Assembly (NCBI RefSeq): GCF_900167475.1
Contig: NZ_LT796768.1
Span: 124,001-188,000, forward strand
Reading direction: 5' to 3'
DNA: 64,000 nucleotides
DNA from: Aeromicrobium choanae
GTDB taxonomy: Bacteria > Actinomycetota > Actinomycetes > Propionibacteriales > Nocardioidaceae
The notes beneath the pieces are model-generated. The model was given only the letters and a program-made list of their open reading frames with translations, ran no database searches and was not told where the DNA came from. A program made the translations under genes and the position numbers. Positions 1 to 64,000 of the stretch are shown one piece after another; the stretch's first letter is position 1, and every line of letters starts with the position of its first letter.

Positions 1-62
1 ACCTCAACACCTTCGACTTCGTCGTCAACCTGTCCACCCAGAAGATCGTCCGCACCCAGTGA
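1..62 (+). CDS. C-terminal end of an unidentified upstream gene
   Basis: Only the last 19 codons are inside the window; the frame ends LNTFDFVVNLSTQKIVRTQ and a TGA at 60-62. The fragment is too short to assign. It lies 17 nt before the next gene on the same strand, so the two are probably co-transcribed. The alternating hydrophobic strand pattern would fit a beta-rich domain, but that is a guess. Confidence 0.5.
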   Translation, partial: LNTFDFVVNLSTQKIVRTQ

Positions 63-79
63 GCAGGAAGAGAAGTCCG

Positions 80-2170
80 ATGCGAATGAAGACACTGACG
101 CGGATCGTCGCCGCCGGCGCGACCGCATTCCTCACAGCAGGGCTCGTGTCCGCCCTGCCCTCGTCGGCAGCCGCCGCCGAGGACTCGCCCCTGGCCTGCG
201 CGGACAGCGCGATCACGAAGAAGCTCGAGAACGGCTCCGCGTGGCGGATGTGCGCGCGCATCCACCCGATCAAGGGCCTCATCCTCGAGCAGATCGAGTT
301 CAAGCCCGCGACCGGCGAGTACGAGTACGCCGGGTACAAGCGGGTCCTGGACCAGCTCAACATCGCCCAGCTGAACGTGCCGTACGACACCGGCCACGTC
401 CAGTACAACGACATCACCTCCTATGGGTTCGGCAAGCAGTACCTGATGACCCAGGGCCCCGAGGTGTGCAGCGGCGAGGCGATGGACGTGGACCAGTCGT
501 TCACGTACAGCGGCCGGCTGGTCGAGCGGACCGTCCCGGGCATCTGCGTGCAGGAGGACCCGATGGGCCTCGTCACGCACGCCCAGGAGACCCAGATCGG
601 CGGCGGCACGCTGTACGCCGACCAGGGCACGGCCCTCGCGGTCTCGTCCATCTCGAAGATCAGCTGGTACGAGTACCAGCAGCGGGTGACCTTCGACGAC
701 CACGGCCAGATCGACGTCGGCCTCGGCGCCACGGGCGACATCGCCCCGGGCTGGGCCTCCGACAGCGGGAACGCGTTCTTCGGCAACAACCCGAAGACCG
801 GCTGGCCGCTCTCGGGCAAGTCGTCGGTGACCACGACGACCGGCGGCGAGACCACGACGAAGGAGATCCAGTCGTACGCCGGCTCGCACTGGCACAACGC
901 GATGTTCAAGGTCGACTTCGGCATCGACAAGGGCGAGAAGCAGACCGTCGAGCAGTGGGACTTCGCCAGCCCCGGTGCCGGTACGCGGGCGCCGATCGTC
1001 GAGGGCACGGGAACGGTCAAGAGCTCGGCCTTCACGTCGATCGAGAACGACGACCACGACCAGCTCAGCTGGTGGCGGGTGCTCAATCCCAACAGCAAGA
1101 ACAAGGACGGCCACGCCCGCTCCTACGAGATCGTGAACAACAACACGTCGAACGAGCTCATCCCTGACTGGGCGCCTTCGGTGACGTTCACGAACTACCG
1201 CTCGTGCGAGGAGTACGCGTCGGACAACCTCAACGCGGGCTGCCCTGGCAAGAGCATCCTCGACTACGTGGCCGGCGACACCCACGAGCTGACCGATCCG
1301 GTCGCGTGGGTCAACGTCGGGTTCCACCACACGGACAAGGACGAGGACCAGTCGCCGATGCCGATCCACTGGCAGAAGTTCCAGCTGGTGCCGCGTGACT
1401 TCTTCGCGCAGAAGCCGACCATCACCGATTCCCGCAAGTGCATCAACGGCCCGTTCTCCTCGGTCAACGCGGTGACGAAGCCGTGCACCCCGGAGAACAC
1501 GGTCAAGCCGAAGATCAGCGACAAGGCCGACGGCGCCGCCGCGGTCGTGCCGGCGGTCGGCAAGGTCCTGACGTCCAGCACGGGCACGTGGCGCAGCGCC
1601 GCGCAGCGGCTGACGTACGCGCACACCTGGTTCCGCAACGGCGAGGCCGTGTCGACCGGTCAGGACTACACCCTGACCGAGGCCGACATGAACGCGTCGA
1701 TCACGGTCAAGGTGAGCGCGTCCGCCACCGGCTTCCCGACGAACGTCGCGGAGTCCGACGCGATCGTCTGGGGCACCCCGCCCACGACGGAGCCGACGCC
1801 CGAGCCGACGACGGAGCCGACCACGGCCCCGACGACGGCACCGACGACGAGGCCCACCACGGCCCCGACGCCGAAGCCCGTCGTGAAGTCGACGCCGAAG
1901 CTGTCGGTGCGTCTCGCGGCGAAGACGGTCAAGCCCGGCCGGACGAACAAGGTCGCCGTCACGGTGACCGCCGGTGGCAAGCCCGTCAGCGGCAAGGTGT
2001 CGATCACGGTGGACGGCAAGGTGAGGACCCTGACCCTGGTGAAGGGCAAGGCCAACCTGACGTTCACGGCACCGAAGAAGGCCAAGGGCTACGCGGTGAA
2101 GGTGTCCTACGCGGGCAGCTCCACCGTGAAGGCGGCCAGCACCTCGGTGAAGCTCACGGTCAAGAAGTGA
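80..2170 (+). CDS. Secreted copper-amine-oxidase-like protein with C-terminal Ig-like domains
   Basis: About 696 residues. I start at the ATG at 80, preceded by AGGAAGAG at a good distance; an in-frame GTG at 59 overlaps the previous stop. A signal peptide (about 1-32, ending in an Ala run) is followed directly by a copper amine oxidase catalytic domain. Family landmarks are visible: the general-base Asp in YND (D111), the topaquinone Tyr in WYEY (Y197) followed by the VGLGATG strand, the copper ligands HWH (H270, H272) and the late HH pair (H416/H417) before the MPIHW segment. Spacings resemble the E. coli enzyme. The usual N-terminal D2/D3 domains are absent. After about residue 460 come an Ig-like domain, a Pro/Thr linker (about 566-601) and another Ig-like domain. 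Such enzymes deaminate primary amines to aldehyde, H2O2 and ammonia. The residue before the Tyr is Trp rather than the usual Asn, so activity is uncertain. Confidence 0.8.
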   Translation: MRMKTLTRIVAAGATAFLTAGLVSALPSSAAAAEDSPLACADSAITKKLENGSAWRMCARIHPIKGLILEQIEFKPATGEYEYAGYKRVLDQLNIAQLNVPYDTGHVQYNDITSYGFGKQYLMTQGPEVCSGEAMDVDQSFTYSGRLVERTVPGICVQEDPMGLVTHAQETQIGGGTLYADQGTALAVSSISKISWYEYQQRVTFDDHGQIDVGLGATGDIAPGWASDSGNAFFGNNPKTGWPLSGKSSVTTTTGGETTTKEIQSYAGSHWHNAMFKVDFGIDKGEKQTVEQWDFASPGAGTRAPIVEGTGTVKSSAFTSIENDDHDQLSWWRVLNPNSKNKDGHARSYEIVNNNTSNELIPDWAPSVTFTNYRSCEEYASDNLNAGCPGKSILDYVAGDTHELTDPVAWVNVGFHHTDKDEDQSPMPIHWQKFQLVPRDFFAQKPTITDSRKCINGPFSSVNAVTKPCTPENTVKPKISDKADGAAAVVPAVGKVLTSSTGTWRSAAQRLTYAHTWFRNGEAVSTGQDYTLTEADMNASITVKVSASATGFPTNVAESDAIVWGTPPTTEPTPEPTTEPTTAPTTAPTTRPTTAPTPKPVVKSTPKLSVRLAAKTVKPGRTNKVAVTVTAGGKPVSGKVSITVDGKVRTLTLVKGKANLTFTAPKKAKGYAVKVSYAGSSTVKAASTSVKLTVKK

Positions 2171-2187
2171 CCGTGCGCTGATCCGAC

Positions 2188-2223
2188 GGACCGGGGCGTC
2201 ACCCACGGGCGGCGCCCCGGTCC
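2188..2223 (+). terminator. Rho-independent-type hairpin after the amine oxidase gene
   Basis: GGACCGGGGCG at 2188-2198 pairs perfectly with CGCCCCGGTCC at 2213-2223 (11 bp stem). It lies 17 nt past the stop codon. No U-tract follows, as is common in high-GC actinobacteria. Confidence 0.65.
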
Positions 2224-2279
2224 ACCCCACTCTCACGGCTCGCCGTGATCCCCGCACCTCCCCCGACGACGGAGCCCTC

Positions 2280-2972
2280 ATGCGCATCCAGGTCCTCCTG
2301 CGAACCGCCGCCCTCACCCTGGCGGCCGCGACCCTCGCCGCCTGCGGCACCGAGCCCCAGCAGATCGCGCTCGGCGGCACGAAGGCCGCCGACACCGCTG
2401 AGCGGCGCGAGACCGTCGAGCGCCCCTGGGGCACCGTCAAGGCGTTCCCGCGCCTGCAGAAGGCCGAGCCGCCGAGCGCGGCCGACGTGGTCTTCACGCG
2501 GGAGATGATCATGCACCACCGCCAGGCGATCGAGCTGGCCGAGAACGTGCGCGGGCACACGGACCTCGACGACCGGGTCGGCTCGTCGGCGCGATTCATC
2601 ATCCAGGACCAGAAGAACGAGATCACGACCATGAAGGCGTGGCTGCGCGCCTGGCAGGACACCGGCTCCGCGTCGGACGACCACGACCACGACGCGAACG
2701 CCATGCCGGGCATGCTTCCGCAGGCGCGGGTCGACGAGATCACCGAGCTCGATCCCCCCGAGGCCCAGGTCGCGTTCCTGCGAGCGATGATCGAGCACCA
2801 CGAGGGCGCCGTCACGATGTCGCAGGACTACCTGCCCGAGCAGTCGAACGCGTTCGTCCGCAGCACCGCGACCCACGTCATCAGCGAGCAGACCACCGAG
2901 ATCAAGTACATGCGGAACCTGCTCGACCAGTGGTGCGAGAAGGACGGACCGGCCACGTGCACCCGGCCGTGA
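2280..2972 (+). CDS. DUF305 lipoprotein
   Basis: 230 residues. The N-terminus is a lipoprotein signal with lipobox LAAC (Cys22), so the protein should be anchored on the outer face of the membrane. The rest is a DUF305 domain: two ferritin-like helical-hairpin repeats marked by MIMHHRQAIELA in the first half and MIEHHEGAVTM in the second, with a His/Asp-rich DDHDHDAN loop between them. DUF305 proteins are often found near metal-handling genes, particularly copper; their biochemical role is not settled. The stop overlaps the GTG of the signal peptidase gene (GTGA), so the two are translationally coupled. Confidence 0.85.
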   Translation: MRIQVLLRTAALTLAAATLAACGTEPQQIALGGTKAADTAERRETVERPWGTVKAFPRLQKAEPPSAADVVFTREMIMHHRQAIELAENVRGHTDLDDRVGSSARFIIQDQKNEITTMKAWLRAWQDTGSASDDHDHDANAMPGMLPQARVDEITELDPPEAQVAFLRAMIEHHEGAVTMSQDYLPEQSNAFVRSTATHVISEQTTEIKYMRNLLDQWCEKDGPATCTRP

Positions 2973-3538
2973 GCCTGCGCCGTCCCCGCCATCTCGGATG
3001 GTGGGCCGGAGCGGCGTTCGCGGGGCTCGTCACCCTGTCCCTCGCGACGGGGCTCGTCGGCCACGCCACGGTCACGTCCCCGTCGATGGCACCGGCGCAC
3101 GATGCCGGGAGCACCTTGGTCACGACCACCCTCGGCACGAGCCGGCTCGACCACGGCGACGTCGTGGTGTTCGACCTGCCACGGAGCTGGAGCGACGCCG
3201 AGCGCCAGCGTCTCGGGACCGCCCCGGCCGACGCATCCGCGACCGACGCGATGGTGAAGCGTGTGATCGGCCTCCCGGGCGACCGCGTCACGTGCTGCGC
3301 TCCCGGCGGCGCCCTCCTGCGCAACGGCCGGGTGCTCGACGAGCCCTACCTGGCCGAGCCGTCGACCGAGGTCGCGAACGGCACCTACGACGTGACGGTG
3401 CCGCCCGGCCACGTGTGGGTCCTGGGCGACAACCGGCGCCGGTCCTTCGACTCGCGCGCGATGCGGGCCCGCCCCGGCGAGTCGGGCTTCCTTCCGCTCT
3501 CGACCGTCAGGGCGCGGGTCCTGCTCGGCTGGCCGTGA
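2969..3538 (+). CDS. lepB: Type I signal peptidase (S26)
   Basis: 189 residues from a GTG overlapping the preceding stop by 4 nt. It removes signal peptides from exported proteins at the outer face of the membrane. One N-terminal membrane segment (about 11-33) is followed by the catalytic Ser in SPSMAP (Ser39), the general-base Lys in MVKRVIGLPGD (Lys97) and the VLGDNRRRSFDSR box (about 151-163). It is short, like other actinobacterial signal peptidases with a single N-terminal anchor. A vicinal CysCys at 109-110 is unusual. The coupling to a DUF305 lipoprotein gene suggests a dedicated or accessory enzyme, since most genomes carry the main lepB near rplS; that role is inferred. Confidence 0.88.
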   Translation: MSLRRPRHLGWWAGAAFAGLVTLSLATGLVGHATVTSPSMAPAHDAGSTLVTTTLGTSRLDHGDVVVFDLPRSWSDAERQRLGTAPADASATDAMVKRVIGLPGDRVTCCAPGGALLRNGRVLDEPYLAEPSTEVANGTYDVTVPPGHVWVLGDNRRRSFDSRAMRARPGESGFLPLSTVRARVLLGWP

Positions 3539-3550
3539 GGCGCCGCCCTC

Positions 3551-3850
3551 CTAGGGCCCGCCCGTCGGGTCGAGCGGAGCCACCGCCCCGGCGAGGTTGC
3601 GCACCCGCTGTCCGAGCGCGAAGCCGGAGAGGTCGGGACTGCGCACGAGGTACTCCTGCTGCACGAGGTGCTTGAGGATCCGGTAGGCGGTGGCGCGCGG
3701 CATGCCGAGGCTCTCGGCGATCTCGCGCGCCGACACCCCGGCCCCCGACCGGGCCACCTGCTCGAGGATCGCGAAGGCGTTGTCCACGGCACCGGGCTCG
3801 CGGCCGCGGAAGGGCGTGGGTGGCGCCTTCGAGGGCGTGTCGCTGCTCAT
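3551..3850 (-). CDS. HTH-only IclR-like regulator
   Basis: 99 residues starting at the ATG whose first bases overlap the permease stop (ATGA). Residues about 20-85 form the winged helix of IclR proteins: AVDNAFAILEQVA, then the HTH around SAREIAESLGMPRATAYRILK, then a wing ending GFALGQRVRNLAG. Full IclR regulators are about 250 residues; the C-terminal effector-binding domain is absent and the frame ends cleanly with a normal stop. It may bind DNA as a constitutive or partner-dependent regulator of the permease with which it is translationally coupled. No remnant of an effector domain is seen downstream. Confidence 0.75.
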   Translation of the reverse strand: MSSDTPSKAPPTPFRGREPGAVDNAFAILEQVARSGAGVSAREIAESLGMPRATAYRILKHLVQQEYLVRSPDLSGFALGQRVRNLAGAVAPLDPTGGP

Positions 3851-5331
3851 GCGCCCAGCAGGTCCGTCGTGATCGTCTCGTCGTGGATGCCCATCCGCCG
3901 CAACGCACGACGGCGGTGCGAGCGCAGCCACGCGAACCACAGGACACCGCCGACCAGGGTCGCGGCCGTGAGCACCAGTCCGCCCCGATCCCCCTGCCGG
4001 ACGTCCTCGACCGTGTCGAGCGCCGCGAGCGTGATCGTCAGGACGACCGCCAGCGCCGCGACCACGACGGGACCGGGAGTGATCTCGTCGATGCGGAACA
4101 GGAAGACCGGGAGGGCGAGCGCGACGAGGGCGTACGCGACGATCAGGACCAGCACCGCGGACCTGAGCAGCGTCATGGAGAGCTCACCGACCTCGCGGCC
4201 GAGCAGCAGGGTCACGGTGGCCGGGGCGATCGCGAACGGCGTGATCACGGCCAGCGCCGCGACGGGCGAGCCCCAGCGGGTGTGCGTGCGCCCGAGTGAC
4301 GCCGGCAGCGCACCCTCCCGCGCCAGGGAGAAGATCACCCGGGCGAGGGCGTTCCAGGCGCACAGGGCGAGCGCGAGGAACGAGAGCGCCAGCAGGCTGC
4401 TGAGGATCGCGTCGGCCACGTGGACGTCGATCGAGTCGGGGAACCAGCGCTGGGCGGGGCCGCGTCGGTGGTCGCCGGCCACGAGCGGCGCGCTCGCCGC
4501 CAGGAATCCCAGCGCGTAGAGGACGGCCGCGACGAGGACGGCGCCCGTCATCGCCCGGGGGATGCTCCAGAACGGTCGTTCGGCCTCGCCCGCGAGGGCG
4601 GCCGCGGACTCGAACCCCACCGTGATCCCCATCACCACCGTCGCTCCGAGCACGATCCGCCAGGGGTCGGCCCCGTCGAGGGAGAGCACGGACGCCGACG
4701 GCAGGCCCTCGCGCATGATCGTGAGCGCGACGAGCACGAGCAGTCCCACCACGAGGGCGGTCTCGACCACGAGCGCGAGACGGGTCGCCACGCGCACGCC
4801 TCGCACCGACACGAGCAGGCACACCGCGATCGCCGCGACGCCGATCCACCACTGCGACCACGCGTCCACCGACACGCCACCCGTCGAGCCCGACGTGACG
4901 GCCTCGCTCGACCGGCGGATCGCCTGCGAGATCCCGAACGCCACGAGGATCCCGTAGCCGAGCAGCATCGAGGTGCCCACGAGCAGCCCGGCGAACGGTC
5001 CCAGGGAGCGCGTAACCCACGTGTACATCGAGCCGGCCGCGGCGATCCGCGTCGCGAACTGGGAGAACACCGCCGCCAGCAGCAGGGCCAGCCCGAACCC
5101 CAGGACCGCGCTCAGCCAGGCGCCGGGACCCACGACCCGCATCAGGACGAACGGGACGCTGAGGGCACTCGCGGCCGGAGCGATCACGGCCACGGAGTTC
5201 GCCAGCAGGTCCTCGGGGCGCACGGAGCGCCGGTCGAGCCCCACGAGGTCCGACTGGGCGCGCACGTCCGGCACCGACGGCGGGTCGGCGATCGCGCGCG
5301 CGAGCGCGCGGGAGTCGGAGGGGCGCCTCAT
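3847..5331 (-). CDS. APC-family amino acid permease
   Basis: 494 residues. Polytopic inner-membrane secondary transporter of the amino acid-polyamine-organocation superfamily, probably importing an amino acid or amine with a cation. After a hydrophilic N-terminal tail of about 40 residues there are about 12 hydrophobic helices; the early SVAVIAPAASALSVPF segment and the following GSMYTWVTRSLGP segment are typical of helix 1 and of the helix 2-3 region of the family. The substrate cannot be read from the sequence. The gene heads a two-gene unit with the IclR-like gene. A TAGCCT box sits 9 nt before the ATG, suggesting a leaderless transcript. Confidence 0.88.
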   Translation of the reverse strand: MRRPSDSRALARAIADPPSVPDVRAQSDLVGLDRRSVRPEDLLANSVAVIAPAASALSVPFVLMRVVGPGAWLSAVLGFGLALLLAAVFSQFATRIAAAGSMYTWVTRSLGPFAGLLVGTSMLLGYGILVAFGISQAIRRSSEAVTSGSTGGVSVDAWSQWWIGVAAIAVCLLVSVRGVRVATRLALVVETALVVGLLVLVALTIMREGLPSASVLSLDGADPWRIVLGATVVMGITVGFESAAALAGEAERPFWSIPRAMTGAVLVAAVLYALGFLAASAPLVAGDHRRGPAQRWFPDSIDVHVADAILSSLLALSFLALALCAWNALARVIFSLAREGALPASLGRTHTRWGSPVAALAVITPFAIAPATVTLLLGREVGELSMTLLRSAVLVLIVAYALVALALPVFLFRIDEITPGPVVVAALAVVLTITLAALDTVEDVRQGDRGGLVLTAATLVGGVLWFAWLRSHRRRALRRMGIHDETITTDLLGA

Positions 5332-5340
5332 GATGGCGTC

Positions 5341-5346
5341 AGGCTA
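5341..5346 (-). promoter_or_regulatory. Candidate -10 box of the APC permease gene (leaderless)
   Basis: On the minus strand TAGCCT is followed by nine bases and then the ATG at 5331. It matches the actinobacterial TANNNT pattern and would place the transcription start at or next to the start codon. No clear Shine-Dalgarno lies upstream. No good -35 was recognised. Confidence 0.4.
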
Positions 5347-5431
5347 GGGACGACGCGTGTCCTGCCTGTTACGCCTCCGTGTCGCCCCGCGAAAGCCGTC
5401 GCCGCCGGGAGCCACCGGGGAGAATGGGCGC

Positions 5432-6772
5432 ATGCGTCCGACGGCCTCGATCCTGCACCTGGACCTGGACGCGTTCTTCGCCTCGGTCGAGCAGCGGGAC
5501 AAGCCGTCGCTGCGCGGCAAGCCGGTGATCGTCGGCGGGATCGGCCAGCGGGGCGTCGTCTCGACCGCGTCGTACGAGGCCCGGCGCTACGGCGTCCGCT
5601 CCGCGATGAGCATGGCCGAGGCCCGGTCGCGGTGCCCGCACGCGGCGTTCCTCTCCGGCCGGTTCGACGCGTACCGGGCGGCCTCGGCGATCGTCATGGA
5701 GCGCCTGCGCCGCCTCTCCCCCGCCGTGGAGCCGCTCTCGCTGGACGAGGCGTTCGTGGACCTGGCGGCGGGTGAGGCGTTCGATCCCGGCGCCGTGCCC
5801 GAGCTCGTCGCCGAGCTGCGCGCCGACGTCACGCGCCTCACCGAGGGTCTCACCGCCTCGGTGGGGGTCGCACCGTCGAAGCTCATGGCGAAGATCGCCA
5901 GCGAGATCGAGAAGCCGGACGGCTCGTTCATCGTCGCGCCGGGCACCGAGAAGGACCTCCTGGAGCCCATGCCGATCACCGTCATCGCCGGGGTCGGCCC
6001 CGCCACGGCGGCACGGCTGCACCACGTGGGGATCACGCGGGTCGGCGACGTGTGGCGGCACACCGAGTCCGAGCTCGTCGACCTGCTCGGCTCCGCGGCC
6101 GGCGCGTCGCTGCACCGGCTGTCCCGCGGGATCGACGACCGGGCGGTCAGCTCACACCGCGAGAACAAGTCCGTCAGCTCGGAGGACACGTTCGAGACCG
6201 ACATCGTCGACCGGACCGAGCTGGGCCTGATCTGCGACGCGATGGCCCGCCGCACCGCCGAGCGACTGCGCCGCGCCGGACTCTCGGGACGCACGGTCAC
6301 CCTCAAGGTGCGCTACCACGACTTCAGCACCCACACGCGGTCCACCAGCCTCCCCGCGCCCACCGACCAGACCCGGACGATCGTGGCCATGGCACGCCGG
6401 CTGCTGGACGCCACCGACGTCGGCGGCGGCCTGCGCCTGCTCGGCGTGGGCATCAGCGGACTCGCCGACTGGGTGCAGGACGACCTCTTCGCGCAGGAGG
6501 CCGATCCGGACCCGGACGGCGTCCTCGAGGAGGCGGTGGACGAGACGCCCGAGCCGCAGCGACCGCGCGAGTGGTCCCCCGGGATGGACGTGCACCACGC
6601 CGAGCACGGCGACGGCTGGGTGTGGGGCCGCGGGATGGGGCTCGTCACCGTGCGGTTCGAGACCCGCCACACGCCGATCGGGCCCGTACGGACCCTGCGC
6701 GCGGACGACCCCGACCTCGCGCCCGGCCATCAGGAGCCCGTGTCGCACCCGGCCGGTACGGTCGGGGAATGA
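5432..6772 (+). CDS. dinB: DNA polymerase IV (Y family)
   Basis: 446 residues from the ATG before RPTASILHLDLDAFF; upstream in-frame codons lack family similarity. Error-prone translesion polymerase acting on damaged templates. The catalytic metal ligands are visible: the DLD motif (Asp11, Asp13) and SLDEAF (Asp105, Glu106). The palm, thumb (helix-hairpin-helix around VIAGVGPATAARLHHVG) and little-finger domains follow. After the little finger, about 60 extra residues include a WSPGMDVHHAEHGDGWVWG segment common in actinobacterial DinB proteins. Its stop overlaps the next ATG (ATGA), coupling it to the oligopeptidase gene. No SOS box was recognised. Confidence 0.93.
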   Translation: MRPTASILHLDLDAFFASVEQRDKPSLRGKPVIVGGIGQRGVVSTASYEARRYGVRSAMSMAEARSRCPHAAFLSGRFDAYRAASAIVMERLRRLSPAVEPLSLDEAFVDLAAGEAFDPGAVPELVAELRADVTRLTEGLTASVGVAPSKLMAKIASEIEKPDGSFIVAPGTEKDLLEPMPITVIAGVGPATAARLHHVGITRVGDVWRHTESELVDLLGSAAGASLHRLSRGIDDRAVSSHRENKSVSSEDTFETDIVDRTELGLICDAMARRTAERLRRAGLSGRTVTLKVRYHDFSTHTRSTSLPAPTDQTRTIVAMARRLLDATDVGGGLRLLGVGISGLADWVQDDLFAQEADPDPDGVLEEAVDETPEPQRPREWSPGMDVHHAEHGDGWVWGRGMGLVTVRFETRHTPIGPVRTLRADDPDLAPGHQEPVSHPAGTVGE

Positions 6773-8901
6773 CCGACCCGCGGCCTGCCGTCCCCCGAGC
6801 CCCCCGCCGCCCCAGCGAGCGATCGCACCACGGCGACACCGTCGTCGACGCCTACGAGTGGCTGCGCGACAAGGACGATCCCGAGACGATCGCCTACCTC
6901 GAGGCGGAGAACGCCTGGGCCGAGGACACCACGGCGCACCTGGCCGACCTGCGCGAGCAGGTCTTCACCGAGATCAAGGACCGCACCCTCGAGACCGACA
7001 TGTCGGTGCCCGTCCGGCACGACCGCTGGTGGTACTACTCCCGCACCGTCGAGGGCCGCCAGTACGCGATCCGCTGCCGCGTCCCGATCGCCGGCCCGCA
7101 GGACTGGGACCCGCCCGTGGTCGAGCCCGGCGCCACCCTGCCGGGCGAGCAGGTCCTGCTCGACTCCAACGACGAGGCCGAGGGCCACGAGTTCTTCTCC
7201 CTCGGCGCCTTCAGCGTCTCCGACGACGGCGACCTGCTGGCGTGGTCGGTCGACACCCAGGGCGACGAGCGGTACGCGATCCGGGTCCGGCGCCTCTCCA
7301 CGGGCGAGGTCCTCCAGGACCACATCGAGGGCGCCGCACCCGGCGCCACCTGGTCGGCCGACGGTCGCCACCTCTTCTACGTCACGGTCGACGACGCGTG
7401 GCGGCCGCACCGGGTGTGGCGTCACGAGCTCGGCTCCACCGACGACGACGTGCTCGTCTTCGAGGAGCCCGACGAGCGGTACTTCGTCGGGCTCGGCCGC
7501 ACCAGCTCCGAGCGCTTCCTCGTGATCGCGGTGGGCTCGAAGGTCACCACCGAGGTCCGCCTCCTCGACGCCCACGACCCCACGGGCGAGTTCGACGTCG
7601 TGTGGCCGCGACGCGAGGGTGTGGACTACTCCGTCGAGCACCTCGTGGTGGGCGGCCGCGACCAGCTGGCGATCCTGCACAACGACGGCGCGATCAACTT
7701 CGAGCTCGTGCTGGCACCCCTCGAGGACCCCACCGCCACCTCCGTGCTCGTACCGCACTCGGACGCCGTCCGGCTCGAGGCCGCCGACGCGTTCGCGCGC
7801 CACCTCGTGCTGTCATACCGCCGCGACGCCACCACGCGGCTCGCCCTCATGTCGATCAGTGACGACGGGATCGGCCAGCCGCAGGAGCTCGACTTCGAAG
7901 CCGAGCTCTTCACGTGCGGCCTGGCCGGCAACGCCGAGTGGGACCCGCGCTACCTGCGCATCGGCTACACCTCCTACGTCGAGCCCGCGACCATCTGGGA
8001 CCTCGACCCCACCACCGGCGAGCGGATCCTGCGCCGCCGGGCGCCCGTGCTGGGCGACTTCGATCACGAGGACTACGAGCAGCACCGCGCGTGGGTCCGG
8101 GCCGACGACGGCGCCCTGGTGCCGCTGTCGATCGTCTGCCGCAAGGGCACGCCGCGCGACGGCTCCGCGCCCGGGGTGATCTACGGCTACGGCTCGTACG
8201 AGATCAGCCTCGACCCCGACTTCTCGATCTCGCGGCTGAGCCTGCTCGACCGCGGGTTCGTGTACGCCGTGGCCCACGTCCGCGGCGGCGGCGAGCTCGG
8301 CCGCGCCTGGTACGACCAGGGCAAGCAGCTGGCCAAGATGAACACCTTCACCGACTTCGTCGCGTGCGCCCGCCACCTGGCCGACGAGGGCTGGACCTCG
8401 GCCGACCGGCTCGTGGCCGAGGGCGGCAGCGCGGGCGGCCTGCTGATGGGCGCGGTGGCGAACCTCGCCCCCGACGCCTTCGCCGGCATCTTCGCCGACG
8501 TGCCGTTCGTCGACCCGCTCACCACGATCCTCGACCCCTCGCTGCCCCTGACGGTGATCGAGTGGGACGAGTGGGGTGACCCCCTCCACGACCCCGAGGT
8601 CTACGCGTACATGAAGGGCTACGCGCCCTACGAGAACGTCGCCGACGTCGCGTACCCGTCGATCCTCGCGGGCACCTCGCTCAACGACACGCGCGTGCTC
8701 TACGTCGAGCCTGCCAAGTGGGTCGCCCGCCTGCGCGAGGTCACCGGAGCTGAGCGGTCGGTCCTGCTGCGCACCGAGATGGCCGCGGGCCACGGCGGGG
8801 TCAGCGGACGCTACGCCGCGTGGCGTCAGCGGGCCTGGGAGCTGGCCTGGATCATCGACACTGCGACGCGGGTCACATCGGCCATTCCAAGAAAGTCCTG
8901 A
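6769..8901 (+). CDS. ptrB: Oligopeptidase B-like S9 peptidase
   Basis: 710 residues starting within the dinB stop. A cytosolic serine peptidase that cuts short peptides after basic residues. The N-terminal seven-bladed beta-propeller covers roughly 70-420 and the alpha/beta hydrolase domain is at the C-terminus. The catalytic triad is Ser554 in GGSAGG, Asp640 in SLNDTRV and His675 in AGHGGVSG; the spacing between them (86 and 35) equals that of the E. coli enzyme. The start is supported by the conserved DPYEWL-like segment (DAYEWLRDKDDPETIAYLE) near residue 28. The link with dinB is through translational coupling only; no shared function is known. Confidence 0.93.
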   Translation: MTDPRPAVPRAPRRPSERSHHGDTVVDAYEWLRDKDDPETIAYLEAENAWAEDTTAHLADLREQVFTEIKDRTLETDMSVPVRHDRWWYYSRTVEGRQYAIRCRVPIAGPQDWDPPVVEPGATLPGEQVLLDSNDEAEGHEFFSLGAFSVSDDGDLLAWSVDTQGDERYAIRVRRLSTGEVLQDHIEGAAPGATWSADGRHLFYVTVDDAWRPHRVWRHELGSTDDDVLVFEEPDERYFVGLGRTSSERFLVIAVGSKVTTEVRLLDAHDPTGEFDVVWPRREGVDYSVEHLVVGGRDQLAILHNDGAINFELVLAPLEDPTATSVLVPHSDAVRLEAADAFARHLVLSYRRDATTRLALMSISDDGIGQPQELDFEAELFTCGLAGNAEWDPRYLRIGYTSYVEPATIWDLDPTTGERILRRRAPVLGDFDHEDYEQHRAWVRADDGALVPLSIVCRKGTPRDGSAPGVIYGYGSYEISLDPDFSISRLSLLDRGFVYAVAHVRGGGELGRAWYDQGKQLAKMNTFTDFVACARHLADEGWTSADRLVAEGGSAGGLLMGAVANLAPDAFAGIFADVPFVDPLTTILDPSLPLTVIEWDEWGDPLHDPEVYAYMKGYAPYENVADVAYPSILAGTSLNDTRVLYVEPAKWVARLREVTGAERSVLLRTEMAAGHGGVSGRYAAWRQRAWELAWIIDTATRVTSAIPRKS

Positions 8902-8964
8902 GAACGGAATCCCAGCGCTTCCTTGGTCGTTGTACCGGGTGAAGCCACCGTCAGGAGGATCACC

Positions 8965-9900
8965 GTGGAAGACCGTGAATTCGAGGGCAAGGACAGCGTC
9001 GGCATGTACCTGTCCGAGATCGCGCGCACCCCGCTGCTCGATGCCGAGCGCGAAGTCGAGCTGAGCCGCACGATCGAGGCCGGGCTGTTCGCCCGCCACT
9101 TGCTCGAGACCGGCCGGGTCGGACGCGCCAAGGGCGGCGCACCCAAGCGCGCCACCCGCGAGGAGCTGGAGTGGATCGCCGAGGAGGGCGACCGCGCCGT
9201 GCAGGAGTTCGTCCAGGCGAACCTGCGCCTCGTCGTGTCGATCGCGCGCAAGTACGGGCGCGCCCAGATGCCGATGCTCGACCTCATCCAGGAGGGCAAC
9301 ACCGGCCTCATCCGCGCGGTCGAGAAGTTCGACTACGCCAAGGGCTTCAAGTTCTCGACCTACGCCACGTGGTGGGTCCGCCAGGCGATCACGCGCGGCG
9401 TGGCCCAGCAGGCTCGCGTCGTGCGCCTTCCCGTGCACGTCGTCGAGGAGCTCAACCAGGTCTCCGGCGCGCGTCGCAACCTCGAGCGTCAGCTGGGGCA
9501 CGATCCCGAGCCCGCCGAGATCGCGGCCGAGCTCGGCATGGACGTCGAGCGCGTCATCGACCTGCTCGCCTGGGGCCGTGACCACGTCAGCCTCGACTCC
9601 CCCGTGGACGAGGACGGCGACACGAGCCTGGGCGACCTGATCGCCCGTGACAGCACGCCCGGTCCCGACCTGGCGATGCTCGACCACGACGCCCGTGATC
9701 AGCTGCTCGCGCTCGTCGATCGCCTCGACGCCCGCGAGGCCGACATCGTCAAGGCCCGCTACGGCCTGCTCGACGGTCGTCAGCAGAAGCTCGCCGACAT
9801 CGGCAAGCGCCACGGCATCTCCGCCGAGCGCGTGCGTCAGGTGGAGCGCCAGGCGATCGCGCGACTGCGAGAGATCGCCGATCCCGAACTGGCCGCCTAG
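8965..9900 (+). CDS. Group 2 (RpoD-like) sigma factor
   Basis: 311 residues from the GTG preceded by AGGAGG with 7-nt spacing; the longer upstream frame lacks this. Directs RNA polymerase to promoters with a near-consensus -10. Regions in order: 1.2 ([16 protein letters not shown]), a short non-conserved insert, 2.1-2.4 ([14 protein letters not shown] through [13 protein letters not shown], near-identical to primary sigma factors), 3 ([21 protein letters not shown]) and 4.2 with the HTH ([19 protein letters not shown]). Region 1.1 is missing, which separates it from the housekeeping RpoD and places it with HrdA/SigB-type stress or stationary-phase factors. No anti-sigma gene is adjacent. A hairpin follows its stop. 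Confidence 0.92.
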
Positions 9901-9911
9901 CGGCCATCCCC

Positions 9912-9940
9912 GGCCCGACGCCTTGCAGCGGCGTCAGGCC
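9912..9940. terminator. Shared hairpin between sigma factor and coaE
   Basis: GGCC-C-GACGCC pairs with GGCGTC-A-GGCC (9912-9922 against 9930-9940) around a TTGCAGC loop. It overlaps the coaE stop codon and lies 12 nt past the sigma factor stop, so it may terminate both converging transcripts. Confidence 0.55.
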
Positions 9941-10542
9941 CAGCGAGCGCCCGGCTCGACCAGGTCCTTCCAGACCTCGTCGGTCCGGGCGCTCAGCTGT
10001 TCCCGGGTGCCGGTGTTGTCGATGACGACGTCGGCCGCGGCCCGGCGCACCTCACGCGACGCCTGCGCCGCGATCCTGGCCCGGGCGTCGTCCTCGGTCA
10101 TGCCCCGGTCGGCGACCATGCGGGCGATCTGCACGTCCTCGGGAGCGTCGACCACGATCACCACGTCGCAGGCCGCGGCCGCACCCATCTCGACGAGCAG
10201 CGGGTTGTCGTGCACGACGATCGCGTCCTCGCCGGCCTGCCGCTCGCGCAGCGCGGCCAGGTCGCGGATCGCGGGGTGCGTGATCGCCTCGAGGTCCTTC
10301 AGCGCCGCCGGATCCGCGAACACGAGCGAGCCCAGTCGCGGCCGGTCGAGCGTGCCGTCGGCGGCGATCACGTCGGCGCCGAACCGCTGCGCGATCAGGT
10401 CGAGCGCGGGACTGCCGGGCTCGACGACCTCACGAGCCAGCCGGTCGTAGTCGATGACGACGGCTCCGAGCTCGGCCAGGCGACCACTGACGGAGCTCTT
10501 GCCCGAGGCGATGCCGCCCGTCAGCCCGACGCGTCGTGCCAT
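9934..10542 (-). CDS. coaE: Dephospho-CoA kinase
   Basis: 202 residues. Phosphorylates the 3'-hydroxyl of dephospho-CoA with ATP, the last step of coenzyme A synthesis, in the cytosol. The P-loop GGIASGKSS is at residues 9-17, followed by the substrate-binding DYDRLAREVV segment and the lid region with RIAAQASREVRRAAADVVIDNTG. The length is that of the catalytic domain alone; the C-terminal extension found on the mycobacterial enzyme is absent. It is 10 nt downstream of the SH3/M15-like gene. coaE near rpsA and polA is a conserved actinobacterial arrangement. Confidence 0.95.
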   Translation of the reverse strand: MARRVGLTGGIASGKSSVSGRLAELGAVVIDYDRLAREVVEPGSPALDLIAQRFGADVIAADGTLDRPRLGSLVFADPAALKDLEAITHPAIRDLAALRERQAGEDAIVVHDNPLLVEMGAAAACDVVIVVDAPEDVQIARMVADRGMTEDDARARIAAQASREVRRAAADVVIDNTGTREQLSARTDEVWKDLVEPGARWA

Positions 10543-10552
10543 CAGCGCTGGC

Positions 10553-11446
10553 TCAGAGGGTGCCGGCGCTGCCGACGGTGGTGACGTGGACGTGGTCGTA
10601 GTGGTTCGCCGTGGCGCCGCCGCGGTCGCTCATCCCCCGCCAGCCCTCGCCGCCGCGCTCCACGGTCCAGATGCGCTGCTCGTAGATCAGGTAGTCGACG
10701 CCGAGCTGGGTGCGGTTCGCCTGGAGGAACGCGGCGATGTCCCAGCCGAGCTGGCCGCGCACCATGATGTCGAGCGAGTGACCGGTGGCGTGCTCGCCAC
10801 GGCCGGCCAGGCCGCCGTAGTTCGCGACCTCGGGGAAGCGGGCGCAGACGGCGCGGTAGACGCGCACGGTGTCGGGCTGCAGGCCCGACTCGACACCGGA
10901 GCCGCGGAGGCACGCTGCCGTGGAGATCGCACCCTCGGTGGGCCCGAGCTTGGGCTCCTCCTTGGCGACGAGCTTGCTGGAGACCCAGCGCGGCAGATCG
11001 TTGTGCATGACCTGGGTCCAGCCGCCGCGGGTCTCGCCGGTGATCTGGAGCGTCTTGCCCTTGGCCACGGTGGCCAGGACCGGGGAGTCGTCGGAGGCAT
11101 CGGCGCGGACCGGGACCGTCTTCTGCGCGTAGAGGGAGCCCTTCACCAGGGCATCGGCCTCGGCCGCGGACGGCAGGGGCGGGCGCTCGGCGCTGCTGCG
11201 CGAGGCGCGAGCGGGGGCCGTGCCGCCGAGGGACTCGGTGACGATGTCGCCCTGGGAGACCAGCGCTGCGTCGGCGCTGTCGGCGGCGTCGGCCATGGTG
11301 ACCGAGGAGGTGCTGAGGGCGGCGACCGCTGCCACGCCGACGGAGGCCACACCGGTCGCGATGGCACCGTGCCGACGGGCACGGACGTACCAAGGGTCGC
11401 GGACTACGGGCTTGCGCCGGTGTCCGGGCTTGGGGGTCTGGGTCAT
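10553..11446 (-). CDS. Exported SH3-domain protein with an M15/ARB_07466-like C-terminal domain
   Basis: 297 residues from the ATG of MTQTPKPGHRR. A basic N-terminal segment and one hydrophobic helix (about 30-50) act as an uncleaved anchor or signal. A bacterial SH3 domain spans about 112-160 (VRADASDDSPVLATVAKGKTL). The C-terminal half holds the motifs GEHATGHSLDIMV and HYDHVHVTT, the His/Asp pattern of VanY-like M15 peptidases and of the ARB_07466 domain. Together they suggest a peptidoglycan-binding, possibly hydrolytic, cell-surface protein. The exact substrate is unknown and catalysis is not proven. It probably shares a transcript with coaE. Confidence 0.8.
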   Translation of the reverse strand: MTQTPKPGHRRKPVVRDPWYVRARRHGAIATGVASVGVAAVAALSTSSVTMADAADSADAALVSQGDIVTESLGGTAPARASRSSAERPPLPSAAEADALVKGSLYAQKTVPVRADASDDSPVLATVAKGKTLQITGETRGGWTQVMHNDLPRWVSSKLVAKEEPKLGPTEGAISTAACLRGSGVESGLQPDTVRVYRAVCARFPEVANYGGLAGRGEHATGHSLDIMVRGQLGWDIAAFLQANRTQLGVDYLIYEQRIWTVERGGEGWRGMSDRGGATANHYDHVHVTTVGSAGTL

Positions 11447-11547
11447 CGATACCAATACGGAGTCGGGGGAACGGCCGTTCGCCAGTCAACCATACTGAGG
11501 ACGCGGATCCCAGCGAGTCCGCCGAACCGCCGCGAGAGGAATGAGCG

Positions 11548-12873
11548 ATGTCACACCCGGCCGAGCCCGTGGCCGTCCCCGCCGAACACCTGCGCCGCCT
11601 CGCGGGCCGCTTCGCCGCCGGCGTCGAGCGCGCCGGCGTGGCCGAGGGCGATCGCGTGGTCGTCAGCCTGCCGAACAGCGTCGAGCTGCTGGCCGCGGTG
11701 TGGGGCTGCGTCGCCTCGGGCCGCATCCCGGTGCCCCTCGACCCGCGGCTGACGCCCCACGAGCGCGAGCCGATCCTGGCCGACGTCTCCCCCGCTCTGG
11801 TGCTGGACTCGCTCATGCGGTTCGCCGAGCTGCTCGCGGACGATCCTGCCGAGCTCGACCCGTTTCCCCGCTGCCGCCCGATGCACTTCACCTCCGGCAC
11901 CACCGGGCGCCCCAAGGGCGTGTGGTCGGGATTCTGGGACGCCGCAGACGCCGAGTCCGCCGTCCTGGAGGAGCGGGACCTCTGGGGCTTCGCCGCCTCG
12001 GACGTGAATCTGGTGGTCTCGCCGCTCTACCACTCCGCTCCCCTGCGCTTCGCGCTCGGCACGGCGCTCGCCGGTGGCTCCGTCGTGGTCCTCCCGGTGT
12101 TCACGCCGGAGGCGTTCTGCGAGGCGGTCCGGGCGGTCCGCCCCACGACGATGTTCTGCGTGCCGGCCCACCTGCAGCGACTGCTCGCGCACCTCGAGTC
12201 CGGCGCGACGACCGACGTCTCCTCGTTCCGCCTCGTCGCGCACGCCGGGGCGCCGTGCCCCGACCCCATCCGCCGCGGGGCCCACGCGCTGTTCGGCACC
12301 GACGTGGTGTGGGAGTTCTACGGGTCCACCGAGGGCCAGTTCACGGCGTGTCCCGCCACGGAGTGGGAGCAGCACCCCGGCACCGTGGGCCGGGCGCGAC
12401 CCGGCCGCGTCATCACCGTGGACCACGAGGACGAGCTGTGGTGCGCCGTGCCCGCCTGGGGGCGCTTCGAGTACTGGAACGACCCCGACCGCACCGCGCA
12501 GGCATGGCGACCGACCGAGAACGGCCCGGCGTTCACCGTGGGTGATCTCGGCCGCGTCGACGAGGACGGCTTCGTCCACCTCGACTCGCGCCGCACCGAC
12601 CTCATCATCAGCGGCGGCGTCAACGTCTACCCCGCCGAGGTCGAGGCCGCTCTGGTCGAGGTGCCCGGGGTGGTCGAGATCGCGGTGTTCGGCCGTCCCG
12701 ACGAGCGCTGGGGACAGCGGGTCGTCGCGGCCTGGGTCGGCGACGCCGCCGAGGCCGACCTCCGGGCCACCGCGCAGGAGCGCCTGGCACCCCCGAAGCG
12801 CCCGAAGTCCTACGAGCGGGTCCACGCCCTCCCCCGCACGGCCACCGGCAAGGTCAGGCGCACCGAGCTCTGA
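11548..12873 (+). CDS. Acyl-CoA synthetase (AMP-binding, ANL superfamily)
   Basis: 441 residues. Activates a carboxylic acid with ATP to an acyl-adenylate and transfers it to CoA. The P-loop-like motif HFTSGTTGRPKG lies at about 112-123, YGSTEG follows at about 256, the hinge region SRRTDLIISGGVNVYP at about 351, and the C-terminal catalytic Lys is in TATGKVRRTEL. It is shorter than typical fatty acyl-CoA ligases (about 500-560) because the N-terminal domain is compact. The acid cannot be predicted. It is followed 6 nt later by the converging GlxA-type gene with no obvious terminator. Confidence 0.86.
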   Translation: MSHPAEPVAVPAEHLRRLAGRFAAGVERAGVAEGDRVVVSLPNSVELLAAVWGCVASGRIPVPLDPRLTPHEREPILADVSPALVLDSLMRFAELLADDPAELDPFPRCRPMHFTSGTTGRPKGVWSGFWDAADAESAVLEERDLWGFAASDVNLVVSPLYHSAPLRFALGTALAGGSVVVLPVFTPEAFCEAVRAVRPTTMFCVPAHLQRLLAHLESGATTDVSSFRLVAHAGAPCPDPIRRGAHALFGTDVVWEFYGSTEGQFTACPATEWEQHPGTVGRARPGRVITVDHEDELWCAVPAWGRFEYWNDPDRTAQAWRPTENGPAFTVGDLGRVDEDGFVHLDSRRTDLIISGGVNVYPAEVEAALVEVPGVVEIAVFGRPDERWGQRVVAAWVGDAAEADLRATAQERLAPPKRPKSYERVHALPRTATGKVRRTEL

Positions 12874-12879
12874 GCAGCC

Positions 12880-13836
12880 TCACGCCGACTCGACGCACGT
12901 GAAGGACCGGCGGTAGGCCTGCGGGCTGGTGCCCCGGACGGCGCCGAAGTGGTGGCGCAGGGTGGCGGCGTTCCCGAACCCGACGCGGTGGGCGATCTGC
13001 TCGATCGAGAGCTCGGAGGTCTCCAGCAGCTCCTCGGCCATCGCCACACGGCGGCCGAGCAGCCACTGCCACGGCGTGGTCCCCGTCTCGTCGCGGAACC
13101 GGCGGGCGAAGGTGCGCTCGGAGAGATGGGCCCGCTGGGCGAGCGCGGCCACCGTGAGCGGCTCGGCGAGGTGCTGCTGCGCCCAGTCCAGGACCGGGGC
13201 CAGCGTCTCGGCCTCGATGGCGGGCATCGGCGCGCGGACGAACTGCGCCTGGCCCCCGTCGCGGTGCGGCGGCACCACGATGCGGCGCGCGGCCGTCGCG
13301 GCGACCCGGGAGCCGTACCACTGGCGCAGCAGGTGCAGGTTCGCGTCGATGCCGCCCGCCGAGCCCGCTCCCGTGACGATGCCCGCGTCCTCCACGTAGA
13401 GCACGTCGATGTCCACGTCAGCCTCGGGGAACCGCTCGGCCAGCTCGGCGCCGTAGCGCCAGTGCGTGGTGCAGCGACGACCCTCGAGCAGTCCGGCATA
13501 GCCGACGCTGAACGCGGCCGTGCACGAGGCCATGATCGTGGCGCCGCGGGCGTGGGCCGCGCGCAGGGCCTCGCTGATCCGGGGATCCTCCACGAGGTAG
13601 TCGCGCTTGGCGGCCACGGCCACCAGGTCGGCGTTGGCGAGCGCGGACAGGTCGTGGCGCACGACGAAGTCGAACCCGGACGAGCCGGAGACGATTCCCG
13701 GCACCGGGGTGCACGCGACGAACTCGAAGACGGGGTTGTCGTCGTCGGGGTGGTGCGGCTCGGCCCAGACCTCGGCCAGCACGCCCATGCCGAACGGCTC
13801 GGCCTGCTCGGGCACGATCATCGCGACCTTGGTCAT
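12880..13836 (-). CDS. GlxA-type transcriptional regulator (DJ-1/PfpI plus AraC HTH)
   Basis: 318 residues from an ATG with AGGAGG 5 nt upstream. Residues 1 to about 190 form a DJ-1/PfpI amidotransferase-like domain (VAMIVPEQAEPFGMGVLAEVW at the start; a nucleophile-elbow region around IMASCTAAFSVGYAG). Residues about 225-310 are two AraC-type HTHs (LSERTFARRFRDETG; IEQIAHRVGFGNAATLRHHF). Regulators of this class usually activate genes for catabolism of amines or aldehydes, or for detoxification. It is divergent from the 48-residue membrane protein gene; an inverted repeat in between may be its operator. Confidence 0.9.
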   Translation of the reverse strand: MTKVAMIVPEQAEPFGMGVLAEVWAEPHHPDDDNPVFEFVACTPVPGIVSGSSGFDFVVRHDLSALANADLVAVAAKRDYLVEDPRISEALRAAHARGATIMASCTAAFSVGYAGLLEGRRCTTHWRYGAELAERFPEADVDIDVLYVEDAGIVTGAGSAGGIDANLHLLRQWYGSRVAATAARRIVVPPHRDGGQAQFVRAPMPAIEAETLAPVLDWAQQHLAEPLTVAALAQRAHLSERTFARRFRDETGTTPWQWLLGRRVAMAEELLETSELSIEQIAHRVGFGNAATLRHHFGAVRGTSPQAYRRSFTCVESA

Positions 13837-13866
13837 GGCGCCTCCTGGCGGGATATCGACGGGAAC

Positions 13867-13897
13867 TGGCATTCCCGCCACTGGTGGCAGAATACCA
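13867..13897. promoter_or_regulatory. Hyphenated dyad, candidate GlxA-type operator
   Basis: Nested inverted repeats: outer TGGCATTC (13867-13874) against GAATACCA (13890-13897), 7 of 8 paired, and inner GCCAC-TG-GTGGC (13877-13888), perfect. The site is between the divergent regulator and small membrane protein genes, 30 nt from the regulator's start. Its symmetry and location suggest an operator; binding is inferred. Confidence 0.5.
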
Positions 13898-13917
13898 TTG
13901 ATCGCAGGATTGGAGAC

Positions 13918-14064
13918 ATGATCATTCTGCTCCTCCTGCTGGCCACGACCGCCGCGCTGACGACGGCGGGACTGTGGACGACCATCACCCACGACGGACT
14001 CGGTGTCCGCCCCGGCCCCCGCAGCCACCCGCGCGACACGTTCGGTGCGTCGTACGACTCCTGA
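13918..14064 (+). CDS. 48-residue single-span membrane peptide
   Basis: Begins MIILLLLLATTAALTTAGLW and ends DTFGASYDS. One hydrophobic helix (2-20) is followed by a hydrophilic, Pro/Arg-containing tail, so it should sit in the membrane with a short tail on one side. The ATG has a TTGGAG ribosome-binding site 4 nt upstream. It is divergent from the GlxA-type regulator and ends 23 nt before a strong terminator, which supports a real transcription unit. I do not recognise a family. Confidence 0.55.
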   Translation: MIILLLLLATTAALTTAGLWTTITHDGLGVRPGPRSHPRDTFGASYDS

Positions 14065-14087
14065 CTGTCCGCGACACCTGGGGAACG

Positions 14088-14123
14088 GCGAAGGCCCCCG
14101 ACCACGTGGTCGGGGGCCTTCGT
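14088..14123. terminator. Bidirectional terminator, 30-bp perfect palindrome
   Basis: The sequence at 14091-14120 is a perfect palindrome (left arm AAGGCCCCCGACCAC, right arm its exact complement), extended by three more pairs (one G-T) to 14088-14123. It separates the converging small membrane gene and rpsA. Confidence 0.8.
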
Positions 14124-14139
14124 CGTGCTCAGCGGGAGA

Positions 14140-15600
14140 TCACTCGCCGCCGGTCAGCTTCTCACGCAGGGCCTGCAGGGCCTCGTCGGAAGCCAGCGAG
14201 CCGCCGGTCTGCTCCTCCTCGGCGGGAGCGGACGTGTACTCGCCCACCTCGCCGGCCTCGAGGTTGGCCTTCTCGGCCTCGGCGACCTGCTTCTTGTGGG
14301 CTTCCCAGCGGTCGTGCGCCTCGGCGTACTGACGCTCCCACGTGGCGCGGGCCTCGTCGAAGCCCTCCTGCCATTCACCCGTCTCGGGATCGAACCCATC
14401 GGGGTAGATGTAGTTGCCCTGATCGTCGTAGGACGACGCCATGCCGTACAGGGTGGGATCGAAGCTGTCGGCCTCGGCCGCGACCTCGGTCTCGTTGGCC
14501 TGCTTCAGCGACAGCGAGATCCGGCGACGCTCGAGGTCGATGTCGATGATCTTGACCATGACCTGGTCGCCGATCTGGACGACCTGCTCGGGGATCTCGA
14601 CGTGACGCTCGGCGAGCTCGGAGATGTGCACCAGGCCCTCGATGCCCTCCTCGACACGCACGAACGCGCCGAACGGGACGAGCTTGGTGACCTTGCCCGG
14701 GACGATCTGGCCGATCTGGTGGGTCCGGGCGAAGTGCTGCCACGGATCCTCCTGGGTCGCCTTGAGCGACAGCGACACGCGCTCGCGCTCCAGGTCGACC
14801 TCGAGCACCTCGACGGTGACCTCGTCGCCGACCTGAACGACCTCGTTCGGGTGGTCGATGTGCTTCCAGGACAGCTCCGAGACGTGCACCAGACCGTCGA
14901 CGCCACCGAGATCGACGAAGGCGCCGAAGTTGACGATCGAGCTGATGACGCCCTTGCGGACCTGGCCCTTCTTGAGCTCGTTGAGGAAGTTCTGGCGCAC
15001 GGCCGACTGGGTCTGCTCGAGCCACGCACGGCGCGACAGGACCACGTTGTTGCGGTTCTTGTCGAGCTCGATGATCTTCGCCTCGAGCTTCTGGCCGATG
15101 TACGGGTCCAGGTCGCGGACACGACGCATCTCGACGAGCGACGCGGGCAGGAAGCCACGCAGGCCGATGTCCATGATCAGGCCGCCCTTGACGACCTCGA
15201 TGACGGTGCCCTCGACGACGCCGTCCTCTTCCTTGATCTTCTCGATGTCGCCCCAGGCGCGCTCGTACTGAGCACGCTTCTTGCTCAGGATCAGACGGCC
15301 TTCCTTGTCCTCCTTCTGGAGGACGAGGGCCTCGACGGAGTCGCCCACCTGGACGACCTCGTTCGGATCGACGTCGTGCTTGATCGACAGCTCACGCGAG
15401 GGAATGACGCCCTCGGTCTTGTAGCCGATGTCGAGCAGGACCTCGTCGCGGTCCACCTTGACGATGGTGCCGTCGACGATGTCGCCGTCGTTGAAGTACT
15501 TGATGGTCTTGTCGATCGCGGCGAGGAAGTCCTCTTCGCTGCCGATGTCGTTGACCGCAACCTGCGGGGCCGCAGAAGGAGTTGCGAGGCCGGAAGTCAT
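14140..15600 (-). CDS. rpsA: 30S ribosomal protein S1
   Basis: 486 residues from the ATG of MTSGLATPSAAPQVAV, with GGAG 8 nt upstream. Binds mRNA on the 30S subunit and helps translation initiation. Four S1 (OB-fold) repeats: GTIVKVDRDEVLLDIGYKTEG (about 44), GTVIEVVKGGLIMDIGLRGFL, GVISSIVNFGAFVDLGGVDG and GKVTKLVPFGAFVRVEEGIEG. The C-terminal about 110 residues are an acidic tail rich in Glu and Ala, as in other actinobacterial S1 proteins, which have four rather than six repeats. A TAGACT box lies about 85 nt upstream of the start. Confidence 0.97.
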   Translation of the reverse strand: MTSGLATPSAAPQVAVNDIGSEEDFLAAIDKTIKYFNDGDIVDGTIVKVDRDEVLLDIGYKTEGVIPSRELSIKHDVDPNEVVQVGDSVEALVLQKEDKEGRLILSKKRAQYERAWGDIEKIKEEDGVVEGTVIEVVKGGLIMDIGLRGFLPASLVEMRRVRDLDPYIGQKLEAKIIELDKNRNNVVLSRRAWLEQTQSAVRQNFLNELKKGQVRKGVISSIVNFGAFVDLGGVDGLVHVSELSWKHIDHPNEVVQVGDEVTVEVLEVDLERERVSLSLKATQEDPWQHFARTHQIGQIVPGKVTKLVPFGAFVRVEEGIEGLVHISELAERHVEIPEQVVQIGDQVMVKIIDIDLERRRISLSLKQANETEVAAEADSFDPTLYGMASSYDDQGNYIYPDGFDPETGEWQEGFDEARATWERQYAEAHDRWEAHKKQVAEAEKANLEAGEVGEYTSAPAEEEQTGGSLASDEALQALREKLTGGE

Positions 15601-15684
15601 GTAGTTGGGCTCCGAGTGGATGGAATTGAGTGTGGACAGGATGTTCGCGCCGATTCCGGGCATGCCAGAACCAGAGCAACTGTC

Positions 15685-15690
15685 AGTCTA
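15685..15690 (-). promoter_or_regulatory. Candidate -10 box of rpsA
   Basis: TAGACT on the minus strand, about 85 nt upstream of the rpsA ATG, leaving an untranslated leader of roughly 78 nt. It matches the TANNNT consensus. No convincing -35 was found. Confidence 0.4.
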
Positions 15691-15723
15691 CGGCACGGCG
15701 GGGGCCCGCGTAAAACCGGCGGC

Positions 15724-17733
15724 TCAGCGGCCGGACGGCGCGAACTGCGCGTCCATCCACGTGGTCCGGCCGGCGATCCAGTCACGCAGACGCGCCGTCT
15801 CCTTCAGCCATCCCTCGCCCGGCGCGACGCCGGAGTCGGGCTCGCTCGCGAACTGCAGCATGGGGGTCCACGAGCCGATCTCCTCGGGCGCGGCCCAGAC
15901 GAGCTGACCCGCTCCCCCGTCCTCGCGCGGCGTGAAGTTCGCCGCGGCGTTGTCGAGCAGACGCACCGACTCGTCGTCGACGTGCCCGGCCAGCGTCGCG
16001 AGCGCGGGCGACGCCTCGCGCCAGCGGTCGCGGACCTGCTGGACGAACCACGGATCGGTGAGCAGCCGGTTGTAGTAGTGACCTCCCGGCTCCCTCCACA
16101 GCTGCGACGGCAGCAGCGCCTCACGCCAGGCGTCGTCGGGGAACAGGGGGTGGAACAGACGGCCGATCCACCACCCCGCGGGCTGGTGCAGGTCCCCGGC
16201 GTACCCGAGGTCGACGAGGCCCTGCGAGACGTCGTAGTCCCACGGCGGGCCCATCGCGAGCGTGCCGTCCGCGCGCATCACCAGGTACACGCTGTTGCGG
16301 AAGCCCGCGTCGAGGTTCTTGGTGAGCTCGTTGACCAGGTACATCGTCACGAAGGAGTCGACGTCGATGCGGTCGCGGTAGCCGTTGTCGGGGAAGCTCT
16401 CGTCGTACAGCAGGTCCTCGACCTCCTGGAACGCCTCCGCGACGGGGTGCGGGTGGCTCGTCTCGCCGGCCTTGAGGAACACGCGCAGGCCACGGTCGGT
16501 CCGGAACTGCGGATCCGTGTCGTCGTTCGTGTCGGCCTCGAGCAGCGTGTCGCCGGCCTCCAGCTCCACGCGCCCGTCCTCGGCCTCGATCCCCTCGCCG
16601 AACTGGTAGACCCCGCAGAGCCGGCCGTTGATGCGCAGGTCCACCGACTCCAGCCGCGGCGCCCAAGGGGCACCGAGCATCCGCGCCGACCGCATCGCGA
16701 CGTCGTTGCGCAGCATCGACCGGTCGAAGTGGTTGGCCAGCAGGACCCAGTCCTTGCTGCCGGGCATGCCGAGCAGCGAGGCCGCCTTGTCGAGCTTGAC
16801 CTTGTAGGGACGCTTCCGCGCGATGGAGGCCGTCGAGTTCCCGCGCACCCGCAGGCGGGCCACGACCGACGTCGGCGCGCCGCCGTTGCGGTCACGGAAC
16901 GTCATCGTGCCGCTGACGTAGTCGGTCTTGGTCGTGATGACCTCGGTGCAGGGGTCCAGGTCCCCGACGCCGCGGATCGTGACCGACAGCTGCGTCACCG
17001 GTGGCGCCGGCTCGGGCGTGGGCTCAGGCGAGGGCTCGTCCACCGGCTCCTCGATCTCGACCTCCCGCGGTGGAGTCGGCAGCGTGGGAACGGCCCTCGC
17101 GACCCCGATCACCCGCGGGGCGCCCTTCCACGCGCCGGCGACCACGCGGAACGACCGTCCACCGAGGTCCTGCTGGGTCCCCAGGGTGCCGAAGTCCACG
17201 CGACCGGCGGCGTTGCCCGCACGGCCCGCGACGATCGTGCGCCAGGTCCCCCCGTCGAGGCGCTGGAGACTGAGCTTGCGACCCTTCCGGGCCGGTGTCG
17301 CCCGGCCGGTCACGCCGACCCGGCCCGGCGAGGTCACCACGGACACCGTCGCGGCCGGGGCTGCCGTGCGCACCACGACGCGCTTCGTCGAGAGCGCCTG
17401 GTACTTCTTCCCGCGGACCGTGACCTTCGGGACACCGGCGCGGAACTCGACGCGACGCGCCGTCGCAACGGTGACGCGGGCGGTTCCGCGGGCGTCGGTG
17501 GTGGTACGGAACGACCGCCACTTCCTTCCGTCGCGGTGCTTGAGCACCACCGGCCGCTTCACGCGCGTGCCCGTCCTCACCACGATCGTGAACTTCTCGT
17601 GGGGCATGACGGTGGAGCGCGATGCCGTGAGCGACGCGGTCGGCGCCGCCTGCGCCGGTGCGGCCGCCACCACTCCCGCCAGCACCAGAACACCACTCAG
17701 GCCACACAGCAGGGGGCGAAGGGCCCGGCTCAT
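15724..17733 (-). CDS. Secreted CotH-kinase-like protein with N-terminal Ig-like region
   Basis: 669 residues from the ATG of MSRALRPLLCGL. A signal peptide (about 1-30, ending APAQA) shows export. Residues about 33-230 form Ig-like repeats (TASRSTVMPHEKFTIVV and the following strands), then a Pro/Glu linker (EEPVDEPSPEPTPEPAPP), then the CotH domain: RGNSTASIARKRPYKVKL, NHFDRSMLRNDVA, INGRLCGVYQFGE and the WDYD box. CotH proteins are atypical kinases that phosphorylate spore-coat proteins in Bacillus; in non-sporulating actinobacteria the target is unknown, perhaps a cell-surface protein or glycan. It is last in a run with the aminopeptidase and UXS-like genes, 14 nt apart. Confidence 0.85.
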   Translation of the reverse strand: MSRALRPLLCGLSGVLVLAGVVAAAPAQAAPTASLTASRSTVMPHEKFTIVVRTGTRVKRPVVLKHRDGRKWRSFRTTTDARGTARVTVATARRVEFRAGVPKVTVRGKKYQALSTKRVVVRTAAPAATVSVVTSPGRVGVTGRATPARKGRKLSLQRLDGGTWRTIVAGRAGNAAGRVDFGTLGTQQDLGGRSFRVVAGAWKGAPRVIGVARAVPTLPTPPREVEIEEPVDEPSPEPTPEPAPPVTQLSVTIRGVGDLDPCTEVITTKTDYVSGTMTFRDRNGGAPTSVVARLRVRGNSTASIARKRPYKVKLDKAASLLGMPGSKDWVLLANHFDRSMLRNDVAMRSARMLGAPWAPRLESVDLRINGRLCGVYQFGEGIEAEDGRVELEAGDTLLEADTNDDTDPQFRTDRGLRVFLKAGETSHPHPVAEAFQEVEDLLYDESFPDNGYRDRIDVDSFVTMYLVNELTKNLDAGFRNSVYLVMRADGTLAMGPPWDYDVSQGLVDLGYAGDLHQPAGWWIGRLFHPLFPDDAWREALLPSQLWREPGGHYYNRLLTDPWFVQQVRDRWREASPALATLAGHVDDESVRLLDNAAANFTPREDGGAGQLVWAAPEEIGSWTPMLQFASEPDSGVAPGEGWLKETARLRDWIAGRTTWMDAQFAPSGR

Positions 17734-17747
17734 GCGATCGCTCCGAT

Positions 17748-18998
17748 TCAGTCCGAGGTCAGGAAGGAGCGCAGGGCCCGTCCGTAGGTCTCGACGTCGG
17801 CCGCCGCCATCACCTCGCGCGCGGAGTGCATCGCGAGCTGGGGCGCCCCGACGTCGATCGTCAGGATACCGGTCCTGGCGGCGCTGATCGGCCCGATCGT
17901 GGAGCCGCACGGCAGGTCGGCCCGGTGCACGTAGCGCTGCAGCGGCACCCCGGCGGCCTCGCAGGCGGCGGCGAAGACCGCCGCGCCGACGCCGTCGGTG
18001 GCGTACCGGAGATTCTGGTTGACCTTCAGCACGGGTCCACCGCCGAGCTCGATCCGGTGCAGCGGCTCGTGCTTGTCCGCCTGGTTCGGGTGCGTGGCGT
18101 GCGCCATGTCGCCCGACACGCAGACGGAGTCGGCCACCGCGCGGAAGAGGTCGTCCCGTGTGCCGCCGGAGGCCAGCACGATGCGCTCGAGGACCGAGGA
18201 CAGCAGCGGTGAGTCGGCGCCCCGCTCGGACGTGCTGCCGACCTCCTCGTGGTCGAAGAGCACCATGACGAGGCGCGCCGTGGGGTCGGCGGCCTCGGCG
18301 GCGCCGAGCAGGGCGTCGAGGGCCGCGGCGCACGTGGCCTGGTTGTCCAGGCGCGGTGCGGCGACCAGCTCGCCGTCGGGACCGGTGCGGCCGGCCGGAC
18401 GCAGGTCGAAGGCCATGAGGTCGAACCCGGTGACGTCACCCGCGGCGAAGCCGGCGCGCTCCCCCACGACCTCGAGGAACGGCCGGCGGGTCAGCCCCGC
18501 GAGCGCGTCGAGGTGGCGCTGCCGGTCCAGCTTGGAGCCGTCGCGGTCGAGGTGGATGGCCAGCCGGGGCACTCGCAGCAGGGGCTCGTCGACCCGGATC
18601 GTGCGCGTGCTGCCGTCGCGCAGCGCGACCCGGCCCGCGATGCCGAGGTCGAGGTCGAGCCAGGACTCCAGCAGCGGGCCGCCGTAGGGCTCGAGGGCGA
18701 CCGTGGCCTGACCCTCGCGCCAGCCGTCGTGGTGCTGCTTGAGGCGCAGGTTGGGACTGTCGGTGTGGGCGCCGACGATCCGGAAGCCGGCGTGCGGCGG
18801 GGCCTCCTCGCCCGTGGACCACGCGACGAGCGTTCCGCCGGTGACGATGAAGTGGCTCCCGGCCCCGGCGGGCCACGCGTCGCGGGGATCCACCTGGCTG
18901 AAGCCGGCCTCGCGCAGTCGCGCGGCCGCCGTCTCGCAGGCGTGGAAGGGCGTCGGTGATGCGTCGACGAAGGAGATCAGTCGGTCCGCTGCGTGCAT
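17748..18998 (-). CDS. M18 family aspartyl-type aminopeptidase
   Basis: 416 residues. Cytosolic zinc exopeptidase, usually removing N-terminal acidic residues. Metal-binding motifs are visible: GAHTDSPNLRLK (His78, Asp80), FDHEEVGS, and a C-terminal His in AMHSAREVMAAAD. The length matches the family (about 420-430). It sits 9 nt after the UXS-like gene and 14 nt before the CotH-like gene on the minus strand. A functional link with those two is not obvious. Confidence 0.93.
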   Translation of the reverse strand: MHAADRLISFVDASPTPFHACETAAARLREAGFSQVDPRDAWPAGAGSHFIVTGGTLVAWSTGEEAPPHAGFRIVGAHTDSPNLRLKQHHDGWREGQATVALEPYGGPLLESWLDLDLGIAGRVALRDGSTRTIRVDEPLLRVPRLAIHLDRDGSKLDRQRHLDALAGLTRRPFLEVVGERAGFAAGDVTGFDLMAFDLRPAGRTGPDGELVAAPRLDNQATCAAALDALLGAAEAADPTARLVMVLFDHEEVGSTSERGADSPLLSSVLERIVLASGGTRDDLFRAVADSVCVSGDMAHATHPNQADKHEPLHRIELGGGPVLKVNQNLRYATDGVGAAVFAAACEAAGVPLQRYVHRADLPCGSTIGPISAARTGILTIDVGAPQLAMHSAREVMAAADVETYGRALRSFLTSD

Positions 18999-19007
18999 GG
19001 CGCCACC

Positions 19008-19940
19008 CTAACGACGGTTGCGGAAGTCCTCGATCGTGGCCTTCAGGCCGATCTCGGCCGTGGTGGACGGCGACCAGCCCAGCAGCTCGCCCGCCAGGGT
19101 GATGTCGGGACGACGGATCTGGGGGTCGTCGACCGGGCGGGGCACGTGCACGATCTGCGAGCTGGACTCGGCCAGGTCGCAGATCCACGTGGCGAGGTCG
19201 ATCATCGAGATCTCCTCGGGGTTGCCCAGGTTGACCGGGCCGGTGGCCGTGGACTCCATCATCGCGACGAGTCCGCCGACGAGGTCGTCGACGTAGCAGA
19301 TGGAGCGCGTCTGGTGACCGTCGCCGGCCACCGTGATCTCACGGCCGGTGAGGGCCTGGTGGACGAAGTTCGGGATGGCGCGACCGTCCTCGACGCGCAT
19401 GCGCGGGCCGAAGGTGTTGAAGATGCGAACGATCTTCGTGTCGACGCCGAACTCGCGCCGGTAGGCCGCCGTCATGGCCTCGCCGAAGCGCTTGGCCTCG
19501 TCGTAGACCGAGCGGGGGCCGACCGGGTTGACGTGACCGAGGTACGTCTCGGGCTGGGGGTGCACCTGCGGGTCGCCGTACACCTCGGAGGTGGAGGCGA
19601 GCAGGTAGCGCGCGCCGTGCGCGTGAGCGAGGTCGAGCGTGTTCTTCACGCCCATCGACCCCGTCATCAGGGTGTGGATCGGCAGCCGGTGGTAGTCGAC
19701 CGGGGAGGCCGGCGAGGCGAGGTTGTAGACCTGGTCGAACGGGCCCTCGATCGCGTCGACGGCGGCGGCATCGGCGATGTCGGCATCGACGATCGTGACC
19801 TGGTGCGACACGGCGGCGAGATTCTCGCGCCGACCCGTGCTGAAGTCGTCGACCACGACGACCTCGTGCCCTGCGTCGACGAGGCGCTCCACGAGGTGCG
19901 ACCCGACGAAACCGGCGCCGCCAGCAACCAACGCGCGCAT
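19008..19940 (-). CDS. UDP-xylose-synthase-like NAD-dependent epimerase/decarboxylase
   Basis: 310 residues. Extended short-chain dehydrogenase with the NAD motif GGAGFVGSHLVE (about 7-18), STSEVYGDP (about 117-124) and the catalytic Tyr146/Lys150 in SVYDEAKRFGEA. The surrounding NPVGPRSVYDEAKR strongly resembles UDP-glucuronate decarboxylase (UXS), which makes UDP-xylose from UDP-glucuronate in the cytosol. Related sugar epimerases are an alternative. It fits the nearby glycosyltransferases and sugar methyltransferases. The start has GGGAAG upstream. Confidence 0.85.
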   Translation of the reverse strand: MRALVAGGAGFVGSHLVERLVDAGHEVVVVDDFSTGRRENLAAVSHQVTIVDADIADAAAVDAIEGPFDQVYNLASPASPVDYHRLPIHTLMTGSMGVKNTLDLAHAHGARYLLASTSEVYGDPQVHPQPETYLGHVNPVGPRSVYDEAKRFGEAMTAAYRREFGVDTKIVRIFNTFGPRMRVEDGRAIPNFVHQALTGREITVAGDGHQTRSICYVDDLVGGLVAMMESTATGPVNLGNPEEISMIDLATWICDLAESSSQIVHVPRPVDDPQIRRPDITLAGELLGWSPSTTAEIGLKATIEDFRNRR

Positions 19941-20014
19941 CCGTGCTTCCCTTCGTCGGAGCCCGCCAGGTTTCTACTGGCGAGTAGGACTCAGTTCACA
20001 GGGTACCCCGCGTT

Positions 20015-20749
20015 TCAGTCCTGACGGGGGCTCTCGCCATCTTCTCGTCTGACCAGCAGCAACAGGTTCCACGACAGGACCTCGCGCACGACCGGGACGC
20101 GCACGATGAAGGCGGCCCAGCGTGGCAGGTACCTAGGTCGCGCCGACACGACCCGCACGCCGGGGGTCCGGTGGGCCCACCGCATCCCCCACGCCACCGA
20201 GACCTTGAACAGCGTCTCGCCGACGCGGTTCTTCGGCGGGTGACCGTGCCGTCGCGTGTACCGGGCGATCGCGCGGCGACCCCCGAGCCAGTGCCACGGC
20301 GAGGTCTCGTGACCGCCCCACGGCGACCACCAGTTCGTGTAGGAGAGGAAGACCAGGCCGTCGGGCCGGGCGATCCGCAACAGCTCGTCGGCCACGACCT
20401 GCGGCGAGCGCACGTGCTCCAGCAGGTTCGAGCTGAACACCAGGTCGGCCGAGCCGGAGGCGAACGGGAGCGCCGCCGCGTCCGCGGCCACTCCCCCGTC
20501 GGCCAGCGCCGGCACGTCGGGATCGAGGTCGACCGCCACGTAGCGTGCCCCGCGACGGCGGAACTCCCGGGCGAACTCCAGCGGCCCCGCGCCGACGTCC
20601 ACGACGAGCCTGCCGCGCAGCGACATCTGCTGCTCGACGAGGTCGGCCGAGTCGCGCGCGAGGGTGCCGTAGAAGTGCTCGGGCTCGGTCTGCTCCACCA
20701 GGAAGGCGCGGAACAGCCGGACCGAGCGCCGCAGGCCGTCGGGGCTCAT
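20015..20749 (-). CDS. Class I SAM-dependent methyltransferase
   Basis: 244 residues, starting within the stop of the upstream methyltransferase (ATGA). Motif I is VVDVGAGPLEFA, followed by the acidic end of strand 2 in VAVDLDPDVP and the post-motif SSNLLEHVRSP. The C-terminal part, rich in aromatic residues and with a hydrophobic stretch (AAFIVRVPVVREVLSWNLLL), may associate with the membrane. With its neighbours it probably methylates a sugar or lipid-linked glycan; the substrate is not readable. Confidence 0.85.
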   Translation of the reverse strand: MSPDGLRRSVRLFRAFLVEQTEPEHFYGTLARDSADLVEQQMSLRGRLVVDVGAGPLEFAREFRRRGARYVAVDLDPDVPALADGGVAADAAALPFASGSADLVFSSNLLEHVRSPQVVADELLRIARPDGLVFLSYTNWWSPWGGHETSPWHWLGGRRAIARYTRRHGHPPKNRVGETLFKVSVAWGMRWAHRTPGVRVVSARPRYLPRWAAFIVRVPVVREVLSWNLLLLVRREDGESPRQD

Positions 20750-21603
20750 CGGGCCGCCCGGGTGGCCGTGACGACCAGCGTGGGCCGCCAGCGCGGGTGC
20801 ACGAGCCGCAGCAGCAGCGCCGCGGGAGCGAGGGCCATGGCGAGCCAGCGCGTGGCACGCGAGGCCAGCACCCCGGCCGGGCGGTCGTGCGGCCGGAGCC
20901 GGCGCACGAGGCTGGCACCCTCCATCGTGAGGTTGTCGGTGAGCGACCGGGTGACCCGGACGTCGCGGAAGCCTGCGTCCGCGAGCAGCCGCGTGATCGA
21001 CGCCGCCGAGAAGAACCGCACGTGCGTGGGGTCCTCCAGCAGCCACCAGGCATCGGAGAACGCGCGCAGCGAGACGCTGTCGGCCGCGGGGGTCAGGAAC
21101 AGCACGCGTCCGCCCGGGCGCAGCAGCCGGAGCGCGGCCGCCGCCAGGGCACCGACGTCCTGCACGTGCTCGACGACGTGGACGCCGTAGACGAGGTCGG
21201 CCGGCTCGGCCGACGCCGGGACCTCCTCGATCCCGCACGGGTACAGCTCCGCCTGCGCCCGCACCTGCGCATCGACCTCGACGTGGAGCTGGTCGGGGTC
21301 GCAGCCGGCGACCGGATGACCCTCGTCGAGGTAGCGCCGCAGCATCGCACCGCCGCCGAAGCCGATCTCGAACACGCGCGCACCGGGATCCAGCGGGGCC
21401 GCGTGCCGCAGCGTGCGCGACGTCAGGGCCAGGCGCACCCGGTCGAGACCGGGGTCCCCGCCGTACGCGACGTCACGCGGATGCGCCGGAGCGGCCTTCG
21501 GATCGCGTTCGATGTGAGAGCATTTCGGACAGGTCTGCAGCACCGATCGACCGTCCCGCAGGGTCACGGACGTCGTCGGTGTCGAACACACCTCACAGGA
21601 CAT
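20746..21603 (-). CDS. Class I SAM-dependent methyltransferase with N-terminal zinc-ribbon-like cysteines
   Basis: 285 residues from the ATG of MSCEVC. Two CxxC pairs (CEVC at 3-6 and CPKC about 25 residues later) form a small zinc-binding module like that of sugar C-methyltransferases. The Rossmann fold follows with VFEIGFGGGAMLRRYL (motif I), GCDPDQLHVEV and the HVVEHVQD segment. The C-terminal half carries a hydrophobic segment (WLAMALAPAALLLRLVHP). It is translationally coupled to the next methyltransferase and divergent from a GT4 gene. Methylation of a nucleotide sugar or glycan is inferred from context. Confidence 0.85.
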   Translation of the reverse strand: MSCEVCSTPTTSVTLRDGRSVLQTCPKCSHIERDPKAAPAHPRDVAYGGDPGLDRVRLALTSRTLRHAAPLDPGARVFEIGFGGGAMLRRYLDEGHPVAGCDPDQLHVEVDAQVRAQAELYPCGIEEVPASAEPADLVYGVHVVEHVQDVGALAAAALRLLRPGGRVLFLTPAADSVSLRAFSDAWWLLEDPTHVRFFSAASITRLLADAGFRDVRVTRSLTDNLTMEGASLVRRLRPHDRPAGVLASRATRWLAMALAPAALLLRLVHPRWRPTLVVTATRAAR

Positions 21604-21650
21604 CGGCCACCTCACCCCTCGCACGGACAGGAGAGCACGCTATCAGCGGA

Positions 21651-22754
21651 TTGCGCATCGCCATCCTCAGTTGGCGTGACCTGGAGCACCCCGAGGCCGG
21701 AGGGGCCGAGGTGTTCGCCGAGCGGACGGCGGCCACCATGGCCGAGCGCGGCCACGACGTCGTGCTGTTCGCGTCCTCCTTCCCCGGCGGCTCGCCCCGG
21801 ACCGAGCGCCACGGCTTCCGCATCGTGCGCGCCGGCGGGCGGTTCACGGTGTACCCGCGGGGCCTGTGGCACGTGTGGCGCCTCCGCCGCGACTACGACA
21901 TCGTCATCGACGTCCAGAACGGCGTGCCCTTCTGGACTCCCCTGGTCTTCAGCAAGCCGCTGCTCGCCGTGGTCCACCACGTCCACCGCGAGCAGTGGTT
22001 CACCTTCTTCCCCCGCCCCATCTCCTCGGTCGGCTGGTTCCTGGAGTCCCACGTGGCGCCCTTCGTCTACCGCCGCCAGCAATACGTCACGGTGTCGGAG
22101 GCGTCCCGCCGCGAGCTCGCCGCCGTCGGCGTGGACCCCGCCCGCGTCTCCGTGGTCTACAGCGGCAACGAGGCACCCGACCACGTGCTCGAGGAGGAGC
22201 CCGAGCCCGAGCGCGGCACACGCCTCGCGTGCCTGGGCCGCCTCGTCCCGCACAAGCGCGTCGAGCTGGCGATCGACACCGTCGCCGCGCTGGCCGGCGT
22301 GTACCCCGACATCGCGCTGGACGTCATCGGCGGCGGCGACTGGATGGACTCCCTCGTCGAGCACGCCCGACGGGCGGGCGTCAGCGACCGGGTCGTCTTC
22401 CACGGCCACGTGAGCGACGACGAGAAGCACGCCCTCCTGGCCGGGGCGGCCGCCCTGGCGATGCCCTCCATCAAGGAGGGCTGGGGCCTGACGATCCTCG
22501 AGGCCGGCTACCACGCCGTGCCCACCGTCGCCTTCCGCTACGCCGGCGGCACGCAGGAGTCGGTCCAGGACGGCCACACGGGCCTGCTCGTGGACACCGA
22601 CGAGGAGTTCATCGCCGGACTGGGCCGCCTGCTGGCCGATCCGGACGAGCGCGCCAAGCTGGGCGCCGCGGCCCGCGAGTTCGCGCTGCGCTTCGACTGG
22701 GACCGCACGGGCCACGAGCTGACCGACCTCGTCGAGCGCGTCGCGCGTCCCTGA
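21651..22754 (+). CDS. GT4 family glycosyltransferase
   Basis: About 367 residues. A GT-B fold retaining glycosyltransferase using a nucleotide sugar in the cytosol. The N-terminus LRIAILSWRDLEHPEAGGAE is the typical opening of one GT4 subgroup, and the C-terminal domain has LACLGRLVPHKRVELAI and PSIKEGWGLTILEAG (donor site with the EX7E-type Glu pair). The start is uncertain: TTG at 21651 best fits the family start; a GTG at 21579 would overlap the divergent methyltransferase by 25 nt. AGGAGAG at 21629-21635 is well spaced for an in-frame ATC at 21642, but too far from the TTG. Confidence 0.88.
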   Translation: MRIAILSWRDLEHPEAGGAEVFAERTAATMAERGHDVVLFASSFPGGSPRTERHGFRIVRAGGRFTVYPRGLWHVWRLRRDYDIVIDVQNGVPFWTPLVFSKPLLAVVHHVHREQWFTFFPRPISSVGWFLESHVAPFVYRRQQYVTVSEASRRELAAVGVDPARVSVVYSGNEAPDHVLEEEPEPERGTRLACLGRLVPHKRVELAIDTVAALAGVYPDIALDVIGGGDWMDSLVEHARRAGVSDRVVFHGHVSDDEKHALLAGAAALAMPSIKEGWGLTILEAGYHAVPTVAFRYAGGTQESVQDGHTGLLVDTDEEFIAGLGRLLADPDERAKLGAAAREFALRFDWDRTGHELTDLVERVARP

Positions 22755-22777
22755 GCCTGCACCCCACACGACGAGAA

Positions 22778-22808
22778 GGGCCGCCGCCCCCGAGGGGGAC
22801 GGCGGCCC
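22778..22808. terminator. Terminator between converging GT4 and DUF3068 genes
   Basis: GGGCCGCCG at 22778-22786 pairs with CGGCGGCCC at 22800-22808, with further C-G pairs toward a GA loop. It lies between two converging stops and probably serves both. Confidence 0.75.
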
Positions 22809-22824
22809 TGCTGTCTGCGATGCG

Positions 22825-23820
22825 TCAGACGGTGGCGTAGGCCTCGTCGTCGACGTCGGAGTTGCGCTGGTTGCGGAACCGCACCGCGAACGCGATGCCC
22901 ACGACGATGAACAGCACGCCGAGGCCACCGATGGCCAGCGGGAGCCAGGTGCGGACGGCCTTCAGGACGCCGACCTTGGAGCCGTAGTCGTCGATCGTGG
23001 CCTGGACGGTCTCGGGCGTGGACGCGCTCACCGTGTCCATCGCGACGACGTCCTCGGCGCCGGGCTCGTCGAGCTTGAGCCACTGCTTCTGGGCCTCCTG
23101 GACCTTGACCATGACGCCGGTCTCGGGCTCGACCCAGATGGTGCGGTCGTTCTGGTAGGTGCGCGTCGCCTCGACCGAGTTGGTGTCCTCGAGACCGAAG
23201 ATGCCGCGCGGGACCTCACGGATGCCGAACTCGGTCTCGGGGACCGAGCCGGTGAAGCGGTAGGTGTCGATCGAGCCGTCGGTGCCCTCGACCTTCTCGG
23301 TGCCCTCGTACTCCATCGTCATGGGCGCCTTGACGGTCGCGTCCCAGTACTCGTAGCTCTTCTTCTGGGTGTTGAACGGGAACTTGATGATCTGGCCCTC
23401 GTAGTCGACGGGCTCGCCGTTCTGGGAGTTGCCGGACCACGGCACGGCCTCGCCGGTGAAGCGGTCGATCGCGAACGTCTGCTCGAGGAAGTCGATCGGC
23501 GGGGCCTGGTCGTTGTTGTCGGTGCTCTGACCCTTGGTGAACACGCCGACGTTGGCGCCGTCGTTCTCGTCGGCAGCCTCCTCGGCCAGGTCAGGATCGC
23601 CGATGACGGTCGCGATGGTGGTGATCGCGCCCGAGCCGGGGGCCACGTTGTCGGCGTCGAAGAAGTTCGCGTTGTCGTCGCCGAGGACCTGCTGCGTGTT
23701 CTGGTCCAGGGGGACCACGGCGAGCCGGTCGTACGCGTACACCTTCATCGCGACGCCCAGCGTCAGAAGGAACGCTCCGAGCGTCAGGAACGCCACCGCG
23801 CCACGAGAAAACTTCCGCAC
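22825..23820 (-). CDS. DUF3068 (PorA-family) membrane-anchored protein
   Basis: 331 residues from the GTG preceded by GGAGG with 5-nt spacing; an ATG at 23841 has no such site. Membrane helices lie near the N-terminus (about 6-28) and the C-terminus (about 290-315, LAIGGLGVLFIVVGIAFAV). Between them is a large extracytoplasmic domain rich in Thr, Asp and aromatic residues, with WVEPETGVMVKVQEAQ near its end. DUF3068 proteins occur widely in actinobacteria next to cell-envelope genes; some are annotated as porin PorA family, but a pore function is not shown here. Confidence 0.88.
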   Translation of the reverse strand: MRKFSRGAVAFLTLGAFLLTLGVAMKVYAYDRLAVVPLDQNTQQVLGDDNANFFDADNVAPGSGAITTIATVIGDPDLAEEAADENDGANVGVFTKGQSTDNNDQAPPIDFLEQTFAIDRFTGEAVPWSGNSQNGEPVDYEGQIIKFPFNTQKKSYEYWDATVKAPMTMEYEGTEKVEGTDGSIDTYRFTGSVPETEFGIREVPRGIFGLEDTNSVEATRTYQNDRTIWVEPETGVMVKVQEAQKQWLKLDEPGAEDVVAMDTVSASTPETVQATIDDYGSKVGVLKAVRTWLPLAIGGLGVLFIVVGIAFAVRFRNQRNSDVDDEAYATV

Positions 23821-23860
23821 AAGTGCCTCCGAATAGGTCATGCAAAACAGTATTTGTGAG

Positions 23861-24460
23861 TTACCTCTCGCGAGAGCGTAGCACCACGGAACCCCTCTGG
23901 TGCGGATCCCTACTGATGAGTACGTCGGCGATGCGAGCGCTCCCCACGCCACGGGGTCCGGCGTCGAGCCACGCGACTCCGGCGGCGTGCGCGGCCGCCT
24001 CGTCGCTGGGCTGGTCGCCCACCATCACGACGCGCTCCGGTCGCGCCCACGGCGCTCGCTCCAGGGCATGAAGCAGCATCCCCGGGAGCGGCTTGCGGCA
24101 CGAGCAGGTGCCGGTCTGGTGGGGACAGACCTCGATCGCGTCGAGCCGTCCGCCGGCCCGGGCGAGTCGCGCCAGCAGCGCGGTGTGCACGTCGACGAGC
24201 TGCGGCTCGGTGAGCAGTCCGGTGGCGAGCCCTCGCTGGTTCGTGACGAGCACGGTGCGCACGCCGGCGCGGGTCAGCTGGCCGACGGCGCGCGCCGCGC
24301 CGGGCCGCAGCCTCAGCTCGGCCGGGGACGCGATGTACCCCGGACGGTGCACGTTGAGCGTGCCGTCGCGGTCGAGCAGCACGAGGTCCCACGGGACCTC
24401 GTGCTCCGGCGGCGGGATCTCGCTGGCGTCACGCCCGAGCAGCGCCTCGGCCGACCACAT
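23861..24460 (-). CDS. gmhB: HAD-IIIA phosphatase, heptose bisphosphate phosphatase-like
   Basis: 199 residues, starting 2 nt after the gmhA stop. Likely removes the 7-phosphate from D-glycero-D-manno-heptose 1,7-bisphosphate. HAD motif I is LLDRDGTLN, motif II is the Thr of VTNQRG, and the zinc loop reads CPHQTGTCSCRKPLPG, which is diagnostic of GmhB-type enzymes; motif IV is VVMVGDQPSDEAAA. About 25 residues of unrelated sequence precede the HAD domain. With gmhA and hddA upstream it forms three of the four steps to GDP-heptose. Confidence 0.88.
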   Translation of the reverse strand: MWSAEALLGRDASEIPPPEHEVPWDLVLLDRDGTLNVHRPGYIASPAELRLRPGAARAVGQLTRAGVRTVLVTNQRGLATGLLTEPQLVDVHTALLARLARAGGRLDAIEVCPHQTGTCSCRKPLPGMLLHALERAPWARPERVVMVGDQPSDEAAAHAAGVAWLDAGPRGVGSARIADVLISRDPHQRGSVVLRSRER

Positions 24461-24462
24461 GG

Positions 24463-25095
24463 TCAGGACGTCGGCTGCGACAGCACGTCGACCGCCTCGC
24501 ACCAGGCGTGGGCCCACAGCATGTGGACCTCCTGGATGCGGGGCGTGAAGTCCGACGGCACGTGCAGCACGTGGTCGGCGCGGCCCGGCAGGTCGCCGCC
24601 GGACTCCCCGGTGAGGGCGACGGTCGCCAGGCCCCGCTCGCGGGCGGCGTCGAGCGCGCGCAGGATGCTGGCGCTGCGACCACTCGTGGACATCGCGATG
24701 AGCAGGTCGCCGGGGCGACCCAGCGACTGCACGCCCCGGACGAAGACGTCGTCGAAGCCGTAGTCGTTGCCGACCGCGGTGATCGAGGTGAGCGAGTCGG
24801 CGAGGCAGACCGCCGGGAGCGGCGCCCGGTCGAGGATGCACTTGCCCACGAACTCCGCGGCGACGTGGCTCGCGATCGCGGCGCTGCCGCCGTTCCCGGC
24901 CACCAGGATCATGCCCCCGGATCGCAGCGTCTCGACGACGGCGCGGCCGGCGGCGTCGACCTGCTCGACGAGCGCCGGCTCCTCGAGCGCACGGGCCAGG
25001 ACGGCCCACGCCTCGATGCCCAGCGTCTGGCGCTGGGCGACGACCTGCGTGACCGCGTCCTCGGACGCGCTGTGCAACTGGTGCTGGACCGTCAA
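24463..25095 (-). CDS. gmhA: SIS-domain phosphoheptose isomerase
   Basis: 210 residues, probably from a TTG that overlaps the kinase stop (TTGA) and has GGAGGGG upstream; an in-frame GTG at 25110 is the alternative. Converts sedoheptulose 7-phosphate to D-glycero-D-manno-heptose 7-phosphate. The SIS domain contains VAGNGGSAAIASHVAAEFVG, STSGRSASILRAL and the C-terminal HMLWAHAWCEAVD helix of GmhA, whose His and Glu line the active site. It is translationally coupled to the GHMP kinase, which phosphorylates its product. Confidence 0.88.
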   Translation of the reverse strand: MTVQHQLHSASEDAVTQVVAQRQTLGIEAWAVLARALEEPALVEQVDAAGRAVVETLRSGGMILVAGNGGSAAIASHVAAEFVGKCILDRAPLPAVCLADSLTSITAVGNDYGFDDVFVRGVQSLGRPGDLLIAMSTSGRSASILRALDAARERGLATVALTGESGGDLPGRADHVLHVPSDFTPRIQEVHMLWAHAWCEAVDVLSQPTS

Positions 25096-26174
25096 CTCTG
25101 TCCCCTCCACGTGACCAGACCTTCCCTCGAGAACGTGAACTCCGAGACGCCCAGGCCCATCCGCGTGAGCTCCTCGGCCACGACGTGGCGGCGCTCGAAC
25201 TCGCAGATGAAGACCAGGTGGCCGCCGCCGCCGGCGCCGGTGACCTTGCCACCCAGCGCGCCCAGCTTGAGGGCCTTCGTGATGGCCTGGTCGATGAGCG
25301 GCGTGGCGATCCGGTCGGACATCTTGCGCTTCTCGTCCCAGGCGCGGCCCAGCAGGCGTCCGAGCGTGTCGACCTCGCCGCGCACGAGCGCGAGCTTCAT
25401 CTCGGCGGCGAGCTCCTTCTGGGCGCGCAGGCCCTCCAGGGCGGACTCCTCGCCGCGCTCGTACCGCGACACCTGGTCGTCGATGATGTGGTCGCTGACG
25501 CGGGTGTTGCCGGTGTAGGCCAGCAGCATGTTGTGCTCGAGCTCGTGGATCGTCGAGTCGCGGATGCGCAGCGGGTTGACGACGACCTGGTCGGCGAACT
25601 CGATGTAGTTGAACCCGCCGAACGCGGCGGCGTACTGGTCCTGGGCGCCGCCGGGGATCTGCAGGTCCTCGCGCTCGAGCCGGTACGCCAGCTCGGCGAC
25701 CTCGTACTCGGTCAGGTCGAGGCCGAGGTGCTGCGCGACCACGCCGATCACCGCGACCATCACGGCGCTCGAGGAGCCCAGGCCCGAGCCGGGCGGGGCG
25801 TTGGTGTGGATGAAGAGGTCGAAGCCGGTGGCCGAGACGGCGCCGGGGTACTGCCGCAGGCGCGCGATGGTGGCCTTCGGCAGGTCGAGCTGGCCGTCGA
25901 GCTCGAGGTCGTCGTCGACGTTGAACCCGACGGAGTAACCGTAGTCGAGCGACTTGATCGTGACCTGGCCGTCGGCCCGCGGACGCAGGGTGCAGTAGGA
26001 GTACGCCGAGATCGTGGCCGACAGCACGGCGCCGCCCTCACGCTCGGGGAACGGTGCGACATCGGTGCCACCACCGGCGAACGAGATCCGCAGCGGGGCC
26101 CGCGCCCGGAGCACCGGACGGCGCACGTCGGCGGCGCCGGGATCGGGCGACACGGGGTGGGACTGCTGTGTCAT
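25092..26174 (-). CDS. hddA: GHMP kinase, D-glycero-alpha-D-manno-heptose 7-phosphate kinase-like
   Basis: 360 residues from the ATG of MTQQSHPVSP, with GGAGG 9 nt upstream. Motif 1 is RAPLRISFAGGGTDVAPF; the ATP-binding loop is PPGSGLGSSSAVMVAVIG; motif 3 is KVTGAGGGGHLVF. This pattern fits HddA and related sugar-1-kinases rather than galactokinase or mevalonate kinase. It would phosphorylate heptose 7-phosphate at C1 in the alpha configuration, leading to GDP- rather than ADP-heptose. It heads a hddA-gmhA-gmhB operon. Confidence 0.87.
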   Translation of the reverse strand: MTQQSHPVSPDPGAADVRRPVLRARAPLRISFAGGGTDVAPFPEREGGAVLSATISAYSYCTLRPRADGQVTIKSLDYGYSVGFNVDDDLELDGQLDLPKATIARLRQYPGAVSATGFDLFIHTNAPPGSGLGSSSAVMVAVIGVVAQHLGLDLTEYEVAELAYRLEREDLQIPGGAQDQYAAAFGGFNYIEFADQVVVNPLRIRDSTIHELEHNMLLAYTGNTRVSDHIIDDQVSRYERGEESALEGLRAQKELAAEMKLALVRGEVDTLGRLLGRAWDEKRKMSDRIATPLIDQAITKALKLGALGGKVTGAGGGGHLVFICEFERRHVVAEELTRMGLGVSEFTFSREGLVTWRGQS

Positions 26175-26261
26175 CCGTACTAGCCTCCAGAGGTGACGCA
26201 TCGCCCTGCCGGGCGCAGTGCCACGTCAACCTACCTGATCCGACTCGATCCCGGAGGGCAC

Positions 26262-27446
26262 ATGGGCCACCTGCGTCTCGTCGACGGCTTGCGTGCCGTC
26301 GCCGCTGGCCTGGTGCTCGTCTCGCACGTCGGATTCTGGACCGGGGCCTCCTCGATCGACCTCGTCGGGGGGCTCGTCGCCCGGGGCGACGCCGGCGTGG
26401 CGGTCTTCTTCGCCATCTCCGCGTTCCTGCTGCTGCGGCCCGCGATCGCGCGCGGCCTGGACGGCACCGGGCACGAGGCCGGCGCGACCGCTCGCTACGC
26501 CGTTCGCCGCGCCGCGCGCATCCTGCCGGCGTACTGGCTCGCGCTCGCCGGCGTCCTGGCCGCGGCCGTCTGGCTCACCGGAGGCGCGGGCGGCCCGGCG
26601 AAGGTCGCCGCGCACGTGCTCGTCCTGCAGGGCTACACCGGCGACTACTACCAGTCGTTCACGCAGAGCTGGAGCCTCACGACCGAGGTCACGTTCTACG
26701 TCCTCGTTCCCGTCCTCGGCGGTCTGCTGACCCGGGGGCTGTGGCGCCGTGGCGGCGCCCGTGGCGTCGGAGCGCTCGTGGCCGTCACCGCCCTCGTCGC
26801 CGTCGTCGGACTCCTCGCCCAGGCCGTGGCCGCCGCGTGGAGCCGCGCCGGGTCCGACGGGGGTGCCGGGGTGCTCGCCACCAGCGTCGTCGGTCACCTC
26901 GCCTGGTTCGGCGCGGGTGCCGCGGTGGCCCTGCTCGCGGAAGGACATCGCCGGGGCGTCGGGCCTCTCACCACGCGTCCGGGCCTGCTGGCCGTGTGGC
27001 GCTCGCGCCCGACGCTCGTCCTGCTCGCCGTGGTGGTCTTCGTCGTGGCCTCCTCGCCGCTGGCCGGACCGCGCGACCTCACCCTGCCGACCGCCGGCCA
27101 GGCCGTGGCCAAGGAGGCGCTCTACGCGCTGTTCGCCCTGCTCCTGCTGGCGGCGTGCGTGCAGGAGCCCGAGCCCGGCACGCCCGCGGACGCGGTGGCG
27201 CGCTGGGGCGTCACCCGCTGGCTCGGTGACATCTCCTACGGCGTCTTCCTCTGGCACGTGGTCGTGCTGCAGGTCCTGTTCGAGGTCACCGGTGCCACGC
27301 TCTTCGCCACGGGCTTCTGGTGGACGCTCTACGCGGTGGCCGGGTTCAGCGTGGCGCTGGCGTCGCTGTCGTGGTGGCTGGTGGAGCGCCCGATCCTCGC
27401 CGCGGTCCGCCGTCGAACAGCGCCCGCGCCAGCAGCGAGAGCGTGA
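26262..27446 (+). CDS. AT3 (OafA-like) membrane acyltransferase
   Basis: 394 residues from the ATG of MGHLRLVDGLRAVAAG, preceded by GGAGG with a 5-nt gap. About ten membrane helices. Family features: the catalytic His in SHVGFW near helix 1, RRAARILPAYWLAL on the cytoplasmic side, WSLTTEVTFYVLVP and the helix WLGDISYGVFLWHVVV near the C-terminus. It would O-acetylate or otherwise acylate an envelope sugar. No SGNH domain is attached, unlike the three paralogues in this window. Its 3' end overlaps the converging arabinofuranosyltransferase-like gene by 101 nt. Confidence 0.88.
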   Translation: MGHLRLVDGLRAVAAGLVLVSHVGFWTGASSIDLVGGLVARGDAGVAVFFAISAFLLLRPAIARGLDGTGHEAGATARYAVRRAARILPAYWLALAGVLAAAVWLTGGAGGPAKVAAHVLVLQGYTGDYYQSFTQSWSLTTEVTFYVLVPVLGGLLTRGLWRRGGARGVGALVAVTALVAVVGLLAQAVAAAWSRAGSDGGAGVLATSVVGHLAWFGAGAAVALLAEGHRRGVGPLTTRPGLLAVWRSRPTLVLLAVVVFVVASSPLAGPRDLTLPTAGQAVAKEALYALFALLLLAACVQEPEPGTPADAVARWGVTRWLGDISYGVFLWHVVVLQVLFEVTGATLFATGFWWTLYAVAGFSVALASLSWWLVERPILAAVRRRTAPAPAARA

Positions 27447-30400
27447 ACAGACCGGCCAGCTGACCCAGCACCGTGCCGGCCGAGGTGCGGTCGACCACGC
27501 CGAGCGCGGCCATGGCCACCGCGCCGACCGCCATCGCCGAGATCGCGGCAACCACCACCCGTCGGCGCGGCAACACCCACGCGGCGCCGGCGAGCACCAG
27601 CCCGGCGAGTCCTCCGCACAGGAAGCCCAGGGCGCCTGACACGGCCCAGCCGATCCTGCGGTCGACCGCGCTGACCGGCGCCGGCCACCGCTCCCACGGG
27701 AGGCGGGTGCGCCGTGTGGCGACGAGCGCTCCGAGGAGCAGCAGCAGCGCGACCGGACCGGCCGCGAGGCCCCACCGGTGCGCGGCCGACGGGGCGAAGT
27801 CGATGACGACCTCTCCCGACAGGGACTCGGGCATCCGGAAGCCCTGCCGCCATCCGTCGATCGTGACGGGCTCGAGCTCGCGGCCCGAGGAGGTCGTCGC
27901 GCGCCAGCCCGCGTTGGCGCCCTGGACGAGGGCGAGCACCGCGTCCCGTCCCCCGCTGACCGAGGCGACGATGCGACCGGGGGCCTCCTCCCGTGCCAGC
28001 ACCGAGCGACCGGCGCCGGAGACGAAATCGGTGGGGCCGAGGACGACGCGCTCGACCTGCAGGGCGGCTGGGAGGTCCGTGCGGACGTCGACCGTGCCCG
28101 GCGCGACGACCGCCTCGGAGCCGCCGCAGGGCTCGAGTGTCACGGGGTCGCCGTTCACCAGACGCTCCCGATCCACCTCGCCGCCGACGCGCACGGTGGA
28201 CGTGCCGACGGTCACGGCCGCACAGGGGACGCGGGCGGGCCCGGGTGCGCCGACGGCGTCGAGGTCGATCTCGGGAACGGTCCACTCGCCCTCGCCGGCC
28301 GTGCGCACGAATGTCAGGGTGACCCGATCGCCCTCACCCTCGACGACCCCGCCGGTGCGGGGCAGCATCGTGACCCGACCGCCGACCGACGCCCGGATCC
28401 CCGCGAGGCCCGTGCCGCCGGTGGAGATCCGGCCGATCGAGGTGGTGGCCGGCAGCGCGATCTCGACGGTGGCCGCGTCGCGACCGGCCGGCACCCGCCA
28501 GGCGGTGGACGGATCGCCGTCGAAGGCCGCCCCCGGGCGACTCGTCGCGTCCTCCCCCACGCGGTCCCCGGAGGTGAACCGCGCGGGCGCGTCGAGCAGG
28601 GCCTCGAGGTCCGGGCCCGGGCGCGACCGTGCCGTGACCTCGAGCGGGACGCGCGCCGACGACGTGGACTCGAAGGCCCACCGCGGGGCCGCCGCGTCCT
28701 CGGCGAGCGGGCTCAGCACGATGCTGGTGCGGCGGGGGTCGACCTCGCCGGGCAAGCGGATCCGCGAGCCCCACTCCTGCACGTCGCTGCTGACCTCGGC
28801 GATCCCCCGCACGACCGCCCGCGGAGCGGTCGGCAGCACGAGATCGAGCCGCTCGAACTCCTCGGTGCCGAAGTCGGCCGTGCCGCGGCCCGCGGCGAGG
28901 TCGACGGTGATGACGCGGGTGGTCCCGTCGGCGCGACGGGCGCGCAGGGTGACGCTGTCGACCGATGGCGTCGTCGCGGCCGGGACCACGGTGACCCGAC
29001 CCAGCGGAGCGGGCTGGTCCGGCACGAGGGTGAGCCGCCCGTCGGTATCCTCGTCGGTGAGCCAGGTCGTGGAGCGGTCGCCGTCGAGCGCGGCGGCGGG
29101 CCCTGCGTCCGTGCCCGCCCAGGCCGCGGCGAACGGATCGGCGCCCGAGCTGGACGCCTCGACCGAGGCCAGACCGAGCCACTCGCGCACGGGCTGGTCG
29201 GAGCGATCGCCGGCAGGAGGCAGGTCGCGCGCACCGATCGGCTCGGGCGAGTCGTCCGCAGCGTCGAGCGTGGGACCGAACGCCAGCTGCGCCGGGCGCC
29301 CGCTGTTGAACTGGCGCCAGCGCAGCGAGTCGGTGACGACGTCCGCGTCGGGCGCAGCGGGAGAGATCGTGGTCCACGACCGCGACGGAAGGCCCAGGGA
29401 CGTGAGGTCGTCGAGCGCCTCGGGCCCGCCGGAGACGACGATCTCGGCGTCGGCCGCCATCGACTCGACGAGTGGCGCCGCCCCCGAGCCGACGGTCCAC
29501 ACCGCGAGGTCGCCGAATCGCTCGTGCTCGGCGAACCCCGGCGACCGCTCGAGGGTCCGCTCGACGAGGTCGGCGGGCTGCGCCTGCACGAGGGGCAGCA
29601 CCCCGTCGCGGACGACGACGCGCGCCACTCCCATGCGGGCGAGCAGATCGGCGAGTCCGGGCTGCGCCACGCCCGTGGCGGCGACCGCGTCGATCCGGTC
29701 GAGCAGGCGCGTGGCGCCGGGATGCCCCAGGGGCGCCGCCGGCCGGACGACGATCGGTGACTCGGCCAGGGCGACGAGCGGCTCGTCGGACGTCTTTCCC
29801 CACGTGAACTCCGCGGTGCGGGCGGCCGGCAGCACCAGGGTGGAGCCGCCGTCCTGCTCGTGCAGCACGTCGATCTCCTCGGCGGCCTGGCGCCACGTGG
29901 CAGGAATCTCCTCGTAGCTGTTGGCGTCGCCGCCACGTCCGGCCCACAGCGCGGTCGGGGACAGCAGCGCGGCCGCCAGCACGACCGCGACTGCTGCCCT
30001 CGGGGCACGGCGTGACCGGCCCAGCCCGTGCGACACCAGCACCGCGACCCCGAGCGTGAGCGGGAGTCGCACGAGGGGGTCGGCCTTGTGGACGTTGCGC
30101 AGTGCCGCCCCGGGCCCGTCGAGGAAGGCCCGGACTCCCTCGGCCACCGGCGAGCCCACGACACCGGCATGGCCGATCGACATGAGGAGCGTGCCCAGGA
30201 GGGCCGACCCGATGAGGAATCGGGTGACGTCGCGCCGCTCACCGTCGCGCGAGAGGACCACCAGACCGGCCACGCCGGCGCCGGCGACCACCATCCCGCT
30301 CACGATGGCGACGAGGTCCTGGGCCTGCACCCAGCCGGACTGCCACACGGGGTGGGACTCGGCGTCGAGGATGTAGGCGATCCAGTGGTCGGCGCCGCGC

Positions 30401-31224
30401 AGGACGTTGGGCACCGACGTGACCGCCGTGGTGATCCGGGCGGTCTCGATGAAGTCCAGGAACGGGTAGCCGTAGCGGCCCAGCACGAGCAGCGGCACGA
30501 CCCACCACGCGGCGCCGACCAGCACCGCGATCGACCACGCCGCGAGGGCGCGCCCCCGGCGTGCGGCGCGGGGGGCCGTGAGAATCACCATCAGCGGCAG
30601 GAGGAGCACGACCGCCGAGGCCGTGGCATTGACGCCACCGAGCGCGAAGGTCAGCAGGCCCGTGCCTGCCGCAGCCCGGACGAGCACCCTGCGGTCGGTG
30701 GACGGTCGCACCATGGTCCAGGCCGCCAGCACGAGCCACGGCGCGACGGCGCCGGGCCAGGCCTCGACCGAGATCTCGGACAGGACGGTGACGACCCGCG
30801 GCGCGAGGGCGTAGAGCGCCGCCGCGACGAGGGCGACGTCGGGGCGCAGGCCCACGAGGCGCCGCGCGAGGAGGTAGGTGCCGGTGAAGGCGACGACCAG
30901 GAGCAGGCTCCACCAGAGCCGCTGGGCGGCCCAGCCGGGAAGGCCGACCGCATCGGCGAGGCCCATGACGGGGCCGAGCGGGAAGAGGTAGCCGTACGCC
31001 TGGTTCTGCAGCTCACCGAGGCCGGCATGGGAGTTCCACGCGGACAGGGCACGCGCGAGGTAGTCCCACGGGGCGACCGTGAGGTCGAGCTTGGTGTCGG
31101 GCTGGGTGCGCCCGGGCGCGACGACCCACGGAAGAATCGCCACCAGCAAGGTGCTGGCGGCGATTCTGACCCTCTGGGCGACGTCTGGCGTCGCGCGGGG
31201 TTCGTCGGTGGTGGGGTGTGTCAC
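27346..31224 (-). CDS. AftD-like alpha-(1->3)-arabinofuranosyltransferase family protein (DUF3367)
   Basis: 1292 residues from a GTG 10 nt after the DUF2613-like gene. GT-C type membrane transferase. The N-terminal third is polytopic: a helix at about 15-35, then the acidic extracytoplasmic loop TKLDLTVAPWDYLARAL and NQAYGYLFPLGPVMGL. The rest is a large extracytoplasmic region with two discoidin-like carbohydrate-binding modules (EASSSGADPFAAAWAGTDA; DATSRPGAAFDGDPSTAWRV), followed by C-terminal helices. In mycobacteria AftD branches arabinan with decaprenyl-phosphoarabinose; in other actinobacteria the sugar and acceptor are unknown. It is the first of two such giants in the window. Confidence 0.88.
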   Translation of the reverse strand: MTHPTTDEPRATPDVAQRVRIAASTLLVAILPWVVAPGRTQPDTKLDLTVAPWDYLARALSAWNSHAGLGELQNQAYGYLFPLGPVMGLADAVGLPGWAAQRLWWSLLLVVAFTGTYLLARRLVGLRPDVALVAAALYALAPRVVTVLSEISVEAWPGAVAPWLVLAAWTMVRPSTDRRVLVRAAAGTGLLTFALGGVNATASAVVLLLPLMVILTAPRAARRGRALAAWSIAVLVGAAWWVVPLLVLGRYGYPFLDFIETARITTAVTSVPNVLRGADHWIAYILDAESHPVWQSGWVQAQDLVAIVSGMVVAGAGVAGLVVLSRDGERRDVTRFLIGSALLGTLLMSIGHAGVVGSPVAEGVRAFLDGPGAALRNVHKADPLVRLPLTLGVAVLVSHGLGRSRRAPRAAVAVVLAAALLSPTALWAGRGGDANSYEEIPATWRQAAEEIDVLHEQDGGSTLVLPAARTAEFTWGKTSDEPLVALAESPIVVRPAAPLGHPGATRLLDRIDAVAATGVAQPGLADLLARMGVARVVVRDGVLPLVQAQPADLVERTLERSPGFAEHERFGDLAVWTVGSGAAPLVESMAADAEIVVSGGPEALDDLTSLGLPSRSWTTISPAAPDADVVTDSLRWRQFNSGRPAQLAFGPTLDAADDSPEPIGARDLPPAGDRSDQPVREWLGLASVEASSSGADPFAAAWAGTDAGPAAALDGDRSTTWLTDEDTDGRLTLVPDQPAPLGRVTVVPAATTPSVDSVTLRARRADGTTRVITVDLAAGRGTADFGTEEFERLDLVLPTAPRAVVRGIAEVSSDVQEWGSRIRLPGEVDPRRTSIVLSPLAEDAAAPRWAFESTSSARVPLEVTARSRPGPDLEALLDAPARFTSGDRVGEDATSRPGAAFDGDPSTAWRVPAGRDAATVEIALPATTSIGRISTGGTGLAGIRASVGGRVTMLPRTGGVVEGEGDRVTLTFVRTAGEGEWTVPEIDLDAVGAPGPARVPCAAVTVGTSTVRVGGEVDRERLVNGDPVTLEPCGGSEAVVAPGTVDVRTDLPAALQVERVVLGPTDFVSGAGRSVLAREEAPGRIVASVSGGRDAVLALVQGANAGWRATTSSGRELEPVTIDGWRQGFRMPESLSGEVVIDFAPSAAHRWGLAAGPVALLLLLGALVATRRTRLPWERWPAPVSAVDRRIGWAVSGALGFLCGGLAGLVLAGAAWVLPRRRVVVAAISAMAVGAVAMAALGVVDRTSAGTVLGQLAGLFTLSLLARALFDGGPRRGSGAPPATTTATPAPR

Positions 31225-31234
31225 CCCGGATCGA

Positions 31235-31381
31235 TCAGGACTCGTCGTACGCGATGACGGACGAGTGCGTCTGATCCTGCTTGACGGCGGTCTGGCTCGC
31301 GACGATGCCCAAGACCGCAAGGATTCCGAGAATGATCCCGGCAGCGCTGCCGCCGATGGTCCAGACTGCGTTCTCGCTCAT
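31235..31381 (-). CDS. DUF2613-like small membrane protein
   Basis: 48 residues. Begins MSENAVWTIGGSAAGIILGI and ends SSVIAYDES; one helix spans about 8-30 and a charged tail follows. Size, layout and position directly before an AftD-like gene match Rv0236A (DUF2613), which precedes aftD (Rv0236c) in mycobacteria. The ATG has GGGG 4 nt upstream. A candidate -10 box TAGGCT is at 31421-31426 on this strand. It may assist the transferase; that role is inferred. Confidence 0.75.
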   Translation of the reverse strand: MSENAVWTIGGSAAGIILGILAVLGIVASQTAVKQDQTHSSVIAYDES

Positions 31382-31438
31382 GTGCCCCTGTTTTCCGTAG
31401 TCGAGGAAATACTTACGGGTAGCCTAGCAGCCCCCTGG

Positions 31439-31477
31439 CGGCTTGTCCCGCGGATGACACACCGGTGGGACAAGCCG
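31439..31477 (-). terminator. Terminator of the second AftD-like operon
   Basis: CGGCTTGTCCC at 31439-31449 pairs perfectly with GGGACAAGCCG at 31467-31477 (11 bp, 17-nt loop). It lies just past the stop at 31480 of the last gene of that operon and just upstream of the next promoter. Confidence 0.7.
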
Positions 31478-31479
31478 GA

Positions 31480-33204
31480 TCAGGCCGCCGGATCGCGCCG
31501 GCGCAGGGCCCGCGCGAGCACTCCGGCCGCCGCCAGCGCGAGGCCCAGGGCGCCCAGCACGAGGCCGAGGTGGTCGATCGGCTGCGCCTCCTCCACGGGC
31601 GCCAGCCCCTCGTCGCCGAGGTCCCACCACTCCAGCGCCTCGGTGCGAACTCGCAGGTCCGCTCCGCCCAGCTGCAGGGCGTTCAGCGTGGGTCCCGGTT
31701 GATCGGTCTGGAGCAGGACGTGTCGGACGCCGGCGGCCCGCAACGCGGCCAGGACGTCGCCCTCGGGCGCAGCGAGGGCCCGCGTGACCTCCGCGGCCCT
31801 GGGGTCCTCCCCCGCGACCAGGCCGTCGCGCAGCGGCAGGGCGTCGTTGACCCGGACGTCCCGCTCGAGCAGGCGGGGCCAGGGGTCGAGCACGACGCGG
31901 TCGTCGTTCCAGTCGTACCGGCGGTACTGGGTCCACGGCAGCACGGCCACGGCCCCGGGCTCGGCCTGCTCGAGGCGCTCGGCCACGAAGGTGAAGTCGA
32001 CGGGTAGGTCGACCGAGCCCCAGCGACCGCCTCCGGCCCATGCCAGGCCCGGCAGGGTGACCACGGCGACCATGCCCGTGGCGGCGGCCAGGCCCCCGGC
32101 GATCCACCGGCTCACTCCACGCCGCGTGGCGGCCGCGCCGAGGCGGGCGGCGCAGAGTCCGACCGCGAGGGAGACCGCGACCATCCACAGCGCGGCGAAC
32201 TTCTGGCCGTCGCGGATCAGTCCCCCGCCCGGCAGCTGAAGGACGACGAACGACACGAGCTCACGACCGCCGGGAAGGCCCGCGACGATCGCCGCGACGA
32301 GGCCGACCAGCCCGGCCACGGCGGCGCCGAGGTACTCGGGCCTCGACCGGACCCGGGCGTCGGACCACGCGACGCCCACCGCGGTCAGCACGCCCAGCAG
32401 CGCGACGCCGGACAGCAGGAGGCTCTGGCGCTCGGCGAACCAGCTGGCCTGGTTCCAGATGCCGCCGCCCGTGAGGACCGAGCCGACCATGCCCCACGGG
32501 GTGTCGCCGCGGGCGGCGAAGGCCTCGACGCCCGCCGAGTCGGCCGAGGACGACGCCTGCGACCGCAGGAACGGGAACCACCATGACGCGGCGACCAGCA
32601 CCGAGACCGCCATCGCCCAACCCCACGCGCGCCACGCCCGGGGCCAGCGCGATCCCGCGAGCAGCACGGCGGTGGCGGTGATGACGGCCAGCACCGCGCC
32701 GGTCGACCCGGAGAGCCCGGCCAGGGCCATCACGACACCGAGGGCGCCGGTCGGCGACTCGCCCCGGCGCAGGCGCCCGGCGATGCGCACGACCCAGAAC
32801 AGGGACGCGTACCCGAGCAGGTAGCCCCAGTGCCCGATCGCGAGGCGCTCGGCGACCCACGGGTTCCAGCACGCCACGAGGGCTCCCGCGACGGCGGCGC
32901 TGCGCCCGGGCAGCAACGCCCCGGCTCCGGCACCAGCCGCCACGAACACCGTCACGAGCAGCACCTTCTGGACGAGCCAGCCGGGCAGGAAGGTGGAGAG
33001 CGCCGCGACGACGAGGTCGTTCGGGACGGCACGCGGAACGGACCCGTCCACTCCCAGGGTCCGCTCGCCGAAGCCCAGGTGCGGCACGAAGACCATGTCG
33101 TAGTTGAGCTGCAGTCCCGGCAGCAGCGCCGGTCCGAGGATCAGCGCGGCGGCCACGAGGCCGGTGGCGGCCCCCACGAACGCCGGGGTCGTGAAGCGTC
33201 TCAT
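31480..33204 (-). CDS. Polytopic membrane protein, GT-C-like, function unknown
   Basis: 574 residues from an ATG overlapping the preceding glycosyltransferase stop (ATGA). About eleven hydrophobic helices. A short extracytoplasmic segment after helix 1 reads NYDMVFVPHLGFGERTLG, with an Asp in the position expected for GT-C enzymes, and a C-terminal soluble domain (about 400-540) contains VAVLPWTQYRRYDWNDDR. I do not recognise a named family. As the last gene of the operon with an AftD-like protein and two glycosyltransferases, it probably acts on lipid-linked sugars, either as a transferase or in export. Confidence 0.75.
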   Translation of the reverse strand: MRRFTTPAFVGAATGLVAAALILGPALLPGLQLNYDMVFVPHLGFGERTLGVDGSVPRAVPNDLVVAALSTFLPGWLVQKVLLVTVFVAAGAGAGALLPGRSAAVAGALVACWNPWVAERLAIGHWGYLLGYASLFWVVRIAGRLRRGESPTGALGVVMALAGLSGSTGAVLAVITATAVLLAGSRWPRAWRAWGWAMAVSVLVAASWWFPFLRSQASSSADSAGVEAFAARGDTPWGMVGSVLTGGGIWNQASWFAERQSLLLSGVALLGVLTAVGVAWSDARVRSRPEYLGAAVAGLVGLVAAIVAGLPGGRELVSFVVLQLPGGGLIRDGQKFAALWMVAVSLAVGLCAARLGAAATRRGVSRWIAGGLAAATGMVAVVTLPGLAWAGGGRWGSVDLPVDFTFVAERLEQAEPGAVAVLPWTQYRRYDWNDDRVVLDPWPRLLERDVRVNDALPLRDGLVAGEDPRAAEVTRALAAPEGDVLAALRAAGVRHVLLQTDQPGPTLNALQLGGADLRVRTEALEWWDLGDEGLAPVEEAQPIDHLGLVLGALGLALAAAGVLARALRRRDPAA

Positions 33205-34310
33205 CAGCGCGCCCCGTGCAGGAGTTCGATCTCGGCGAAGGCCTCGCCCATCCGCCGGCACTGCCTGTGCAGGTCGTGGTGCTCGGTGGCCCAGGCCCGG
33301 TTCGCCTCCCCCTGGCGCTCGCGGCGCGCGGGGTCGGAGAGCCACCCCACCAGGGCGGCGGCGAGGGCCTCGACCTGGCCGGGGCCCTCGACGTCGAGCA
33401 GGTCGTTGCCCGGCGCGATCGCCTCGTGGTTGCTGCCGCAGCGCGTCGTGACGACGGGGAGGCCGCACGCCTGCGCCTCGACGTAGGCCAGGCCGAACTG
33501 CTCCTCCCACTTCCACGTCGGGCGCGGCGCCGTGGTGAAGACGGCCGCGCTGCGCAGCAGGTCGCCGACGCCGTTCGCGTCCAGACCTCCGACGAGGGTG
33601 ACACCGCTGCGCGGGTCGTCGGCCGCCGCTCGGACCAGGGCTTCGAGGGGCCCTCGGCCCGCCACGACGAGCTCGGCCTCGGGGATCTGCCGGCGCACCA
33701 GCTCCATCGCCGCGAGGATGCGGTCGATGCCCTTGTTCTCGGCGAGCGGGCTGACGAAGACGACCCGCGGGTGCTCGACGGGCTCGGTGGCCGGGGTGAA
33801 GATCTCGGTGTCGACCCCGGGCTTCACGACGCGGATCACGGCGTCGTCGAAGCGGTTCTCCAGCAGGTGGTCGCGCGCCGCGTCGACCATGCACAGCAGC
33901 AGCTCGGCCCGGCGGCAGGACTCCAGCGCCTGGCGGTAGGGCGGGACGCGGTACAGCGGCTGTCGCGCGAGGTTCTCCCACGTGACGACGGCCTGCAACG
34001 GTCGCCGGCCCGTGCCCTTCCGACGCCACTTCGCGGCCTGGCCGGTCACCAGCGAGCACAGCTCGAGCGAGGCGACCCAGTCGAACTCGGCCGGGTCCTG
34101 GTCGCGGAGCTCATTCACCCAGGCCAGCGCGCCGGCCTCGATGAACCGCTTGATCGGGCGGCGGTAGGTGCTCGGCACCCAGGTGAGGTCGCCGACGGGC
34201 TCGTCTCGGGCGAGGGCGGTGACGTGCGTGTCGCCCATGAGCGACATGTAGAAGAGCTCGCGACGCGGCCGCTGGTCGGGCAGGGAGACCCAGAGCAGTT
34301 CGCGCGTCAC
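33204..34310 (-). CDS. GT4 family glycosyltransferase
   Basis: 368 residues from a GTG 10 nt after the GT2 gene, with GAGG upstream. GT-B fold. The N-terminal half (RELFYMSLMGDTHVTAL; QAVVTWENLARQP) binds the acceptor, and the C-terminal half has VVFVSPLAENKGIDRILAAM, LVVAGRGPLEALV and the donor-site segment FGLAYVEAQACGLPVVTTRC with the characteristic Glu. It is cytosolic and is coupled by overlap to the polytopic protein downstream. Sugar specificity is not predictable. Confidence 0.87.
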   Translation of the reverse strand: MTRELLWVSLPDQRPRRELFYMSLMGDTHVTALARDEPVGDLTWVPSTYRRPIKRFIEAGALAWVNELRDQDPAEFDWVASLELCSLVTGQAAKWRRKGTGRRPLQAVVTWENLARQPLYRVPPYRQALESCRRAELLLCMVDAARDHLLENRFDDAVIRVVKPGVDTEIFTPATEPVEHPRVVFVSPLAENKGIDRILAAMELVRRQIPEAELVVAGRGPLEALVRAAADDPRSGVTLVGGLDANGVGDLLRSAAVFTTAPRPTWKWEEQFGLAYVEAQACGLPVVTTRCGSNHEAIAPGNDLLDVEGPGQVEALAAALVGWLSDPARRERQGEANRAWATEHHDLHRQCRRMGEAFAEIELLHGAR

Positions 34311-34320
34311 CCCACGATCC

Positions 34321-35136
34321 TCACACCCCGGCCCGGCGGCGACCCGCACGGGCGCCCCACAGGTAGCCGGCGGCCTCCATGACGCGCATGCCCGCCATGC
34401 CGAGGGCGTGGACGGGCCGTCGCACGAGACGGCGCCAGTTCTGCGCGTAGGCCCGCAGCACCCCGCTGCCCTGGTCGGCCATCGCGCCGCCGTGACGATC
34501 GACGAGCGTCGGAAGGCTCAATCCGTAGTAGTAGCGCTTCTGCCAGATGTCGCTCAGCGTGAGGCGGCCCTCGTCGTGGTCGACCACGACCGGCGCCAGC
34601 GCCACCGTGCCCCCCGCGTCGCGGATCCGGAACCGCAGGTCGGCGTCCTCAGGTCCGGACATGGACTCATGGAAGCCGTCGGCGAGCATGTCGGCCCGGC
34701 GCAGCAGCCGGGGGTTGTGCAGCCACGGTGCGTCGAGGTAGCACTCACGCTCGAGGGCACGGCACGCCGTCCAGAAGCCGTCGCCGATGGTCCGCTCGGG
34801 CAGCGCCACGCCGGTGGCGTCGGTCCGTGCCGCGGTGCGCACCGCGGCGCTCAGGGCGTCGGCGGGCAGGTACATGTCGCTGTCGAGCCACAGGATCCAG
34901 ACACCCTCGGCCGCCCGGATCCCGCGGTTGCGCTGGGCGCTGCGCTCGGGCCCGGCCGTGATGACGACGTCGGCCAGTCCCTGCGCGATCTCGTCGGTGC
35001 CGTCGGAGCTGTGGTTGTCCACCACGATCAGCTCGACGTGCGGGTGGTCCTGGGCCCGCACCGACGCCAGGCACCGCTCGATGGTGCGGCGGTTGTTGCG
35101 CGTCGGGACGATCACGGACACCAGGGGCTCAGTCAT
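34321..35136 (-). CDS. GT2 family glycosyltransferase
   Basis: 271 residues. GT-A fold inverting transferase; the N-terminus is VSVIVPTRNNRRTIERCLAS, with VVDNHSSDGTDE and the metal-binding DxD-like WLDSDMYLP. A membrane-proximal C-terminal segment follows without clear transmembrane helices. Its start overlaps the stop of the AftD-like gene by 8 nt, so these two are translationally coupled. It should add a sugar to a lipid-linked or protein acceptor at the cytoplasmic face. Confidence 0.88.
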   Translation of the reverse strand: MTEPLVSVIVPTRNNRRTIERCLASVRAQDHPHVELIVVDNHSSDGTDEIAQGLADVVITAGPERSAQRNRGIRAAEGVWILWLDSDMYLPADALSAAVRTAARTDATGVALPERTIGDGFWTACRALERECYLDAPWLHNPRLLRRADMLADGFHESMSGPEDADLRFRIRDAGGTVALAPVVVDHDEGRLTLSDIWQKRYYYGLSLPTLVDRHGGAMADQGSGVLRAYAQNWRRLVRRPVHALGMAGMRVMEAAGYLWGARAGRRRAGV

Positions 35137-38100
35137 CGTCGGACCTCCGCGCGAGCAGGATGAGGCTGCCGGCGATCGCCAGCACGAGCCCGGCGGCGGC
35201 CACGTGGTGCGGGACGAGGCTCGCCGAGATCACGTCGGCGGACAGCTCGCCGATGCCGTCGCGGCGGACCTGGACGACCAGCAGTGCCACGACCGACAGG
35301 AACGTGAGCGCCGAGCCGGCGTACACGAGGCGGCGCGGGTCGACCGGGCGCACCCACGTGAGCACGGCGGCGACAAGGGCTCCGGCGAGTCCGCCCCAGC
35401 CCAGCAGCAGGCCGGCGCCGACCACGCCCACCGCGGTGAGGACGCGTGCCGTGGCCCAGCGCGGCCGCAGACCCGTGGGTCCGGCGACGCCGTCGGGGAG
35501 GGCGAACAGACGACGGCGCACCAGCGCCGTGACGACGAGCGCGAGCGCAGCGAGCAGCCCGAGACCGCTGGCGCCGAGCGCGATGTTCGACCACAGCTGG
35601 GGCGTGTAGCGGATGTCGATGGTGGCGGCGGCACCGTCCTCGACGATCCAGCCCGAGGAGAACCCGTCGAGGATCACGGGGGCGCCGAGATCCTTGCCGT
35701 CGGCGGTGGCACTCCAGTTCGGGTTGTGGCTCTGGCCGGTGACCACCGCGTACGGACCGTCGGCGACCTCGACGTCGAGCGTCATGCGCGCGTCGCCCTC
35801 GCGGGTGATCTCGGAGATGATCGGCGACCCGAACCGCTCCAGCGACTCGCGCGTGTCGCTCAGCTCCAGCGAGTCGAGGACGAACGCGGGGTTGCCGTCG
35901 ATGGTGTGCTCGCCGGCCTCCAGCCGGGTGGGCTCGCAGCCCACCCACCGGGTGCCCTGCTGGTCGCTGCGCGCGAGCAGGCTGGTCTGCGGGCGCATGA
36001 GCAGCCCCTCGCCGTCGAGGACCGCCACCGGGAGGCAGTGGTCTCCGCCGTCGGCCTCCGGCACCTCGAGTCCGGTGTCGATCGTGGTGAAGGTGGCCGG
36101 GACGCCGTTCGGGTCGCCCTCGATCCCGTCGATCGTCACCCGCACGGCCGAGCCGCGGACCGGCCGGTCGAGGTCGATCGTGGTCTCGCCGAGTCCGATC
36201 TCGGACTCCGCCACGTCGACGCCGTCGACGCTGACCGTCACGCGCGTGGCGTGGTGCCGGGTCTGCTCGTCGGCGATCTCGGCGGCCTCCTGCACGAGGC
36301 GCATCTGGTCGATCCGGCGCGGCTCTCCCCGGATCTCCCACCAGGCGCCCCGCGTGGTGCCGCCGGGCACCCAGCCCGTGTCGGCATCGCCGTCGGCGGC
36401 GCGCGACGCACGGTTGGCCGGGTTGTCGAAGTAGAAGCCGCTCGACTCCGCCTCCACGTCCTTGCCGCGTCCCTCGACCCGGTCGTACATCACCTCGACC
36501 GGCCCGCTGACGCGCACCTGGGCGCTGGTCTCGAAGGCGCGCCGGTCGGGCAGGGTCACCACGCGGTTCAGGGCGCGCTCGGAGTCGTCGCTCGTGGACG
36601 GGGTGTTCTGCACGCGCGTCAGCAGCACGTCGAGCGGCGTCCGCGAGAACCGCAGGCGATCGGAGGAGTCGAGCTCGTCGTAGGTGTTCGACAGGGTCAG
36701 CGGGGTCCGGCCGGCCACGTGGGCCTTCCGGCCGTCGAGACCGATCTCGGCGATGCCGACGAAGTTGAAGCCCTCGCCGCGGGTGGAGTCGATCGTGACG
36801 GTGACCTCGTCGGCCTCCACTCCCCCGAGTCGCGCCGTGGCCAGTCCCGTCTCGGGCAGGGTGATCGTGTCGCTGCGTCCGCCCGCCGACACGGTGACCT
36901 CGTCGATCTGGACGTCACCGATCGGCAGCTGGGCGATCGGCACCTCGTCCAACTCGACGGGCTCGTCCAGCGTGGCCACGAGACGCTGGCCGGCAGCCGT
37001 GCCGAAGTCGCCGAAGCGCCAGCCCGTGGTGAGGTCGCCGTCGACCGCGAAGTCGCCGGTGCCGTACGGAAGGTCGAAGAACGTGCCGCCCGACCGCGAG
37101 GTGGTCACCTTCACGACCGAGTCCACGCGCACCGTCTGGTCGTCGGTGTCGGTGCCCAGGGTGCGGGTGGCACCCGGGTCCTGGTCCTCGCGCAGCAGGG
37201 GGCCCTGGCCCACCGTCAGCCGGTTGGCGATGACGCTGCGTCGCGCGTTCGTGTCGGTCAGGACCATCCGGCCGGCGGTGTCGAGGGCGCTGGAGAACTC
37301 GTCGGTGGAGAGGTCCTGGGCGTACCGCACGAGCGGCGACGAGTCGAGCAGTCTCGCCTCGGCCAGCGCCGGGAACGCGAAGCCGTCGCCGGCCACGATG
37401 ACCTGTCCGTCCAGCGGCACGGCGCGCAGGGACTCGCGTGCCCCGCCGACGTCGTAGACCTGGACGGGCGGCAGCAGGTTCTCCCCGTGGAAGAACGGGT
37501 CCTCCATCGCGGGCGACAGGGTGTTCTCACCGGGGACGCCGAAGTTCTGGCGACCGAACAGGCCGGGGTCGTTCGCGATCAGCCGGTTCATCTCCGCGGG
37601 ACGAGCGCCGCCGGTGTTCTCCCACACGACGTCGTTGCGCAGCAGGACCTGTCCGGCGCCGAGGTAGCGCGCCATGGTCGACACGGCGGCCCCGGTGGAC
37701 GTGCCGGACTGCACCGACCCGTCGAGCGCGGCCAGGAAGTTGACGCCGGGCGGCGACGCGTTCGGGGTGGTCTCGGGCACCACCGCGCGACGGTCGAACA
37801 GCGCGTTCACGACGTCGTCGGGGCGCTCCTCGGTCCAGCGGTAGAAGGGCCGGACCTGACCGGGCAGGACCAGGACGGAGCCGGGCTGGCTGCTCTCGTC
37901 GACGGAGGCGGCCGCCTCGCTCCAGTAGTCGGGGATGTCGATCGGCGAGATGTAGAGGCGACCGGCCAGCGCCGGCAGGGACCACGCCGCGAAGATGCTC
38001 GCGGCCACGACCACGACCACCGTGCGCGCGGGGTGCCAGCGCCACACGCGTGGCCCCAGGTGCATCACCGTGATGACGATGCCGATCGTCATGGCGACCG

Positions 38101-39217
38101 CCAGCACCGCGCCGATCTTGTTGGTCGTGCGGAACGCCGAGAGCGCGGGGATCTGGAGGATCTCGCCCAGGAGACGGCCGAACGGCGACGCCGGCCCGTC
38201 CTCGGAGGGGAAGACGCCGACCATGACGATCGCGGCGCCGAAGACGGCCACGGACACGAACACCCGGGCGCGGGTGCGCGCCCACGCCAGGGCGATCAGC
38301 CCCAGTGCCGGCCACGCCGCGGTCAGCAGCATGATCAGCGGGCTCACGACGTAGACGGCGTGCTCGGGGACCCACGGCCCGGTGGAGCTGGAGCCGTAGA
38401 GCGGCCAGAGCCCGAGGCCGCGCAGCACCTCGGTCAACGACGAGACCTTGGCGATGCCGGTGAGGGACTCGGACCCCTCGACGATCTGCGCTCCGGTGGT
38501 CAGGGCGGCGAACGCCGGGACCAGCCAGTAGAGGGAGAGCACGACGACGAACAGGGCCGACTTCGCCAGCACGAGCAGCGCGTCGAGCCACCGCAGGCCG
38601 TCGCTGGCGCGGATGGCCAGGACCACGGGGATGACGGCCAGCAGCTGCAGGAGTGGCACGACCGCCACGTTCATGCCGCTCATCGCGAAGAAGGTCAGGC
38701 CGAACAACGCCGGCCAGGCCCAGCTGGCCGGGCGCCGCAGGCCGTGGATGAGGCACAGCAGCTGCCACGGCAGCAGGGCCATCGGCAGCGCGATGGCCAA
38801 GGTGGCGCCGGCGCTGATCGTGTAGGGGTTCGCGAGCAGGAGCACGGCAGCCAGGAGCCCGCCCCAGCGGCCCACCTGCGGCGCGATCGTGCGCGTCAGG
38901 CGCGCCGCGCCCCACGCGGCCACCAGCCACAGGACGAAGTGGAAGACCTTGAAGGTCATCTCCGGCGACAGGCCGATTCCCCGCAGCGCGGACAGGACGA
39001 GCAGCACCGGGGCGAGCCCGACGTTGAAGTTCGGCGAGCCCAGGTACGGCGAGGAGGTCCACGACGACAGGTACTGGCCGAGCATCTGCCAGGGCCGGAC
39101 GTAGACCTCGGGCTTGATGTCGGTGTAGAAGGTGCCCCAGCCGTTGAGGCCGATGACGAGAGCCAGCGCGAGGATCGCCGAGCCCACCACGAAGCGGTAG
39201 TGGGTGAACAGACGCAC
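35129..39217 (-). CDS. Second AftD-like alpha-(1->3)-arabinofuranosyltransferase family protein (DUF3367)
   Basis: 1362 residues, the largest protein here. N-terminal helix FVVGSAILALALVIGLN, then the extracytoplasmic acidic loop YTDIKPEVYVRPWQMLGQYL with Asp at the GT-C catalytic position, about a dozen helices to about residue 430, a long extracytoplasmic region with discoidin-like modules (FFDLPYGTGDFAVDGDLTTG; YFDNPANRASRAADGDADTG) and C-terminal helices. It heads an operon with GT2, GT4 and a third polytopic protein. It is clearly a diverged paralogue of the gene at 27.3-31.2 kb. The substrate is unknown; decaprenyl-linked pentose is the family precedent. Confidence 0.88.
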   Translation of the reverse strand: MRLFTHYRFVVGSAILALALVIGLNGWGTFYTDIKPEVYVRPWQMLGQYLSSWTSSPYLGSPNFNVGLAPVLLVLSALRGIGLSPEMTFKVFHFVLWLVAAWGAARLTRTIAPQVGRWGGLLAAVLLLANPYTISAGATLAIALPMALLPWQLLCLIHGLRRPASWAWPALFGLTFFAMSGMNVAVVPLLQLLAVIPVVLAIRASDGLRWLDALLVLAKSALFVVVLSLYWLVPAFAALTTGAQIVEGSESLTGIAKVSSLTEVLRGLGLWPLYGSSSTGPWVPEHAVYVVSPLIMLLTAAWPALGLIALAWARTRARVFVSVAVFGAAIVMVGVFPSEDGPASPFGRLLGEILQIPALSAFRTTNKIGAVLAVAMTIGIVITVMHLGPRVWRWHPARTVVVVVAASIFAAWSLPALAGRLYISPIDIPDYWSEAAASVDESSQPGSVLVLPGQVRPFYRWTEERPDDVVNALFDRRAVVPETTPNASPPGVNFLAALDGSVQSGTSTGAAVSTMARYLGAGQVLLRNDVVWENTGGARPAEMNRLIANDPGLFGRQNFGVPGENTLSPAMEDPFFHGENLLPPVQVYDVGGARESLRAVPLDGQVIVAGDGFAFPALAEARLLDSSPLVRYAQDLSTDEFSSALDTAGRMVLTDTNARRSVIANRLTVGQGPLLREDQDPGATRTLGTDTDDQTVRVDSVVKVTTSRSGGTFFDLPYGTGDFAVDGDLTTGWRFGDFGTAAGQRLVATLDEPVELDEVPIAQLPIGDVQIDEVTVSAGGRSDTITLPETGLATARLGGVEADEVTVTIDSTRGEGFNFVGIAEIGLDGRKAHVAGRTPLTLSNTYDELDSSDRLRFSRTPLDVLLTRVQNTPSTSDDSERALNRVVTLPDRRAFETSAQVRVSGPVEVMYDRVEGRGKDVEAESSGFYFDNPANRASRAADGDADTGWVPGGTTRGAWWEIRGEPRRIDQMRLVQEAAEIADEQTRHHATRVTVSVDGVDVAESEIGLGETTIDLDRPVRGSAVRVTIDGIEGDPNGVPATFTTIDTGLEVPEADGGDHCLPVAVLDGEGLLMRPQTSLLARSDQQGTRWVGCEPTRLEAGEHTIDGNPAFVLDSLELSDTRESLERFGSPIISEITREGDARMTLDVEVADGPYAVVTGQSHNPNWSATADGKDLGAPVILDGFSSGWIVEDGAAATIDIRYTPQLWSNIALGASGLGLLAALALVVTALVRRRLFALPDGVAGPTGLRPRWATARVLTAVGVVGAGLLLGWGGLAGALVAAVLTWVRPVDPRRLVYAGSALTFLSVVALLVVQVRRDGIGELSADVISASLVPHHVAAAGLVLAIAGSLILLARRSDDD

Positions 39218-39268
39218 AGGGACTCCCTCAGGGTTCGGCCGCAGCGGCCGCGGGCACAGCGTCGTCCA

Positions 39269-39296
39269 ATATAGCCCGCATCACACATCCTGTTAC
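39269..39296 (-). promoter_or_regulatory. Promoter of the second AftD-like operon
   Basis: On the minus strand GTAACA (-35, four of six consensus) is followed by 17 bp and TATATT (-10). The transcription start would be about 45 nt upstream of the gene's start codon. The -35 overlaps that of the divergent flippase promoter. Confidence 0.5.
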
Positions 39297-39315
39297 CGGA
39301 GAGTCACGAAGCCGG

Positions 39316-39321
39316 TAGCCT
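39316..39321 (+). promoter_or_regulatory. Candidate -10 box of the flippase gene (leaderless)
   Basis: TAGCCT followed by nine bases and the ATG at 39331, the same layout as upstream of the APC permease. A weak -35 (TTACCG, 39293-39298) lies 17 bp upstream and overlaps the divergent promoter. Confidence 0.4.
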
Positions 39322-39330
39322 GAGGGCGCC

Positions 39331-40518
39331 ATGCCCCGCCCGTCATCCCCCTCACGCACGCGTTCGGGCTCCGGAGCGGCCCTCGGCATCACGATGGCGC
39401 TGGCCAATCTCCTCAGCTACGTCTTCGTGCTGGTCCTGTCACGCGCCCTCGGCCCCTCGGACTTCGGCGGGTTCTCGGCGCTCTCCGCGTACGGCATCGT
39501 CCTGTCGGTCCCGGCCGGGGCGCTGCAGGTCATCGTCGCGCGCCACGTCGCGGGTGCGTCCCACGACTCGCGCGGGGTGCGCACCGCCCTCGGTGTGGGC
39601 GTCGCCCTCGCCGCGGCCACGATCGTCGCCGCTCCCCTGCTGTCCAGCGCCTTCCGGCTCGACACGGCCTGGTCCGCGGTCTGGCTCGGCCTGACGCTCG
39701 TCCCGATGACGCTCACGGGAGCCTTCCAGGGGATCCTGCTCGGGCGCGACCGGCTCGTTGCGCTGTCCGTGATCTACGTGGCCACGGCAGCCGGGCGGCT
39801 GGCCGCCGGCGCGGGCGGTGCGGCGCTGGGCCTCAGCGTGGCGCAGGTCTTCGCGCTGCTGCTCTTCGTCGCGGCCGCCGTCGCCGTGCTCGGCGCGTGG
39901 CTCTGTCGCGACGACCTCACGCTCGCCGACGATCGCCGCCTCGGCGCCGAGCTGATCCGCGCCACCATGTCGCTGGGTGCCTTCATCGCGCTGACGAACA
40001 TCGACGTGACGCTCGCCCGGGCCTATCTCGGCGACCACGACTCCGGCGGCTATGCCCTCGCGGCCACGTTCGGCCGCGCGATGGGCTGGGGCACGCAGTT
40101 CGTCGCGCTCCTGCTGGTCCCGCGCATGCAGGGTCCGCGCGCGGTTCGCTCGTTCCGCCGATCGCTCGGCCTGATCCTGCTGCTCGGGCTCGTCGGCATC
40201 GTCGTCATCGCCGCGGCCCCGGAGTTCTGGGTCCGGCTCGCCGGCGGTGCGGAGTACGCCGAGTTCGGCTCGCTCGCCGTCGCCTGCGTCGCCCTCGGCG
40301 TGCTGTGGGCGCTGGTCCAGGTGTCGCTGTTCGCCGAGATGGGCCTCGACAGCCCGTGGCTGGGCCGGTTCACCTGGTGCGTGGTGGCCGCGCAGTGCGC
40401 CCTGGTGGTGCTGTGGTTCCACGACACCCCGTACGAGATCGTCGGGGTCAGCGCCCTGGGCGCGGCCGCGATCGTCGGTGCGGCGCTCGTGCGCTCGCGG
40501 CGCCTGCAGCACGCCTGA
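39331..40518 (+). CDS. Wzx-like polysaccharide flippase
   Basis: 395 residues. MATE/MVF-like oligosaccharidyl-lipid flippase with about twelve membrane helices: GAALGITMALANLLSYVFVLV at the start, followed by ALGPSDFGGFSALSAY, the typical second-helix region of RfbX/Wzx proteins. It would move a lipid-linked glycan from the inner to the outer leaflet. It is monocistronic, divergent from the second AftD-like operon and ended by a strong hairpin. A second flippase is at 48.6 kb. Confidence 0.85.
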   Translation: MPRPSSPSRTRSGSGAALGITMALANLLSYVFVLVLSRALGPSDFGGFSALSAYGIVLSVPAGALQVIVARHVAGASHDSRGVRTALGVGVALAAATIVAAPLLSSAFRLDTAWSAVWLGLTLVPMTLTGAFQGILLGRDRLVALSVIYVATAAGRLAAGAGGAALGLSVAQVFALLLFVAAAVAVLGAWLCRDDLTLADDRRLGAELIRATMSLGAFIALTNIDVTLARAYLGDHDSGGYALAATFGRAMGWGTQFVALLLVPRMQGPRAVRSFRRSLGLILLLGLVGIVVIAAAPEFWVRLAGGAEYAEFGSLAVACVALGVLWALVQVSLFAEMGLDSPWLGRFTWCVVAAQCALVVLWFHDTPYEIVGVSALGAAAIVGAALVRSRRLQHA

Positions 40519-40553
40519 GGCGGCGGCCGGCGTGAGTACGCCCGACCGCCGCC
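40519..40553. terminator. Terminator between flippase and methyltransferase genes
   Basis: GGCGGCGG (40519-40526) pairs with CCGCCGCC (40546-40553), with an inner stem GGCGT/ACGCC around GAGT. The left arm starts immediately after the flippase stop and the hairpin lies before the converging methyltransferase stop. Confidence 0.75.
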
Positions 40554-40562
40554 CCTGACGAC

Positions 40563-41396
40563 TCAGTCCTGCTTCTGCTCGATCGCGCGCGAGCGACCCA
40601 TGATGATGCGGGCGCCGAACTTCATGACGCCGGGGAACTTCGTGGCGGCCTTCCAGGCGATCCGGTTGAGGCGGTTCTGGACGTGCACCTGGTAGCGGCG
40701 CAGCCACTCGTCGCGGCCCCTCAGCACCGAAGGGGCCGTGCGGCGGAACGTCAGCGCGTGCAGGCCGTTGGCCCAGCGCGGGTCGTCGTCGGACTTCGCG
40801 TCCCACGTGGCGTCGATCGTCCAGCCCGGGTGGCGGTCGAGGAAGAGGCGGTGGGCACGCTGCACGACGGGCCACGTGGCGTCGTCGATCAGCACGAGCG
40901 CCTCGTCGGCCAGCAGCGGCTCGACCACGGCCAGCGCGAGGTAGTGCGCCAGCAGCGTGTGCTCGCCGTCGTAGAAGTAGACGCCGACGGGGCGGTCGAT
41001 GACGCCCCGGACGGCCATCAGCTTGAAGCAGTCGCCCTCGAGCAGGCGCACGTCGGCGCCGGCGCCGTACTTCGCCAGGTTCTCCATCAGCTCGGTGCGG
41101 GCCTCCTGGCCGGCCATCCCGAACTCGAGGAAGTTCTCCATGGCGTAGAAGACCTTGTCCGCGTTGTCGCGCACGGTGCCGCACATCGAACGGCCCTTGA
41201 ACGTGCCGACCTCGAGGTAGGCCTCGTCCGCGGGCATGATCGCGGCGGCCAGGTTGAGCATAGCCAGCTCGTTGGAGGAGGTGAAGCCCGCGACGTCGCC
41301 CTTGACCTGGTCCCAGTACGGATCGATCGGATCGGTGTCCTGCGGATCGCCGGGGAAGAGGGTGGGAGCTCGGTCGAAGAATGCGGAGGTGTCCAT
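40563..41396 (-). CDS. Class I SAM-dependent methyltransferase
   Basis: 277 residues; AAAGG precedes the ATG. Motif I is YLEVGTFKGRSMCG, and the acidic metal-like residues are in YFYDGEHTLLAHY and VLIDDATWP, an arrangement seen in Methyltransf_24/macrocin-O-methyltransferase-like proteins that methylate sugar hydroxyls, often with a metal ion. The C-terminal about 60 residues are basic. It is last in a minus-strand run behind two AT3-SGNH acyltransferases, though a TATAGG-type box at about 41425 may give it its own promoter. Confidence 0.85.
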   Translation of the reverse strand: MDTSAFFDRAPTLFPGDPQDTDPIDPYWDQVKGDVAGFTSSNELAMLNLAAAIMPADEAYLEVGTFKGRSMCGTVRDNADKVFYAMENFLEFGMAGQEARTELMENLAKYGAGADVRLLEGDCFKLMAVRGVIDRPVGVYFYDGEHTLLAHYLALAVVEPLLADEALVLIDDATWPVVQRAHRLFLDRHPGWTIDATWDAKSDDDPRWANGLHALTFRRTAPSVLRGRDEWLRRYQVHVQNRLNRIAWKAATKFPGVMKFGARIIMGRSRAIEQKQD

Positions 41397-41441
41397 GGGT
41401 GCCTTTCGTGCGGCGATCAGCCTATAGGGAAAGAAGCCGGT

Positions 41442-43427
41442 TCACGCCCGGGTCTGCCAACGTTCACGGATGGCCGGTGCCAGCCAGGTCCACACCATCG
41501 GGGTGGCCTCGTCGGAGAAGTGCAGCTGGTCGCGGAACATCACGATCCCATGACGCTCGCGGGCGAACCCCCGCTGGCACTCCAGGGCGTCGTAGAGGTC
41601 CAGCACGGGCAGCGCGTTGCGCTCGGCCCACTGCGTGAGCCACGTGTTGATCCGGCGCGGATCGATCACCGTCTCGGCGATCTCGGGCCGCTCGGCGAAC
41701 CAGTCCTCGTCCTGCGGGTCGATCTGATAGTCCCCAATGGAGTCGGCGCGGCACGGCAGGGTGGCGATCTGCACCTGCTCGACATCGGCGGAGCGCGCCG
41801 AGGCGAGGAGACCGTCGAGCTGCTCCTCCACCATCTCGCGGTACCCGGGGTCGTCGACCTCCAGCAGGGTGCCGTCCTCGAGCTGGTGCGGGACGCCCAG
41901 CACCGAGCCGACCATCAGCACGAGCACGTCGGCATCCGCGTCGCGCAGGTCGTCCGTGAGGTTCTCGCGTCCCTCGCGGCAGTCGTCGGAGATCTGCTCC
42001 TGGTTGCGCGGCGTCCAGTGGATCGGCAGCGGCAGCAGGCTGCAGCCCTCGGTGGCCAGGTCGGTGACCTCGAGGTCGGCGAAGGTCCGGTCGGGGAACC
42101 CCTGCGCGAGGTAGTGGGCGACGGAGTCGCCGTAGAGGGCGGCGCGCACCGTCTCCCCGGCGGGCGCGTAGGCCGGGGTGCCGTCGACCAGCGCGGGCAC
42201 GCGTCCCGCGGCGATGTCCTCCTCGACGGTGGGCACGTCGCCCACCCGCACGGCGGCGAACAGCACGGCCACGGTGCTCGCGACCGCGAGCACGCGACCA
42301 CGGTCGATCCCGCCGGTGAGCCGCGCCAGCCCGCCGAGCATCACGGGGACCTCCACGAGGTGGAAGCTCAGGGCGGCCAGCGCCAGGGTCACCAGCGAGC
42401 CGAGGATCAGCGTGCCCTCGAGCGGCAGCTCGGGCGCGTAGCGGTCGAGCCACAGCTTGACCGGCCAGTGCCACAGGTAGAGCCCGTACGTGAGGATGCC
42501 GAGGTAGACCAGCGGGGCGATCGTGAAGACGCGCCGGAACAGGCCAGACCCGACCTGCACCGCACCGGCCAGGCCGACCGCCGTCAGCGCGGCCAGCATG
42601 AGCATCCCGCCGGACTCGAACATGAACGGCGAGAGCGGCGGCACGACGAAGAAGCACACGATCGAGGTCAGCGTGGCCGCCCACGCCCAGAAGCCGGCGA
42701 CGCGCGGCCGCATGTCGGCCGGCCGGCGGCCGTCGCGGTCGGGACCGACGGCGAACGCCACGGCCATGCCGGCGAGCAGCGCCTGCACGCGCGTGTCGGT
42801 GCCGTAGTAGGCGTGCGCCTGGGCCTCCGTGGAGCCGACGCCGATCATCGCCGTCCACACGGCGGAAGCGGTGGCCAGTCCGGAGACGATCAGGACGCGC
42901 GTGAGGCGGCGGTGCACGAAGCGAATCAGCGCCAGCACGAGGAACGGAGCGACGAGGTAGAACTGCTCCTCCACCGCCAGGGTCCACACGTGGCGCAGGA
43001 ACGACGGGTTCGCCCACTCGACGAAGTACTGGTCGGCCTGTTGGACCAGCCGCCAGTTCATGACGAAGCCCATCGTGGCGAAGATGTCGCCGCGCATCGA
43101 CCGGCGCGTCGCGTGGTCGGCGGCGAGCGCCGCCCACGTCGCGATGACGAGCAGCATGATCGTCAGGGCGGGGAGCAGGCGCCGGGCGCGGCGCCGGAAG
43201 AACTGCACGACGTCGATCCGGCCCGACCGAGCGTGCTCCTTGAGCATGATCGTGACGATCACGTAGCCGGAGAACACGAAGAACAGGCTGATCCCGACCC
43301 ACGCGCCCTGCAGCGCCTCGATGCCGAAGTGGTAGGCCAGCAGCACCACCACGGCGAGCCCCCGCACCCCGTCGAGTGTGGCGCTGCGGGTGCCCTGGCT
43401 GGTCCTGAGGGAGAAGGTGTTGCTCAC
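41442..43427 (-). CDS. AT3-SGNH membrane acyltransferase
   Basis: 661 residues from a GTG overlapping the upstream stop (GTGA), with GGAGG 7 nt upstream. About eleven helices of an OafA/AT3 acyltransferase (YHFGIEALQGAWVGISLFF with the catalytic His; RRRARRLLPAL; WTLAVEEQFYLVAP), then an extracytoplasmic SGNH domain with ALYGDSVAHYL (Ser nucleophile) and DQLHFSDEA (Asp/His). The membrane part carries the acyl group across the membrane, and the SGNH part transfers it to a surface sugar. It is a tandem paralogue of the next gene upstream, with long shared motifs. Confidence 0.9.
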   Translation of the reverse strand: MSNTFSLRTSQGTRSATLDGVRGLAVVVLLAYHFGIEALQGAWVGISLFFVFSGYVIVTIMLKEHARSGRIDVVQFFRRRARRLLPALTIMLLVIATWAALAADHATRRSMRGDIFATMGFVMNWRLVQQADQYFVEWANPSFLRHVWTLAVEEQFYLVAPFLVLALIRFVHRRLTRVLIVSGLATASAVWTAMIGVGSTEAQAHAYYGTDTRVQALLAGMAVAFAVGPDRDGRRPADMRPRVAGFWAWAATLTSIVCFFVVPPLSPFMFESGGMLMLAALTAVGLAGAVQVGSGLFRRVFTIAPLVYLGILTYGLYLWHWPVKLWLDRYAPELPLEGTLILGSLVTLALAALSFHLVEVPVMLGGLARLTGGIDRGRVLAVASTVAVLFAAVRVGDVPTVEEDIAAGRVPALVDGTPAYAPAGETVRAALYGDSVAHYLAQGFPDRTFADLEVTDLATEGCSLLPLPIHWTPRNQEQISDDCREGRENLTDDLRDADADVLVLMVGSVLGVPHQLEDGTLLEVDDPGYREMVEEQLDGLLASARSADVEQVQIATLPCRADSIGDYQIDPQDEDWFAERPEIAETVIDPRRINTWLTQWAERNALPVLDLYDALECQRGFARERHGIVMFRDQLHFSDEATPMVWTWLAPAIRERWQTRA

Positions 43428-45367
43428 CGGGCCGCCTCCCCCGCCTGGTCGCGGACCAGCGGCGCGAGCCAGGTCCAGACCATTGCCGCGGCCTCGTCGT
43501 CGAAGTGCAGTCCGTCGCTGAACAAGGTGATGCCGTTGACCTCTCTCACGGGACCGTCCCCGCAGCCCAAGGCCTCGTAGACGTCGACGAGTGGCACGGA
43601 GCGGGACCTCGCCCAGGCCCGGACCCACTCGTTCACGACGGTCGGCTCGGCGGTCGCGTCGATGACCTCGGGATGGTCGGCGACGTAGGCCGCGATGCCC
43701 GGGATCGTGGCCATCTGGCGCGGGTCACGGCACGGCAGGGTGGCCACCTGCAGCCCGACCTGCGCCTCCGAGGCGTCGTCGCGCAGCCGGTCGAGCGCCT
43801 CGATGACCTCGCGGCGGAACCGCGGGGAGTCGAGCCAGATGGGGTTGCCGTCGGGATCCTCGTGCGGGATCGCCGCGAACGTCGGCAGCATGACCAGCGC
43901 CGTGTCGGCACCGGACTCGCGCAGGTTCGCCGCGAAGTCGCGCTTGGCCGCGCGGCAGGGCTCGTCCTGCTGCAGCTCGCGGTACGCGATGCGCGATTCG
44001 AGCAGGTCGCAGCCGGGCACCGCGAGCGACACCACCGAGAGGTCCTCGTACTGCTCCTGCGGGAAGACCTCGGCCAGCCGGTCGGGCAGGGAGTCGCCGA
44101 ACATCGCGACGCGGGTGGTCTCGTCCGCGGCCTCGTAGACGGGCTGGTCGGCCTTCAGCGATGGGATGTCAGGGCGCGCGACGGTCTCTCCCGTCGCAGG
44201 CACCTGCCCGACCACCACGGCCATCACCACGACGGCCGCCGGGCCGGCCACCGCCAGCCACCCCGGCCGTCGCAGCCGCGGCACCAGGCCGCGCAGTCCA
44301 TGATCGAGGACGGGACGCTCGAGGTAGCGGTAGCTCAGCGCTGCCAGCGCCGTGGTGACGACGCAGCCGACCGCGATCTCCACCGCGGCGGACATCCCCG
44401 GCACCTCGCGCTCCAGCCACAGCTTGACCGGCCAGTGGTAGAGGTACAGCCCGTAGCTGCGCTCCCCCAGGTAGGCCAGTGGTCGCCAGCCCAGCACCCG
44501 GTGCACGGACAGGTCGGGGCGCGCGACGCACGCCCACACCAGCACCGCGACGACGGCCGACTGGACCAGCATCCCGCCCTGCTCGAAGAACAGGGGCGAC
44601 ATCGGGTCCACCAGCACGAGGGCCGCGAGCAGGGCGCCGAGCGACAGCCAGGAGACCGGCTCCAGCACCGCGCGTGAGGGCGTGCGCAGGGCGGCCGGGC
44701 CGGCGAGCAGGTGCGCCAGCAGGACGCCGACCAGCAGGGACTGCAGGCGGGTGTCGGTGCCGTAGTAGGCGTGCGCCTGGGCGGAGGCACCGTCGAGCCC
44801 GACCTGCGCGGTCCACCACGCCGAGCCGACGGCCAGCAGTGCGAGCACCGCGATCGCGACTCGGCGTGAGCCGATCCAGGCGAGCGCCGCCAGCAGGAGC
44901 GGCACCACGACGTAGAACTGCTCCTCGACCGACAGCGTCCACGCGTGGCGCAGCATCGACGCCGAGCCGAACTCGGCGAAGTACTGGTCGGCCTCGGCGA
45001 TCAGCCGCCAGTTCATGACGAAGCCCAGCGTGGCGACGATGTCGCCCCGCAGCTGGCGGCGCGTGGCGTCGTCGGCCAGCAGCAGCGCCCAGGTGGCGAC
45101 CACGAGCAGCAGCACGACGAGCGCCGGCAGCAGGCGACGTGCACGACGGCGGTAGAACCCGAGGAGGTCGACTCGCCCGAAGCGCTCGCGCTCGGTGATC
45201 AGCAGCCGCGCGATGAGGAAGCCCGAGAGCACGAAGAAGACGTTGATCCCGGTCCAGGCGCCGGTCAGCGCCGTCAGCCCGAAGTGGTACGCCATGAAGA
45301 GCGCCATGAAGCCGCCGCGGATGCCGTCGAGGGAGGCGACCCGGCGGCGCACCGGCGTCGCCGTCAC
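43424..45367 (-). CDS. AT3-SGNH membrane acyltransferase
   Basis: About 647 residues, from a GTG overlapping the nucleotidyltransferase stop; a GTG two codons earlier is also possible. AT3 domain: YHFGLTALTGAWTGINVFF, RRRARRLLPAL, WTLSVEEQFYVVVP, YYGTDTRLQSLLVG, then helices to about 400. The SGNH domain has AMFGDSLPDRL and SDGLHFDDEA. The N-terminal half matches its downstream neighbour nearly motif for motif, which points to a tandem duplication. Coupled to the HddC-like gene, it may modify a heptose-containing glycan; that is inferred from position only. Confidence 0.9.
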   Translation of the reverse strand: MTATPVRRRVASLDGIRGGFMALFMAYHFGLTALTGAWTGINVFFVLSGFLIARLLITERERFGRVDLLGFYRRRARRLLPALVVLLLVVATWALLLADDATRRQLRGDIVATLGFVMNWRLIAEADQYFAEFGSASMLRHAWTLSVEEQFYVVVPLLLAALAWIGSRRVAIAVLALLAVGSAWWTAQVGLDGASAQAHAYYGTDTRLQSLLVGVLLAHLLAGPAALRTPSRAVLEPVSWLSLGALLAALVLVDPMSPLFFEQGGMLVQSAVVAVLVWACVARPDLSVHRVLGWRPLAYLGERSYGLYLYHWPVKLWLEREVPGMSAAVEIAVGCVVTTALAALSYRYLERPVLDHGLRGLVPRLRRPGWLAVAGPAAVVVMAVVVGQVPATGETVARPDIPSLKADQPVYEAADETTRVAMFGDSLPDRLAEVFPQEQYEDLSVVSLAVPGCDLLESRIAYRELQQDEPCRAAKRDFAANLRESGADTALVMLPTFAAIPHEDPDGNPIWLDSPRFRREVIEALDRLRDDASEAQVGLQVATLPCRDPRQMATIPGIAAYVADHPEVIDATAEPTVVNEWVRAWARSRSVPLVDVYEALGCGDGPVREVNGITLFSDGLHFDDEAAAMVWTWLAPLVRDQAGEAAR

Positions 45368-46071
45368 CCCCACGACTGCCGCGCCTGCTCGAGTGCCTCG
45401 GGTGTGCCCACGTCGAGGAAGGCGGCGTCGTCGCGGTGGGCTCGGACGTCGGCGCTCGCGACCAGCCCGGGGAAGACGTCGACCTCGAGCGACAGCGGCA
45501 CCGTGGTGGGCAGTCCCCGCAGGACGTCGCCGCGCATCACGTAGGTGCCGGCGTTGACGAGCCCCGGGCCCGGCTCGACGGGCTTCTCGTGGAAGCCGGC
45601 GACGCGCGTCCCGGTGTCGTCGAGGGTGACGACACCGTAGGCGCGGGCATCGGGCACCTCGCGGACGTGGATCGAGCCGGCGGCGCCCGAGCGCTCGAAG
45701 GCGGCGACCTGCGCGGCGAGGTCGTGCCGCGACAGCAGGTCGCCGTTGACGACGACCACGGTGTCCTCGGCGTCGACCGACCGCGCGGCGAGGGCGAGCG
45801 CGCCGCCGGTGCCGAGCGGCTGGTCCTCTCGGCTGTACGTCAGCCGGGCGCCCCAGCGGTCGCCCGTTCCCAGGGCGTCCTGCACCTGCTGGGCGCCGAA
45901 CCCCACGGCGACGACCACGTCGGGCACGCCCGCCTCGACGAGGCGGCGGATCTGGTGGGCGACGAGGGGCTCGCCCCCGACGTCGACGAGCGGCTTGGGC
46001 AGGTCGCCGACCGCGACTCGCAAACGGGTCCCCAGACCCCCAGCGAGGACGATCCCACGGCGCACAGACAC
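45364..46071 (-). CDS. hddC: Sugar nucleotidyltransferase, HddC-like
   Basis: 235 residues starting at a GTG (a second GTG two codons later is equally possible). The nucleotide-binding motif is LAGGLGTRLRVAVGDLPKPL; VVVNGDLLS carries the metal-binding Asp and FHEKP the conserved Lys. The short length and absence of a C-terminal beta-helix match HddC, which makes GDP-D-glycero-alpha-D-manno-heptose from heptose 1-phosphate and GTP. Other NTP-sugar transferases (glucose 1-phosphate thymidylyl-like) are alternatives. The remaining three GDP-heptose genes are at 23.9-26.2 kb. It is coupled to the acyltransferases downstream. Confidence 0.78.
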   Translation of the reverse strand: MSVRRGIVLAGGLGTRLRVAVGDLPKPLVDVGGEPLVAHQIRRLVEAGVPDVVVAVGFGAQQVQDALGTGDRWGARLTYSREDQPLGTGGALALAARSVDAEDTVVVVNGDLLSRHDLAAQVAAFERSGAAGSIHVREVPDARAYGVVTLDDTGTRVAGFHEKPVEPGPGLVNAGTYVMRGDVLRGLPTTVPLSLEVDVFPGLVASADVRAHRDDAAFLDVGTPEALEQARQSWG

Positions 46072-46118
46072 TGCCCTAACTCTTGGTTACCCGCGCGTAC
46101 GCACGGCGCTGGTCATAG

Positions 46119-46124
46119 TAGTAT
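46119..46124 (+). promoter_or_regulatory. Candidate -10 box of the small two-span membrane gene (leaderless)
   Basis: TAGTAT is followed by seven bases and the ATG at 46132. The box overlaps an earlier ATG (46123), so if it is the true promoter, translation must start at 46132. Confidence 0.45.
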
Positions 46125-46131
46125 GCGTCAC

Positions 46132-46593
46132 ATGCTCGACGACCCTGATGTGCGTTCTCGTCCCGTGCCGAACCTCGGCACGAAGGTCGCGATCCTCGCG
46201 GCGATCCCGTTCCTGGCCTACGGGATCTACCTGCTGCTGACGCCCATCACCGACATCCAGACCAGCTCCGGAGCGATCTTCGAGTGCGGATCCGCGCTGC
46301 AGCCGCCCTCGGACAAGTTCCAGGAAGGGGTCTGCGGCCCGATCAACACGCAGTACCTCTACCGGGCGCTCGCCGCGATCATCGCGGCGGTGGGCATCGC
46401 CGGCGTCGGCGCGGCGCTGTTCGGCTTCAGCCACCAGGTGGAGCGCGCCCGGGGCAGCCGCTCCGACCACCGGGGCAGCTACGAATCCGCGTCGGACCAC
46501 GACCGCTACGACGACCGTGCCGACCGCTACGACGACCGCGACGACCTCGCCGACGGTGGCGCCCGCCGCCGGCTCCTCGAAGACGGCCGCTGA
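46132..46593 (+). CDS. Small two-span membrane protein with an acidic/basic tail
   Basis: 153 residues from the ATG of MLDDPDVRSRPV; an ATG at 46123 would add three residues. Two helices (VAILAAIPFLAYGIYLLL and YRALAAIIAAVGIAGVGAALF) flank a loop of about 40 residues with two Cys (FECGS and GVCGP) that could form a disulfide outside the cell. The C-terminal tail alternates Arg, Asp and Tyr (DRYDDRADRYDDRDD). I do not recognise a family. It precedes an acyltransferase gene by 33 nt on the same strand. Confidence 0.7.
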   Translation: MLDDPDVRSRPVPNLGTKVAILAAIPFLAYGIYLLLTPITDIQTSSGAIFECGSALQPPSDKFQEGVCGPINTQYLYRALAAIIAAVGIAGVGAALFGFSHQVERARGSRSDHRGSYESASDHDRYDDRADRYDDRDDLADGGARRRLLEDGR

Positions 46594-46626
46594 GTCCCGC
46601 GGGCCCCGCCCGCTGCCTCCTCTCCC

Positions 46627-48567
46627 ATGTCGGCTCCTGTCCCCTCGACGCGTGCGCGCCTGCCCTACCGGCCCGCGCTCGACGGCCTGCGCGCCGTCGC
46701 CATCGCCGGCGTGCTCGTCTTCCACCTCGACGAGCGCGCCCTGCCCGGCGGCTGGCTGGGCGTCGACCTGTTCTTCGTCCTCTCGGGCTTCCTGATCACC
46801 AACCTGCTCGTCTTCGAACGCGAGCGGTGGGGCCGGATCAGCGTCGTGCGCTTCTGGGGCGCGCGGATGCGGCGCCTGCTGCCCTCGCTGGTCACGGTGC
46901 TGCTGGCCGTGTCGGTCGCGGCGTGGATCTGGACCGTCCCCGGCCGTCGCACCGCCGTCGCGTGGGACATCGTCTCGTCGCTGTTCTACGTCTCGAACTG
47001 GCGCTTCATGCTGGGCGACGAGCAGTACTTCGACCAGCTCTCGATCCCCTCGCCGGTCCGGCACACCTGGTCGCTGTCGATCGAGGAGCAGTTCTACATC
47101 GTCTTCCCGCTGCTGCTCATCGCGGTCGGACTCGTGGTGCGGAAGCGGCGCGGGCAGGCACTGGTCTTCGCCGTACTGGCTCTCGCCTCGGCCGCCGCGA
47201 TGGCCACCGGCTACGCGAACGGCACCGAGATCACGACGCTGTACTACAGCACCGTGACGCGAGCGTTCGAGCTGCTGATCGGCGTGTGCGCGGCCCTGTT
47301 CCTGGGCCACGCAGCCTTCCGCGAGCGCCGCTCCCCCGTCCTGACCGACGTCACCGCGTGGGCCGGTCTCGCGGTGGTCGTCGCGGCCATGGTGGGGCTC
47401 GACTCCGAGTCCGGCATCGTCTTCCGCGGCGGGCTCGTCGTCATCTGCCTGGCCGCCCTCGTGGCGATCCTCGCGGCGGCCAGCGGCACGAACGGCACCT
47501 TCACCAAGGTCCTGGGCAGCCCGGTCCCCCGCTGGATCGGCCTGATCTCCTATCCCCTCTACCTCTGGCACTGGCCGATCATCGTGTTCGTCCACGAGGG
47601 GGTCGTCGGCCTCGACGGTCTGGCGCTCGACGCCGTCCGCGTCGGGCTGTCGGTGCTGCTGGCGTGGCTCACCTACCGGTTCATCGAGGGCCCCGTCCGC
47701 GGTCGCCGCCCGTTCTTCGGCTCGGCGCGCGGCTTCTCCCGCGCGGTCGCCGTGCTGGCTGCGCCGCTCGTCGTCGCGAGCGCCTTCGTCGTCGCCCACT
47801 CCGAGCCCCCGCAGGGCGAGCTCTCGGGCTACGCGCTGAAGCCGGGCCAGAAGCCGCTGAAGCTGACGCCCGATCCGTACACGGCGGAGGCGCGGCGCTC
47901 GACGATGCTGCTCGGCAACTCGATCCCGTACAGCCTCTACCGGAACGTGGCCACCCACGAGTTCCGGCAGCTGTCGATGAGCCAGACCACCCATCTCGGG
48001 TGCGACCCGTTCGCGCTGCAGAAGCGGGTCGACGGCGAGACCACCGAACCCACGCGCAGCTGCCTGGAATGGCGCGATGAGTGGCCCGCCCTCGTCTCGG
48101 CCCAGCAGCCCGACGTGCTGCTGTTCTTCGTGCCGCAGACCTTCCTGTCCGACCTCGTGAAGGGCGACGAGGTCGCGGAGTTCGGCTCCCCCGAGCACGA
48201 GCGTCTCGTCCGCGAGGCGCTCGACGAGGTCGACCGCAAGGGCGGCGACGCGGGCAAGCTGGCGTTGTCCACCCTCGCGTGCCACGACATCCCCGCGTTC
48301 GACAAGGTCGAGATGCAGCAGCTCAACGACATCGAGCGGGTCGAGCGCGTCAACGCCATCGCCACCGCCTGGGCCGCCGAGAACGACGTCCCGGTGATCG
48401 ACTCGTACGCCGCCCTCTGCCCGAACGGGTACCAGCCGCTGCTCGGGAACGACCCGCTCTACGAGGACGGGCTGCACTTCACCAACGAGTCGGCGCCGCA
48501 CGTGTGGGCCTGGATGATGCCGCAGGTGCTGCGCTTCGCCGATGCCGTCCACGGGGAGGCCTCATGA
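46627..48567 (+). CDS. AT3-SGNH membrane acyltransferase with altered SGNH nucleophile motif
   Basis: 646 residues. AT3 part with LRAVAIAGVLVFHLDERAL (catalytic His), RMRRLLPSL, WSLSIEEQFYIVFP and a polytopic C-terminal membrane half to about 390. The SGNH part has LLGNSIPYSLYRN (Asn431 where most SGNH proteins have Asp) and DGLHFTNESAPHVW. It is more distant from the two tandem paralogues at 41.4-45.4 kb. It is translationally coupled to the downstream flippase (ATGA), so it may acylate the glycan that this flippase exports. Confidence 0.88.
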   Translation: MSAPVPSTRARLPYRPALDGLRAVAIAGVLVFHLDERALPGGWLGVDLFFVLSGFLITNLLVFERERWGRISVVRFWGARMRRLLPSLVTVLLAVSVAAWIWTVPGRRTAVAWDIVSSLFYVSNWRFMLGDEQYFDQLSIPSPVRHTWSLSIEEQFYIVFPLLLIAVGLVVRKRRGQALVFAVLALASAAAMATGYANGTEITTLYYSTVTRAFELLIGVCAALFLGHAAFRERRSPVLTDVTAWAGLAVVVAAMVGLDSESGIVFRGGLVVICLAALVAILAAASGTNGTFTKVLGSPVPRWIGLISYPLYLWHWPIIVFVHEGVVGLDGLALDAVRVGLSVLLAWLTYRFIEGPVRGRRPFFGSARGFSRAVAVLAAPLVVASAFVVAHSEPPQGELSGYALKPGQKPLKLTPDPYTAEARRSTMLLGNSIPYSLYRNVATHEFRQLSMSQTTHLGCDPFALQKRVDGETTEPTRSCLEWRDEWPALVSAQQPDVLLFFVPQTFLSDLVKGDEVAEFGSPEHERLVREALDEVDRKGGDAGKLALSTLACHDIPAFDKVEMQQLNDIERVERVNAIATAWAAENDVPVIDSYAALCPNGYQPLLGNDPLYEDGLHFTNESAPHVWAWMMPQVLRFADAVHGEAS

Positions 48568-49889
48568 ACCGATCCACCCGGGCCACCGTCTCCAGCGGCT
48601 CGATCGTCGCCGTCGCCATGATGGTGATGAACGTCGCCACCTACGGCTTCAACCTCGCCGCCGCCCGGTTGTTGGTACCCGCCGAGTTCGGCGCCCTCAC
48701 GGCCCTGCTCAGCCTCATCCTCATCGCGAACGTCGTCGCGCTGGCCCTGCAGGCATCGATCGCCCGTCGGATCTCGGTGCACCCGGACCACACGGCGCAG
48801 ATCGTCCTCACCGCGTCACGCGTGGCCCTGGCGGTCTCGCTCGCGGTCGGACTCGCGGTGGCACTGTCCAGCCCGGTGCTCACTCCGGCCTTCTCCTTCG
48901 ACTCGATGTGGGCCGTCATCTGGTGCGGCGCCATGCTCGTGCCGCTCACGCTCGCCGGAGCCCAGCTCGGCGTCGCCCAGGGCACCGGACGGTGGGGCAA
49001 GCTGGCCGCGCTCTACGTCGGCAACGGCCTGGGCCGGCTGTTCGGTGGCGTCGCCGGCGTGCTCATCGAGCCCTCCGCCACGAGCGCCATGATGGGACTG
49101 GCGATCGGCGCGTGGCTGCCCGTCCTGCTCGGCGCCGGGCTCCTCAAGACCAGCGGCACGGGTGACGTGCACAGTCGTCGCCCGCTGGTCTTCGAGACGG
49201 TGGCCTCGGCGTCCACCCTCCTCGCCTACTTCGCCTTCAGCAACGTCGACGCCCTGCTGGCCCGCGGCGGCTTCGAGGCACACGACAGCGGCCTCTACGC
49301 GTCAGGCCTCATCCTGACGAAGTCCACCCTGTTCCTGCCGCAGTTCGTGAGCGTGGTGTTCTTCCCGAGCCTCGCGCGCGACTCGTCGCACCGCACCCGG
49401 CTGCGGGCCGCCGGCCTCGTGGCCGTGCTCGGTCTGCTCGTGGTCGCGGGCAGTGCCGTGCTGCCGCAGCTGGCCCTGATCCTCGTGGGCGGCGACCAGT
49501 ACGGCGAGGTCGCCGACGACCTGTGGCTGTTCGCGCTGTCGGGGACGTTCCTGGCGATCGTCTACCTGCTGGTGTTCGACGCCCTGGCGCGTCGCTCGAC
49601 CGGCGTGGCCGTGCTGCTGTGGGTGGCGTCGGGCACGGTGTTCGCCGTGGCCTGGTTCTGGTCGATCGGCATCGTCGGACTCGTCGTCACCATGGCCTGC
49701 GTCGGCGCCGTGGTCGCGGCCCTGCTGCTGGCCTGGCCCCTACTGCGACCGATGCGGGGCCATGACGCCCCAGCGCAGGCCTCTGCCGACGACCCGGTGC
49801 TTGCCGAGGGCTCAGCGCTTGCCGAGGACTCAGTGACCGGCTTCGTGCCAGGTGCGGCCGACTCCGACGGAGACGTCGAGCGGCACTGA
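48564..49889 (+). CDS. Second Wzx-like flippase
   Basis: 441 residues from an ATG overlapping the acyltransferase stop; GGGGAGG lies upstream. About twelve helices in the MVF/Wzx pattern: SGSIVAVAMMVMNVATYGFN, ARLLVPAEFGALTALLSLI. The last about 50 residues are a hydrophilic tail rich in Ala, Asp and Ser. It probably flips a lipid-linked saccharide. The final 60 nt overlap the 3' end of the converging polA gene. No terminator is visible in the overlap. Confidence 0.85.
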   Translation: MNRSTRATVSSGSIVAVAMMVMNVATYGFNLAAARLLVPAEFGALTALLSLILIANVVALALQASIARRISVHPDHTAQIVLTASRVALAVSLAVGLAVALSSPVLTPAFSFDSMWAVIWCGAMLVPLTLAGAQLGVAQGTGRWGKLAALYVGNGLGRLFGGVAGVLIEPSATSAMMGLAIGAWLPVLLGAGLLKTSGTGDVHSRRPLVFETVASASTLLAYFAFSNVDALLARGGFEAHDSGLYASGLILTKSTLFLPQFVSVVFFPSLARDSSHRTRLRAAGLVAVLGLLVVAGSAVLPQLALILVGGDQYGEVADDLWLFALSGTFLAIVYLLVFDALARRSTGVAVLLWVASGTVFAVAWFWSIGIVGLVVTMACVGAVVAALLLAWPLLRPMRGHDAPAQASADDPVLAEGSALAEDSVTGFVPGAADSDGDVERH

Positions 49890-52490
49890 CAGGTCCGCGG
49901 CCGCTGCCATCTCGCGGCGGACCAGGGTCGTGAGCTCGTCGAGCTCGGCCGTCGTGGTCTCGAGCACGAGCTCGTCGTGCACCTGCAGCAGCATCCGCGA
50001 CTCGAGGCCGGCCTCGTCGATCGCGCGCTCCACCTTGAGCATCGCGACCTTGATGATGTCGGCCGCCGAGCCCTGGATCGGGGCGTTCAGCGCCATCCGC
50101 TCGGCCATCTCGCGCCGCTGACGGTTGTCGCTCTGCAGGTCGGGCAGGTAGCGCCGGCGTCCCATGATCGTCTCGGTGAAGCCGGTCTGGCGGGCCTCGT
50201 CGACGAGGCTGCGCAGGTAGTCGCGGACGCCGCCGAAGCGCTGGAAGTAGTCGTCCATGAGGCCTTGGGCCTCGCCGGTGGAGATCGAGAGCTGCTGACT
50301 GAGGCCGTAGGCCGAGAGCCCGTAGGCCAGGCCGTAGTTCATCGCCTTGATCCGCGCACGCAGCTCGGTGCCGATGTCGTCGGGATCGCGCTCGAAGACC
50401 TTCGCGGCCATCACGGTGTGGAAGTCCTCGCCCGAGTTGAACGCCTCGATCAGGTCGGCGTCCTCGGACAGGTCGGCCATGATCCGCATCTCGATCTGGC
50501 TGTAGTCGGCGGTGAGGAGGGTGTCGTACCCCTTCCCCACGACGAACGCCTCGCGGATCCGACGCCCCGACGCGGTGCGGATCGGGATGTTCTGCAGGTT
50601 CGGGTCGTTGGAGCTGAGCCGCCCCGTGGCCGCGATGGTCTGGGCGTACGTGGTGTGGATCCGACCGTCGTCGGAGATCGAGCGACGGAGGGTCTCCACC
50701 GTCTGACGCAGCTTCGTGACGTCACGGTGCGCGAGCAGGTGCTCGAGGAACGGGTGCTCGGTCTTGGCGTACAGCTGCTGCAGCGAGTCGGCGTCGGTCG
50801 TGTAGCCCGTCTTGGTGCGCTTGGTCTTGGGCATGCCGAGGTCCTCGAAGAGCACGACCTGCAGCTGCTTGGGCGAGCCGAGGTTGATCTCCTTGCCGCC
50901 GATGGACTCGTACGCGGCGTCGGCCGCCTGCTGCGCACGTGAGGCGAACTCGGACTCCAGCTCGAGCAGGGCGTCGTCGTCGACGGCGATCCCCGCCTGC
51001 TCCATCCGGGCCAGGGTGGACACGAGCGGCAGCTCGACCTCGGCCAGCAGCCGGGTGCCACCGGCCTCTTCCACCTCCCGCGCGAGCGCGGCGGACAGAT
51101 CGAGCGCGGCACGAGCGCGCAGCATCGCGATCTCGGCGTCGTCGTCGGTGTCCAGCGACAGCTGACCGCTGTCGGCGGTGTCGTCGCGCAGCTCGCGCTT
51201 GAGGTAGCGCACCGACAGGTCGCCCAGGTCGTACGAGCGCTGGTCGGGGCGCACGAGGTAGGCCGAGAGGGCCGTGTCGGCCCGCAGCCCGCGCAGGCGC
51301 CATCCGCGCTCGGCCAACGCCAGCATCGGGCCCTTCGCGTCGTGCAGCACCTTGCCCCGCTCGGGGTCGGCCAGCCAGGCCCCGAGGGCGGCGTCGTCCT
51401 CGGGCGAGATCTGCTCGACGTCGATCCAGGCGGCCTCGTCCGGCGAGGCGACGGCGAGGGCGATCACATCGCCACCGCCGCGACCCCACGATCCCTGGAC
51501 GTGCAGGCCCACGTCGACCGTGGCGTGCTGCTCGAGCCACGCGGCCACCTCGCCTGACGCCAGGGTGCGGCCGGAGATGGCGAAGCCCGCCTCGGGCTCG
51601 ACCTCGTCGGTGGTGCCGGGGAACGTCGTGAAGAGCCGCTCGCGCAACGCGGTGAACTCGAGCGAGTCGAAGACCGTGTGGACCTTCTCGCGATCGAACG
51701 CGGTGTCCAGGTGCAGGTCGGCCGGCCCGAGCGGGAGGTCGAGGTCGCGGACGAGGGCGTTGAGGCGGCGGTTGCGCATCACCGAGTCGAGGTGCTCGCG
51801 CAGCGACTGCCCGGCCTTGCCCGGCACCTCGTCGACGCGGCCGATCAGGGCCTCGAGCGTGCCGTAGGAGTTGATCCACTTCGCGGCCGTCTTGGGGCCC
51901 ACGCCGGGCACGCCCGGCAGGTTGTCGCTGGTCTCGCCGACCAGGGCTGCGATGTCGGGGTAGAACTCGGGCAGCACCCCGTACTTCTCCTGCACGGACG
52001 TGGGCGTCATCCGCGCCAGGTCCGAGACGCCCTTGCGCGGGTAGAGCACGGTGACCTGCTCGGTGACGAGCTGCAGCGCGTCGCGGTCGCCCGAGCAGAC
52101 GAGGACCTCCATGCCGGCCGCCTCGGCCCGCGTGGCGAGGGTGGCGATGATGTCGTCGGCCTCGTAGCCGGCCTTGTCGACGTGACGGATGTCCATCGCG
52201 TCGAGGACCTCCTTGACCAACTCGACCTGGCCGCTGAACTCCTCGGGCGACTTCGAGCGGTTCGCCTTGTACTCGGCGTACTCCTCGGTGCGGAACGAGT
52301 GGCGCGAGAGGTCGAACGCGACGCACACGTGCGTCGGCTGCTCGTCGCGCAGCACGTTGATCAGCATCGAGGTGAAGCCGAAGACCGCGTTGGTGCTCTG
52401 GCCCGTCGTCGTCGCGAAGTTCTCGACGGGCAGAGCGAAGAAGGCGCGGTACGCCACCGAATGTCCGTCGATCAGCAGGAGTCGGTCCAC
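49830..52490 (-). CDS. polA: DNA polymerase I
   Basis: 886 residues from a GTG. Fills gaps and removes RNA primers in replication and repair. The 5'-3' exonuclease domain (1 to about 290) has LLIDGHSVAYRAFF, GYEADDIIATLA and GDRDALQLV; the middle domain lacks the DxE residues of a proofreading exonuclease (VDVGLHVQGSW instead), as in other actinobacteria; the polymerase domain has DYSQIEMRIMADL, RREMAERMALNAPIQGSAAD and LLQVHDELVLE. A TAGGGT box 6 nt before the GTG suggests a leaderless transcript. Confidence 0.97.
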   Translation of the reverse strand: MDRLLLIDGHSVAYRAFFALPVENFATTTGQSTNAVFGFTSMLINVLRDEQPTHVCVAFDLSRHSFRTEEYAEYKANRSKSPEEFSGQVELVKEVLDAMDIRHVDKAGYEADDIIATLATRAEAAGMEVLVCSGDRDALQLVTEQVTVLYPRKGVSDLARMTPTSVQEKYGVLPEFYPDIAALVGETSDNLPGVPGVGPKTAAKWINSYGTLEALIGRVDEVPGKAGQSLREHLDSVMRNRRLNALVRDLDLPLGPADLHLDTAFDREKVHTVFDSLEFTALRERLFTTFPGTTDEVEPEAGFAISGRTLASGEVAAWLEQHATVDVGLHVQGSWGRGGGDVIALAVASPDEAAWIDVEQISPEDDAALGAWLADPERGKVLHDAKGPMLALAERGWRLRGLRADTALSAYLVRPDQRSYDLGDLSVRYLKRELRDDTADSGQLSLDTDDDAEIAMLRARAALDLSAALAREVEEAGGTRLLAEVELPLVSTLARMEQAGIAVDDDALLELESEFASRAQQAADAAYESIGGKEINLGSPKQLQVVLFEDLGMPKTKRTKTGYTTDADSLQQLYAKTEHPFLEHLLAHRDVTKLRQTVETLRRSISDDGRIHTTYAQTIAATGRLSSNDPNLQNIPIRTASGRRIREAFVVGKGYDTLLTADYSQIEMRIMADLSEDADLIEAFNSGEDFHTVMAAKVFERDPDDIGTELRARIKAMNYGLAYGLSAYGLSQQLSISTGEAQGLMDDYFQRFGGVRDYLRSLVDEARQTGFTETIMGRRRYLPDLQSDNRQRREMAERMALNAPIQGSAADIIKVAMLKVERAIDEAGLESRMLLQVHDELVLETTTAELDELTTLVRREMAAAADLSVPLDVSVGVGRTWHEAGH

Positions 52491-52496
52491 GCCACG

Positions 52497-52502
52497 ACCC
52501 TA
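52497..52502 (-). promoter_or_regulatory. Candidate -10 box of polA (leaderless)
   Basis: TAGGGT followed by six bases (CGTGGC) and the GTG start at 52490. It matches TANNNT and leaves no room for a Shine-Dalgarno. Confidence 0.45.
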
Positions 52503-52520
52503 GTCGGCCCCTCCGACAGG

Positions 52521-53120
52521 TCAGCCGCGGACGGCCGCGCGACGTCGCAGCGAGCGTCGGACGGCCAGCAGCCGGCCGGTCTCGCGCGAGCCGGAGGCCT
52601 TGGCCGCGAGCCGCGCGTTGAGCTTGCCGACGGGGATCGCTCGCAGGACGGCGATCTGGTTGAAGCCCAGCTTCGTCAGGTAGCGGTTGGGCTCGCGCGC
52701 GTGGGCCGCGGAGGACGCCAGCACGAGCTCGCAGTCCTCCTCCTCGGCATGGGCGGCGATGACGGCCAGCAGACCGGAGGCGATCGACCGGCGGCGGTGG
52801 CTGGGCCGCACCTGCAGGTCGGACACGATCATCACCCGCGACATCGTGATGGGGTTGAGGGTGGCGAGGTCGGCGGCCGCGGCGGCCACGATCTCGCCGC
52901 CGACGATCGCCACCAGGAAGCGGCGGCGGTGCTCGCGGGCGTTGAACTCGATCGCCTCACGCGCCTCGGCCTCGGTGGGGCATCTCCACAGACCCTGCTG
53001 CGTGAACGCCTCGGAGCCCTCGTCGCGCACGGCCTCGGCACACGCGGACCACAGTTCGATGAGGGACGCTGCGTCGTCGACCTCGACATCGCGGATCTCG
53101 ACCGGCTGGCGCAATGCCAT
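52521..53120 (-). CDS. GNAT-like acetyltransferase
   Basis: 199 residues from the ATG of MALRQPVEIRD, with GGAGG about 10 nt upstream. The fold is visible: IRDVEVDDAASLIELWSACAE, the substrate region, then DLQVRPSHRRRSIASGLLAVI (acetyl-CoA binding, R/QxxGxG/A-like) and the last strands with EPNRYLTKLGF. It transfers an acetyl group from acetyl-CoA to an amine; the target is unknown. It lies between polA and the liv operon, 30 nt from the polA start codon. About 35 basic residues form the C-terminus. Confidence 0.8.
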   Translation of the reverse strand: MALRQPVEIRDVEVDDAASLIELWSACAEAVRDEGSEAFTQQGLWRCPTEAEAREAIEFNAREHRRRFLVAIVGGEIVAAAAADLATLNPITMSRVMIVSDLQVRPSHRRRSIASGLLAVIAAHAEEEDCELVLASSAAHAREPNRYLTKLGFNQIAVLRAIPVGKLNARLAAKASGSRETGRLLAVRRSLRRRAAVRG

Positions 53121-53298
53121 CGACGTGGAACCTCCGGGCGGGGGACGGACGGGGACGGGCGACAGCCTACGCCCCGAGTCGTCACCTGGGAATGGCTGGT
53201 GGCGGGTCGTCAATCGAAACCGAACTGTTACCTACGGGACCCGCGAGAGCGACGCGCGGAATCGCTCTGATGGCTATGCTCTTCAGGATCGACTTCTG

Positions 53299-53319
53299 GC
53301 GCGCCTGACCCCGGCGCGC
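53299..53319 (+). promoter_or_regulatory. Hairpin in the livH leader
   Basis: GCGCGCC (53299-53305) pairs with GGCGCGC (53313-53319) around a TGACCCC loop, 20 nt before the livH start. A TATGCT box at 53275-53280 could be the -10 of the operon. The hairpin would lie in the 5' untranslated region near the ribosome-binding site. Confidence 0.35.
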
Positions 53320-53339
53320 AGCCATCGACAGGAGAATGT

Positions 53340-54677
53340 GTGCGACTGCGAACAGCGGCGCTGCTCTCGGTGATCTTCGCCGGGCTCGTGTTTCTCGCGA
53401 ACCCGGCGATGGCTGAGACCACGTCCCCCACCCCCGGACCCAGCGCCTCAGCGCCGGCCTCCGATGCCCCCGTGACAGGTCCGGCCATCCGCGTGCGGCT
53501 GCTCGACCAGAAGGAGGGCAAGGCCGGCGACAACCCGCCGCCTGTCCCCGACGTCACCGTCACCGTGTCCGACGAGTCGGGCACCGAGATCGGCAGCGCC
53601 GTCACCAACGAGACGGGCGTCGCCGCCGTCGCGATCCCCGGCAAGGGCAAGTACAAGGTCACGATCGACGAGTCGACCCTTCCCGCGGGCGTCAAGCTCA
53701 CCGGCAAGAAGTCACTCGACCTCACGGTCAACCTCGCCTCCGGCCAGAACGTGGCCTTCCCGCTGAACGGCAAGGTCGTCGAGGCCACGCCGTTCATCGA
53801 GCGCCTCGTCGACAGCACGATCTCCGGCATCAAGTACGGCCTGATCATCGCGCTCGCCGCGATGGGACTGTCACTGATCTTCGGCACGACCGGCCTGACG
53901 AACTTCTCCCACGGCGAGCTGATCACCTTCGGCGCGATCACGGCGTACTTCCTCAACGTGACGCTCGGACTGCCACTCATCCTGGCCGGCCTGCTGACGA
54001 TCGGCATCGGTGGCCTGTTCGGCTGGGGTCAGGATCGTGTGCTGTGGCGGCCACTGCGCAGTCGCGGCACCGGCATCATCGCGATGATGATCGTCTCCAT
54101 CGGTCTGGGCCTGCTGCTGCGCAACCTGTACCAGTTCTCCTTCGGCGCCTCGACGCGCTCGTACAACGAGTACACGTCCCAGCGCGCCCGCGACTTCGGC
54201 CTGTTCGACCTGTCGAACAAGGAGATCGCGATCATGGGCACCGCGATCGTCGCCATCGCCATCGTCGCCACGATCATGACCCGCACCCGCCTGGGCAAGG
54301 CCATGCGTGCCGTCTCGGACAACCCGGCCCTGTCGGCCTCGTCCGGCATGCGTGTCGACGGCGTGATCTCCTCGGTCTGGACGATGGGAGCCGCACTGTC
54401 GGCTCTGGCCGGCGTCCTGCTGGGCGTCAACAGCCAGGTCAACTTCATGATGGGCTACCAGCTGCTGCTCATGGTGTTCGCCGCCACCGTCCTCGGCGGC
54501 CTCGGCACCGTCTGGGGCGCCGTCCTCGGCTCGCTGATCATCGGCATCATCACCGAGGTCGGGCCACTGCTGGGCGTCCCCAGCTCCATCAAGGAGGTGG
54601 GCGCGCTGATCGTGCTCATCCTCATCCTGCTCATCAGGCCGCAGGGCATCCTGGGCCGCGCGGAGAGGATCGGCTGA
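53340..54677 (+). CDS. livH: Branched-chain amino acid ABC permease LivH with an N-terminal exported domain
   Basis: 445 residues from a GTG with AGGAG upstream. Unlike ordinary LivH (about 300 residues), it begins with a signal peptide (1-25, ending PAMA), a Pro/Ser linker and an extracytoplasmic Ig-like/carboxypeptidase-regulatory-like domain (about 48-145: VPDVTVTVSDESGTEIGSAV). The LivH core then starts at about 152 with KYGLIIALAAMGLSLIFGTTG and has the usual eight or so helices and the LGKAMRAVSDNPALSASSGM loop that contacts the ATPase. First gene of the livHMGF operon. Confidence 0.92.
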   Translation: MRLRTAALLSVIFAGLVFLANPAMAETTSPTPGPSASAPASDAPVTGPAIRVRLLDQKEGKAGDNPPPVPDVTVTVSDESGTEIGSAVTNETGVAAVAIPGKGKYKVTIDESTLPAGVKLTGKKSLDLTVNLASGQNVAFPLNGKVVEATPFIERLVDSTISGIKYGLIIALAAMGLSLIFGTTGLTNFSHGELITFGAITAYFLNVTLGLPLILAGLLTIGIGGLFGWGQDRVLWRPLRSRGTGIIAMMIVSIGLGLLLRNLYQFSFGASTRSYNEYTSQRARDFGLFDLSNKEIAIMGTAIVAIAIVATIMTRTRLGKAMRAVSDNPALSASSGMRVDGVISSVWTMGAALSALAGVLLGVNSQVNFMMGYQLLLMVFAATVLGGLGTVWGAVLGSLIIGIITEVGPLLGVPSSIKEVGALIVLILILLIRPQGILGRAERIG

Positions 54678-54678
54678 C

Positions 54679-55674
54679 ATGGACATCGGCAACATCATCG
54701 ATGCGGCGTTCTCCAACGCCTTCGGCCCGCAGGCGATCGTGTTCGCGCTCGCCGCGATCGGCCTCAACATCCACTTCGGCTACACCGGACTGCTGAACTT
54801 CGGCCAGGCCGGCTTCATGGCGGTCGGCGCCTACGGCCTCGCGGTCACGATGGTCCGGCTCGACCTGCCGCTGCCCGTGGGCATCGCGGCCGGCCTGCTC
54901 GCGTCGCTGCTGCTGGCCCTGGTGCTCGGCGTACCCACGCTGAGACTCCGGGCCGACTACCTGGCGATCGTCACCATCGCGGCGGCGGAGATCCTGCGCC
55001 TCGTGTTCGGCGCCGTCGAGACCAAGGCCGTGTTCGGCGGCTCGAACGGCCTCAACGGCTTCACCGACACGTGGAACAGCCTCAACCCCTACACCGGCGG
55101 CATCGACGTGGGCTTCGCGTCCTGGGGTCGCAACGACCTGTGGGCCATGACGGTCGGCTGGGCCGTCGTCGCCCTGTGCTGCCTGCTGACCTGGGCGCTC
55201 ATGCGCAGCCCGTGGGGTCGCGTGCTCCGCTCGATCCGCGAGGACGAGGACGCCGTGCGCTCGCTGGGCAAGAACGTCTTCCTCTACAAGATGCAGGCGC
55301 TCATGCTCGGCGGCATGATCGGCGGCCTGGGCGGCATCTTCTACGCCCTCAAGCAGGCCTCGGTCGTCCCGTCGGACTACAGCACCAACCTGACGTTCTT
55401 CGCCTACACGGCACTGCTGATCGGTGGCGCGGCCCGCGTGCTCGGACCCGTCGTCGGCTCGATGATCTTCTGGTTCCTCATCAGTGGCCTCGGCGAGTTC
55501 TTCAGCCAGGCCACCAGTGGCGTCGACCCGCTGATCCCGGCCTCGGTCATGACCGACACGCAGGCCAGCCTGATCCGCTACATCCTCATGGGCCTCGGCC
55601 TCATGCTGCTGATGATCTACCGACCCCAGGGGATCTTCGGCGACCGAAGGGAGATCGCGCTCGATGACCGTTGA
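54679..55674 (+). CDS. livM: Branched-chain amino acid ABC permease LivM
   Basis: 331 residues, starting 1 nt after the livH stop. Inner-membrane permease with about nine helices: ALAAIGLNIHFGYTGLLNFGQ near the N-terminus and the cytoplasmic coupling loop SPWGRVLRSIREDEDAVRSLG, which engages LivG/LivF. The last 11 nt overlap livG. It pairs with LivH to form the membrane channel for leucine, isoleucine, valine or related compounds. Confidence 0.94.
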   Translation: MDIGNIIDAAFSNAFGPQAIVFALAAIGLNIHFGYTGLLNFGQAGFMAVGAYGLAVTMVRLDLPLPVGIAAGLLASLLLALVLGVPTLRLRADYLAIVTIAAAEILRLVFGAVETKAVFGGSNGLNGFTDTWNSLNPYTGGIDVGFASWGRNDLWAMTVGWAVVALCCLLTWALMRSPWGRVLRSIREDEDAVRSLGKNVFLYKMQALMLGGMIGGLGGIFYALKQASVVPSDYSTNLTFFAYTALLIGGAARVLGPVVGSMIFWFLISGLGEFFSQATSGVDPLIPASVMTDTQASLIRYILMGLGLMLLMIYRPQGIFGDRREIALDDR

Positions 55675-56575
55675 CATCACCAGTGCCCGCGAGGCACTCG
55701 CCGCCCTGCCCAACGATCCGGGCGTCAGCAAGCCCGATCCGATCGTGGTGGGCGACGACATCACCCGCACGTTCGGCGGACTCAAGGCCGTCGACGTCCA
55801 GCACGTCGAGATCCAGCGCGGCGTCATCACCGCGCTGATCGGCCCGAACGGCGCCGGCAAGACGACGCTGTTCAACCTGCTCACCGGGTTCGACATCCCC
55901 GACAGCGGCTCGTGGGCGTTCAACGACAGCTCGCTGGCCAAGGTGCCCGCCTACAAGGTGGCGCGCCTGGGCATGGTGCGCACGTTCCAGCTGACCAAGG
56001 TGCTCTCGAAGCTCACGGTCATCGAGAACATGCGCCTCGGTGCCACGGGCCAGCGCGGGGAGAGGTTCTTCCCGTCGATCCTGAAGACGCTGTGGCGTGG
56101 CCAGGAGGACGAGATCACCGCTCGCGCGGACGACCTCCTCGCCCGCTTCAAGCTCGATGCCAAGCGCGAGGACTTCGCCGGCTCGCTGTCCGGCGGTCAG
56201 CGCAAGCTGCTCGAGATGGCACGCGCGCTCATGGTCGACCCCGAGCTGATCATGCTCGACGAGCCGATGGCGGGCGTGAACCCGGCACTCAAGCAGTCCC
56301 TGCTGGGTCACGTGAAGTCGCTGCGCGACGAGGGCCGCACGGTCCTGTTCGTCGAGCACGACATGGACATGGTCCGCGACATCTCCGACTGGGTCATCGT
56401 CATGGCCCAGGGGCAGATCGTCGCCGAGGGCACCCCGGAGGCCGTCATGGCCGACCAGCGCGTCATCGACGCGTACCTGGGCGCCCACCACGACGAGGAC
56501 CTCACCGAGCTGGACGAAGAGCAGCTCGCCGCGCAGGTCGAGGCCGAGATCGAAGCCGAGGAGACCGACAAATGA
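55664..56575 (+). CDS. livG: Branched-chain amino acid ABC ATPase LivG
   Basis: 303 residues. Walker A GPNGAGKTTLFN, the Q-loop near VRTFQLTKVL, signature LSGGQRKLLE, Walker B ELIMLDEPMAGVNP and the H-loop His in FVEHDMDM. The N-terminus has an extension of about 25 residues and the C-terminus an acidic tail of about 30 Glu-rich residues (LTELDEEQLAAQVEAEIEAE), both longer than usual. It overlaps livM by 11 nt and livF by 4 nt. Confidence 0.95.
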   Translation: MTVDITSAREALAALPNDPGVSKPDPIVVGDDITRTFGGLKAVDVQHVEIQRGVITALIGPNGAGKTTLFNLLTGFDIPDSGSWAFNDSSLAKVPAYKVARLGMVRTFQLTKVLSKLTVIENMRLGATGQRGERFFPSILKTLWRGQEDEITARADDLLARFKLDAKREDFAGSLSGGQRKLLEMARALMVDPELIMLDEPMAGVNPALKQSLLGHVKSLRDEGRTVLFVEHDMDMVRDISDWVIVMAQGQIVAEGTPEAVMADQRVIDAYLGAHHDEDLTELDEEQLAAQVEAEIEAEETDK

Positions 56576-57366
56576 GCGACGCCATCCCCACCCCCCAGAC
56601 GCCGGAGGCCGAGCGCCGCAAGCACATCGAGGGCGCCGACGGCGCCGTCGTGCGCGCGGACAACCTCATCGCCGGCTACCTGCCGGGCGTGAACATCCTC
56701 AACGGCGCCGACCTGTACTGCCAGCCCGGCGAGCTGGTCGGCATCATCGGCCCGAACGGCGCCGGCAAGTCCACCTTGCTCAAGGCCCTGTTCGGACTCG
56801 TGAAGATCCACTCGGGCACGGTGCTGCTCGGTGGCGAGGAGATCACGAACAAGCGCGCCGACGTCCTGGTCAGCCAGGGCATCGGGTTCGTCCCCCAGAC
56901 GAACAACGTGTTCCCGAGCCTCACGATCGAGGAGAACCTCGAGATGGGCTGCTACCAGGCTCCCTCGAAGTTCAAGGACCGGTTCGCGTTCGTCACCGAC
57001 CTGTTCCCCACGCTCGGCCAGCGGGCCAAGCAGCGGGCGGGCTCGCTCTCCGGTGGTGAGCGCCAGATGGTGGCGATGGGCCGGGCGCTCATGATGGAGC
57101 CCTCCGTGCTGCTGCTGGACGAGCCCTCCGCGGGCCTGTCCCCCGTCATGCAGGACGAGGTCTTCGTGCAGACCCGCAAGATCAACCAGGCCGGCGTCTC
57201 GATCATCATGGTCGAGCAGAACGCTCGCCGCTGCCTGCAGATCTGCGACCGCGGCTACGTCCTGGACCAGGGCACCACGGCCTACAGCGGCACCGGTCGC
57301 GAGCTGGCGAACGACCCCAAGGTGATCGAGCTCTACCTCGGCACCCTGGGCCGTCAGGCGGGCTGA
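56572..57366 (+). CDS. livF: Branched-chain amino acid ABC ATPase LivF
   Basis: 264 residues from an ATG inside the livG stop. Walker A GPNGAGKSTLLK, signature LSGGERQMVAMG, Walker B VLLLDEPSAGLSP, and MVEQNARRCL carrying the Glu-Gln segment that replaces the usual H-loop motif in LivF proteins. It completes the transporter with LivG. A 19-bp hairpin follows its stop by 19 nt. Confidence 0.95.
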   Translation: MSDAIPTPQTPEAERRKHIEGADGAVVRADNLIAGYLPGVNILNGADLYCQPGELVGIIGPNGAGKSTLLKALFGLVKIHSGTVLLGGEEITNKRADVLVSQGIGFVPQTNNVFPSLTIEENLEMGCYQAPSKFKDRFAFVTDLFPTLGQRAKQRAGSLSGGERQMVAMGRALMMEPSVLLLDEPSAGLSPVMQDEVFVQTRKINQAGVSIIMVEQNARRCLQICDRGYVLDQGTTAYSGTGRELANDPKVIELYLGTLGRQAG

Positions 57367-57385
57367 CACCGCACCCAGAGCACAC

Positions 57386-57427
57386 GACGAGAGCGCCGCC
57401 TCCCCTGAGGGAGGCGGCGCTCTCGTC
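57386..57427 (+). terminator. Terminator of the livHMGF operon
   Basis: A 19-bp perfect stem around a CTGA loop, inner arms GAGAGCGCCGCCTCCC and GGGAGGCGGCGCTCTC at 57389-57404 and 57409-57424. Confidence 0.85.
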
Positions 57428-57460
57428 TGTGCTCATCTCCCCCGTGGGAGGGAAAGGCGA

Positions 57461-57488
57461 AGGGCCCGGGGCGTGTGCCCCGGGCCCT
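57461..57488 (-). terminator. Terminator of livK
   Basis: AGGGCCCGGGGC (57461-57472) and GCCCCGGGCCCT (57477-57488) form a perfect 12-bp stem with a 4-nt loop, 28 nt beyond the livK stop. With the hairpin at 57386-57427 it insulates the two converging units. Confidence 0.8.
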
Positions 57489-57516
57489 CCTGTGTGCGGA
57501 GAGTGAGTCAGTCGAC

Positions 57517-58776
57517 TCAGATGTCGCCCGCGATGTAGTCGACCGCCGCGTAGCCGCCCTTGGCGTCGTACTCGTAGATGCCGATGGAGGCGGACGTCGG
57601 GCTGCCCGTCTTGCCCAGCTCGATCGGACCGGAGACACCGTCGTAGTCGATGTCCTTGTCGTCGGCCAGCAGATCAGCGCACTGCTTGAACGTGGTGCAC
57701 TTCTCGCCGCCCTTCGTGACCTCGACGAGCTCGGAGGCGATGGCCTCGCCCGAGTCGTTGTCGGCCGCGATGGCCGCCAGCGCCGAGGTGACGACCGCGT
57801 CGTAGGACTCCGCCGCGTAGGAGAAGTCCTTCAGCTCCGGATCGACGGCGAGCAGACGGTCCTTGAAGTCGTCGGCAGCCTCGGCGCCGGGGACCGTGCC
57901 CTTGACGCCCTTCAGCTCGCCGGCGAACGACTCCTTCGAGTAGTCCGACACGTTGCCGTCGACGAAGTACGTCGAGACGTCCTGCGGGCCGACACCCTTG
58001 CTGACCAGCTGCGGGATGATCTTCTTGGTCTCGTCGAACGCGATCAGCAGGACGGCGTCCGGCTTGGCCGCGGCGACGTCGTCGACCTGCGAGTCGTACG
58101 AAGGAGCCTTCTCGCCGTAGAACGACGTGACGGCGACCTTGGAGCCGGCGGCCTCGAGGCCCTTCTTGACCTCTTCGGCCAGGGTCTCACCGTAGGAGTC
58201 CTGGCGCGCGAGGATCGCGACGTTCTGACGGCCGTCCTGCACCAGCAGGTTCGCCAGCACGGCGCCCTGCAGGATGTCGGACGGAGCCGTACGGAAGTAG
58301 AGGTCGGGCTCGGCGTACTTGCCGGTGTCGAAGTCGGTCGACGTGTTGGCCGGCGAGTACTGGACGACGCCCGCGCTCAGGATCTTGTCGATGACGGTCA
58401 GCGAGACGCCGGACGAGGCGGCACCGACGATGACGTCGGACTTGGCCTTGAGCAGCTTGTCGGTCTCGGTCGGCGCGATGCCCGAGTCGGTGTCGCCCGA
58501 GTCGCCCTTGACGTGGCGCGCGTCCTTGCCCAGGACGCCACCGGCCTCGTTGATCTCCTGGACGGCGAGGTCCACACCCGCGAACTCCGGCGGGCCGAGG
58601 AAGGCCAGGCTGCCGGTCTGCGGGAGCAGCGAACCGACGACGAACTCGCCGTCACCCTTCGCTACGGACTTGTCGGTGTCGTCAGAGCTGTCGTCGCCGC
58701 CGCCACAGGCAGCGAGGACGAGTGCGCTGGCACTGGCCAGAGCGGCCAGACGGAGCGTCGTGGTGGAGCGCTTCAT
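57517..58776 (-). CDS. livK: Branched-chain amino acid ABC substrate-binding lipoprotein
   Basis: 419 residues from the ATG of MKRSTTTLRL, with GGAGG 4 nt upstream. A lipoprotein signal ends LVLAAC (Cys27), followed by a short Gly/Ser/Asp linker and a type I periplasmic-binding fold (FVVGSLLPQTGSLAFLGPP; DDGKLLKA-like GIAPTETDKLL; VIVGAASSGVSLTV). It captures the amino acid outside the membrane for LivHM. It is transcribed convergently to the other four liv genes, an arrangement that gives it its own promoter. Confidence 0.93.
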   Translation of the reverse strand: MKRSTTTLRLAALASASALVLAACGGGDDSSDDTDKSVAKGDGEFVVGSLLPQTGSLAFLGPPEFAGVDLAVQEINEAGGVLGKDARHVKGDSGDTDSGIAPTETDKLLKAKSDVIVGAASSGVSLTVIDKILSAGVVQYSPANTSTDFDTGKYAEPDLYFRTAPSDILQGAVLANLLVQDGRQNVAILARQDSYGETLAEEVKKGLEAAGSKVAVTSFYGEKAPSYDSQVDDVAAAKPDAVLLIAFDETKKIIPQLVSKGVGPQDVSTYFVDGNVSDYSKESFAGELKGVKGTVPGAEAADDFKDRLLAVDPELKDFSYAAESYDAVVTSALAAIAADNDSGEAIASELVEVTKGGEKCTTFKQCADLLADDKDIDYDGVSGPIELGKTGSPTSASIGIYEYDAKGGYAAVDYIAGDI

Positions 58777-58925
58777 CAATCCTCCGTGTGAGTTAATCCG
58801 AGCACGGGACGGTTCGCCCGGCACGATGTGACCCACAACCTAGTCGCCAGAAGTTTCCAAATCTCGCATGCTGCGTGATTGGGAGGTTTCGTAGCCAACT
58901 TGTAACCGTTGCTGCGCGAGGATGC

Positions 58926-59534
58926 TCAACCCTGCAACGACGGCCCGTTCTCGATGACGGCCTCGGCCACCTGCCGCATCGACAGCCTCACGTCCATGGC
59001 CGTCTTCTGGATCCAGCGGAACGCCTCCGGCTCGGTCAGTCCGAGGGTCTCCTGCAGCACCGACTTGGCCCGTTCGACGACCTTTCGCGTGGCGAGCTGC
59101 TCGTGGAGGTCGCCGACCTCGCCCTCGAGGGCGCGCAGCTCGGCGTAGCGGCTGCGGGCCATCTCGATCGCCGGGACCAGGTCGGACGCGGTGAACGGCT
59201 TCACGAGGTACGCCATCGCGCCGGCCTCGCGAGCGCGCTCGACCAGCTCGCGCTGACTGAACGCGGTGAGCATCACGACCGGCGCGATGCGCTCGGCCGC
59301 GATCTGCGACGCCGCGGTGATCCCGTCGACGCCGGGCATCTGGACGTCCATCATCACCAGGTCGGGGCGGTGCTCGCGGGCGAGATCGACGGCGACCTGC
59401 CCGTCGGCGGCCTCACCGACGACCTCGTAGCCCTGCTCGACGAGCATCTCGGCGAGGTCCATCCGGATGAGGGCTTCGTCCTCGGCGATCACCACACGAG
59501 GCGCGGGGGCGGTCGAGCGTTCTGGGTCGGTCAC
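58926..59534 (-). CDS. pdtaR: ANTAR-domain response regulator, PdtaR-like
   Basis: 202 residues. The receiver domain (about 12-125) has the acidic pair EDE, the phosphorylation site Asp63 in MMDVQMPGVDG, the Thr in LTAFSQ and the Lys in YLVKPF. A coiled helix links to the C-terminal ANTAR domain (about 142-197: KVVERAKSVLQETLGLTEPEAFRWIQKTA), which binds dual-hairpin RNA and prevents termination. It is close to mycobacterial Rv1626 (PdtaR), which lies in the same pyk-polA neighbourhood. A partner histidine kinase (PdtaS-like) is not in the window. Confidence 0.93.
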   Translation of the reverse strand: MTDPERSTAPAPRVVIAEDEALIRMDLAEMLVEQGYEVVGEAADGQVAVDLAREHRPDLVMMDVQMPGVDGITAASQIAAERIAPVVMLTAFSQRELVERAREAGAMAYLVKPFTASDLVPAIEMARSRYAELRALEGEVGDLHEQLATRKVVERAKSVLQETLGLTEPEAFRWIQKTAMDVRLSMRQVAEAVIENGPSLQG

Positions 59535-59562
59535 CCCGTAAGGTTATCGGGCACGACAGTGC

Positions 59563-59645
59563 GCCGAGATGGCGGAATGGTAGACGCGATGGTCTCAAAA
59601 ACCATTGTCCGAAAGGGCGTGCGGGTTCGAGTCCCGCTCTCGGCA
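59563..59645 (+). tRNA. tRNA-Leu (CAA anticodon)
   Basis: Acceptor arms GCCGAGA (59563-59569) and TCTCGGC (59638-59644) pair perfectly, with discriminator A at 59645. The anticodon stem ATGGT/ACCAT encloses CTCAAAA, giving anticodon CAA for UUG codons. The long variable arm and the T arm (GCGGG-TTCGAGT-CCCGC) fit a class II tRNA. The 3' CCA is not fully encoded (A-CC-C follows). Six bases downstream begins an inverted repeat. Confidence 0.95.
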
Positions 59646-59651
59646 CCCTGA

Positions 59652-59727
59652 GACTGATCTTTCTACCTTCCGCCACCTGTAGCGACGGAACTTTCGACCT
59701 TCGGGTCGTTCCAACGACATCTTGGTA
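59652..59727 (-). repeat. Left copy of a 76-nt inverted repeat
   Basis: Its reverse complement aligns with 60693-60769 at about 61 of 76 positions with one gap (hand count). Read on the minus strand it starts TACCAAGATGTCG and holds two 19-nt units, GAAGGTCGAAAGTTCCGTC and GAAGGTAGAAAGATCAGTC, 32 nt apart. The inner end runs into the perfect palindrome at 59718-59735. Confidence 0.8.
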
Positions 59728-59735
59728 CCAAGATG
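59718..59735. repeat. 18-nt perfect palindrome at the inner edge of the left repeat
   Basis: CATCTTGGT at 59718-59726 is followed directly by its complement ACCAAGATG. The right copy of the repeat keeps only one arm (TAGTACCAAGATG). A second small hairpin with a TTCG tetraloop (CGACC/GGTCG) lies at 59696-59709. Confidence 0.75.
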
Positions 59736-59827
59736 CGTTTCCACAGGGGGCCTCGGCCGGCACTCACCGTCCACAGCCGGATGCACGCCCCTCCCCGGAA
59801 CGTCTTGCGCGCGCCACGGTCAGCTGC

Positions 59828-60679
59828 ATGGCCGACGTCCTCACCACTGCGCAGGCGAACTCACTCCACGGACGCTCCGCCGTCCGCCACCGGCTCGCGA
59901 CCGGGCGATGGCAACGACCGACTCGTGGCGTCATCGTCACCCACAGTGGCCCCCTCACGGCAGATCAGCGCGAGCGCGTGGTGCTGGCTGCCTGTCCCCC
60001 GGGCTCGGCGCTCGCCGGCCTGACCGCCGCCACGCGCCTCGGGCTCCGAGGATTCGAGCCCAGCCAGGTCCACGTTGTCCTGCCTTCGGGAGCCAAGCGC
60101 CCTTCGACGGCCGCGGTCGTCCACTGGAGCACGATGCTCGGAACGGAGGACGTCCCGGCCAACCGCTCGCCTCGCATGACCAGCCTCGAACGCAGTGTCA
60201 TCGACGCGGCGAGCTGGGCCTCGACGAAGCAAGCAGCTCGGGTCCTCGTCATCGCCGCGTTCCAGCAGCGCCTGACGAATGTCCGTCGCATGCGCGACGC
60301 ACTGAGCCGACGCGGTCCCTGCCGGCATCGCGCAGTCATCATCCAGTCGATCCTCGACGCAGCCGGCGGGATCCAGTCACTGCCCGAGCGCGACTTCGAC
60401 GAGATCCGACTTCTCGCTGGACTCCCCCGACCGAGCCGCCAGGTCAGGGCTGAGGGACAGGACCATCGGTACTACCTCGACGTGTGGTGGGAGGAGTCTC
60501 ACCTCGCCGTCGAGATCCACGGGATCCCCCACCTGGCGGTCGAGCAGTGGAGCGACGACCTGCACCGCACCAACGAGCTGGTGATCGACGGCCGGCGCGT
60601 GCTCGTGTTCTCGTCGTTCGCCATCCGGCACCAACGGGACCTCGTGATCGACCAACTGCGGCGCGCCGCCCGCCCGTGA
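59828..60679 (+). CDS. DUF559-like endonuclease-fold protein with AbiEi-type N-terminal region
   Basis: 283 residues. The N-terminal region (about 1-90: ALTTAQANSLHG-like start, RPTRGVIVTHSG, GSALAGLTAATRLGLRGF) resembles the HTH part of AbiEi-type proteins. The C-terminal region resembles the Vsr-like PD-(D/E)xK fold of DUF559: YYLDVWWEESHLAVEIHG with Asp and Glu at catalytic-type positions, then DDLHRTNELVIDGRRVLVF. Such genes are frequent in actinobacteria and their role is unknown. No AbiEii nucleotidyltransferase partner is present. The gene stands alone between tRNA-Leu and pyk and is flanked by inverted repeats. G+C content looks lower than that of the neighbouring genes. Confidence 0.75.
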   Translation: MADVLTTAQANSLHGRSAVRHRLATGRWQRPTRGVIVTHSGPLTADQRERVVLAACPPGSALAGLTAATRLGLRGFEPSQVHVVLPSGAKRPSTAAVVHWSTMLGTEDVPANRSPRMTSLERSVIDAASWASTKQAARVLVIAAFQQRLTNVRRMRDALSRRGPCRHRAVIIQSILDAAGGIQSLPERDFDEIRLLAGLPRPSRQVRAEGQDHRYYLDVWWEESHLAVEIHGIPHLAVEQWSDDLHRTNELVIDGRRVLVFSSFAIRHQRDLVIDQLRRAARP

Positions 60680-60692
60680 GGAGGGAACGTAG

Positions 60693-60769
60693 TACCAAGA
60701 TGTCGCTGGGACGACCTGAAGGTCTCAAGATGCGTCCCCTCAAGGGTGCCGAAGGTCGAAAGATCCGTC
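60693..60769 (+). repeat. Right copy of the inverted repeat
   Basis: Read on the plus strand it starts TACCAAGATGTCG and contains GAAGGTCTCAAGATGCGTC (60718-60736) and GAAGGTCGAAAGATCCGTC (60751-60769), 33 nt apart; both are followed by CCC. It begins 13 nt after the DUF559-like stop and ends 4 nt before the pyk stop. Confidence 0.8.
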
Positions 60770-60773
60770 CCCG

Positions 60774-62240
60774 TCAGGCGATGGTGGGCGGCGCCTCGTC
60801 GGGGTCGTAGGCCGCGACGACGCGGTTGACCGCGTCGCCCATCTTGTGCACGCGCAGCGCGTTGGTGGAGCCGGGGATGCCCGGAGGGGCACCGGCCACG
60901 ATGACGACGCGGCGGCCCTGCTCGCACCTCTGCTGGCCCAGCAGCTCGCGGTCGACCTGGAGCGCGATCTGGTCGGTGTGGCTGATCTCGGGGGTCAGGA
61001 AGGTCTCCACGCCCCACGTGAGCGCGAGCTGGTTGCGCACGAGCGTGTGCGGCGTGAACGCCAGGACCGGGATCGACGAGCGGTAGCGCGCCATGCGGCG
61101 GGCCGAGTCGCCCGTGGTGGTGAAGGCGACCATCAGGTCGGCCTCGACCGACGCCGCCACTTGGGAGGCGGCCCGGCAGATGATGCCGGTGGTGGTCTTG
61201 GGCTCCCACGTGAACGCGGCCATGCGCGGGAGGCCGTGGTCCTCGGTGGACGCGACGATCCGCGCCATGATCCGCACGGTCTGGATCGGGAAGCGACCCA
61301 CGCTGGTCTCGCCCGAGAGCATCACCGCGTCGGCGCCGTCGAGCACCGCGTTCGCGACGTCGCTGGCCTCGGCGCGGGTGGGCCGCGGTGCCGAGATCAT
61401 CGACTCGAGCATCTGGGTGGCCACGATGACCGGCTTGGCGTTGCGACGCGCCTTCTCGATGATGAGCTTCTGCACGATCGGGACGTCCTCGAGCGGCAGC
61501 TCGACGCCCAGGTCGCCGCGGGCCACCATGAAGCCGTCGAACGCGTCGACGATCTCGTCGAGGTTCGCCACGGCCTGCGGCTTCTCGATCTTGGCGATGA
61601 TCGGGCGGTGGATGCCCTCCTCGTCCATGATCGCGCGCACGTCGGCGGCGTCCTCGGCGCTGCGCACGAACGACAGCGCGATGAAGTCCACATTGGCGCG
61701 CAGCGCCCAGCGCAGGTCGTCGATGTCCTTCTCGCTCATCGCCGGCACGCTGACGTTCACGCCGGGCAGGTTGATGCCCTTGTTGTTGCTGACCTCGCCG
61801 GGCACCTCGACCGTGGTGACGACGTCGGTGTCGGTGACCTCGGTGGCGCGCAGGCGCACCTTGCCGTCGTCGATGAGGATCTCGTCGCCGGCCTGGACGT
61901 CGCCGGGAAGGCCCGAGTAGGTCGTCGAGCACTCGTCGCGGACGCCCTCGACGTCACGCGTGGTGATCGTGAAGCGGTCGCCGAAGTTCAGCTCGTGGGG
62001 TCCGTCGGAGAACCGCCCGAGGCGGATCTTGGGGCCCTGGAGGTCGGCCAGCACGGCAATCGCCTTGCCGGTGGCGTCCGCCGCCTGGCGGACGCGTTCG
62101 AGCCGGCGGAGCTGCTCACTCTGCTCGCCGTGGCTCATGTTGAGCCGAGCCACGTCCATGCCGGCTATCGCCAGCTCGAGGATGCGTTCAGCAGTGTCGG
62201 TCGCGGGTCCCAGGGTGCAGACGATCTTGGCTCTACGCAC
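60774..62240 (-). CDS. pyk: Pyruvate kinase
   Basis: 488 residues from the GTG of MRRAKIVCTLGPAT, chosen because a TAGGGT box lies 7 nt upstream and because the family begins here; longer in-frame starts overlap that box. Converts phosphoenolpyruvate and ADP to pyruvate and ATP. Catalytic features: DVARLNMSHG, LADLQGPKIRLG, PIIAKIEKPQAV (Lys), FMVARGDLGVELP and VATQMLESM. The C-terminal regulatory domain ends in EAPPTIA. A DUF559-like gene and its repeat lie directly downstream. Confidence 0.97.
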   Translation of the reverse strand: MRRAKIVCTLGPATDTAERILELAIAGMDVARLNMSHGEQSEQLRRLERVRQAADATGKAIAVLADLQGPKIRLGRFSDGPHELNFGDRFTITTRDVEGVRDECSTTYSGLPGDVQAGDEILIDDGKVRLRATEVTDTDVVTTVEVPGEVSNNKGINLPGVNVSVPAMSEKDIDDLRWALRANVDFIALSFVRSAEDAADVRAIMDEEGIHRPIIAKIEKPQAVANLDEIVDAFDGFMVARGDLGVELPLEDVPIVQKLIIEKARRNAKPVIVATQMLESMISAPRPTRAEASDVANAVLDGADAVMLSGETSVGRFPIQTVRIMARIVASTEDHGLPRMAAFTWEPKTTTGIICRAASQVAASVEADLMVAFTTTGDSARRMARYRSSIPVLAFTPHTLVRNQLALTWGVETFLTPEISHTDQIALQVDRELLGQQRCEQGRRVVIVAGAPPGIPGSTNALRVHKMGDAVNRVVAAYDPDEAPPTIA

Positions 62241-62247
62241 ATCAGCC

Positions 62248-62253
62248 ACCCTA
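62248..62253 (-). promoter_or_regulatory. Candidate -10 box of pyk (leaderless)
   Basis: TAGGGT, then seven bases, then the GTG at 62240. It matches TANNNT and is the same hexamer as upstream of polA. It decides the start of pyk, since the alternative GTG at 62249 overlaps the box. Confidence 0.45.
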
Positions 62254-62304
62254 GTCCTGTCCCGAACCGAACCGCGAGTCACCTGACCCGCGGCCCGGTC
62301 GGAA

Positions 62305-63771
62305 TCAGACCACCAGCGGTCGCGCCGTGGGCGGAATCGGCGTGGGAAGCGTGGTCGAGCCGGTCAGCCAGGCGTCCACGCCGGCGGCTGCGCCGCGCCC
62401 TTCCGCGATGGCCCACACGATGAGCGACTGGCCTCGACCGGCGTCGCCGGCCACGAAGACGCCCTCGACGCTGGACATGTAGTCCAGGTCGCGCTTGATG
62501 TTGCCGCGCTCGTCCAGGTCGACGCCGAGCTGCTCGACGACGCCGCCCGTCTCGGGGCCGGTGAAGCCCATGGCGAACAGCACCAGCTGGGCCGGGAGCA
62601 CCTTCTCGCTGCCCGGCACCTCCTGGAAGCGGCCGTCGACGAGCTCGACCTCGGTGATCCGCAGGCCGCTGACGTTGCCGTCCTCGTCGCCCTCGAACTC
62701 CTTGGTGGAGACCGCGTAGACCCGCTCGCCGCCCTCCTCGTGGGCCGACGCGACGCGGTAGATCATCGGGTACGTCGGCCACGGGTGGGCGTCGGCACGC
62801 TCCTCGCTCGGGCGCGGCATGATCTCGAGGCTGGTGACCGAGCGCGCGCCCTGGCGGATCGCGGTGCCGAGGCAGTCGGCGCCGGTGTCGCCGCCACCGA
62901 TGATGACGACGTCCTTGCCGGTGGCGAGGATCTGGTCCTCGACCGTCTCGCCCACCGCGACGCGGTTGGCCTGCGGCAGGTAGTCCATCGCCTGGTGGAT
63001 GCCGGCGAACTCGCGGCCGGGCGCGGGCAGGTCGCGACGGACGGTGGAGCCGATCGCGAGCACGACGGCGTCGTAGCGCTCACGCAGCTGCTGGCCCGTG
63101 ATCGCCTCGCCTACCGCCACGCCGGTACGGAAGACCGTGCCCTCGCGCTGCATCTGGTTGACGCGGCGGTCGACGTGCGACTTCTCCATCTTGAACTCGG
63201 GGATGCCGTAGCGCAGCAGACCGCCGGCCTTGTCGTCGCGCTCGTACACCGCCACGGTGTGGCCGGCACGCGTCAGCTGCTGCGCGACCGCCAGGCCCGC
63301 GGGGCCGGAGCCCACGACCGCCACCGTCTTGCCGGTCAGCCACTCGGGCGTCTCGGGCTTGACGTTGTGCATGTCCCAGGCCTTGTCGATGATCGAGACC
63401 TCGACGTTCTTGATCGTGACGGGATCACGGTTGATCCCCACCACGCAGGCCGTCTCGCACGGCGCGGGGCACAGGCGCCCCGTGAACTCCGGGAAGTTGT
63501 TCGTCGCGTGCAGGCGATCGATCGCGTCCTCCCAGTCGTCGCGCCAGACCAGGTCGTTCCACTCGGGGATCAGGTTGCCCAGAGGGCAGCCCTGGTGGCA
63601 GAACGGGATGCCGCAGTCCATGCAGCGTCCAGCCTGCTCCGAGATGATCGGCAGCAGGGCTCGGCCCGCACCGCCGGGGTACACCTCGTTCCAGTCGTTC
63701 ACCCGCTCCTCGACCGGGCGGCGCTCGGCCACCTGGCGGGGCGTGGTCATGAAACCTCGGGGATCAGCCAC
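62305..63771 (-). CDS. gltD: Glutamate synthase small subunit
   Basis: 488 residues from a GTG overlapping the gltB stop by 8 nt. The beta subunit passes electrons from NADPH through FAD and iron-sulfur clusters to the alpha subunit, which makes glutamate from glutamine and 2-oxoglutarate. Two Cys clusters (CMDCGIPFCHQGCPLGN and CPAPCETACV), the FAD motif VVGSGPAGLAVAQQL, the NADPH motif IIGGGDTGADCLG and the C-terminal FAD segment VFVAGDAGRGQSLIV are visible. Confidence 0.97.
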   Translation of the reverse strand: MADPRGFMTTPRQVAERRPVEERVNDWNEVYPGGAGRALLPIISEQAGRCMDCGIPFCHQGCPLGNLIPEWNDLVWRDDWEDAIDRLHATNNFPEFTGRLCPAPCETACVVGINRDPVTIKNVEVSIIDKAWDMHNVKPETPEWLTGKTVAVVGSGPAGLAVAQQLTRAGHTVAVYERDDKAGGLLRYGIPEFKMEKSHVDRRVNQMQREGTVFRTGVAVGEAITGQQLRERYDAVVLAIGSTVRRDLPAPGREFAGIHQAMDYLPQANRVAVGETVEDQILATGKDVVIIGGGDTGADCLGTAIRQGARSVTSLEIMPRPSEERADAHPWPTYPMIYRVASAHEEGGERVYAVSTKEFEGDEDGNVSGLRITEVELVDGRFQEVPGSEKVLPAQLVLFAMGFTGPETGGVVEQLGVDLDERGNIKRDLDYMSSVEGVFVAGDAGRGQSLIVWAIAEGRGAAAGVDAWLTGSTTLPTPIPPTARPLVV

Positions 63772-64000
63772 GGGCTGCCACCTCCATCATGCGTGCAGTC
63801 GTCTCGTCCTCGGAGAGTCCTTCGGACTCCGCCGAGGCCTTTGCTTCCAGGACCCGCCGGTAGTTGACCGGCATGATCTCGGTGATGCGGGCCAGGCTGG
63901 CCGTCCAGTCGCGGAGCAGCTGCTCGGCCACGACCGAGCCCGTCTCCTCGAAGTGACGGCGCACGATGGCCTCCAGCTCGGCGCCCGTGCCCTCGGGCAC
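63764..64000 (-). CDS. gltB: Glutamate synthase large subunit, C-terminal fragment
   Basis: Only the last 78 codons are inside the window; the gene continues past position 64000. The fragment has VRRHFEETGSVVAEQLLRDW and IMPVNYRRVLEAKAS, the C-terminal signature of GltB, where the arm of the beta-helix domain ends. It overlaps gltD by 8 nt, forming a gltBD operon. Confidence 0.92.
   Translation of the reverse strand: MPEGTGAELEAIVRRHFEETGSVVAEQLLRDWTASLARITEIMPVNYRRVLEAKASAESEGLSEDETTARMMEVAARG

What the first reader, a model, noticed from the sequence alone, without database searches (positions are those of the whole stretch)
59646..60773. Lone DUF559/AbiEi-like gene bracketed by about 76-nt inverted repeats, exactly filling the tRNA-Leu to pyk gap
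Seen directly: 59652-59727 (read on the minus strand) and 60693-60769 (plus strand) align at about 61 of 76 positions. The left copy starts 7 nt after the tRNA and the right copy ends 4 nt before the pyk stop, with one gene between them. Terminal inverted repeats around a single endonuclease-fold gene next to a tRNA suggest a minimal mobile unit, a RAYT/REP-like association or a self-maintaining element. No transposase or integrase is present, so the nuclease-like protein itself would be the candidate mover. I know of no description of such a unit; novelty is unverified.
Basis: partly seen in the sequence, partly recalled or inferred. Interest (0 to 1): 0.75.

Follow-up and report, generated by a model that had tools for sequence, protein, structure and literature searches.

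The report
Nuclease gene bracketed by dispersed palindromes
A bacterial gene for a DNA-cutting-type enzyme sits between matching palindromic repeats that also lie scattered alone through the genome, and many relatives of this gene in very different bacteria are bracketed in a similar way, which points to a kind of small mobile DNA whose enzyme is not the one known from similar repeats.

Summary
In detail: the arms match at 61 of 77 columns (no random pair as good) and fill the tRNA-Leu/pyk gap. It is not a one-off. The protein is an AbiEi-like part plus a DUF559 nuclease-type domain. Matched left/right repeats, mostly differing from copy to copy, flank 27 of the 30 best homologues, 7 of the next 10, and 29 of 34 named loci (overlapping). 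This genome has ~57-nt palindromic dimers of the window type at 10 places, 8 away from the gene. A close relative has the unit at the same site, another has 11 nt there. Orthologues at one site often have unlike repeats, yet left and right stay matched (within exceeds between in 95 of 112). No RAYT-type transposase in 6 of 6 genomes. Stand-alone DUF559 genes of other phyla: both sides in 15 of 23, one side in 7 more. Against: whether absences are losses or empty sites is open, and repeats do not follow protein identity across sites. Best reading: a REP/REPIN-like system whose enzyme is a DUF559 nuclease. That the nuclease moves the repeats is inferred.

The parts
59563..59647 (+). tRNA-Leu(CAA), left neighbour of the unit
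   Evidence: ARAGORN, Rfam
59652..59678 (-). outer half unit of the left repeat (minus strand: GGTGGCGGAAGGTAGAAAGATCAGTC)
   Evidence: pattern hit at genome 183652-183667, 1 mismatch
59682..59742 (-). left palindromic dimer of the window type
   Evidence: BLAST hit at genome 183685-183738
59828..60679 (+). 283-aa protein: AbiEi-like part (residues 1-179) and DUF559 / PD-(D/E)XK-type part (about 180-283)
60682..60739 (+). right palindromic dimer of the window type (outer 5' arm partly decayed)
   Evidence: BLAST hit at genome 184680-184739
60748..60769 (+). outer half unit of the right repeat (GCCGAAGGTCGAAAGATCCGTC)
   Evidence: pattern hit at genome 184754-184769
60774..62282 (-). pyk, right neighbour of the unit

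Best explanation
A REP/REPIN-like system built around a DUF559 nuclease. The gene lies between two palindromic dimers; the same dimers lie alone at other sites in the genome. Shown: bracketing, dispersal, presence/absence between close relatives (direction not settled), matched change of left and right repeats, conserved nuclease-type residues, no RAYT. Inferred: the AbiEi-like part of the protein binds its own dimer type and the DUF559 domain nicks or cuts it (perhaps as a hairpin or cruciform, near the outer GACG/CGTC ends), and repair or replication of the cut product copies a dimer, or more rarely the whole bracketed unit, to a new site, or removes it. In other phyla a stand-alone DUF559 domain protein would do the same with other palindromes.
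For: L-R flank repeats above 17.5, the 99th percentile of 1,884 control pairs, in 29 of 34 loci, 27 of 30, 7 of 10 further ones with match boundaries and 33 of 35 (sets overlap). In this genome 10 window-type places, 8 away from the gene; 6 in G044, 6 in G060, at least 2 in G006, none found in G017 and G042 (only 40 candidates per genome were scored, so counts are lower bounds). Another repeat type: 125 hits in 12 of 49 genus genomes (39 in one), 0 for the reversed pattern, recurrent spacings of 41, 63, 74 and about 104 nt. 11 nt between tRNA and pyk stop in G060; solo dimer of G000:3311624 absent in G044. Same-site loci: within-locus match exceeds between-locus match in 95 of 112. E187, D218, E229, H235, D244, R247 invariant in 28 of 28. 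PF01797: 0 of 6 genomes, while the control rings in 5 of 14. Outside Actinomycetota: both sides in 15 of 23, one side in 7 more; 0 of about 946 control pairs in each of 4 regions of 50 kb reach the observed score. A Vsr-like gene in the same genome has no such repeats (L130).
Against: No transposition or cleavage was observed. Repeat similarity does not follow overall protein identity across different sites (Spearman 0.04; 501 of 2,000 permutations as high). Direction of change is open: at the G000:3311624 site G060 has a short palindrome with the dimer's outer arms (GACGGATCC, a few nt, GGATCCGTC), so the absence in G044 may be a loss; the 11-nt site in G060 carries GACG/CGTC arms and may be a scar; G006 has a weak resemblance to the arms at the pyk site (6 of 300 shuffles as high). 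G060 holds window-type dimers but no window-type gene at pyk. No target-site duplication was recognised. RNAalifold gives no consensus fold for 22 dimers, and pair counts show no compensatory signal. Loci without clear L-R repeats: 3 of 30, 3 of 10 (6 of 10 if the flanks are taken from the first start codon and the stop), 5 of 34, 8 of 23. E. coli ycjD has no L-R match (9.0), only a left self-palindrome of 17.0, and the ycjD-less allele looked at differs by more than the unit.
Confidence: 0.55

Rival explanations
1. The dimers are binding sites (operators or chromosome-organising sites) of the AbiEi-like protein, as AbiEi binds inverted repeats in its own promoter (recalled); another agent or slow recombination scatters them, and the nuclease domain does something else, such as defence.
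Against: Repeats lie on both sides of the gene; stand-alone DUF559 proteins carry similar brackets; nuclease-type residues are invariant.
Confidence: 0.22
2. The repeats are a passive MITE-like or REP family moved by an unrelated transposase, and DUF559 genes merely hitch-hike between them.
For: Solo dimers outnumber gene units; G060 keeps dimers without the window-type gene at pyk; no protein-repeat correlation across sites.
Against: No Y1 transposase domain in 6 of 6 genomes (other transposase classes were not searched); left and right repeats stay matched at most DUF559 copies; the bracketed gene is DUF559 in several phyla.
Confidence: 0.13
3. A homing-type gene: the nuclease cuts dimers or sites that lack the gene, and repair from the occupied copy inserts it; dimers are the homing target.
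For: Nuclease-type domain; same sites occupied across species; a weak homing-endonuclease match for one stand-alone protein (E 1e-4).
Against: It does not by itself explain the spread of gene-free dimers.
Confidence: 0.15
4. Ordinary transcription terminators.
For: Palindromic; the solo dimers whose alignments I read lie in or beside spacers between genes.
Against: Sequence-matched pairs upstream and downstream of one gene, varying from copy to copy, present or absent between close relatives.
Confidence: 0.03

Closest known systems
REP/BIME repeats with RAYT (TnpA-REP) genes, 'REPtrons' (PMC3733652, outline, section 16 and passages read; PMC6006769, passages read)
   Same: Gene bracketed by palindromic repeats, alone or as dimers; dispersed gene-free copies; several repeat types with their own gene.
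   Different: The gene is AbiEi plus DUF559, a PD-(D/E)XK-type nuclease, not an HUH Y1 transposase; repeats end in CGTC(C) or variants, not GTAG; no PF01797 in 6 of 6 genomes tested.
CGTC-tagged REPs (PMC3733652)
   Same: CGTC at the outer end, dimers, mostly intergenic. That paper states that these repeats apparently lack a dedicated transposase.
   Different: Longer units here (about 57 nt per dimer); CGTC pairs with GACG in the dimer; Actinomycetota are not among the 5 phyla that the paper lists for CGTC repeats; most stand-alone DUF559 flanks read here are CCCTC/GGGGAG-type, not CGTC-tagged. Identity of the two groups not established.
IS200/IS605 insertion sequences (recalled)
   Same: Hairpins at both ends, single small gene, no clear target duplication.
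   Different: No Y1 domain; different nuclease type.
AbiE type IV toxin-antitoxin system, AbiEi antitoxin
   Same: AbiEi fold, residues 1-179.
   Different: Fused nuclease-type domain, no AbiEii toxin gene beside it.
Rhizobial intergenic mosaic elements (recalled; papers only seen in listing)
   Same: The S. meliloti brackets resemble them by recollection: about 118-nt palindromic pairs among the 25 half-site hits on pSymB.
   Different: Not compared with the published sequence.

Membership tests
REPtron (REP plus RAYT) | Palindromic repeats on both sides of the gene | tested here: met
REPtron (REP plus RAYT) | Dispersed gene-free copies of the same repeat | tested here: met
REPtron (REP plus RAYT) | Gene encodes an HUH Y1 transposase (PF01797) | tested here: not met
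   Pfam scan of the protein; 0 of 6 genomes, control rings in 5 of 14
REPtron (REP plus RAYT) | GTAG tag at the repeat end | tested here: not met
   ends of the window-type dimers are CGTC(C) or variants
CGTC-tagged REP superfamily | Unpaired CGTC tag with an 8-9 bp stem and 4-5 nt loop | tested here: inconclusive
   CGTC ends seen, but pairing with GACG in the dimer; possible inner hairpins of 7 and 4 bp
DUF559 (PF04480) | Match over the curated cut-off | tested here: met
   21.3 against 20.6 bits in the genome search; 19.7 on the whole protein, just under; own second copy 22.1
PD-(D/E)XK / Vsr-like nucleases | Conserved acidic catalytic set and fold | tested here: inconclusive
AbiE type IV toxin-antitoxin | AbiEi fold | tested here: met
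AbiE type IV toxin-antitoxin | Adjacent AbiEii nucleotidyltransferase toxin | tested here: not met
   neighbours are tRNA-Leu and pyk
Insertion sequence | Target-site duplication at a clean insertion | tested here: inconclusive
   none recognised at two sites, whose polarity is open

The most novel reading that the evidence does not exclude
DUF559 nucleases are the unrecognised movers of a large share of bacterial REP-like palindromes that have no RAYT: a second, independent class of REP systems, spread over at least Actinomycetota, Pseudomonadota, Cyanobacteriota and Deinococcota.
Probability: 0.4. Interest if true: 0.92.

Novelty: new variant of a known kind. Interest (0 to 1): 0.78.

Why it matters
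DUF559 is a widespread family named 'unknown function'. REP-like palindromes are common bacterial repeats, and Di Nocera et al. 2013 (PMC3733652) left open what moves the CGTC class. A repeat-bracketed nuclease family offers a concrete, testable candidate mover, and the presence of DUF559 genes in easily handled bacteria makes the test practicable.

Tried and rejected
Terminators: disfavoured (see rivals; the terminator scan was not run). tRNA-targeted integration: rejected, since copies lie at unrelated sites and the tRNA is intact. RAYT as mover: not found. Protein-repeat covariation across different sites: no signal (33 loci, 472 pairs, 56 same-site pairs dropped). Compensatory pairing within the window-type dimers: no signal; the two-hairpin alternative gives only a weak one (13 of 500 shuffles reach the covariation score). 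E. coli ycjD as a two-sided example: not met, L-R 9.0, left self-palindrome 17.0, right 12.5; its one ycjD-less allele fetched (H78) has other genes beyond sapF, so it is not a clean empty site. Deinococcus: QL22 lacks the gene between paaD and paaZ, but the spacers do not align closely enough to place the ends. The third solo dimer (G000:2657915) lies in a spacer that differs wholly among relatives, so it is uninformative on insertion. Literature: searches in the held open-access library listed no paper that I could see linking DUF559 with REP-like repeats; subscription journals and bioRxiv are not covered. PMC3733652 was seen as outline, section 16 and passages; PMC6006769 and PMC2884548 as passages; the rest as listings only. 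In one search the UP/DOWN labels are swapped for loci whose match is on the minus strand; the tests are symmetric, so counts do not change. Loci overlap in part. One search tested the 30 best of the 63 places; ten more were tested, the other 23 not in those two calls. The broken copy L013 (one TGA) was used in the flank test only and left out of the protein alignment; L038 was left out there too because no usable start was found.

Full report
Check of the observation. The unit 59652-60769 lies between tRNA-Leu(CAA) (59563-59647) and pyk (60774-62282, minus strand). A sliding test along the window with the same geometry has a maximum of 24.0 in 1,199 control placements against 36.5 here. Each arm is one ~57-nt imperfect palindromic dimer plus one outer half unit.

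Homologues and their flanks. 28 of 39 genomes of the genus and order have a match, 63 places in all; the genus is Aeromicrobium by record titles of same-genus contigs of identical length. With 320-nt flanks, left and right match above 17.5 in 27 of the 30 best places (not L011, L035, L038) and, with match boundaries, in 7 of the next 10 loci held (not L024, L027, L028). If in these ten the flanks are taken from the first start codon and the stop instead, only 4 of 10 exceed 17.5. In a partly overlapping set of 34 named loci, 29 of 34 exceed 17.5, the 99th percentile of 1,884 control pairs from the same loci (not L145, L156, L158, L162, L163). That set includes Mumia, other Nocardioidaceae, an Acidothermaceae and an Actinomycetospora genome among the positives, and a Streptosporangiaceae and two Cellulomonas genomes among the negatives. 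The repeats mostly differ from copy to copy, though a few types are shared. In this genome the seven PF04480 places comprise six AbiEi-type paralogues, of which five have clear L-R repeats and one (L128) a borderline one that depends on the start chosen, and one gene that I read as Vsr-like (L130) with none.

Dispersed copies. In this genome window-type dimers lie at 10 places, two of them the arms of the unit; G044 has 6 (two at its gene), G060 6, G006 at least 2; none were found in G017 and G042 (40 candidates per genome scored, so lower bounds; first seen by pattern). The pattern of another copy's repeat (CCCTCATCGTYSGTC) occurs 125 times in 12 of 49 genus genomes (39, 31 and 19 in the richest), with 0 hits of the reversed pattern in all 49 and recurrent spacings of 41, 63, 74 and about 104 nt. 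Ten of these 12 genomes have a gene of the family; the two without (G012, G014) are incomplete or contaminated assemblies; over all 49 genomes 29 have it, so this co-occurrence alone is weak.

Presence and absence. At the tRNA-Leu/pyk site G044 has the gene with its repeats, whereas G060 has 11 nt between the tRNA and the pyk stop codon; G006, G017 and G042 lack the gene too. The solo dimer at G000:3311624 is absent from the spacer of G044, while the solo at G000:1464630 is shared by G000, G044, G060 and G006 and absent in G017 and G042. The direction of change is not settled. At the 3311624 site G060 carries a short palindrome with the dimer's outer arms (GACGGATCC, a few nt, GGATCCGTC), and its pyk site reads CCTGACG-CCC-CGTCAGG when the last base of the tRNA and the start of pyk's stop are included, again with GACG and CGTC arms; both could be scars of losses. 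G006 has a weak resemblance to the arms at the pyk site (score 11.0; 6 of 300 shuffles as high). I saw no target-site duplication.

Concerted change. Genes at one and the same genomic site in different species often have quite unlike repeats, yet within each locus left and right match: within-locus exceeds between-locus similarity in 95 of 112 ordered comparisons (medians 31.5 and 15.8; the comparisons are not independent, and for several of the closest orthologues the order reverses). Against a simple protein-repeat code, across different sites repeat similarity does not follow protein identity (Spearman 0.04, 501 of 2,000 permutations).

No RAYT. PF01797 (Y1 transposase) has no match in 6 of 6 Aeromicrobium genomes, including the three richest in the repeat, while the control search rings in 5 of 14 known genomes. 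Other transposase classes were not searched.

Outside the phylum. A generic DUF559 query found 46 plasmid-collection records, of which I fetched 23 for the flank test. L-R score is 20 or more in 15 of 23; 7 of the other 8 have a self-palindrome of 14 or more on one side; L261 has none by score (flanks of the first 15 are printed). In four 50-kb regions none of about 946 control pairs each reaches the observed score (regions). Two-sided cases include Sinorhizobium meliloti, Sphingomonas, Novosphingobium, Azospirillum lipoferum, Neisseria, Pseudanabaena, Picosynechococcus and Deinococcus; the two gammaproteobacterial records among the 23 are one-sided. Five of five proteins scanned with Pfam match DUF559 over the cut-off, four of them stand-alone. 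The S. meliloti half site occurs 25 times on pSymB, reversed control 0. In E. coli the ycjD gene, between sapF and fabI, is covered with its flanks (at least 80% of 1,401 nt) in 3,333 of 5,426 genomes, and a 71-nt stretch downstream of it has a median of 4 places in the 5,100 of 5,426 genomes with a match; but left and right of ycjD do not match each other, so E. coli is at most a decayed case.

Reading. The anatomy is that of a REP/REPIN system (gene between repeat dimers, dispersed gene-free dimers, matched pairs that change together), but the enzyme is of another type. Shown: bracketing, dispersal, presence/absence, matched change of the two sides. Inferred: that the protein recognises and cuts the dimers and so spreads or removes them. 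Di Nocera et al. (PMC3733652; abstract, section 16 and passages seen) state that CGTC-tagged repeats apparently lack a dedicated transposase and that they looked at transposase genes; whether their repeats are the same as these is not settled here, and the stand-alone DUF559 flanks are mostly of another type.

Novelty. Ten library searches listed no paper that I could see tying DUF559 to such repeats. The library is open-access only, so prior description elsewhere cannot be excluded. I file it as a new variant of a known kind (REP system with a different enzyme); if the nuclease is shown to be the mover it would be a new class of mobile element.

Noticed in passing
L260, L175, L263: Stand-alone DUF559 genes with their palindromes sit inside gene clusters (between paaD and paaZ; between sufB and sufC; between NAD(P) transhydrogenase genes), as if inserted there.
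   Followed up: partly
L274 and 5,426 E. coli genomes: ycjD with its flanks is polymorphic in E. coli: at least 80% of the 1,401-nt query in 3,333 of 5,426 genomes; a palindromic stretch downstream of it recurs at a median of 4 places per genome with a match.
   Followed up: partly
G060: Six window-type dimers in a genome without a window-type gene at the pyk site; possibly orphaned repeats.
   Followed up: no
L003, L032, L034: The reading frame of some homologues appears to run on into the right repeat, so repeat-coded residues would form the C-terminus.
   Followed up: no
window 55550-57040: A direct repeat scoring 24.0 between stretches about 850 nt apart, the highest control in the sliding test; not examined.
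   Followed up: no
G000:C1:307082-307192 (L130): A gene that reads as Vsr-like in the same genome, without flanking repeats; a useful contrast to the AbiEi-DUF559 genes.
   Followed up: partly
window 59828-60679: Orphan AbiEi-DUF559 genes match PADLOC AbiEi models and could be miscalled as toxin-antitoxin antitoxins by automatic annotation.
   Followed up: no
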